This document shows positions 1 to 32,606 of a stretch of DNA of 32,606 nucleotides, piece after piece. Every line of letters begins with the position of its first letter. Position 1 is the stretch's first letter. Where the stretch lies: contig JAIVHB010000002.1 in assembly GCA_020201275.1 (NCBI GenBank), positions 1-32,606 of the forward strand, written 5' to 3'. Both the position numbers and the translations under genes were made by a program. The stretch is from Rhodothermaceae bacterium (GTDB taxonomy: Bacteria > Bacteroidota > Rhodothermia > Balneolales > Cyclonatronaceae). The notes beneath the pieces are model-generated. The model made no database searches. It saw only the letters and a program-made list of their open reading frames with translations, and was not told where the DNA came from.

Positions 1-1
1 C

Positions 2-73
2 GTTTTATCTGATCAGTGGGGGGGTAAATCTCTGAAAAGGGTCAGTTTGCCGGCCAGATCGACACCCCGATAA
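2..73 (+). CDS. possible 3' end of an upstream gene (partial)
   Basis: A reading frame is open from the left edge of the window to a TAA at 71-73, about 23 codons. It is too short to identify. It could be the tail of a gene lying upstream of the pyruvyl transferase, or simply a chance open frame. Nothing else is visible in the first 108 bases. Confidence 0.2.
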   Translation, partial: VLSDQWGGKSLKRVSLPARSTPR

Positions 74-108
74 CCAGTCAATATTCATGATATAAACTGA
101 GATATTCA

Positions 109-1371
109 ATGAGATCCATTCGAAGCAGAATTGCCTCCCGTATAAAAAGGTTGTTGCACCGTGAACCCGACAGATTGTCCGGCGTCAAATGGTTCAGTGA
201 AAAGGGCACAAAGCCCCGCGCAATTCTTCAGGTGAGCCCCGCCGTTCAGCCCAATGGCGTACTCGTCAATTTTGGCGACCAGGTTGTATACTGGGCATTA
301 ACAGAAGCCCTGACAAATAGGAATTTTGAGGTACTTCGCGTGCCGCGCACATTCATTGCCCCGAGGCGGATAAAGAGCCAGCAACCGGATCTGTTCCTTG
401 ATCTTTCCGGTTTTATTTATTCAGTAGCGCACCACAAAGACATGAAAAGCATCGATGCTGCAAGGATTACCGGGCGGAATGCGCGGGCGTGTAAAAAAGC
501 AGGCGCATTTACCGCTACAGCACCACAGACATTCGGCCCGTTTTCTGATCAGCGGAATGATCCGTTGAATATGGAGATGGTTCGGATGTTTAAGGAACTG
601 GATACAATTTATGTACGTGATGACACCTCTCATTCGCACCTGTGCAAAATTTCTTCTGATGTTGAGCCGAAATTGAAGATTGTGCCGGATACCGCTTTTC
701 TTTACCGTTCGGATGCACAAGCAGGCCGTGCCCTTCTTAAGCAGGCGGGAATCGATGTGGAATCCGGCCGTCCGGTCGCCGGAATTATTCCCAACCGGCA
801 GATCAGTCAGCGCAGCAGCTCATTCATGGAAGATATTAAACGGGTTATCGCTTTCCTGAAGGATGAGGGCGCAGAGGTTGTGTTGATTCCGCATGAACAT
901 GGACGGCATGGCATCAATGAAAAGGACGACCAGTACCTGTGCCGGCTCATTTCGGAGGAAACAGGCGTTATCAACCTGGCCCAGGAGAGGTCGGAATCCT
1001 ACCCTTCATCAGAATTCGAATTGAACTACATCCGCGGTATCGAAAATGTGATCGGCTCTCTCGATTTCCTGGTCTCGCAACGATTTCATGGAGCACTTCG
1101 CGGCGTCTCTGAAACGGTTCCGACGGTTACTACCAGCTGGTCACACAAATATCCGCAGCTTTATACAGACCTGACCCTTTCGCCCGAAAAATTTATTCTC
1201 GGTGGTGAGGGAGCGACGAATGGGTCGTTCGAGCAATCTCTTGATACCCTGGCAGCAGCATGGCAGAACCGCTCCGGAACCCGGGAGATACTAAAGCGAA
1301 CAGTGCCCGGCATACGTGACAGGGTAAATCAGTTCATAGATGATGTGACCAACATCCACCACCACACATAA
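109..1371 (+). CDS. polysaccharide pyruvyl transferase family protein
   Basis: Resembles the polysaccharide pyruvyl transferase family (WcaK/CsaB type), which transfers pyruvyl from phosphoenolpyruvate to a sugar of an exopolysaccharide or cell-wall glycan. At 420 aa it has the usual length. Visible family marks are an early asparagine/glycine-rich segment (NFGDQVVYWAL, about residues 54-64), a central TAPQTFGPF, the segment DTIYVRDDTSHSHL followed by a VPDTAF motif, and a C-terminal SQRFHGALRGVSE, the nucleotide-sugar-enzyme-like RxHG signature. The basic N-terminus (RSRIASRIKRLL) has no signal peptide, so the protein is probably cytoplasmic. The ATG at 109 is the first in frame; no clear Shine-Dalgarno site precedes it. 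No other glycan genes follow it, so a capsule locus may lie to the left of the window. The acceptor sugar cannot be told. Confidence 0.8.
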   Translation: MRSIRSRIASRIKRLLHREPDRLSGVKWFSEKGTKPRAILQVSPAVQPNGVLVNFGDQVVYWALTEALTNRNFEVLRVPRTFIAPRRIKSQQPDLFLDLSGFIYSVAHHKDMKSIDAARITGRNARACKKAGAFTATAPQTFGPFSDQRNDPLNMEMVRMFKELDTIYVRDDTSHSHLCKISSDVEPKLKIVPDTAFLYRSDAQAGRALLKQAGIDVESGRPVAGIIPNRQISQRSSSFMEDIKRVIAFLKDEGAEVVLIPHEHGRHGINEKDDQYLCRLISEETGVINLAQERSESYPSSEFELNYIRGIENVIGSLDFLVSQRFHGALRGVSETVPTVTTSWSHKYPQLYTDLTLSPEKFILGGEGATNGSFEQSLDTLAAAWQNRSGTREILKRTVPGIRDRVNQFIDDVTNIHHHT

Positions 1372-1507
1372 AAAAGGTTGTTGTTCATAAACCTGGACCG
1401 ATTTATACTGTGGCAGGAGCGTGTGAAAATTAAGCGGGTTAGTGAGAAGATCAGGTAGGAATCTGTCATTATTTACCGTTTGTTAAACGAATTAAAATGC
1501 TGTGCTG

Positions 1508-2476
1508 ATGAATACTATACCGACAATTGATGATATCCGCCGGGCTGCGGAACGGATACGGCCTTATGTTCACCGCACGCCGGTAATGACCTGTGAGTCG
1601 CTGAACCATATGGCGGGGGCATTTCTTTTTTTCAAGTGTGAGAATTTTCAGAAGGCAGGGGCTTTCAAGATGAGGGGAGCTGCCAATGCGGTCTTTTCCC
1701 TGCCTGATGATGCCGCTGCCCGCGGTGTTGCCACGCATTCTTCGGGCAATCATGCCGCCGCACTGTCGCTTGCGGCCACCCTGCGGGGCATTGAAGCCTA
1801 TATTGTAATGCCCGAAAATTCTCCCGGGGTGAAGAAGGCCGCCGTTGAGGGCTATGGCGGGCGGATAACATTCTGTGAACCCACCCTTCAGGCTCGCGAA
1901 GATACACTGGCCGATGTGGTTGACCGGACCGGTGCCATTTTCATTCCTCCCTACAACCATCCCGACATCATTGCCGGGCAGGGTACGGCCGCCCTAGAAC
2001 TCATAGAAGATACGCCCGTTCTCGATGCCATAATCGCCCCTGTGGGCGGCGGCGGACTTATGAGCGGTACCGCGATTACGGCTCAAAGTCTGAGTCCCGG
2101 CATTATGGTGTACGGCGCCGAGCCGGAGATGGCCGACGATGCGTACCGGTCGTTTAAAACGGGTGTACTGCAGCCATCGGTGAATCCCGCAACGGTGGCC
2201 GACGGCCTGAAGACATCGCTTGGAGAGATCACCTTTGAAATCATTAAGCATCACGTTGATGAGATTGCCACAGTGAGTGAGGAGGCGATTATTCGCGCGA
2301 TGCGCCTGATCTGGGAACGCATGAAAATTATCGTTGAACCGTCGTGTGCCGTACCCCTGGCTGCACTGCTGGAGAGGAAGCTGGATGTGAGAGGCAAAAA
2401 GGTCGGGATTATCCTGTCGGGCGGCAATGTGGACCTTGACCGGCTTCCGTGGTTGGGTCAGCAGGCTGCCGGGTAG
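1508..2476 (+). CDS. threonine dehydratase / serine racemase family PLP enzyme
   Basis: A fold-type II PLP enzyme that deaminates L-threonine or L-serine to the 2-oxoacid, or racemises serine. From the ATG at 1508 it has 322 aa; a GTG two codons upstream (1502) is an alternative start. The PLP lysine lies in AGAFKMRGA (Lys54 by this start), the substrate loop is SSGNHAAA (about residues 78-85), the phosphate-binding glycine loop is GGGGL (about 181-185), and SGGNVD near the C-terminus holds the pyridine nitrogen. There is no C-terminal ACT-like regulatory domain, so this is the short form seen in catabolic threonine dehydratases and serine racemases, not biosynthetic IlvA. Sequence alone does not separate dehydratase from racemase. 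It appears to stand alone. Confidence 0.88.
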   Translation: MNTIPTIDDIRRAAERIRPYVHRTPVMTCESLNHMAGAFLFFKCENFQKAGAFKMRGAANAVFSLPDDAAARGVATHSSGNHAAALSLAATLRGIEAYIVMPENSPGVKKAAVEGYGGRITFCEPTLQAREDTLADVVDRTGAIFIPPYNHPDIIAGQGTAALELIEDTPVLDAIIAPVGGGGLMSGTAITAQSLSPGIMVYGAEPEMADDAYRSFKTGVLQPSVNPATVADGLKTSLGEITFEIIKHHVDEIATVSEEAIIRAMRLIWERMKIIVEPSCAVPLAALLERKLDVRGKKVGIILSGGNVDLDRLPWLGQQAAG

Positions 2477-2566
2477 GAAGCAAAGCGTCGGGCTGCCGAA
2501 TTACCTTTCCATATCATTAGAAATTCCTACTATATAAAAGAATTTTTGAATCATGTGCACGGGAGT

Positions 2567-2586
2567 TATACCTTAGATATACCTTA
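2567..2586 (+). promoter_or_regulatory. 9-bp direct repeat, candidate operator of the NmrA-like gene
   Basis: TATACCTTA occurs at 2567-2575 and again at 2578-2586, an 11-bp period (one helical turn), 36 bp before the ATG at 2622. The position suits a repressor or activator site at the promoter. The cognate regulator is unknown; HxlR-type regulators often control such reductase genes, but none is encoded nearby. Confidence 0.3.
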
Positions 2587-2621
2587 TAGAGAATCATATT
2601 TAATGAACAGGGAAACGATTT

Positions 2622-3509
2622 ATGTACGCAGTAACAGGTGCAACAGGTAAGACCGGATTGGTGGTGGCCGAAGAGCTGCTCAAAGCCGGTAAAGAAGTGA
2701 TTGCAATAGGTCGTAACGAAGAGAAGCTGGCACAACTTGAAGCGGCGGGTGCGGAAGTACATGCCGGTGACCTTCTCGATAAAGATTTTGCTGAAAAAGC
2801 ACTTAAAGGTGCAAAGGCCGCCTATATAATGATACCGCAGAACTTCAGCACCAGCGACTACCGCGCGTTTCAGAGTCAGATATCCGGTTCGCTGGCATCA
2901 GCGGTTATGGCAAACGACCTCACACATGTTGTTACACTGAGTTCTGTTGGTGCCCAGATGCCGGAAAAGGGAGGCATTGTGCAGGGCCTTCACGATATGG
3001 AGCAGATGTTCAATGCACTTGCCGGGGTAAACGTGCTGCATCTGCGCCCGGGATTTTTCATGGAAAACCTTTTCAGCATGATTCCGGTTATCAAAAACAT
3101 GAACATGCTGGTTTCGGGTATCAGGCCGGATCTGCCCGTTCCCATGGTAGCCACACCCGACATCGGCATGCTTGCTGCGCGTCATCTGAAAATGCTCGAT
3201 TTCAGTAACAAGGGACATCAGTATGTGCTTGGTGCGCGTGATTACACCTATCCTGAAGTGGCCGCGTTGCTGGGCCGCTATATTGGCAAACCCGATCTTC
3301 CGTATGTACAGGTTGGCCCCGACCAGCTCATTGAGAGTTTTATGCAGATGGGGGCTACCCGTAACATCGGTGAGGTCTATGCCCAGTTCACTGAAGCCAT
3401 GAACAACGGATCAGTGATGGATGGTGTAGAAAGAAATGCCGGTAACACCACACCGACACTGCTCGATGAGTTTGCCGTTCTATTTGCGGAAGCTTACAAA
3501 TTAAATTGA
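2622..3509 (+). CDS. NmrA-like NAD(P)-binding oxidoreductase
   Basis: An atypical short-chain dehydrogenase of the NmrA/QorB type, 295 aa and full length. The Rossmann glycine motif GATGKTG sits at residues 6-12 directly after the first strand, and IAIGRNEEKL at the end of the second strand suits NADP(H). The centre has HVVTLSSVGA (third conserved strand with the SS pair) and LRPGFFMEN, typical of the NmrA family, which lacks the classical YxxxK catalytic pair. Members serve as quinone reductases or as redox-sensing regulators, so the substrate is open. The protein is cytoplasmic, with no membrane segment. The start is fixed by the Rossmann motif lying four residues in. A direct-repeat candidate operator precedes it. 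Confidence 0.82.
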   Translation: MYAVTGATGKTGLVVAEELLKAGKEVIAIGRNEEKLAQLEAAGAEVHAGDLLDKDFAEKALKGAKAAYIMIPQNFSTSDYRAFQSQISGSLASAVMANDLTHVVTLSSVGAQMPEKGGIVQGLHDMEQMFNALAGVNVLHLRPGFFMENLFSMIPVIKNMNMLVSGIRPDLPVPMVATPDIGMLAARHLKMLDFSNKGHQYVLGARDYTYPEVAALLGRYIGKPDLPYVQVGPDQLIESFMQMGATRNIGEVYAQFTEAMNNGSVMDGVERNAGNTTPTLLDEFAVLFAEAYKLN

Positions 3510-3857
3510 ATTCCAGTGCAGGGCGTGCCTGTTTGCAGGGATTCAATGCCATGTTTTTGCCGGCATCGATAGAATTTAAGCGCTGTTTGAAGGACTAAAT
3601 CGCTGTGATGCAACGGGTTCCCATTTCTGTGTCAGCTGTCGTAATGCTTATTAAAACCGGTTTAAACGAGGATTCCGGCGTTGCCGGATGGTTGAATTTG
3701 AGGTTCATAACGATTGACTTATAACACGTCAATACCTAAATTCGAATATCAATATTATAGTTATTTGACTATAAATAATATCACTCCGGCAACGGCAAAC
3801 ATGCATCGGCAACTATATGACTGTCGGCGATTGCCAAAGCAGGTCATCGGAAGTTAA
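3510..3857. other. 348-bp intergenic region before the cbb3 locus
   Basis: No gene is seen. The right half (3700-3785) is AT-rich and carries a 6-bp-armed inverted repeat (3713-3733), a short palindrome AATATCAATATT (3745-3756) and a TTGACT hexamer at 3765-3770, so it probably holds the promoter of the oxidase locus. No canonical FNR box (TTGAT-N4-ATCAA) is present. Confidence 0.5.
3713..3733. promoter_or_regulatory. inverted repeat ATTGAC-N9-GTCAAT upstream of ccoI
   Basis: Perfect 6-bp arms separated by 9 bp lie 125 bp before the ccoI start. The half-sites resemble the TTGAY half-site of Crp/Fnr regulators, but the 9-bp spacer does not fit the 4-6 bp spacing of that family. The length and symmetry would also suit a LysR-type site. 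The regulator is unknown. Confidence 0.3.
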
Positions 3858-6275
3858 TTGGCTCAACCACTCACTGATAATATCACCCTGTGTGTGCATT
3901 GCGGCGACAGTTGCCCTGAGGGGCACGTGGTTAGAAATGACCTCGATTTTTGCTGTGACGGCTGTGCCATGGTCTATGAGCTGCTCAGTGAAAACGGGCT
4001 GGATGCCTACTATCAGATCGGTGATTCAACGCCCGGTATTTCCCGGAGAAAGTCGGTGCGGAGTGTCCGGTACGAGTACCTGGATGATGCCGGTGTTCGC
4101 GAAAAACTGCTCACATTTACCGACGGCCGGAAGAGCACCATCACTTTTTCACTGCCCCAGATCCACTGCAGCTCCTGTATCTGGCTGCTCGAGAACATAA
4201 ACCGCCTCGACCCGGGCATCTATCGCTCGGAGGTGTCGTTCACCCGGCGTGAGGCATCGGTTACCTTCGACGAGTCGAAAACCACCCTGAGAAAAGTGGC
4301 CGAACTGCTCGACCGGATCGGCTATGAACCCGACCTGAGGCTCGACAGTGCCGAACGCCGGCAGATCACACCGGGCGACCGCGATTTTTACATCAAGGTG
4401 GGGCTGGCTGGCTTCGCCTTTGGCAACATCATGCTGTTCAGCCTGCCCGAATACCTGTCGGGCCCGGCGGGGCTCGACGCCCAGTTCAACCACCTTTTCG
4501 GCTATCTGAACCTCATTATCGCCATACCGGTGTTCTTCTATAGTGCAAGTGTTTTCTATCGGTCGGCATGGGCCGGTTTGCACCAGCGGCAATGGAATAT
4601 GGATATTGCCATTTCGATCGGTATCGCAGCTATGTTTGGCCGCAGTACCTGGGAGATCATATCGGGCTACGGTGTGGGGTATATGGACTCCTTTGCCATG
4701 CTGGTCTTTTTCCTGCTTGTGGGTAAATTGTTTCAGCGGAAAACATTCGAAAGGCTCTCCTTCGACCGGGATTACCGCTCCTATTTCCCGCTGTCGATAA
4801 TTGTTAAGAAGAGGGATGAGGAAAAGAGCATACCCGCCACCAGCCTCGAAACCGGCGATCTGATTGTGCTCCGCCATGGCGAGCTGCTACCGGCCGACTC
4901 CCGCCTGATGAGCCCTGAAACCAGGGTCGACTACAGCTTTGTAACCGGCGAATCGGACGAGGTGCCTGCCGTAAAAGGCGACCTGATCTATGCCGGCGGA
5001 CGGATCACAGGCGGCAGTACAGAACTTGTGGTTACAAAACCGGTCTCGCAGAGCTATCTCACGCAGCTGTGGAACAGGGGGGAATTTAAAACTGAAAAAA
5101 CCGACACGATCCGGAGCGTAACGAACCGCTTCAGCCGCTATTTTTCGCCGGTTGTACTGCTTATTGCCCTAACAGCGGCGCTCTACTGGCTTCCGTCGAG
5201 TCCGGCAACAGCCATTAATGCCTTCACTGCGGTACTCATCATCGCCTGCCCCTGCGCTCTCGCCCTGTCGGCTCCGTTCACCCTTGGCTGGGTTACCGGT
5301 ATTTTGGGAAGGAACAAATTCTATGTGAAAAATTCGGATGTGATCGAAAATATGGCCTCATCAGAAACGATTGTATTTGATAAAACTGGCACACTAACCT
5401 TCCCTATGGAGGCCAGGGTCCGTTATCTGGGTACACCCCTCAGCGATGCCGTGCAGGAGTACCTGTCGGCCGGTCTCAGGCAGAGCACCCATCCGATGAG
5501 CCGGGCCATACTGCGCTTTCTCGATCACAGAGGCATGCACCACCCCGATTTTTTTGAGGAGGTCACAGGTAGCGGTTTGCGATTCCGTTTCGGGGATGAT
5601 ACGTATGTGGTAGGATCAGCAGGGTTTGTTGAAGGTGTGCTGGATCAGATTCCCGAAAACCGGCAGGGCCGTTCGCGAAGCTACATCAGTCTTAACGGGA
5701 AATATCTGGGCTTTTTTGAAGTGAACGGCAGTTACCGTCCCGGGCTGAAGGGCCTCATCGAGCGGCTGCGCGAACGGTACAGCCTGCATCTGTTGTCGGG
5801 CGACGGTCCGGGTGAGCGTGAAGCGCTGCTGCCCCTTTTCCGGGATGCATCCCGCATGCATTTTGAGAAAAACCCGGAGCAGAAGCTGGAATATGTGCGT
5901 GATCTTTCGAGCCATGGGCATGTGCTGATGATCGGCGACGGGTTGAACGATGCCGGTGCGTTGCGGGCAAGTTCGGTTGGTATAGCGGTTACCGACAACA
6001 CCGGAACCTTCACCCCGTCGAGCGATGCGATTATGCACGCTTCGGTTCTTGACAAACTCGACACATTCATTAACTTCAGCCGGTACGGGAAAACGGTAAT
6101 CAGGATCAGTATTGCACTTTCTATTCTCTATAATGTGATTGGTCTTGGATATGCGGTTACCGGTACGCTGTCGCCGCTGATCTGCGCGATCATCATGCCG
6201 GTCAGTTCCGTAACTGTAATTGTATTTACCACGCTGGCCACCAACCTGAAAGCCAGAAGAATGGGACTTGCCTGA
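3858..6275 (+). CDS. ccoI: CcoI/FixI-type copper P-type ATPase
   Basis: A P1B-type ATPase, 805 aa, of the kind that moves copper across the inner membrane for cbb3 oxidase assembly. In order: an N-terminal Cys-rich metal-binding domain (Cys12, 15, 19 and the CCxGC at 32-36), an HMA domain with HCSSC (Cys104, Cys107), transmembrane helices, the actuator TGES (363-366), the ion-binding CPC in the membrane (464-466), the phosphorylation site DKTGT (Asp508), the nucleotide-binding HP (545-546) and the hinge GDGLNDA (693-699). The frame opens with TTG directly after an in-frame TAA, with GGAAG four bases upstream; the only other early start, GTG at 3894, would cut into the first Cys motif, so TTG is preferred. 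It overlaps ccoS by one base (TGATG). Position first in the cbb3 locus supports CcoI rather than general copper export. Confidence 0.92.
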   Translation: MAQPLTDNITLCVHCGDSCPEGHVVRNDLDFCCDGCAMVYELLSENGLDAYYQIGDSTPGISRRKSVRSVRYEYLDDAGVREKLLTFTDGRKSTITFSLPQIHCSSCIWLLENINRLDPGIYRSEVSFTRREASVTFDESKTTLRKVAELLDRIGYEPDLRLDSAERRQITPGDRDFYIKVGLAGFAFGNIMLFSLPEYLSGPAGLDAQFNHLFGYLNLIIAIPVFFYSASVFYRSAWAGLHQRQWNMDIAISIGIAAMFGRSTWEIISGYGVGYMDSFAMLVFFLLVGKLFQRKTFERLSFDRDYRSYFPLSIIVKKRDEEKSIPATSLETGDLIVLRHGELLPADSRLMSPETRVDYSFVTGESDEVPAVKGDLIYAGGRITGGSTELVVTKPVSQSYLTQLWNRGEFKTEKTDTIRSVTNRFSRYFSPVVLLIALTAALYWLPSSPATAINAFTAVLIIACPCALALSAPFTLGWVTGILGRNKFYVKNSDVIENMASSETIVFDKTGTLTFPMEARVRYLGTPLSDAVQEYLSAGLRQSTHPMSRAILRFLDHRGMHHPDFFEEVTGSGLRFRFGDDTYVVGSAGFVEGVLDQIPENRQGRSRSYISLNGKYLGFFEVNGSYRPGLKGLIERLRERYSLHLLSGDGPGEREALLPLFRDASRMHFEKNPEQKLEYVRDLSSHGHVLMIGDGLNDAGALRASSVGIAVTDNTGTFTPSSDAIMHASVLDKLDTFINFSRYGKTVIRISIALSILYNVIGLGYAVTGTLSPLICAIIMPVSSVTVIVFTTLATNLKARRMGLA

Positions 6276-6529
6276 TGGAAGTGATGTATCTGCTCATAGC
6301 ATTCAGCCTGCTGATCGCCTCCGGCTTTCTGCTGGCTTTTATGTGGGCCGTTCGCAGCGGTCAGTACGACGACCGCTACACACCCTCTGTACGGATGCTT
6401 ATGGATGACATTATGCCGGGCAAAAAAAAAGATTCAGACCGGCCTGCAACGCAGCCAGACAAACCGGAAGCAGCCGATGGGCGCGCCGTTGAAAAGAGTG
6501 TCAATTCAAAAGAAAAATCAACTGGATAA
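6275..6529 (+). CDS. ccoS: cbb3 oxidase assembly protein CcoS
   Basis: An 84-aa protein with one N-terminal transmembrane helix (about residues 4-26) followed by SGQYDD and a short acidic and basic tail, which is the CcoS/FixS signature. CcoS is needed for cofactor insertion into cbb3 oxidase and typically follows ccoI, as here. Its ATG overlaps the ccoI stop by one base, which implies translational coupling. The tail after residue 48 is hydrophilic, probably disordered and somewhat longer than in minimal CcoS proteins. Confidence 0.88.
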   Translation: MEVMYLLIAFSLLIASGFLLAFMWAVRSGQYDDRYTPSVRMLMDDIMPGKKKDSDRPATQPDKPEAADGRAVEKSVNSKEKSTG

Positions 6530-6553
6530 AAATAAAGCACACGGAGTAATTAC

Positions 6554-8860
6554 ATGTCGAACGAAGTATTCAACTATGACAACCGTATTGTCCGCAATTT
6601 CGCCCTTGCTACTGTTATCTGGGGTATTGTGGGTATGCTTGTCGGCCTGATTATTGCCATTAAGCTGATCTGGCCCGATTTTCTGGGCTTCATCCCCGAA
6701 CTGAGCTATGGCAGGCTGAGGCCTCTGCACACTAACGCCGTTATCTTCGCCTTTGCCGGCAATGCCATCTTCCTGGGTGTTTATTACTCCCTGCAGCGGT
6801 TGTGCAAGGCGCGCATGTTCAACGATACACTCAGCAAGCTGAATTTCTGGGGGTGGCAGGCCATCATTGTATCAGCCGCAATCACCCTGCCGCTGGGCTT
6901 TTCACAGAGCAAGGAGTATGCCGAGCTGGAGTGGCCGATCGCCATCGCGATAGCCATTGTGTGGGTCATTTTCGGTATCAATATGATGGGCACGATCTAC
7001 AAGCGGCGTGTGAAGCACATGTACGTGGCCATCTGGTTCTACATCGCAACGTTCGTTACGGTGGCGGTACTGCATATCGTTAACAACATTGTGATCCCGG
7101 TCGATATGCTTAAAAGCTATTCGGTCTATGCAGGCGTGCAGGACGCCCTGGTTCAGTGGTGGTACGGGCATAACGCGGTTGCCTTCTTCCTTACAACGCC
7201 CTTCCTGGGAATCATGTACTACTTCATCCCAAAGGCGGCCAACCGTCCGATATACTCCTACCGGTTGTCGATAGTGCACTTCTGGGCCCTCATCTTCATC
7301 TACATCTGGGCCGGACCTCACCACCTTCTCTACACATCCCTGCCGGGCTGGGCGCAGTCGCTGGGGGTGGTTTTCTCGGTGATGCTCATCGCACCCTCAT
7401 GGGGCGGTATGATCAACGGTCTGTTCACGTTGCGCGGCGCCTGGGACCGTGTTCGCCAGGATCCGGTTCTAAAATTCCTGGTGGTCGGTGTAACGGCTTA
7501 TGGTATGTCGACATTCGAGGGACCGATGATGTCGTTCAAAAGCGTGAATGCCATTACCCACTACACCGATTACGTGATTGCCCACGTACACACGGCTGCC
7601 CTGGCCTGGAACGGCGGACTCACCTTCGCGATGCTCTACTTCATTATACCGCGCATATTCAATACAAAAATGTACTCCATCAAGCTGGCCAATTTCCATT
7701 TCTGGGCGGCTACACTTGGTATGGTGTTCTACGTGATCCCCATCTACTGGGGCGGTATTACCCAGAGCCTGATGTGGAAAGAGTTTAACGCCGACGGATT
7801 TCTGAGCTATCCCAACTTTCTGGAGACCGTAACCCAGATCATCCCCATGTATTTTGTGAGGGTGCTGGGCGGCTCGCTCTACATTGTGGGAATTTTTACA
7901 GGTGCATACAACCTGTTTATGACCATGCGATCCGGTAAGCTGATGGCTGATGAGCCGGCCGAAGCGCCGGCAGCCACATGGCGCGACGATGTGAAGCCCG
8001 CTGGCGGGTTCAGCCACCGCTGGCTCGAGTCGAAAACCACACTTTTCACAGTGCTTACACTGATCGCGATACTCATAGGCGGGATTGTGGAGTATTTGCC
8101 AACGGCCATGCTCAAATCAAGTGTACCAACCATTGAGAGCGTGAAACCCTACACCCCGCTTGAGCTGGAAGGCCGCGATATCTATATCGCAGAGGGTTGT
8201 GTGGGGTGCCACTCGCAGATGATCAGGCCGTTCCGGTCGGAAACCGAACGCTACGGGGAGTACTCCAAGGCAGGTGAATTCATCTACGACCGTCCGTTCC
8301 TGTGGGGATCGAAACGGACCGGACCCGACCTGCACCGCATTGGCGGCAAGTACCCCGATTCCTGGCACTATCTGCACTTTGAAAACGCCAGCAATACCTC
8401 GCCGGGATCGATCATGCCGGCGTACACCTGGCTGCTTACCAATGTGATCGACACTACAAAGGTGCCGCGGAAAATCAGGGTGTTGCAGATGCTGGACACT
8501 CCCTACCCCGACGGATACGATCAGGTAGCGGTGAGTGATCTCAGGGAGCAGGCCGAGCAGATTGCCAGCGGCCTGCGCAACGCCGGATTCGATACCGCCT
8601 GGGACCGTGAGGTTGTGGCACTTATCGCCTACATGCAGCGGCTTGGTACCGACATCAATGCAACGCCTGCCGTATCGGGTGCACCGGCTCCCGCACCGTC
8701 GCGGGGCAGCAATACCGCAGCGACTGCTGATACTGATGACAAGGCTACTGATGCAGATGCCAATGCTGATGCTGATTCGGACGTCAATGCTGATGCAGCT
8801 GCAACTGCGGATATGGAAATGAACATGGATACGAATTCAGCCGGCGGCGGATCCCAGTAA
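6554..8860 (+). CDS. ccoNO: fused CcoN-CcoO subunit of cbb3 cytochrome c oxidase
   Basis: Catalytic subunit I (CcoN, about residues 1-470) joined in frame to the mono-heme subunit II (CcoO, about 490-705). CcoN ligands are all present: His59 and His346 for low-spin heme b, His344 for heme b3, and His206, His256 and His257 for CuB; Tyr250 matches the tyrosine that crosslinks to the CuB histidine. CcoO has one membrane anchor (about 494-518), the heme c motif C549-V-G-C-H553 and a probable axial methionine in IMPAY (Met621). The fusion is known from Bacteroidota. The last 60 residues or so are an Ala/Asp-rich low-complexity tail not expected in CcoO. A GGAG site lies about 8 bases before the ATG. 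The enzyme reduces oxygen to water at the inner membrane with high affinity. Confidence 0.95.
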   Translation: MSNEVFNYDNRIVRNFALATVIWGIVGMLVGLIIAIKLIWPDFLGFIPELSYGRLRPLHTNAVIFAFAGNAIFLGVYYSLQRLCKARMFNDTLSKLNFWGWQAIIVSAAITLPLGFSQSKEYAELEWPIAIAIAIVWVIFGINMMGTIYKRRVKHMYVAIWFYIATFVTVAVLHIVNNIVIPVDMLKSYSVYAGVQDALVQWWYGHNAVAFFLTTPFLGIMYYFIPKAANRPIYSYRLSIVHFWALIFIYIWAGPHHLLYTSLPGWAQSLGVVFSVMLIAPSWGGMINGLFTLRGAWDRVRQDPVLKFLVVGVTAYGMSTFEGPMMSFKSVNAITHYTDYVIAHVHTAALAWNGGLTFAMLYFIIPRIFNTKMYSIKLANFHFWAATLGMVFYVIPIYWGGITQSLMWKEFNADGFLSYPNFLETVTQIIPMYFVRVLGGSLYIVGIFTGAYNLFMTMRSGKLMADEPAEAPAATWRDDVKPAGGFSHRWLESKTTLFTVLTLIAILIGGIVEYLPTAMLKSSVPTIESVKPYTPLELEGRDIYIAEGCVGCHSQMIRPFRSETERYGEYSKAGEFIYDRPFLWGSKRTGPDLHRIGGKYPDSWHYLHFENASNTSPGSIMPAYTWLLTNVIDTTKVPRKIRVLQMLDTPYPDGYDQVAVSDLREQAEQIASGLRNAGFDTAWDREVVALIAYMQRLGTDINATPAVSGAPAPAPSRGSNTAATADTDDKATDADANADADSDVNADAAATADMEMNMDTNSAGGGSQ

Positions 8861-8870
8861 GGAGTAATCT

Positions 8871-9113
8871 ATGTACAAGGATGTGCTTTCACGGATGGAG
8901 GGGATCGATTTATTCCCCCTTATCGCACTGGTCATCTTCTTTACCTTTTTCGTGCTGCTCATAGTCTGGGTGATTCGTCTGAACCGCAGCTATGTCGATT
9001 CGATGGCAAACATGCCGCTCGAAGAGGAAGAGCCATCAACCGCCGTGGAATATTCTGGTGCCGGGCCGGCTTCATCGGTACCAGGTAAAACAGAGACTGA
9101 TATCGAACAATAA
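8871..9113 (+). CDS. ccoQ: CcoQ-like small subunit of cbb3 oxidase
   Basis: An 80-aa protein with one transmembrane helix (about residues 15-36) ending in IRLNRSY, then an acidic soluble tail. Small size, topology and location between ccoNO and ccoP identify it as the FixQ/CcoQ component, which stabilises the oxidase. The ATG at 8871 starts ten bases after the ccoNO stop, with AGGAG overlapping the end of the previous gene. Recognition depends more on context than on conserved residues, since this family is weakly conserved. Confidence 0.8.
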   Translation: MYKDVLSRMEGIDLFPLIALVIFFTFFVLLIVWVIRLNRSYVDSMANMPLEEEEPSTAVEYSGAGPASSVPGKTETDIEQ

Positions 9114-9139
9114 AACAACCGGAATCCGGAGAAATCAAC

Positions 9140-9766
9140 ATGGAAGATAAAGACAGAAATATCATTTTTGATGATGAAAAGGATGTATTGCTGAACCACG
9201 AGTACGATGGTATCCAGGAATTTGATAACCCCATGCCGCCATGGTGGTTGTACGGATTCTATTTTACCATCGCACTTGGCGTGGTCTACCTGCTCTGGTA
9301 TGATGTGCTGGGAATAGGCCCGTCGCAGACAGAGGAGTACCAGCGGGAGCTTGCTGCCGCTGAAGAGATGTACGGCGTGGATCCGGGAGCAGGCCCGGGG
9401 GCGGGCACCTCGGTCGATTATGCGACCCTCGAGATTCTCACCGATCAGGCGAGCCTTGATGCCGGCAGGACCATCTATACCAATCCCGCCCAGCTCTGCG
9501 TTACCTGCCATGGTGCAAATGCACAGGGTTTGGTCGGACCCGATCTGACCAGTAATTACTGGCTTCACGGGTGTGATCTACCGTCGCTTATGAACAGTGT
9601 TAAATCCGGTTTTCCCCAGCAGGGGATGCCGCCTTACGGAAGCGGAAACCGGCTGTCGGATGAGGAGTTGCAGCAACTTGCAAGTTATCTGATATCCCTG
9701 AGGGGATCAAACCCCGACGGAGCGAAAGCCCCCGATATGTCACGCTCGGTACAATGCGAAATTTAA
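9140..9766 (+). CDS. ccoP: mono-heme CcoP subunit of cbb3 oxidase
   Basis: Electron-entry subunit III. The 208-aa protein begins with a cytoplasmic acidic segment and the CcoP signature EYDGIQEFDNPMPPWW (about residues 21-36), then one membrane helix (about 35-56) and a periplasmic cytochrome c domain with C120-V-T-C-H124 and an axial Met163 in GMPPYG. Only one CxxCH motif is present, whereas proteobacterial CcoP has two, so the electron path is shortened; mono-heme forms occur in Bacteroidota. The region between the membrane helix and the heme (about 60-95) is Ala/Glu/Gly-rich. A GGAG site precedes the ATG. The gene is followed by the nested palindromic element that separates it from ccoG. 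Confidence 0.92.
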   Translation: MEDKDRNIIFDDEKDVLLNHEYDGIQEFDNPMPPWWLYGFYFTIALGVVYLLWYDVLGIGPSQTEEYQRELAAAEEMYGVDPGAGPGAGTSVDYATLEILTDQASLDAGRTIYTNPAQLCVTCHGANAQGLVGPDLTSNYWLHGCDLPSLMNSVKSGFPQQGMPPYGSGNRLSDEELQQLASYLISLRGSNPDGAKAPDMSRSVQCEI

Positions 9767-9780
9767 CCTCCACTCCCCCC

Positions 9781-9956
9781 CCGTCATGGTGAGCGCAACG
9801 CAGCGCAGCTGCGTGAAGTCGAACCATGTGTGCAGTGTTCAACACTGCACAGGGGGCGAATACAGAACAATGGGCACACTTTTTGGAGGCTTTTTAAAAA
9901 AGCCTCCACATACTTCGACTTCACGCAGCTGCGCTGCGTTGCGCTCAGTATGACGG
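9781..9956. repeat. 176-bp nested palindromic element (REPIN/MITE-like)
   Basis: Two 43-nt arms, 9781-9823 and 9914-9956, are inverted copies with only two mismatches, and the match continues imperfectly inward. Between them lie two further palindromes: 9829-9851 (11-bp arms around one base, beginning TGTGCAGTGTT) and 9884-9908 (12-bp arms, beginning TGGAGGCTTTTT). The arm contains GCGCAACGCAGCGCAGCTGC and ends in GAAGTCGAA, a style like the dispersed GAGCGCAGCGAAGTCGAA repeats of many Bacteroidota. Neither inner hairpin has a U-tract after it, so it is not a classical terminator, although it could attenuate transcription or protect mRNA ends between ccoP and ccoG. It encodes nothing. Confidence 0.85.
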
Positions 9957-9961
9957 TTTTA

Positions 9962-9985
9962 GCGTTGCGTTCAGTATGACGGTTT
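9962..9985 (+). repeat. partial direct copy of the element's right end
   Basis: These 24 bases repeat 9936-9959 with one mismatch (C to T), 26 bases further on. The unit runs from GCGTTGCG to TATGACGGTTT. It looks like a short slippage duplication of the outer edge of the palindromic element, or a second truncated insertion, lying just before ccoG. Confidence 0.75.
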
Positions 9986-10004
9986 AAATCTACAGGCAGT
10001 ATTA

Positions 10005-11480
10005 ATGGATCCTACAATCAATATCGACCCGGGCGATGCCGAACAGGCTTACCGGGATAAAGTCTCAACGATTACATCAGAGGGAAAACGCAACTGGCTC
10101 TACCCGCGGAAACCATCAGGCAGGCTCTATAACGCCCGCACGATTCTGAGCTATTTTCTGCTCGGCTTTCTGTTTGCAGGACCATTCATCAGGATTAACG
10201 GTCAGCCCATAATCCTGATGAACATCCTGGAGCGGAAGTTTGTTCTGTTCGGTATGGTATTCTGGCCGCAGGATTTTTTCATTTTTGCCGCCGGAATGAT
10301 TGCCCTTATCGTCTTTATCGTCCTTTTTACGGCAATATTTGGGCGGCTGTTCTGCGGCTGGGTCTGCCCGCAGACCATTTTCATGGAGATGCTGTTCCGC
10401 AAAATCGAATACTTGATTGAGGGTGACACACCTGATCAGAAAAGACTCGACCGCAGCCCCTGGAACCGCGAGAAAATCTTCAAGAAAACCCTGAAAACCG
10501 GCATTTTTTTCGGCCTTTCATTCCTGATAGCGAATATTTTTCTTGCGTATATAATAGGTGCCGATGCTCTCTGGGAGATCATTACCGACGATCCGCGCGA
10601 ACATATTCCCGGGCTGGCATCCATCACCATTTTCAGCTTTGTATTTTTTGGTGTGTTTGCCCGCTTCAGGGAGCAGGTTTGCACGGTGGTGTGCCCCTAC
10701 GGCAGGCTTCAGTCGGTACTTGTTGATGATAACAGCATCGCAGTAACCTACGATTTCAGCCGGGGTGAAGACCGCGCCCTGCTCAACGCACGTAAACGGG
10801 AAAAGCTCGACAACGGTCAGAATTTTTTCACCAATACCGACAAGAACGATCCCGACAAAACCTACGGCGACTGTATCGATTGCTATCAGTGCGTAAAAGT
10901 TTGCCCGACAGGCATCGATATCCGCGATGGCATACAACTTGAGTGCGTGAACTGTACCGCCTGCATAGATGCCTGCGACGAGATGATGGTTAAAACGGGC
11001 CGGCCGCCGGGGCTGGTGCGTTACGCGTCGTATAATGGTGTTAAAGATGGCGTGCAAAATAAACTCTTTACACCGAGAATTGTGGGCTACTCGGTTATCT
11101 TTATCATCGTATTCTCTCTGTTCGTCTATTTCCTGGCAGCGCGTTATGATGCCGAGGCCCTGATTCTTCGAGAACCGGGACGCACCTACAATGCACTGCC
11201 CGACGGGGGCTATTCAAACTTTTATACGTACAAGGTATTCAACAAAACCCTGGATGAAATACCGGTTGAAATACGACTGCTTCAGCCTGCCGGCGACATC
11301 CGCCTGCTTGGTGACCTTGCAAGCGTTGGCCCTCACGACAGAACGGAGGGGCGGTTCATGGTATTTCTGGACAGGAACGACATGGATCCCAACAGAACTC
11401 CCATTGAGTTCGGATTATTTTCCAACGGGGAGCTGATCCATTCAGCCCGGTCTGTATTCATCGGGCCTCAGACCCCGTAG
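10005..11480 (+). CDS. ccoG: CcoG (RdxA/FixG) membrane iron-sulfur protein
   Basis: An inner-membrane polyferredoxin, 491 aa, which in other bacteria reduces copper for cbb3 assembly. The membrane part carries the paired motifs C117-GWV-C121-P and C226-TVV-C230-P, as in NapH/FixG proteins. Two 4Fe-4S ferredoxin motifs follow: C290, C293, C296, C300 and C314, C317, C320, C324, all intact. After a last membrane helix (about 364-383) comes the C-terminal Ig-like FixG_C domain in the periplasm. The ATG at 10005 lies after a weak AGG. It starts 49 bases beyond the palindromic element, so it may have its own promoter or depend on read-through from ccoP. Confidence 0.95.
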   Translation: MDPTINIDPGDAEQAYRDKVSTITSEGKRNWLYPRKPSGRLYNARTILSYFLLGFLFAGPFIRINGQPIILMNILERKFVLFGMVFWPQDFFIFAAGMIALIVFIVLFTAIFGRLFCGWVCPQTIFMEMLFRKIEYLIEGDTPDQKRLDRSPWNREKIFKKTLKTGIFFGLSFLIANIFLAYIIGADALWEIITDDPREHIPGLASITIFSFVFFGVFARFREQVCTVVCPYGRLQSVLVDDNSIAVTYDFSRGEDRALLNARKREKLDNGQNFFTNTDKNDPDKTYGDCIDCYQCVKVCPTGIDIRDGIQLECVNCTACIDACDEMMVKTGRPPGLVRYASYNGVKDGVQNKLFTPRIVGYSVIFIIVFSLFVYFLAARYDAEALILREPGRTYNALPDGGYSNFYTYKVFNKTLDEIPVEIRLLQPAGDIRLLGDLASVGPHDRTEGRFMVFLDRNDMDPNRTPIEFGLFSNGELIHSARSVFIGPQTP

Positions 11481-11530
11481 CAGGGTAAGACAAATTTCTA
11501 ACTCACACAGGCTCATAAACAGGAAACAGA

Positions 11531-12022
11531 ATGAGTAACCAGAACGAAACAAGTAACAGCGATCAGGGAAAAAAATCGGGCATGGGATGGCCGGTCGGCA
11601 TCATTATCGGGTATCTGATTTTCATTGGTGCAACCCTCGGTTTTGTCTTTTTTACGTTCACCGTACCCGTGAATCTCGAAAAGGTGGATTATTATGAAAG
11701 TACCCTGCAGTATCAGGATCAGATCGACCGCGTGTCGCGAACCATGGCACTTGCAGAGCAGGTCCGCTTTGAACTGAGCGACGACAGGGCAAACCTGAAC
11801 ATCCACTTTCCCGGCGAGCATGCTGTAAATGGCATCAGTGGCAGGATTCATCTGTTCCGTCCTTCTGATTTCCGTCTCGACCGTGAAGTGGAAATAGCCA
11901 CCGATTCCCTCGGCTGGCAGACGATACCCGTAAAGGGAATGCAGCACGGGCACTGGATCATGAAGGTACGCTGGGATGCCGGCGGCGAAGAGTACTACTG
12001 GCAAAAGGAGCTCAGCCTTTAG
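11531..12022 (+). CDS. ccoH: FixH/CcoH family cbb3 assembly protein
   Basis: A 163-aa FixH-like protein: a hydrophilic N-terminus rich in Ser, Asn and Gln, one transmembrane helix (about residues 20-43), then a periplasmic beta-rich domain with the family's YYES segment and a closing WDAGGEEYYWQKEL. FixH/CcoH interacts with the oxidase during assembly. It follows ccoG by 50 bases and has AGGAAAC before the ATG. The order ccoG-ccoH is the usual one and is the main support; the sequence itself is only moderately conserved. Confidence 0.85.
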   Translation: MSNQNETSNSDQGKKSGMGWPVGIIIGYLIFIGATLGFVFFTFTVPVNLEKVDYYESTLQYQDQIDRVSRTMALAEQVRFELSDDRANLNIHFPGEHAVNGISGRIHLFRPSDFRLDREVEIATDSLGWQTIPVKGMQHGHWIMKVRWDAGGEEYYWQKELSL

Positions 12023-12100
12023 GCGGGCAGCATTGTGATGTGGCTGAGCCTGAATAGCGGGAGACACTAATAAATCTGATCAGATAAAGAGGTAACAGCA

Positions 12101-12784
12101 ATGGATATTTTATGGACCGGTTTTCTTTTTGGCCTGCTCGGAAGTGCCCACTGTGCCGGTATGTGTGGCCCCATAGCCGTGGCCCTGCCGGGCAGCGATC
12201 GCAGGGGAATGGCCCTTTTCTCAGGCCGGTTGTTGTACAATACCGGACGAACCCTCACCTACATGCTGATGGGGGTGGCTGCGGGGCTGCTTGGCCTCGG
12301 GGCCGCGCTTGCCGGATACCAGGGTGGGTTGTCGGTCTTTGCCGGAACCGTGATCCTGCTCATGCTTATCTTCAGGACACGTTTTTTCTCGACCAGTTCG
12401 GTTTTCCGGTCTGACTATTTCCGCAAATTGTTCGGCCGCCTGCTGAAATCGCCCGGAAACGGATCCCTGTTTTCGCTGGGCCTTCTAAACGGCTTTCTTC
12501 CCTGCGGCCTCGTATATCTGGCCCTGGCCGGTTCGGCCGCGGCGGGCTCCCTTCTCAACAGTGTACTGTACATGGGCCTGTTTGGTTTGGGCACCATCCC
12601 CATGATGATGGCCCTGTCGCTGGCACCCGGATGGCTGAAGCCTGAGGCCCGGCGGCGCCTCACGAAATTCATCCCGGTGGGAGCGGCCCTGGTAGCGGTA
12701 CTGCTCATCCTCAGGGGCCTGTCGCTGGGTATTCCGTTTATAAGCCCCGACCTGACCGGCGCAGGAGCAGAGATGTGCCATTGA
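12101..12784 (+). CDS. TauE/SafE-like (UreH-type) membrane protein of the cbb3 locus
   Basis: A 227-aa polytopic membrane protein (about six helices) of the sulfite exporter TauE/SafE, or UreH-like, family that commonly closes cbb3 loci in Bacteroidota. The N-terminal motif SAHCAGMCGP has His17, Cys18 and Cys22 in or beside the first helix, a metal-binding arrangement, and LNGFLPCGLVYLAL in the middle is the second family hallmark. The protein ends in Cys-His. The motif and context suggest metal or heme handling for the oxidase; real sulfite export is not shown. AAAGAGGT lies before the ATG. Only 78 bases separate it from ccoH, so it is likely the last gene of the operon. Confidence 0.85.
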   Translation: MDILWTGFLFGLLGSAHCAGMCGPIAVALPGSDRRGMALFSGRLLYNTGRTLTYMLMGVAAGLLGLGAALAGYQGGLSVFAGTVILLMLIFRTRFFSTSSVFRSDYFRKLFGRLLKSPGNGSLFSLGLLNGFLPCGLVYLALAGSAAAGSLLNSVLYMGLFGLGTIPMMMALSLAPGWLKPEARRRLTKFIPVGAALVAVLLILRGLSLGIPFISPDLTGAGAEMCH

Positions 12785-12785
12785 A

Positions 12786-12973
12786 AGCTCACGGGCTGTG
12801 GGCAACACCGGGCTCACTTCGATCGACGACCGTGTGCTTTACGGCGGATTTTGCGCTACAACGGTGCGCTGTTGTTTGGTACGTTTGAATTCCTGCAGAC
12901 AGAATTTGATGCGGCCCGGTTCGGCGGAACCCGTGACCTTGGGTTATCAGCGGTCATTCAATATCAGTTCTGA
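12786..12973 (+). pseudogene. frameshifted remnant of a beta-barrel outer-membrane protein C-terminus
   Basis: Two frames join into a barrel-like tail. The first reads NTGLTSIDDRVLYGGF from about 12801, and from 12851 the second reads LRYNGALLFGTFEF and ends DLGLSAVIQYQF before TGA (12971-12973). The switch falls on the TTTT run at 12849-12852; one extra T would restore a single frame. Alternating polar and hydrophobic residues and a terminal Phe are what the C-terminal strands of outer-membrane barrels look like. There is no start codon or N-terminal part, because the preceding gene ends at 12784. It is therefore a relic even if the frameshift were a sequencing error. The family cannot be named. 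Confidence 0.45.
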
Positions 12974-13336
12974 GCATTCGGTGACGGTTATATAATAGGA
13001 TGTCGGTTGTGCAGGTTGAAAACAATTATAGTCAACAGGCGCTGATTCGCTTATTCCACCGAAAAGATTGCCCTTGATAAATTACTCAGGGTAAGTTACA
13101 TTGTTACATAATTCTAAGTCAGTTGCTAAATTATGAATTCAGTATCTGATTTTGAAATTTGCATGGTCGAATCGTCAGAAAAGCTGTTTCTGAGTCCCAT
13201 ACGGTCTTTAAGCAATTGTAATTTAGGTAATATCTCGATCGGGTAAGCTGTGTAGATAATTTTTGCTGGTGAGGCATCCGATCAATCTCTGTTCCACCTA
13301 TTCAACAAGAACATTAACTTATTTCATCCCACTACA
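12974..13336. other. 363-bp AT-rich intergenic region
   Basis: No gene is seen. Base composition is clearly more AT-rich than the flanking operon. GTTACAT occurs twice at 13095-13101 and 13103-13109 (8-bp period). The region presumably holds the promoter of the lipoprotein gene at 13337. No terminator hairpin with a U-tract could be found for the oxidase locus. Confidence 0.4.
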
Positions 13337-13861
13337 ATGCAACTCCATAAAAAAACAACCAGAATAATAGCTGTTGTTGCCCTGTTGGCTGTTGGTTCCA
13401 TTTTGAATTCAAGCTGCGACAAGTCAAATCCGGTACGGGTACTTCCCGAGGATGTAGCCGGTTTATATGAATTTCAGCAGTTTATTTTCATACCTGATGC
13501 TTCAGCCCTGGAACCTGCAAATTTACTGGACACACTGGCTGTCAACAATACAAATCTCCGCCTGCTCGACGGCGGTCAATTTACTCTCAACTATCAGTTT
13601 TTGGGAGGTCCCGAAGCAATCATATCCGGTGATTTCAGTGTGAGTTCTACTGAGATCAGATTACAAGCTGCTGCCGGGTCCGAGGCGAGACTTGCATCGC
13701 TGCTTCTGCACTCTCCCTTACGTCTGAGACGTAATATCGATCTCGACAAACTGGAGGGGTCTGATACCAAAACGGTTGATTTGAGTGCCTATGCAGAGCG
13801 CTATGCCGGTGTGCCACCCGTACGGGGGAGACTCATTATAGAGTTGATACTGCAGGACTAA
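13337..13861 (+). CDS. small lipoprotein of unknown function
   Basis: I do not recognise the family. The 174-aa product has a basic start, a hydrophobic stretch and a lipobox LNSSC with the lipidated Cys at about residue 27, followed by Asp, so it is probably an envelope lipoprotein. The mature part alternates short hydrophobic and polar strands (FTLNYQF, ISGDFSVSSTEIRL, GRLIIELIL), suggesting a compact beta domain. It lies 126 bases before the multi-barrel gene in the same direction and may be expressed with it. No catalytic motif is visible. Confidence 0.7.
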   Translation: MQLHKKTTRIIAVVALLAVGSILNSSCDKSNPVRVLPEDVAGLYEFQQFIFIPDASALEPANLLDTLAVNNTNLRLLDGGQFTLNYQFLGGPEAIISGDFSVSSTEIRLQAAAGSEARLASLLLHSPLRLRRNIDLDKLEGSDTKTVDLSAYAERYAGVPPVRGRLIIELILQD

Positions 13862-13987
13862 GCAGTAGCAAAATATTGTACCGCCGTTAACGGCACAGCT
13901 GCAGAGCCTTTTTATTATTGCAGACTGCCCGGACATCAGGCGGACTAAAGGGGAAATAACCAAAAGAATTTTAATATCTCAAAGACT

Positions 13988-16303
13988 GTGAAAACACATT
14001 TACAAAAACAAATCAGATCTGTCATAAGCCTGCTTTCCACATTTGTGGTACTATGCGGGCTATCACAGATAACATATGCTCAGGTATCGGGTGTGAGCTT
14101 CAGCCTGTCGCCAAGCGGCGATTATCTTATTTTTGAAGATAATGCAGGCCTTAAACCGGGATACGCTGTTGGCGGTTTACTGGGATTAGGGTTTGGACAG
14201 TATGTTGAATTGCACGCCAGTTATTTATATGGCGACAGGTACCGCACCGATTTTACCCGGCTGAGGGGAGGCGACGAAGTTGTTTCTGAAAGGCTTGGCC
14301 TTTTGAACAATTACGACGTAACTATTCAGAGGTACGGACTTTCTGCCAAGGTAAATCTGGCAAGTACGGCCATTGTGCCCTATCTCACGATGGGTACAGG
14401 GGTGATTCGAATGGACCGTAACAATCTGAAGGCGAGCGAAAGTATATACATTTCGGGCGGAGCAGGGCTGATGGCATCCGTTGCATCGCGTTTCAACTTT
14501 TTTATCCAGGCTTCGCACATGGGCTACCGATATAACCCTGGTTCGGCTTTTCTGAGAGGCAGCGAAATGAACGTCGCACGCCTGCAGCCGGCCAATTTTA
14601 CTCAGGTGGATGTTACCAACTGGGATATTATGCTCGGTATCAGAGCGTATCTGGGCGGTAGCCGTTTTGAGGATGTAGGGGATGATCTCATATTTCTGGA
14701 TGAGTTCAATGGCGGATGGTCAAATGTTCGCTACACCTTTGATGCCTACTACGGCCAGATCTTTTTTGAAGAATCGCTGGGATTTCCATCAACAACGCAC
14801 ATAGCCGGATTACAGGCCGGTCTCGATTTTGGTCCCCACGTGGGAGTAAGAGGTTTCTACTGGCGCGGTATAGACGACAGTGACGGACTTGATCTGGATA
14901 AACTTCATATGTATGGTGCACTGTTCAGAACAGCCTTTTTCAGGTCTGGTATTACACCCTATATTAATTTGGGTGGCGGCTATATGCGGGTTATGAGTGA
15001 TTATGATCCGGGAATGCTCACCAATCCGAAAAGTCAGATGTTTGCACTTACGGGTGTGGGTCTTGAAGCCAATATCATAAGAAGTCTGGTCTTAAAAGCG
15101 GATATCAGTGCTATGGCGCTTACCGAAGATGGTATCGACAACGCCATATCACCTTCGTCTATAAACCTGAGCCCGATGTTTACCCTTGGCATATCCTACC
15201 GGATCGGTGACTTTGTTATCCGGCAGCGTGACAGAAGGCAACCGGTCACAGAAATGACCAGACCTGTTGCATTAACCGAGACTGATCCCATTACCCGGGA
15301 TCTCGAACAGCGCCAGCGGATGCAAATTATGCGTGAGACCGCGCTGAGCACCGAAATCGCGAAAGCTCTTGCAACCGGCGATACCCTTGTGGCCACCAAT
15401 CTGAGCAGTGAACTTGAAAGATTGCGCAGTGATGTTCCACGTCCGGTGGATGTATCAACAGAAAAGGTTACAGATAGAGGAATGGTTACAGATACATTAA
15501 AGGTTGTTGAGAAAAAGATTGACGACCGTACCATAACGCTTCCGGTTCTTGAGGACGGTGAGATCTATATCCGCTTCGGAAAGCCTGCTCCCGTTGCACC
15601 GGTTACTCCGGCTGTTACCGGCGAAAGCCAGACAGTACGCGATCTGGAACGCCGCGTTGAACAATTGCTGAGAGAGCGTGAAGCGGCCAGAACAGGTCAG
15701 CAACAGCCACAGTCCAGTGTTACTGTAATACCAGCTCAGGGCGATGACTCTATGGACCGGCGGATGAGGCAATTTGAGGAGAGAATGATTGCACTGCTCG
15801 AAAATCGTCAGCCTCAAACCGTTGTTACCACGCAACCTTCACAGGGGGCAGCGGCATCTCCGGGTGTTACGGTGATTCAGGAACGTCAACAGTCAGGACA
15901 ATTGAACGGAATAGCCGCATATCTTGGCGTCGCTAACCCAAACCAGGGTGTGATTGGTCTGCGGGGTGACTACGGCACCTTCCTGAGCGGTAATATCGAA
16001 CTGGTACCTGAATTTGTACTCGGTTTCGGTAACGATACACGGATGTACAATATCAACGCTCTGTTGCTGACACCCCTGCCGGATGTCAGGTATATCGCTC
16101 CGTTCCGCCCCTATACAGGGCTTGGTCTGGGGCTGATGGCATTCAACAACCCTCCTGATGACATAGCCGGTATCCAGTTTACGTGGTCGTTCCATCTGGG
16201 CGCAGAACGGGATCTTGGTCCGGGTAAATTGTTCATGGAGTACGCCAGCCTGAACCTGTTCAGCTTTAACAGGTTCAACGTCGGCTACAGGCATTCGTTC
16301 TGA
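13988..16303 (+). CDS. multi-module outer-membrane beta-barrel protein
   Basis: A 771-aa secreted protein with an N-terminal signal peptide (about residues 1-32, ending TYAQ). Three segments look like OmpA/Omp_b-brl barrels: 33-228, 242-415 and 638-771, each with alternating amphipathic strands and glycine-rich turns (GGLLGLGFG, GLQAGLDFG, GLGLGLMAF). The last ends in Phe, as barrels do. Between the second and third lies about 220 residues of linker with two predicted coiled-coil stretches (RDLEQRQRMQIMRE near 437, RDLERRVEQLLRERE near 549) and Pro/Gln-rich sequence. The start is GTG at 13988. An OmpA-family gene follows 19 bases later. Three barrels in one chain is unusual; the second could be a lower-confidence barrel. 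Function is unknown. Confidence 0.75.
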   Translation: MKTHLQKQIRSVISLLSTFVVLCGLSQITYAQVSGVSFSLSPSGDYLIFEDNAGLKPGYAVGGLLGLGFGQYVELHASYLYGDRYRTDFTRLRGGDEVVSERLGLLNNYDVTIQRYGLSAKVNLASTAIVPYLTMGTGVIRMDRNNLKASESIYISGGAGLMASVASRFNFFIQASHMGYRYNPGSAFLRGSEMNVARLQPANFTQVDVTNWDIMLGIRAYLGGSRFEDVGDDLIFLDEFNGGWSNVRYTFDAYYGQIFFEESLGFPSTTHIAGLQAGLDFGPHVGVRGFYWRGIDDSDGLDLDKLHMYGALFRTAFFRSGITPYINLGGGYMRVMSDYDPGMLTNPKSQMFALTGVGLEANIIRSLVLKADISAMALTEDGIDNAISPSSINLSPMFTLGISYRIGDFVIRQRDRRQPVTEMTRPVALTETDPITRDLEQRQRMQIMRETALSTEIAKALATGDTLVATNLSSELERLRSDVPRPVDVSTEKVTDRGMVTDTLKVVEKKIDDRTITLPVLEDGEIYIRFGKPAPVAPVTPAVTGESQTVRDLERRVEQLLREREAARTGQQQPQSSVTVIPAQGDDSMDRRMRQFEERMIALLENRQPQTVVTTQPSQGAAASPGVTVIQERQQSGQLNGIAAYLGVANPNQGVIGLRGDYGTFLSGNIELVPEFVLGFGNDTRMYNINALLLTPLPDVRYIAPFRPYTGLGLGLMAFNNPPDDIAGIQFTWSFHLGAERDLGPGKLFMEYASLNLFSFNRFNVGYRHSF

Positions 16304-16322
16304 TGCGAACTATAATGATGGT

Positions 16323-17597
16323 ATGAGATGCATGATCTCCATACTGCTTATTACACTGCTTAGTATCGTATTTCCGCAGGATTTTATCAGTGCGGAGACT
16401 ATCGACAACAGTGTCGCTGACCCGTTGGTCAGCGACACTGTTACAGTCAGTGATACGGTTGCGGTCAGCAACATTCCTGCAGTCAGCGACACGGTTGCGG
16501 TTAACAACGTTCCTGTAGTCAGCGACACGCTTGCAGTCAGCAACGTTCCTGTAGTCAGCGACACGGTTACAGTCGATGATACAATTTCAGTCAGCGATAC
16601 CCTCGCAGCCGGTAATGTTCCTGCAGTCAGCGATACTCCTGTAGTTAGTGATTCTCTTAGGGTCGGTGATTCTCCGAGAGTTAGCGACACCCTTGCAGTT
16701 AGCGACACCCTTGCAGTCAGCGACACGCTTGCAGTCAGAAGCGATACTTTTGCGGTCAGTGACACGCTTTTTGACAGTTCTGCTACTGAAGAGCGGATTG
16801 ACGCAATTCAAAGGAGAATACAACAAATCCGTTCCCGGGACCTTGGGCGAAGTCAGCTTATACCGAGGCTCGGTTTCCCAATGGATGCAGAGATGGCCTT
16901 GCTTCGCAGGCAGCACCAAGAAGAGAAAAACATCCTGAGGCTTACCTGGATGATTCGGTTGCTCGAGATGATGGACGATCCGGCGACAGCAGCCCATCAC
17001 ACAATTATTGTTCAGGGCACACGAGGGGTTGGCGATGCAACTCCCATTCCTCCACGTGACCCGTTGATACCCCCCGATCCGGTTATTCCCCCCGATCCAG
17101 TTATTCCCCCCGAAACGTACCAGCTGCCTCCCGATACGACTGTCGTAATACGGGTGGATACCCTTATGGTGACCCGCACCGACACCGTATTTGTGGACAG
17201 GATGCAGACCGAAATTATTGAACTGCAGAAGATGCTTGAAACAGGTGTATTCAGGGCATTCTCGATTGTATTTGAATTCGACCGGGCTGAGATCATGCCA
17301 TCCTCCTATCGCATACTCAATGAAGTAGGCCAGCTTCTGATCGATAACCCGGAAATCCGGATTGAGGTACAGGGACACACCGATAGCGTCGGGCCACGGC
17401 AGTATAACATGAATCTATCGCAGCGCAGGGCCGAAAGTGTTCGCAGCTATTTGCTGGAAAACTTTTCCGAAATTGAACAAAACCGCATAAGGACAGCAGG
17501 TTTTGGTCCGGATATGCCGATAACAGATAACGATTCGCCTACACAGAGAGCCTTAAACAGAAGGGTGGAATTCATAATCATCGACCATGTTGATTGA
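16323..17597 (+). CDS. OmpA-family protein with VSDT-repeat stalk
   Basis: A 424-aa envelope protein. Residues 1-24 form a signal peptide ending ISAE. Residues 36-149 are a repeat region of six-residue units around V-S-D-T-L/V-A, with SDT twelve times. A helical segment follows (about 150-220), then a Pro-rich spacer with PPDPVI repeats (about 245-265). The C-terminal OmpA domain (about 310-424) has FEFDRAEI, GHTDSVG and NMNLSQRRAESVRSYL, whose Asp and Arg bind the diaminopimelate of peptidoglycan. There is no N-terminal barrel, so it is probably a periplasmic protein tying another component, plausibly the preceding multi-barrel protein, to the wall. The ATG at 16323 lies 19 bases after that gene. 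Confidence 0.85.
   Translation: MRCMISILLITLLSIVFPQDFISAETIDNSVADPLVSDTVTVSDTVAVSNIPAVSDTVAVNNVPVVSDTLAVSNVPVVSDTVTVDDTISVSDTLAAGNVPAVSDTPVVSDSLRVGDSPRVSDTLAVSDTLAVSDTLAVRSDTFAVSDTLFDSSATEERIDAIQRRIQQIRSRDLGRSQLIPRLGFPMDAEMALLRRQHQEEKNILRLTWMIRLLEMMDDPATAAHHTIIVQGTRGVGDATPIPPRDPLIPPDPVIPPDPVIPPETYQLPPDTTVVIRVDTLMVTRTDTVFVDRMQTEIIELQKMLETGVFRAFSIVFEFDRAEIMPSSYRILNEVGQLLIDNPEIRIEVQGHTDSVGPRQYNMNLSQRRAESVRSYLLENFSEIEQNRIRTAGFGPDMPITDNDSPTQRALNRRVEFIIIDHVD
16428..16769 (+). repeat. 18-bp tandem repeats within the OmpA-family gene
   Basis: The DNA repeats a core of GTCAGCGACACG with a spacer to make units of 18 bp, in imperfect copies over about 340 bases. Near 16680-16735 three successive units are almost identical. 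Expansion or loss by whole units keeps the reading frame, so the stalk length could vary between strains. Confidence 0.8.
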
Positions 17598-17701
17598 AAG
17601 GGGACTGCACTGTAATACGGATAAGGTGGTTAAATGCCGGGGGGCGGTCGAAGAATCGGTTCTTTTAAATGTGAACTGTTATCGGGGTTGGCCGGCAATC
17701 C

Positions 17702-19657
17702 CTATCTGATCAGCATAATTTTCCGGCTCCCCGCAGGTTTTCCGTCGGCATAGATGCGCACCATATACAGGCCGCTGGCATAACCGGCGGCATCGAACAT
17801 CACAGTGTGACTGCCCGGTGTGGCAGCGGCATCGGTGAGTGTCGCGACAGTGCGGCCCAGCAGATCGTGAACCGTGATGCGAATGCGGGAGGGCTCAGTC
17901 ACCGAGTAGACAATGGTGGTTGTGGGGTTGAACGGGTTCGGGTAGTTCACCTTAATTGTTGCCGAACCGGGATGCATACGCTCCGCTATCCGCTCTTGTT
18001 CGATCGAAACCGCCGTGCCCGGCGATAATTTGCGGTTTACTGCGGCCATGACCGCATCGGCCGCGGCCGGTTTTCCGTCTGTACCCGACGAAAGGATCGA
18101 CACAGTGGTATCATCCGTACTGCTGTCAATATAGAGGGTGCCCGCGTGCTGCCATCCTCCGTTGCCCACAGGTATCTTAAGCGTACCCCCGTCACCGGTC
18201 TCAGTGGTAAACCGAAGCCTGTTCCCGTCGACAGTTCCAGGGGAAAATTGAAGCGTATCGGTGAAGTTTTCTCCCGGGGTGGTCCAGACATAGAGATCGT
18301 ACCAGGCCTCCTCCGGAACATCCAGAGCGTAAGTGATAGAGCCGTTTGAAGACCCCTCGGGATCAAAAACCCAAACGGTGCCGTCAAAGCCGGGGTTGTT
18401 TGAGGTTAACCAGGTGCCTGTAACATCAGTGCCCGGGGACTCGGGCCTGCTGATGGCCGCCGCGGGCCGCCGTTCGAAACTTTTACGGCCCGGGATAAGC
18501 GCCGAATGGGTGTAGAACTCCTCCTTCAGGAAAGCAGCAAGCTCGTTACTGTTTTTTCGAAGCCCCTCATAGAAGAAAAATCCCTCGCCCCGGATACCGG
18601 CTACCCTGTTCGATTCCATGAAAAGCCGCAGGGAATCGACAGGTACGGTGTAGGAACCCACATTCATCAGTATCCCGGCTATGAGGATGTCGAGGTGGTC
18701 GCCGGCCTGCTCAACGGCACGGTCAACTTCTATCTGATACGCTGCCAGGTTCTGCCGGTAGAACTGCGGAATCCAGTGATCGATCGTGCCGTTGCTGATC
18801 CACGACGGAGGATCCTGCAGGTATTCGCTGAACGCCCAAGGATACACGCTTGGACTCGAAGCCACAAACAGCTCCGGATCCCGTGTTTTCACCGAATCGC
18901 GAACACGGCTGTAGAAATCGTTCAGTTTGCCGGCCCTCCAGGTGCGCCATGCAGGGTTCCGAAAGTTGAAGGGCGGATCGGCCCCGTCGTGTTCACTCCG
19001 GTATAGAGTGGTGGTATAGTCGTCGTAGCCGCACTCGACGGGCATGGCCGGCATGCGGTCGGAGAACTCGATGCCGTCAATGTCGTAGTTGTCGATGATC
19101 TCCATGGCCAGCGCAATAATGTGATCCTGCACTTCGGGATGGATGCCGTTCATCCAGTCGAAGCCGTTCTTGGTGCAGTGGTTCCCGTTGCGGTCGAACG
19201 TGGCCCAGTGCGGGTTTTTCGCGATGATGTGGCCGCCATGGGGAGGAGTGCCGCCCGAATAGATACTGGCAAATCCATACTCAAACCAGGGGTAAACCTC
19301 GATGCCCACGCGGCGGGCCTCCCTTACCAGCACGCCCAGCGGATCACGGCCGGCAAACCGTGGATCGATTGGTATGCCGAACTCCCGCTCCATCACCCCG
19401 CTGGGGTACTGGGTCCAGCCGGCGTTCTGTACCACCGGCAGCACGGCGTTGATGCCGGTTTCGGCAAGGAAGTCCATGGCCGCGGCGATGCCCTCATCTG
19501 AAAAAAGCACCTGGCTGTCGACATTGGTGATTTTAACCGCGCGGAGTTCTTCGACGGGCTGGGACTGCACTAACCCCGGATATACTGATATAACCAGGAT
19601 GAGGAGAATTGAGATGAATACGTCAACACCGGCACGTGGTTGAAGTCTGCTTTTCAT
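17702..19657 (-). CDS. secreted GHL10-type glycoside hydrolase-like protein with T9SS signal
   Basis: A 651-aa exported protein. After a signal peptide (about 1-32) comes a glycosyl hydrolase-like 10 / family 10-like TIM barrel (about 38-385) with landmarks GINAVLPVVQNAGW, IEVYPWFEYGF, NYDIDGIEFSDRMP and WIPQFYRQN; the acidic residues in the third are the probable active site. A golvesin- or CBM-like beta domain follows (about 430-545). The last 80 residues are a type IX secretion sorting module: NYPNPFNPTTTI, then VHDLLGRTVATL and GLYMVRI. The substrate is unknown; members act on peptidoglycan or surface polysaccharides. The start ATG overlaps the preceding gene's TGA by four bases (ATGA), indicating coupling to the small membrane protein. 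Confidence 0.88.
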   Translation of the reverse strand: MKSRLQPRAGVDVFISILLILVISVYPGLVQSQPVEELRAVKITNVDSQVLFSDEGIAAAMDFLAETGINAVLPVVQNAGWTQYPSGVMEREFGIPIDPRFAGRDPLGVLVREARRVGIEVYPWFEYGFASIYSGGTPPHGGHIIAKNPHWATFDRNGNHCTKNGFDWMNGIHPEVQDHIIALAMEIIDNYDIDGIEFSDRMPAMPVECGYDDYTTTLYRSEHDGADPPFNFRNPAWRTWRAGKLNDFYSRVRDSVKTRDPELFVASSPSVYPWAFSEYLQDPPSWISNGTIDHWIPQFYRQNLAAYQIEVDRAVEQAGDHLDILIAGILMNVGSYTVPVDSLRLFMESNRVAGIRGEGFFFYEGLRKNSNELAAFLKEEFYTHSALIPGRKSFERRPAAAISRPESPGTDVTGTWLTSNNPGFDGTVWVFDPEGSSNGSITYALDVPEEAWYDLYVWTTPGENFTDTLQFSPGTVDGNRLRFTTETGDGGTLKIPVGNGGWQHAGTLYIDSSTDDTTVSILSSGTDGKPAAADAVMAAVNRKLSPGTAVSIEQERIAERMHPGSATIKVNYPNPFNPTTTIVYSVTEPSRIRITVHDLLGRTVATLTDAAATPGSHTVMFDAAGYASGLYMVRIYADGKPAGSRKIMLIR

Positions 19658-19920
19658 CCGTGATCATTGGCTAAACTGCTTCTGCTTACAATTTCCTTTC
19701 TGTAGTTGTTCAGGGGAATTTGCATCAGAAAAATGATCGTGAAAGCCATAACAACCTGAATGATGAATATTGCGAGATTATCGGCCCAATAGCCACCAAA
19801 AACCCATCCAAGCAGGATTACAGTGAACACGCCGATCACAACCCATTGAATGGTTCGCAGTGTGTCGTACTTTTTCATCAGTTCGCTGTTCGACAGGGAT
19901 GTAAGGCTGTTGTTTTTCAT
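19654..19920 (-). CDS. small two-helix membrane protein, unknown function
   Basis: An 88-aa protein with a polar N-terminus (SLSNSELMKKYDTLRTIQ) and two hydrophobic helices (about residues 26-43 and 48-68) followed by a basic tail NNYRKE, so it is an inner-membrane protein with both ends on one side. No family is recognised. The stop overlaps the start of the GHL10-type gene by ATGA, so the two are probably translated together and this gene may be involved in the other's export or expression. No strong Shine-Dalgarno site is seen. Confidence 0.65.
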   Translation of the reverse strand: MKNNSLTSLSNSELMKKYDTLRTIQWVVIGVFTVILLGWVFGGYWADNLAIFIIQVVMAFTIIFLMQIPLNNYRKEIVSRSSLANDHG

Positions 19921-20082
19921 CCCCTAATGTAATCACAAAGGTTAAAAATTGAAAAGGGAAAAGGTGTTATCTGAGACCTGTTGTTTGCGAAGCTGATGGT
20001 GGCAAACCAACTGTCAGTACAGGCTTGATTGTGCAGTGCAAAACCCTTATTGATGTGCAGGAAACCGCATTGATGACGTGAA

Positions 20083-20123
20083 TAAAAAAGAAAGGCTCAC
20101 GAGTTTTCGACCCGTAAGCCCTT
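20083..20123 (-). terminator. rho-independent terminator of tRNA-Arg
   Basis: On the minus strand a 14-bp stem (20123-20110 with 20104-20091, several G-U pairs) closes a five-base loop, and a run of six T follows immediately (20089-20084). It lies 14 bases after the tRNA 3' end and ends that transcript. Confidence 0.85.
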
Positions 20124-20136
20124 GGTTATATAGGTG

Positions 20137-20210
<74 letters not shown>

Positions 20211-20351
20211 GAAATTTTCTGAGACTCCAAATATAGCACTTTTTCTGTTTCTGAAAAACGCCTTTAAAATCATTTCTCTGCAGACTCTGAAACGGAGCAC
20301 GTACATCCTGAGAAAAAAAACATCCCACTTGCGAACGATCAGAATTATATA

Positions 20352-20379
20352 TATGTTTAAACATAAAATGTTCAAACAC
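20352..20379. promoter_or_regulatory. candidate operator upstream of the YceI gene
   Basis: A perfect 14-bp palindrome TATGTTTAAACATA (20352-20365) is followed, 15 bp on, by a near copy of its core (ATGTTCAAACAC, 20368-20379). It lies 39-66 bases upstream of the ATG at 20418 in an AT-rich stretch, a promoter position. The style fits a dimeric MarR-type repressor; no regulator gene is next to it. Confidence 0.45.
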
Positions 20380-20417
20380 CAAATTAACAATCATAATAAG
20401 ATCAGAAAGCGACCACA

Positions 20418-20957
20418 ATGAGTACCCTGACCAAAACACTCTGGAAAATCGACCCCACACACTCTGAAGTTCAATTCAAAGTGAAACACCTTGTAATATC
20501 GACCGTAACCGGTAGCTTCAACACATTCGACGGCACTGTAGAAGCCGAAGGTGATGACTTCGCCGGTGCAGAGGTGCGCTTCGAGGCCGACATCAACAGC
20601 ATTACCACCAACAACGAGCAGCGCGACGGACACCTGAAATCCGACGATTTCTTCAACGCCGAAAAATTCCCGAAACTCATATTTGAGTCTGCTTCATTTG
20701 AAAAAACAGGCGATGATACCTACAAACTGGCCGGTAACCTTACCATTCGCGACATCACCAAAAAAATTACCCTCGATGTGGTTTACGGCGGTACGGTTGT
20801 CGATCCTTACGGACAGACAAAAGCCGGATTTGAAGTAACAGGAACGATCAACCGTAAAGAGTACGGCCTCTCATGGAGTGCTGTAACCGAGGCCGGTAAC
20901 CTTGTGGTTGCCGACAATGTGAAACTGATCATGAACGTACAGTTCGTTCAGAACTGA
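20418..20957 (+). CDS. YceI family protein
   Basis: A 179-aa YceI-like protein, a lipocalin-type beta-barrel fold that binds an isoprenoid or other long amphipathic lipid. Family marks are WKIDPTHSEVQFKVKHL at the N-terminus, GSFNTFDGTVE, FPKLIFES and the C-terminal EYGLSW. There is no signal peptide, in contrast to the periplasmic E. coli YceI, so it is predicted to be cytoplasmic like many Bacteroidota members. In this phylum such genes often respond to organic-hydroperoxide or quinone stress under MarR control, and a palindromic candidate operator precedes this one. The ATG at 20418 has no evident Shine-Dalgarno site. Confidence 0.88.
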   Translation: MSTLTKTLWKIDPTHSEVQFKVKHLVISTVTGSFNTFDGTVEAEGDDFAGAEVRFEADINSITTNNEQRDGHLKSDDFFNAEKFPKLIFESASFEKTGDDTYKLAGNLTIRDITKKITLDVVYGGTVVDPYGQTKAGFEVTGTINRKEYGLSWSAVTEAGNLVVADNVKLIMNVQFVQN

Positions 20958-20983
20958 AAATAAGTCCGCGATTATTGACTCCG

Positions 20984-21024
20984 TGGCCCGGCGGACCAGT
21001 AACTAAAATGGTCCTGCCGGGTCA
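20984..21024. terminator. strong stem-loop after the YceI gene
   Basis: A 15-16 bp GC-rich stem (20984-20998 with 21009-21024, one bulged base) closes a ten-base loop 27 bases after the YceI stop. No U-tract follows on either strand, so it may be a rho-dependent or mRNA-stabilising 3' end rather than an intrinsic terminator. It separates the YceI and dioxygenase genes. Confidence 0.5.
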
Positions 21025-21123
21025 TTCCTGATTAAATCCGGCGCGAGCATTGGGCAGTTTTCAGAAGTCTGCCGGAATTTGTTTATTGTACACATCAACC
21101 CGAACAGCGAGAAAGAGAACATC

Positions 21124-22062
21124 ATGGCTGATCATCAAAAAGGAATTCATCACATCACCATATTATCGGGCGACGCTCAGGTCAACTACGATTTCTATGT
21201 AAAAAAACTGGGACTCAGGATGGTGCTGAAGTCGGTTAACCAGGACGATCCGGGCACCTATCATCTGTTCTATGCGAACGGTGCTGGCAAACCCGGCTCG
21301 AGTATCACCTTTTTCCCCTGGCCGATGGCCCATCAGGGCGTGCCGGGAACCGGTGAAGCGGTTGCTGTGTCCTTTGCTGTACCATCAACATCGGGCGGGT
21401 ACTGGAAAAAACGCCTTGCCGATGAGGGGATTGAATTCGATGGTCCGGAAAAGAGGTTCGGGCTGGATGTGATCCGTTTCCGGGATCCCGACAACATGAT
21501 GCTGGAACTTGTATTCGATCCGGCGGCCGATGCTGTGGATGCATGGAAAGATGCAACCGTACCCGCAGAGCATGGCATAAGGGGGTTTTGGGGAACGACC
21601 ATGAGAATTGTCGAAACCGATGAAACCACTGCACTACTCGAAGAGGTGTTCGGTTTCAAAAAGACGGATGCGGAGAAAAATCTTACCCTGCTGAAAAGCG
21701 GCAGTGAGATTGGCCATTCGGTAATCCTGGAAAAAGCGGAAAAAGCCGGTTATGGAAAAAACGGGCGGGGAATCATTCATCACGTTGCATTCCGTGCGAA
21801 GGATGAGGAAGAGGAGCTGGAAATGCGGCGCAAGGTGATTGACCACGGTCTTCAACCCACTACAGTGATCGACCGTCATGTGTTCAAATCGGTCTATTTC
21901 CGGTCACCCGGCGGCGTATTGTTCGAGATTGCAACCGATGGCCCGGGTTACAGATCGGTGGCAGATCGCGATGAGGATATGGGTAAAGAGCTGTTTCTGC
22001 CCGAATGGCTTGAACCGCGCAGACAGGATATAGAATCGGGTCTCCCGGAGATCAGGTTGTAG
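21124..22062 (+). CDS. glyoxalase-fold ring-cleaving dioxygenase (MhqO/MhqA-like)
   Basis: A 312-aa, two-domain vicinal-oxygen-chelate protein of the ring-cleaving dioxygenase group, to which the quinone-stress protein MhqO belongs. The first domain opens with IHHITILSGD and has GLRMVLKSVNQDDP and DPDNMMLELVFD; the second has HHVAFRAKD and VLFEIATDGPG. The two His and the Glu at equivalent places are the expected metal ligands. The ATG at 21124, followed by ADHQKGIHHIT, is preferred because AAAGAGA precedes it and the family starts just before IHHIT; an upstream TTG at 21079 would add 15 unrelated residues. The substrate is not evident. Being next to a YceI gene fits an electrophile-stress role, which is inference. 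Confidence 0.85.
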   Translation: MADHQKGIHHITILSGDAQVNYDFYVKKLGLRMVLKSVNQDDPGTYHLFYANGAGKPGSSITFFPWPMAHQGVPGTGEAVAVSFAVPSTSGGYWKKRLADEGIEFDGPEKRFGLDVIRFRDPDNMMLELVFDPAADAVDAWKDATVPAEHGIRGFWGTTMRIVETDETTALLEEVFGFKKTDAEKNLTLLKSGSEIGHSVILEKAEKAGYGKNGRGIIHHVAFRAKDEEEELEMRRKVIDHGLQPTTVIDRHVFKSVYFRSPGGVLFEIATDGPGYRSVADRDEDMGKELFLPEWLEPRRQDIESGLPEIRL

Positions 22063-22114
22063 AAACATACACAGGATATAGATCGGGTCTCCCTGAGATC
22101 AGGGTGTAGAAACA
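22024..22114 (+). repeat. imperfect tandem duplication across the dioxygenase stop codon
   Basis: 44 bases (22024-22067), from CAGGATATAG to TAGAAACA and including the TAG stop, are repeated at 22072-22114 with one deletion and three substitutions, a 48-bp period. The second copy is untranslated. It is a local duplication of the gene's 3' end. Confidence 0.85.
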
Positions 22115-22183
22115 GACGGGGAGTGGCAAAAAATCCCTTCAGGTTTGCTATCTTCACGCTTCAACAGATAGTAAATATAATTT

Positions 22184-23128
22184 ATGCTCATTGCATCCAT
22201 CCAACTGATTGCCGGGATCGCCCTTCTCTATTTCGGGGCCGACAGACTTGTAAAGGGAAGCAGCTCACTCGCTTTTCGATTCGGCCTGTCGCCATTAATT
22301 ATCGGCATGACCATTGTTGCATTTGGTACCAGCGCACCGGAGATGGTTGCTACTATTGAAGCGGCGCTTTCCGGTCAAAGCGGCATAGTGGTAGGTAATG
22401 TGGTCGGATCGAATATCTGCAATATTGCGCTCGTTCTTGGCATAGCGGCACTCATCCATCCGGTACGCACCAGTGTGATCCTGATTCAGCGCGACATCCC
22501 CATTCTCATTGTGATCAGTTTAGTGGTCGGTGTGATGCTGTATGACGACACTCTCTACAGAACGGAGGGGATGGTTCTGATCGCATTACTCATCCTGCAT
22601 ATTTTATATTCTATCACCGTGGCCAAACAGGGTAACACACCCTTTATCGAAACCCAATTTGAGGATGTGATAGCCACCAAGGACGCCAAACCACTGGTAT
22701 CCGCCTTTTTCGTGGTCCTCGGCATCGGTCTGCTTGTTCCTGGTGCATCCCTGTTTATCGAAGGGGCTTCCACGCTCGGACGCGAATTCGGCCTGGGTGA
22801 AGCCGTAATCGGACTGAGCATTGTCGCCTTCGGAACCAGCCTTCCCGAACTGGCTACCACCGTGGTGGCTGCTGTTCGCAAGGAGTCTGATATCGCCATC
22901 GGCAATGTGGTTGGTTCCAGCATTTTTAACCTTCTGGCTGTACTGGGAATCACCACTCTCATCAGCCCGATCGAGGGGTCGGGGGTGGCCGTTTATGATG
23001 TGGGTCTCATGATCGTGCTGAGTGTGCTGCTTATACCGCTTGCAAGGACCGGCTTTAAAATTGACCGTTTCGAAGGCGGGATTCTGATAATTGTATACGT
23101 GGTATACATGATACAGCTGTTGTGGTAA
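22184..23128 (+). CDS. Na+/Ca2+ exchanger family antiporter (YrbG-like)
   Basis: A 314-aa inner-membrane exchanger of the CaCA superfamily with about ten helices in two inverted halves. The alpha repeats are plain: VAFGTSAPEM with GNVVGSNICNIALVLG in the first half and VAFGTSLPEL with GNVVGSSIFNLLAVLG in the second. The Glu of each PEx motif and the Asn of the GS(N/I) segments bind the cation. It should extrude calcium in exchange for sodium or protons. Length is normal. The ATG at 22184 is followed by a hydrophobic helix. The gene is convergent with the following one, with only 12 bases between the two stops. Confidence 0.92.
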   Translation: MLIASIQLIAGIALLYFGADRLVKGSSSLAFRFGLSPLIIGMTIVAFGTSAPEMVATIEAALSGQSGIVVGNVVGSNICNIALVLGIAALIHPVRTSVILIQRDIPILIVISLVVGVMLYDDTLYRTEGMVLIALLILHILYSITVAKQGNTPFIETQFEDVIATKDAKPLVSAFFVVLGIGLLVPGASLFIEGASTLGREFGLGEAVIGLSIVAFGTSLPELATTVVAAVRKESDIAIGNVVGSSIFNLLAVLGITTLISPIEGSGVAVYDVGLMIVLSVLLIPLARTGFKIDRFEGGILIIVYVVYMIQLLW

Positions 23129-23140
23129 CGTAAATCCGGC

Positions 23141-24115
23141 CTACCAGTTTCCGCTGCCCAAAACGTTGGTTTTCAACCGGTATACCCTGTCGCGGGATGT
23201 GATGTACAGTTCGTTCCTGCCCGGCCCGCCCCAGGCGAGATTGGTGATGGACTGTTCAAAGGATACCATCTGCAGTTCCTCGCCCTCGGCGCTAAATACA
23301 TACAGCCCGCCCGGACCGGTGGAATAGACCCGGCCTTCAGTATCGGTTTTCATACCGTCTGCGGCCCCGGTAGATCCCCGCTCACCAACAGAAGCAAACA
23401 GGACGGCCTCGCTCGCGCGGCCGGCTGAATCCACATCCATCCGGACGATGTTACCGGTTGCCGTGTCGTTGAAATAGAGTTTCGTCTCGTCGGGGGAGAG
23501 GGTGATACCGTTGGGAAGGGCAAATTCGGTGTAGATTACACTTAGCTCGCCATCCGTGGTTAACCGGAATACACCGGTGAAATCGAGTTCCTGATCTTCT
23601 TCACTCACACCAAAATTCGGATCGGTGAAGAACAGGGTGCCGTTTGAGTGGTATACCAGATCGTTCGGGCTGTTCAGCCGCATCCCCTCATACTGAGCGA
23701 CCACGGTAACAGGAACCAGGTCTGAATCCAGCCGCGATACCCGGCCCGCATGTTGCGCCAAAACGATATGCCCGTCGGGATCCAAAGTGATACCATTCGA
23801 ATTGCCGGAGGGCTCAAGAAAAACGGATGTCCCCTCATCCTCAGTCCAGCGGAAAACGATATCAGCCGGGATGTCGCTGAAAATCAGATATCCGTCGGGG
23901 TGCCAGAACGGCCCTTCGGTAAAGCGGAATCCGTCGGCGATCACTTCGGGTAATGCATCCTCCGAAAACAGGGGCGTTTCCTGTGATGCTGCTTCCTGTG
24001 GAGTCGTTTCCTGCGGTGCCGTTTCCTGCGATGTACAGGCGATTACAGTAAACATAAACAGGGCCGTAAAGATAAGACTGGTCGAAAAGTAGTGGTGCTG
24101 GCTTTTTGTTTTCAT
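23141..24115 (-). CDS. SMP-30/gluconolactonase family lipoprotein
   Basis: A 324-aa six-bladed propeller protein of the SMP-30/gluconolactonase/LRE-like type, a calcium-dependent sugar lactone hydrolase family. The N-terminus has a hydrophobic signal with lipobox FTVIAC (Cys27), then a tandem QET-rich linker of about 20 residues, so it is a lipoprotein. Family metal ligands are recognisable in FTEGPFWHPDG (Glu), LNSPNDLVYHSNG (Asn) and GAADGMKTD (Asp). The substrate is probably a sugar lactone released extracellularly, but the family is broad. It reads from a 247-bp upstream gap in which no specific signal stands out, and ends 12 bases from the convergent exchanger. Confidence 0.88.
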   Translation of the reverse strand: MKTKSQHHYFSTSLIFTALFMFTVIACTSQETAPQETTPQEAASQETPLFSEDALPEVIADGFRFTEGPFWHPDGYLIFSDIPADIVFRWTEDEGTSVFLEPSGNSNGITLDPDGHIVLAQHAGRVSRLDSDLVPVTVVAQYEGMRLNSPNDLVYHSNGTLFFTDPNFGVSEEDQELDFTGVFRLTTDGELSVIYTEFALPNGITLSPDETKLYFNDTATGNIVRMDVDSAGRASEAVLFASVGERGSTGAADGMKTDTEGRVYSTGPGGLYVFSAEGEELQMVSFEQSITNLAWGGPGRNELYITSRDRVYRLKTNVLGSGNW

Positions 24116-24362
24116 CGCAGTACGGGTTTGGTTGGAATGAAGAATGCTGCAGAAAGAAAAATTATCTGGAAGTTTGCAGAGGAAAGTAATGGATTACGTG
24201 ATGCAACCTCATGGCTGTTCGGAGGGTATTTCCTTATGTGATAATATATATAGTTCTTAAGGTTAATAATTATCCGGAATACATCAAAAAAGCAAGAGGT
24301 TTTTACAGATTAATAGCCGGTAAATTCACAGAAACCCGAAAGATGACACTCGTAAAATAGTT

Positions 24363-25931
24363 TCACCTCAACTCCGGCCGGCTGTACCCGATCTCCTCGT
24401 TCCGTTCGAAATCATACATCGTAAGCCTCCTGAACTGATAGTATGAAACCCAGTAATCGCTCAGGGTGCTGATGTAGGCGAACCGGGCGTTGTCTTTCTC
24501 GGCCTGCGCGATGAGGAAGTTGGTGATATCGATGTTGCCGATCAGATAGCGGTTCCGGGCCACTTCAAACCGGCGGTCGGCGATGGTGTCGGCCTTGGCG
24601 GCCAGCGCCACCTGCGTCTGAAGCTGCAGAAAACGGAGCGTCTGGAAGTAGATATCCTGCTCAAGGCTGCGGCGCTGCAGGTCGATGGAGGTTTCCACCT
24701 CGCGGCGCTGAGCCTCGGCCGCCTTCAGCTCTGATGAGGCCCGCCCCCACTGCACAATCGGAATCTGGAAGGTCACATTGAATGTCTGCTGGTCGAGCAG
24801 CTCCCGGTATACATCCGGAACGTTGTCGGCCCGCTGGTTCAGACCGAATGTTGCCGACATGTTCGCGCTCAGCCGGCTGGCATGCCGTGCGCGCGATATC
24901 TCGCGGTCGGCCTCCATCTCCTGCAGATCAAAAGCAAAACGGTCGCTCCGGTTCTTAAGGGCTTCGGCTACGGCAAAATCGACATCGATGGCAAGCTGCG
25001 GCACATCCAGCGGCGGGATTACCTCGAGCGGTACATCCTGTGGCAGGTTCAGGTGCAGCTTCAGGTTGCGCACGGCCCGGTCGTACTCAAGCTGCGCGTT
25101 GGCGAGCGACGTTTCGGCATTCAGCAGGGCCAGCTCGCTCTGCAGCAGCTCGTTCTCGGCGATCCGCCCGACCTGAAAACGTCCGCCCGAGATGGTGTAG
25201 ATAGTATCGTTAATAGCCACGTTCAGCCGGGCGTTCTCCACGTTCATCTTCGCAATGTAGACCTCGAAGAAGCGCCGGGCATTCTCGATGGCCACCTCCT
25301 CCATCGATTCGTGGAACTGTTTGTCGGTGATCTCCTCACGGATACTTTCGGTGCGGATGTTCCAGCGCTGATTGTTAAACTGGAAAAGCGGCTGGTTCAG
25401 GCCCACAACAAGCGGGCTGGACTGGTAAAAAATGGTATTTGATGCATTATCGAGTATCAGGTCGACCCGGTTGATGCCCGACTGTACGAACAAATTGCCG
25501 CCGGTTAGCGGGATGCCCTGGTTCACGGCCAGGTTCACCGACGATCTCAGCTGGTTCTGGGAGCGGAACTCCACGGTACCGTCGCCCTGGGTAATAGGGT
25601 TGATGGTACGGTTTATTCCCGGCACGTTGCCCTGCAGCACCAGCCGCGGGTAGAGCTCTGCCCGGAAGGCCCGGAAATCCCAGCTCCGCTGCTGGTAGCG
25701 GTTCATGGCGATCTGAGCAGCCGGGCTCTGCCGCTGGGCGATCCGGATGGCATCGTCGAGGGTGAGGGTGATGGTCTCCTCGTCGAACGCCCGGGTATTG
25801 GTTCCGGCAGATGTCTGGGCCAAAACGGGCAGGGAATGGAGTATCACGGCGGCCGACAGTGCAAGTGCCGGCAGCAGTGCCCGGCTGATTTTGAACCTGA
25901 CCGGTATTCTGTTGATCAGACGATTATTCAT
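24363..25931 (-). CDS. TolC family outer-membrane efflux protein
   Basis: A 522-aa TolC-type channel that carries exported substrates through the outer membrane. The start used is the ATG at 25931, because it is followed by a proper signal peptide (MNNRLINRIPVRFK, a hydrophobic run, VLAQ), whereas the frame continues open a further 55 codons into the permease gene with unrelated, Ser/Arg-rich sequence. The mature protein has two repeats of long helices; typical blocks are LTLDDAIRIAQRQSP near the start, a central VEIAIENARRFFEVY-like helix, and VARNRYLIGNIDITNFLIAQ near the end. The start overlaps the permease stop by eight bases, so it is the third gene of the operon. Confidence 0.9.
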   Translation of the reverse strand: MNNRLINRIPVRFKISRALLPALALSAAVILHSLPVLAQTSAGTNTRAFDEETITLTLDDAIRIAQRQSPAAQIAMNRYQQRSWDFRAFRAELYPRLVLQGNVPGINRTINPITQGDGTVEFRSQNQLRSSVNLAVNQGIPLTGGNLFVQSGINRVDLILDNASNTIFYQSSPLVVGLNQPLFQFNNQRWNIRTESIREEITDKQFHESMEEVAIENARRFFEVYIAKMNVENARLNVAINDTIYTISGGRFQVGRIAENELLQSELALLNAETSLANAQLEYDRAVRNLKLHLNLPQDVPLEVIPPLDVPQLAIDVDFAVAEALKNRSDRFAFDLQEMEADREISRARHASRLSANMSATFGLNQRADNVPDVYRELLDQQTFNVTFQIPIVQWGRASSELKAAEAQRREVETSIDLQRRSLEQDIYFQTLRFLQLQTQVALAAKADTIADRRFEVARNRYLIGNIDITNFLIAQAEKDNARFAYISTLSDYWVSYYQFRRLTMYDFERNEEIGYSRPELR

Positions 25932-27195
25932 AGCGTAAACTGATTGCCGGGTCTTTGGATGCAGCCTGGCGGGCCGGGTAGATCCCGAAGATGAGTCCGA
26001 TGGAGACAGAAACCACAAAAGAAATGACCACCGCCCACGGCGAAATGATAGTGATGATGCCGGTGAAGTACTCAATTCCGTAACTGATTCCCACACCTAG
26101 CAGTATTCCGATGATGCCCCCGGTAAGTCCGATGGCCACGGCTTCGAACAGGAATTGCAGAACCACATCTTTGCGTGTGGCCCCAAGCGACATCCGCACG
26201 CCGATCTCCCGAGTGCGTTCGAGCACCGATGCCAGCATGATATTCATAATACCGATACCACCCACAATGAGCGATATGGAGGCGATGGCCGCCAGTACGA
26301 TGTTGAAAATGTTACGTGTACGCTGCTCCTGTTCAAGCAGCTGATCGGGAATGATGACCTGGAAATCGACCACATTATTGTGCCTGCGCTCAAGCATCCT
26401 GCTCACTACGCCGGCAATGGAACCCATATAGTCGGTATCGGTTACGCGGATCACAAGCCGGTCGAGCTGATGGTAGTTTCCGCGCTGCTGTGTCTCATTT
26501 CTGTTGGCAGCCGCCTCCTGAACATCCATTACAGACACGTGTGCCCGGTTCCGGTAGCGCAAAAGAGCCGTGGTAACAGGTGTGTAGATATCCATGTTGT
26601 AGTCGCGTATGCCCAGCGTCTGCAGGTTCTGCTCGGATACGCCTAAGGCCTCCTCACCGGCGAAAAAACGGGCCTTGATGCCATGCCCGATAATGGCAAC
26701 GGCAGCACTGTTTTCAAGGTGGTTGTCAAGAAAGTAGGATCCCTCGGCCACACGGTAGTCCTGGCTTTCGAAAAAACGGTTGGTCACACCCACCAGTTTG
26801 CCGCTCCTCCGCAGGCCCGAACGGATGAAGGCCGTCTCGATCTCAATTTCGGGGCTGGTGTATTCGATCCGGGGGATGATCCTGATAATGCTTTCTGCAT
26901 CTTCGAGGGTGAGCCCGGGCGAATACCGGATCCGTTCGGCCCGCTGGCTGTTCTGGTCTTCTTCATCAATAACCCCCTCAAACTGCTCGGAAACCGGCTG
27001 AATGATAATGTTATTGGCACCAAGCAGCTTGATCTGTTCAATGATCTCCATCTGCGCCCCCGACCCGATAGCCAGCATGGAGATGACGGAGGCAACACCA
27101 AAGATGATGCCCAGAGACGTCAGCATAGCCCTGAATTTGTTCTGACCAATCGCCTCAACAGCGATCAGAAAGTTGTAGGTGAAGTGCTTAATCAC
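25924..27195 (-). CDS. MacB-like ABC transporter permease (FtsX fold)
   Basis: A 423-aa permease of the MacB_PCD/FtsX type: an N-terminal helix (about residues 24-46, within LTSLGIIFGVASVISMLAIGSG), a large periplasmic domain (about 50-280) and three C-terminal helices (about 290-312, 343-365, 385-405). GGIGIMNIMLASVLERTREIGVRMSLGA is the family hallmark. It lacks the ATPase domain of full MacB, and no ATPase gene is present in the operon. The start overlaps the adaptor stop by eight bases. It presumably works with the adaptor and TolC protein in a tripartite mechanotransmission pump; the substrate is unknown. Confidence 0.92.
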   Translation of the reverse strand: MIKHFTYNFLIAVEAIGQNKFRAMLTSLGIIFGVASVISMLAIGSGAQMEIIEQIKLLGANNIIIQPVSEQFEGVIDEEDQNSQRAERIRYSPGLTLEDAESIIRIIPRIEYTSPEIEIETAFIRSGLRRSGKLVGVTNRFFESQDYRVAEGSYFLDNHLENSAAVAIIGHGIKARFFAGEEALGVSEQNLQTLGIRDYNMDIYTPVTTALLRYRNRAHVSVMDVQEAAANRNETQQRGNYHQLDRLVIRVTDTDYMGSIAGVVSRMLERRHNNVVDFQVIIPDQLLEQEQRTRNIFNIVLAAIASISLIVGGIGIMNIMLASVLERTREIGVRMSLGATRKDVVLQFLFEAVAIGLTGGIIGILLGVGISYGIEYFTGIITIISPWAVVISFVVSVSIGLIFGIYPARQAASKDPAISLRYE

Positions 27196-28465
27196 TGTTT
27201 GGCTGGTCTTCGGCGAGATACCCGTCCAGATAGATTAAACTGAGGTCACCCGGATTTGCCGGAGTGGAAAGGTACACCATGTCGTCTTCGGTGAGCCCTT
27301 CGGCAATAGTGACCTCATTCTCGTTCATCAGGCCCAGCATTACCTGCTGCCGGACCGTCCGGGTGCCGGTGCGTTTGTATACAAAGCTGATATTGTCGGC
27401 GGTGTGTACAGCCTCAAGGGGGATGTAAAGGGCATTTTCGAGAGTGTTCACTACAATGTTATTGCTGGTGGTCATGGCCGGGCGGAGGGTCGTGTCGCTC
27501 TCGTTGATCTGCACCACCACCTCGAACACCTTGGCATCGGAGTTCGGACGCTGTTCACCGATGTTGGCTACCGAAAGGATTTCGCCCGTGAGGCGTTTGT
27601 CGGGGTCGGCATCCAGTCCTATATGAACCGCCTGGCCGCGCAGTACCTTCTGAATATCGATTTCGTTCACATAGGTGAGCGATTCCATGACCGTAAGGTC
27701 CGGTAGCGTTGCCACGACCGGGTTCCAGCCGCTGATCGATGAGCCGGGGCCGCGCCGGCGTCCCTGGTTATCGCGCCCGTAGATCACCATCCCGTTTTCA
27801 GGGGCGTTGATGGTGAACTGCTCGAGTACACTCATGAGCATCCGGTAGCCGTTCTCCTCCTTGTTGAACTCGGCCTCCACCTCCCTCATGCGCGCTTCAG
27901 CCTGTTGGGCACGGGTCGCGTAGTTGTTGGTTGCCTGGTTGTAGTTACGGACGGCGCGTTCATAGTCGATCTCGGCCTGGCGCTGCACCGACGGGGCCTC
28001 GAATTTCGACTGCTCCATCACAAGCTGGCGCTCCTCCATCGCATAGCGGAGGTTGATGAGCTCGTCGCGGGCACCGGAAAGGGTAAGGGTGGTATCGAGC
28101 ATGGCCTGTTCAACCTGCGAGCGCAGCCGTTCCAGGTTGATCTCCACATCCTGTATGCGGCTGGCGATCTCGGTACGGTCGAGTTCGGCCACAAATTCCC
28201 CGGCCTTCACAACCGTGCCCTCCGGTACAATCCGTTCGATGGCCAGCTGCCAGATACCCACATTCCGTGCCTGGCGCGGACCGGTAATTTCGATCGAATT
28301 TTTGGCACGCAACTCGCCTGAGGTGTTTACGGTAACCACAAACGGCCCGGTTGACGGCCTCACAAGTATATCAGCCTGAACGCTGTCTGTACCCGTGGCA
28401 AAGTAGAGGACAAGTGTAAATAAGATCAGGGAGCCGGCGATGATGCCTATCGTCGATTTCTTCAT
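27188..28465 (-). CDS. MacA/HlyD-like periplasmic adaptor
   Basis: A 425-aa membrane-fusion protein. One N-terminal membrane helix (about residues 7-25) is followed by a barrel-sandwich segment (VTVNTSGELRAKNSIEITGP), a long alpha-helical hairpin (about 105-210, the region starting DVEINLERLRSQVEQ), the rest of the lipoyl domain (INAPENGMVIYGRDNQGRR) and beta-barrel and membrane-proximal domains. It links the MacB-like permease to the TolC protein. It is the first gene of the operon, with its promoter probably in the region 28466-28560. It is somewhat longer than typical MacA. Confidence 0.9.
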   Translation of the reverse strand: MKKSTIGIIAGSLILFTLVLYFATGTDSVQADILVRPSTGPFVVTVNTSGELRAKNSIEITGPRQARNVGIWQLAIERIVPEGTVVKAGEFVAELDRTEIASRIQDVEINLERLRSQVEQAMLDTTLTLSGARDELINLRYAMEERQLVMEQSKFEAPSVQRQAEIDYERAVRNYNQATNNYATRAQQAEARMREVEAEFNKEENGYRMLMSVLEQFTINAPENGMVIYGRDNQGRRRGPGSSISGWNPVVATLPDLTVMESLTYVNEIDIQKVLRGQAVHIGLDADPDKRLTGEILSVANIGEQRPNSDAKVFEVVVQINESDTTLRPAMTTSNNIVVNTLENALYIPLEAVHTADNISFVYKRTGTRTVRQQVMLGLMNENEVTIAEGLTEDDMVYLSTPANPGDLSLIYLDGYLAEDQPNSD

Positions 28466-28807
28466 GAAACAGGATCAGTTTAAAAAAAAGTGGTATATCC
28501 GTAGTTGCCGCATACAAACGTAAAACTAACGATTTCGTTTCAAAAAGGCGTATGGATCATGGTAAAAGTTTATTAAGCAACATGAACAACCTGCGAGAGT
28601 CCGGAGCATGGCCTGAGCGCAGTCCTGAGCGCAGTCCTGAGCGCAGCGGAGCGCAGTCGAAGGGCGCAGTCGAAGGGCGAAGTCGAAGGTCGCAGCGGAG
28701 GTCCTCGCATACTTCTTCCACCGCGCGCCCCCATGTGCGTATATTAATCAGGTATTATTCACCAATATTCCTGACCATTATTCATTCTCACATCTTTAAA
28801 ACATTCC
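28466..28807. other. 342-bp intergenic region between divergent genes
   Basis: This gap lies between the efflux operon (minus) and the SpoIID gene (plus). It contains AT-rich flanks, likely holding the two promoters, and in the centre a degenerate repeat array at 28612-28702. No gene is seen; the open frame crossing it reads through the repeats. Confidence 0.5.
28612..28702. repeat. GC-rich short tandem repeat array of the GAGCGCAG/GTCGAAGG family
   Basis: Three 12-bp units CCTGAGCGCAGT/C (28612-28623, 28624-28635, 28636-28647) are followed by 13-bp units CGCAGTCGAAGGG at 28652-28664 and 28665-28677, then variants at 28678-28690 and 28691-28702. The words match the arms of the palindromic element at 9781-9956 (GAGCGCA, GAAGTCGAA), so it appears to be an amplified fragment of the same dispersed family. 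Confidence 0.8.
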
Positions 28808-30196
28808 ATGCTAAACAGTCAAACTGTATACCATTTCATACTGGTTCTGCTGGCAGCTGCAGCCGGAAGCTGGAGCTGTGGCGGGCAAACCGAAAATGAT
28901 GCCCGCTCAGGTGCCGATCCCGTATTTCCGGATGAACCGGTCATCCGGGTTCTTATACTTGATACCACCGAAAGCATTACGCTCATTCCGCATAATGACT
29001 GGAAGCTGACATTCGAAGGTCATACGGAAACCTGGGGCCCGGGTGATGGCCCACTGGATCTATCGGCCGTTTCTGGCTTTATAAGGATCAACCTGTTGGA
29101 AAGCCGTGGCAATACCCAACCGGAGATGTTGACCTTTGAGGGAGTCCATGACTCTACTACCCTGCTCATCCGGGATGTGCCCTATGGTGTGGGCTGGTGG
29201 TGGGAGGGGAAGGAAGACCGGGAATACGAAGGTGTGATCCGCATCCATTCCACAGACGGTGACCGGTTGCAGGTAGTCGTGGAACTGCCGCTGGAACGCT
29301 ACCTGAAAGGGGTTGTACCGTATGAGATTGGTGGGGATTCGCCTCCTGAAGCACTCAAGGCCCAGGCTGTGGCCGCGCGGTCGGAGGCGGTACGAGCGCT
29401 GACTACCGGAATCTACAGCGGTCCCGGCTACGATCTCACATCCGATGTGGAGAGTCAGGTTTTCAGCGGCAACATCCGGCGTACGGATGCATCCGACCGC
29501 GCCGTGGATGAAACGGCATCCCTGATTCTGAGCGAGAACGGACAGCCGGTGAACGCTTACTACGCGTCGAACTGCGGTGGTCACTCCGAGCTCATCGTCA
29601 ATGTGTGGCCCGATCGCCCCGATCCGCTTACCTATCACAGCGCACTCACGGATTCGGATGAGCGGGTGCTGCTGGACCTCGGCACTGAGGAGAGTCTGAG
29701 AGAGTGGATAAGCTCGGAACCGGAGGTGTTCTGCAATCCTGATCTTGAGCCCGGGCTGCCCGAATGGAGCCGTGCAAATTTCAGATGGCAGAGAACGTTT
29801 ACAGGAGATGAGATCAGCAAAATGGTTTCTCAAAATGCTCACGATGGCATCACCAATTCAGGCCAATGCCGTTCTGATTGCGGTCTTCTGTTAAAAATCG
29901 TACCGCTGAAACGCGGCCCGTCGGGCAGGATTTTCGAAGCCCGGTTCGATTTTGAGCGCGATAGTTTTGAAGTAACGGGGGAGCTGGCGATCAGGCAGCT
30001 GTTTATGCCACCTCTGCGCAGCTCGGCATTTGTTGCAGACCGAGATGGTGATACCTGGAACCTGAACGGTGCCGGATGGGGGCATGGTGTCGGGATGTGC
30101 CAGTCGGGGGCAGTGGCCCAGGCCCTGCAGGGCAGGGATTTTATCGCCATTCTGGGGCACTATTATCCCGATACACAGATTATCAAAAGCTACTGA
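28808..30196 (+). CDS. SpoIID/LytB-domain lipoprotein
   Basis: A 462-aa lipoprotein with a SpoIID/LytB domain, which in Bacillus is a lytic transglycosylase acting on peptidoglycan stripped of stem peptides. The lipobox GSWSC places lipid on Cys24. The domain shows LPLERYLKGVVPYEIGG with the equivalent of the catalytic Glu (Glu173), EALKAQAVAARSEAVRAL, YYASNCGGHSE (a metal-binding His/Cys region) and a C-terminal GAGWGHGVGMCQSGA (421-435). An N-terminal region (about 40-150) contains an additional beta domain. In a non-sporulating Gram-negative bacterium it probably remodels the wall at the outer or inner membrane. The ATG at 28808 leads straight into the signal peptide. Confidence 0.9.
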   Translation: MLNSQTVYHFILVLLAAAAGSWSCGGQTENDARSGADPVFPDEPVIRVLILDTTESITLIPHNDWKLTFEGHTETWGPGDGPLDLSAVSGFIRINLLESRGNTQPEMLTFEGVHDSTTLLIRDVPYGVGWWWEGKEDREYEGVIRIHSTDGDRLQVVVELPLERYLKGVVPYEIGGDSPPEALKAQAVAARSEAVRALTTGIYSGPGYDLTSDVESQVFSGNIRRTDASDRAVDETASLILSENGQPVNAYYASNCGGHSELIVNVWPDRPDPLTYHSALTDSDERVLLDLGTEESLREWISSEPEVFCNPDLEPGLPEWSRANFRWQRTFTGDEISKMVSQNAHDGITNSGQCRSDCGLLLKIVPLKRGPSGRIFEARFDFERDSFEVTGELAIRQLFMPPLRSSAFVADRDGDTWNLNGAGWGHGVGMCQSGAVAQALQGRDFIAILGHYYPDTQIIKSY

Positions 30197-30234
30197 TTGC
30201 AGAAACAGGGCATTCGGATAATCGCGTTTTAGTC

Positions 30235-30309
30235 CATCCGGTCTGAAGTAATCCGGTATGCAGCAATCCGGTATGCAGCAATCCGATTTGCAGCGGTCTG
30301 ATTTCAATC
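30235..30309 (+). repeat. 15-bp tandem repeat between convergent genes
   Basis: Units of AATCCGGTATGCAGC occur at 30250-30264 and 30265-30279, then diverge progressively (30280-30294, 30295-30309), with a further degenerate copy at 30235-30249. It lies downstream of both convergent genes and seems non-coding. Confidence 0.8.
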
Positions 30310-30360
30310 GAAAGAGAATAAAACTTCCGGCTGCATTATTTCCGGCTGCATTTATGTGTA

Positions 30361-32457
30361 CTAAGGATACCTGCCGAACCACTCCAGGATCCGGTCGAGC
30401 CTTTCTACCAGATTTACCGGCTTTCCTCCGCGCGACAGGCCGTGGTTTTCGCCACGAAATACCACCATTTCGGTCTCGACGCCGTTTATTTTGAGAGCAT
30501 AGTAAAACTCCTCGCCCTGGCCGATAGGTGTGGTCTGATCCCGGTCGCTGTGGATGATGAGTGTGGGTGTAGTGATTCTGTCGGCGTATTTGAGAGGGGA
30601 GCGGTCCCAGTAGTAGTCGTAATTCTCCCAGATCGTGCCTCCGAATTCTTCCTGCATGGCCTGGGGAGTGTATGCCTGGGTACCGGCCTCCGAGATCCAG
30701 TTGGTTACCGTGCGCTGGGTTACGGCTGCACGGAACATTCCCGGGTGTTGTGAAATAATCCAGCTGGTGAGGAAACCCCCGTGGCTGCCGCCTGTGATGT
30801 ACAGCCGGTCGCGGTCGATCCAGGGGTTGCGGGCCAGCACGCTGTCGAGTCCGGCCATGTTGTCGCGGTAATCGGCCCCGCCATAATCGCGGTGTACCGC
30901 ACTCTGATGGTCGAAACCGTAGCCGTGGCTGCCCCGGTAATTGGTGAAAAAGACGGCATAGCCGTTGGCGGCCATCATCTGGTTTTCATGGAACCACTGA
31001 TGGCCCCACATGCCGCCGGGGCCGCCCTTGATGTTCAGAATGAGAGGCCAGGTACTATTCTCGTTCCATCCCACGGGCTTCATAAGGAAGCCATGAACAC
31101 GCATGCCCGCCTCATTCGTGAACCAGAACGGCTCAACAGGCTGCAGGGCGATGGTGTCGAGCAGGGCTTCGTTGAAACGTGTGAGCTGCGTTTCCCGTGA
31201 GCCGTCTGAACGGGCCACATAAACTTCAGCCAGGTTTTGTTCATCCTCCCGGGTGAATGTGACCAAACGCCCGTCGCGGGACTGCGTAACACCGCTGATC
31301 GAAAAGGCCCCGTGCATCACAGTGGCGATGGAGCCGCTGCGGGTGTCGACCCGGTAGAGGCCCTGGCTGCCACGGTCGCCGGCCTGAAACAGCAGGTGAC
31401 GGCTGTCGGGTTGCCAGGTCAGGTTCGAGGGGATCAGATCGAGGGTGGGTGCGGCATTCCGTAATCCGGTGCCGTAGGGCCCGGTCAGATAGATCCAGTT
31501 GCGTTTGTACCGCCCTTCGGTGTAACTGAACGCGATGGTTTTGCCATCGGGCGACCAGGCCGCAGAGGTCGACCGCGCCCCGCCCGGAGTGATGCGTGTT
31601 ATGGCACCGCTGTCGGCAGGGATTGCGAAAATATCCATCAAATAGCCGCCTTCGTACTCATTCCCCGTGGTATCGGCGTGGAATACGATGGTGGTGCCAT
31701 CGGCCGACCATGTTGCACCCCCGGCATTCCAGGCCGATGATGAGGTGAGCTGCCGGAGAGTGTCGGCGGCCACATCAAAGACGTGGATGTGGTTCCGTTC
31801 CTGGCCCAGTATTCCCGTGCCGTTGGCTTTGTAAAGGGATGTGGTGATGACGTGAATATCGGGTTCCGGCGCTTTTTTCGCACTGTTTGCTGCGGAAGCG
31901 CTGCCGTTTTCTGTCTGGGTGCCCGACTGGCTGCCGATGGCATCACCAGTTTCGTTTTCACTGCCGGCTGTTTTCGTTTTTTGTTCAGACCTGATCTGTA
32001 CGAGAATTTTACTGCCGTCGGGCGACCATTCGAAGCTGCCGATATTGTGCTCGGCGGCTATGAGCGGACGGGCTTCGCCGCCGTCTGTGGGCATCACCCA
32101 TACTTTGGTGTTGCCGTCGCGGTTGGCCAGAAAAGCAAGTTGCCGGCCATCGTGCGACCACCGTGGTGAGCGGTCGGAGGTACCGGCTGTGTACTGCACC
32201 GGTTCGCTGTTGCCGGTGGCATCCACCATCCAGATGTTGCTATCACGCGAGCGGCGGTCGTCGGATACCACCGAGCGGACAAAGGCGACCCGGCTGCCGT
32301 CGGGCGAAATCTGCGTATCGCTCACAAACTGGAAATGATGGTAATCGGAGGGCTGAAGACCCCGGATCCCGCTGTTATCCTGGGCAAACAGCCCGGAACC
32401 GGTGGTTATAAAGAATAACATCAGCAAAATGAGCCCGGTGTAACGCGAAGTGTTCAT
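30361..32457 (-). CDS. secreted S9 family peptidase (prolyl oligopeptidase family)
   Basis: A 698-aa serine peptidase of the S9C type, acyl-aminoacyl peptidase or dipeptidyl-peptidase 5-like. A signal peptide ends in LFAQ (about residues 1-26). A WD40-like beta propeller with TolB-type blades (WSPDG and WSHDGRQLAF) spans about 40-430, interrupted near 160-200 by a low-complexity Ser/Glu/Thr-rich insert. The C-terminal alpha/beta hydrolase domain has the nucleophile in GGSHGGF (Ser558), the acid in HSDRDQTTP (Asp640) and the base in GENHG (His672), so the triad is complete. It should release dipeptides or acylated residues from peptides in the periplasm. The start is the ATG at 32457, giving the signal peptide. 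Confidence 0.93.
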   Translation of the reverse strand: MNTSRYTGLILLMLFFITTGSGLFAQDNSGIRGLQPSDYHHFQFVSDTQISPDGSRVAFVRSVVSDDRRSRDSNIWMVDATGNSEPVQYTAGTSDRSPRWSHDGRQLAFLANRDGNTKVWVMPTDGGEARPLIAAEHNIGSFEWSPDGSKILVQIRSEQKTKTAGSENETGDAIGSQSGTQTENGSASAANSAKKAPEPDIHVITTSLYKANGTGILGQERNHIHVFDVAADTLRQLTSSSAWNAGGATWSADGTTIVFHADTTGNEYEGGYLMDIFAIPADSGAITRITPGGARSTSAAWSPDGKTIAFSYTEGRYKRNWIYLTGPYGTGLRNAAPTLDLIPSNLTWQPDSRHLLFQAGDRGSQGLYRVDTRSGSIATVMHGAFSISGVTQSRDGRLVTFTREDEQNLAEVYVARSDGSRETQLTRFNEALLDTIALQPVEPFWFTNEAGMRVHGFLMKPVGWNENSTWPLILNIKGGPGGMWGHQWFHENQMMAANGYAVFFTNYRGSHGYGFDHQSAVHRDYGGADYRDNMAGLDSVLARNPWIDRDRLYITGGSHGGFLTSWIISQHPGMFRAAVTQRTVTNWISEAGTQAYTPQAMQEEFGGTIWENYDYYWDRSPLKYADRITTPTLIIHSDRDQTTPIGQGEEFYYALKINGVETEMVVFRGENHGLSRGGKPVNLVERLDRILEWFGRYP

Positions 32458-32520
32458 GGAATGGAGGGTTGGTGAGTACGCGGAATGGGGATGGTTATCG
32501 CAGGATTTTGATTCGTATTA

Positions 32521-32536
32521 ATACAGAATACTGTAT
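32521..32536. promoter_or_regulatory. inverted repeat ATACAG-N4-CTGTAT upstream of the S9 peptidase
   Basis: Perfect 6-bp arms with a 4-bp spacer lie 64 bases before the peptidase start, in an AT-rich promoter-like stretch. It could be an operator. The half-site order is opposite to that of the LexA box CTGT-N8-ACAG, so LexA is not implied. Confidence 0.3.
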
Positions 32537-32606
32537 CAGAATTGTAAAGGAACGAATCCCGGCGGTATCAAACAACAGAAAAAAAGCCTGTGAGCCCGGT
32601 TGGTGA

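Follow-up and report, generated by a model that had tools for sequence, protein, structure and literature searches.

Three co-directional genes encode what may be a two-protein connector between the outer membrane and the peptidoglycan, in which a wall-binding OmpA-domain protein (OA) is docked on the periplasmic stalk of a predicted multi-barrel outer-membrane protein (TB), with a lipoprotein (LP) as an accessory; we put the chances of this proposal at about even. The genes lie in the window, that is, the whole 32,606-nt stretch of DNA that was analysed. The proposal draws on computational observations, namely the conserved gene order, a duplication within TB, the peptidoglycan-contact residues of OA, a linker segment common to TB and OA in seven genomes, and the joint absence of TB and OA from one genome.

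Gene organization

The features of the locus, all on the forward strand, are the following.

13337–13861, + strand: LP, a 174-aa lipoprotein of no known family (Cys27; position upstream of TB)
13988–16303, + strand: TB, a 771-aa multi-barrel outer-membrane protein (27-row alignment A1)
14075–14659, + strand: TB barrel unit 1, residues 30–224, eight strands by sequence reading (Pfam OMP_b-brl 20–218)
14693–15217, + strand: TB barrel unit 2, residues 236–410, a full-length duplicate of unit 1 (hhalign, OMP_b-brl)
15218–15886, + strand: TB linker, predicted to be periplasmic, with helices and the conserved motif ITLPVLEDGEIYIRFGKP at about residues 516–533 (motif, heptads, helices)
15887–16300, + strand: TB barrel 3, residues 634–771, a probable eight-strand barrel with a C-terminal aromatic end (strand alternation, weak fold matches)
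16323–17597, + strand: OA, a 424-aa secreted OmpA-domain protein with no barrel or lipobox seen (OmpA domain match)
16427–16769, + strand: lineage-specific tandem repeat of VSDTLA-like units in the OA N-terminus (TRF periods 18, 36, 39 and 72)

The open reading frames confirm what the initial annotation of this DNA had described, three adjacent genes on the same strand with the last two 19 bases apart: LP and TB are separated by 126 nt, and 19 nt lie between the TB stop and the OA start. Promoter and terminator scans of the locus gave little above shuffled sequence. The first gene had been called a lipoprotein, and its Cys27, which follows a hydrophobic N-terminus, is indeed invariant in 13 of 13 homologues. 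LP has no match in Pfam, NCBIfam or the PDB; a guess from its sequence that it is lipocalin-like was dropped, profile support being absent. The LES C-X-K-(D/E)2, a signal of surface-exposed Bacteroidota lipoproteins (PMC5080379), is not found after the lipidated cysteine of LP, where the sequence reads CDKSN, and the corresponding segments of its relatives (CQKEN, CSKDN and CNEEN) fit it in part.

The predicted multi-barrel protein

TB matches Pfam OMP_b-brl above its gathering score, in two stretches, and 17 of 27 TB homologues also match this model; when the modules are cut out, barrel 2 alone is matched in 17 of 27 homologues and barrel 3 in 2 of 25. Units 1 and 2, each with eight strands by sequence reading and with a short polar linker between them, are homologous to one another over 158 columns (hhalign probability 99.3, E 1.1e-20), and hence go back to one whole unit duplicated in tandem. 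No named family in Pfam or NCBIfam describes TB other than that generic barrel model. Its profile, like that of LP, finds no relative among PDB sequences, only coiled-coil noise, and viral contigs hold no relative. The idea that TB is a lipid A deacylase was rejected, as the Pfam PagL match (E 0.003) falls below the cut-off and the alignment contains no conserved His/Ser pair.

Of the three barrels, the third is the one held with least certainty; it probably has eight strands. Profile comparison detects no relation between this module and units 1 and 2 (probability about 6%), its strand alternation comprises 6 segments against a shuffle mean of 2.8, and the alignment shows PYxGxGxG to be conserved and the terminus to be aromatic, of the YRFxF type. 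Modelled alone by AF2 with two alignment rows, the module forms a five-strand meander for which the best Foldseek match, a weak one, is NspA, with OprF-N and OmpA also matched and none below E 0.001; because the pLDDT of this model is 51, these matches are to be read as a hint only. The AlphaFold model of full-length TB, made from two alignment rows of which the second is one partial homologue, has a pLDDT of 31. In the homologues L070 and L078 the chain stops after the linker, without barrel 3.

The linker between units 2 and 3 is some 225 residues long, contains helices in the low-confidence model, and bears a motif, ITLPVxExGExYIRFG, that is conserved in TBs across the class. A test for heptads gave 4/200 shuffles for the linker at this locus and mixed results in other TBs. 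Given the even number of strands in each barrel unit, the linker is expected on the periplasmic side of an outer membrane in which TB would be seated. Of the earlier picture of three barrel modules joined by coiled coils, two full-length OMP_b-brl units and a probable third barrel are seen, and the first two may form either two eight-strand barrels or one of 16 strands; only a short linker connects units 1 and 2, and helical or coiled-coil sequence is found only between unit 2 and barrel 3.

This architecture might also be that of a pore or transport protein, with units 1 and 2 fused into one 16-strand barrel, barrel 3 forming a second, and OA and LP serving only to position or stabilize TB. 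The two units are complete tandem duplicates, as such a fusion would have them, and a duplicated eight-strand OmpX is reported to be a functional pore (Arnold et al. 2007, as cited in PMC6340704). Nonetheless, each unit aligns over nearly the whole of the eight-strand OMP_b-brl profile, the sequence between them is polar, and transport genes are absent beside the trio; we regard a pore as less likely than the connector.

The OmpA-domain protein and a stalk segment shared in part of the family

OA carries an OmpA domain at residues 317–413 (Pfam, E 4.8e-23); upstream of residue 317 there is no barrel match, no barrel-like sequence and no lipobox, in keeping with its first description as an OmpA protein lacking a barrel of its own. 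Within the domain, D354, N362 and R369 are invariant in all 15 aligned OAs and have the same 8- and 7-residue spacing as Asp576, Asn584 and Arg591 of PorE, the side chains of which contact peptidoglycan (PMC7192894). The N-terminal region had been read as a repeat stalk. The 18/36-bp tandem repeat is present, but this VSDT-type repeat is peculiar to this genome and absent from relatives, and OA is 424 aa long here versus 298 aa in a same-genus relative.

In other genomes the N-terminus of OA resembles the linker of TB. Specifically, for the OAs of seven genomes (L068, L069, L070, L084, L088, L089 and L090), which are alignable from the motif to the helix, hhalign matches the two segments with a probability of 97.3, a score of 75.0 and an E of 1.7e-11 that is not a blind-test value, because the seven pairs were picked after the motif had been seen by eye in the alignment. 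The reversed OA scored 15.3 and the best of 30 column shuffles 19.1. In an unselected scan of 4,621 six-frame ORFs with the TB motif model, the best non-TB matches were two OAs, those of L069 (E 6e-4) and L084 (E 0.007). The homology is not visible in the TB/OA pair of the present locus, where OA has repeats and no motif, and with the Flavobacteria-type linker motif the shared motif is not significant and OA is not found. As the homologous subset does not include the pair studied here, these profile comparisons support a common origin of the two segments in only a part of the family.

These properties suggest how the connector might be built. The barrel units of TB would anchor it in the outer membrane and leave the linker in the periplasm; OA, an exported protein in which no membrane anchor is seen, would grip the peptidoglycan through its C-terminal OmpA domain and dock on TB through its N-terminal segment, so that the contact would be made by the TB linker and the OA N-terminus; LP would be an accessory outer-membrane lipoprotein of the LP–TB–OA unit. 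The reasoning is that a wall-binding protein without its own anchor needs a partner in the membrane and that the adjoining TB offers one, which makes TB the anchor and OA the wall hook. The docking of OA, the location in the outer membrane, a mechanical function and the part played by LP are what we infer from this. A more specific version, which we offer tentatively and hold to be rather less than probable, is a split tether, in which the periplasmic stalk of a three-barrel TB pairs with a segment of homologous stalk carried by a second, wall-binding chain, the anchor and the hook being encoded separately and having evolved from a shared stalk.

Distribution and synteny

Searches recovered TB from 8 of 41 near relatives (the MAG Balneolaceae DLM2.Bin41 is one reached by the TB search), from 24 of 396 genomes of the phylum and, at E 1e-3, from 51 of 218 genomes of the class, about 40 being TB proper by E-value; full-length TB also occurs outside the class in a few other Bacteroidota. 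Its patchiness among near relatives argues against an essential tethering role. In the TB tree the branching mostly agrees with the families, and the TB of this locus groups with that of G021, from another family, with support of 100/99, likely as the result of one transfer. At L100 (4820–6240) the TB match extends over two reading frames, where a frameshift or an assembly error is possible.

The initial annotation had called for a survey of the trio's neighbourhood in relatives. Among 45 TB loci, 43 of them evaluable for OA and 42 for LP, OA lies directly downstream of TB on the same strand at 22 and LP directly upstream at 26, and the complete trio is found at 16 loci in seven families (f1, f3, f9, f12, f14, f15 and f16). 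With only a few OmpA-domain genes per genome, the adjacency of TB and OA is far above chance. In another class, OA is downstream of TB at L083 and divergent from it at L080. Genome G178, outside the class, has two TB paralogues, L078 without barrel 3 and L083 with it, and an OmpA-domain gene directly follows the latter. Because the genes further out vary among genomes, the trio appears to be a self-contained unit.

A further observation comes from G005, which shares with its congener G007 the thioredoxin-like gene upstream, the LP and the M28-like peptidase downstream and has neither TB nor OA; a profile search of the G005 genome found generic OmpA domains only, and no OA with its own N-terminus. 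The difference could alternatively reflect an insertion of TB and OA in G007.

At about half of the TB loci, no OA adjoins TB. OA is hence not obligatory, and TB would at such loci work alone or with a different partner. In G006, G008, G009 and G017, relocation of OA was considered and rejected, the best OmpA proteins there being of a different type, and lipoproteins where the start is seen. At L067, a 212-aa exported protein (2684–3322) without an OmpA domain begins about 40 nt after TB, in the place of OA, and other reading frames hold no OmpA remnant. The proposal that the OmpA protein clamps TB to the wall gains from the 16 trios in seven families, the one genome that lacks both TB and OA, the invariant peptidoglycan residues and the linker homology in seven genomes, and loses from the TB loci without an adjacent OA, four near relatives having none elsewhere.

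It is also worth considering that LP, TB and OA may be functionally independent envelope genes, held together by chance or by shared regulation, and indeed LP and TB are each present without the other members of the trio at some loci. The order kept over seven families, the joint absence of TB and OA in G005 and the linker homology all speak against this, and we consider independence improbable. Equally hard to sustain is the idea that TB and OA belong to an apparatus of the cell surface, whether for type IX secretion, gliding or adhesion, by analogy with the outer-membrane barrels that work with the OmpA-domain lipoprotein PorE: barrel 2 has a weak PorG match (E 4e-5, far below cut-off), PorE is among the OmpA-domain matches and the next gene, on the opposite strand, carries a T9SS C-terminal sorting domain, but the NCBIfam scores are 23.4 bits against a cut-off of 130 for PorG and 76 against 600 for PorE, the latter through the generic OmpA domain only, and neighbour genes vary among genomes.

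Elsewhere in the window, positions 3858–12784 hold a cbb3 oxidase set composed of a heavy-metal P-type ATPase, a COX1-FixO fusion (CcoN and CcoO in one 768-aa chain), FixP, FixG, FixH and a DsbD_2 protein. The gene after OA (17702–19657, − strand) encodes a member of the GHL10 family that has a Golvesin-like stretch as well as the type IX secretion C-terminal sorting domain; the same-genus contig L035 has a close homologue (3016–4902) near the trio. A tRNA gene (20137–20210, − strand) is the sole Rfam match in the window.

Relation to known systems

Multi-barrel outer-membrane proteins and connectors of the outer membrane to the wall are known kinds; the combination of LP, TB and OA, seen in some Bacteroidota, looks like a further variant of these, with no name in the databases searched. 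The earlier statement that no named system fits holds for Pfam and NCBIfam, but a 2021 study (PNAS; as relayed in PMC11494523 and PMC8592465) had described outer-membrane proteins with several barrels as a kind, with GfcD/YjbH as an example. Going by those accounts, GfcD/YjbH resembles TB in having more than one predicted barrel per chain and a periplasmic middle part. The barrels of GfcD have 12 and 13 strands, and its context is that of a capsule; TB differs in its two duplicated eight-strand units with a further, probable barrel, in the motif of its linker and in the wall-binding partner linked to it. A literature search for tandem or multi-barrel outer-membrane proteins returned GfcD only.

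SlpA/OmpM are connectors of the outer membrane to the peptidoglycan (PMC9388160, PMC10628300) and share with TB/OA an outer-membrane barrel, a periplasmic coiled-coil part and a wall-binding end; in D. radiodurans, the lipoprotein DR_0644 sits on the coiled coil of SlpA (PMC9388160, PMC10628300). In SlpA a single chain forms a homotrimer and carries an SLH domain, whereas TB/OA would place the barrel and the wall-binding OmpA domain on separate chains, and no SLH domain is matched in TB, LP or OA. OmpA, OprF, Pal and PorE have the same peptidoglycan-binding domain and contact residues as OA, but OmpA and OprF include a barrel in the chain, Pal and PorE are anchored by a lipid, and OA shows neither feature.

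Prediction is the main source of what is known about chains with several outer-membrane barrels, whose function is largely open. TB has conserved partners, among them a wall-binding protein whose stalk is related to its own in some relatives, and this gives a multi-barrel protein a testable function, that of tethering. Likewise, the natural tandem duplication of a whole eight-strand unit makes the choice between two small barrels and one large pore directly testable.
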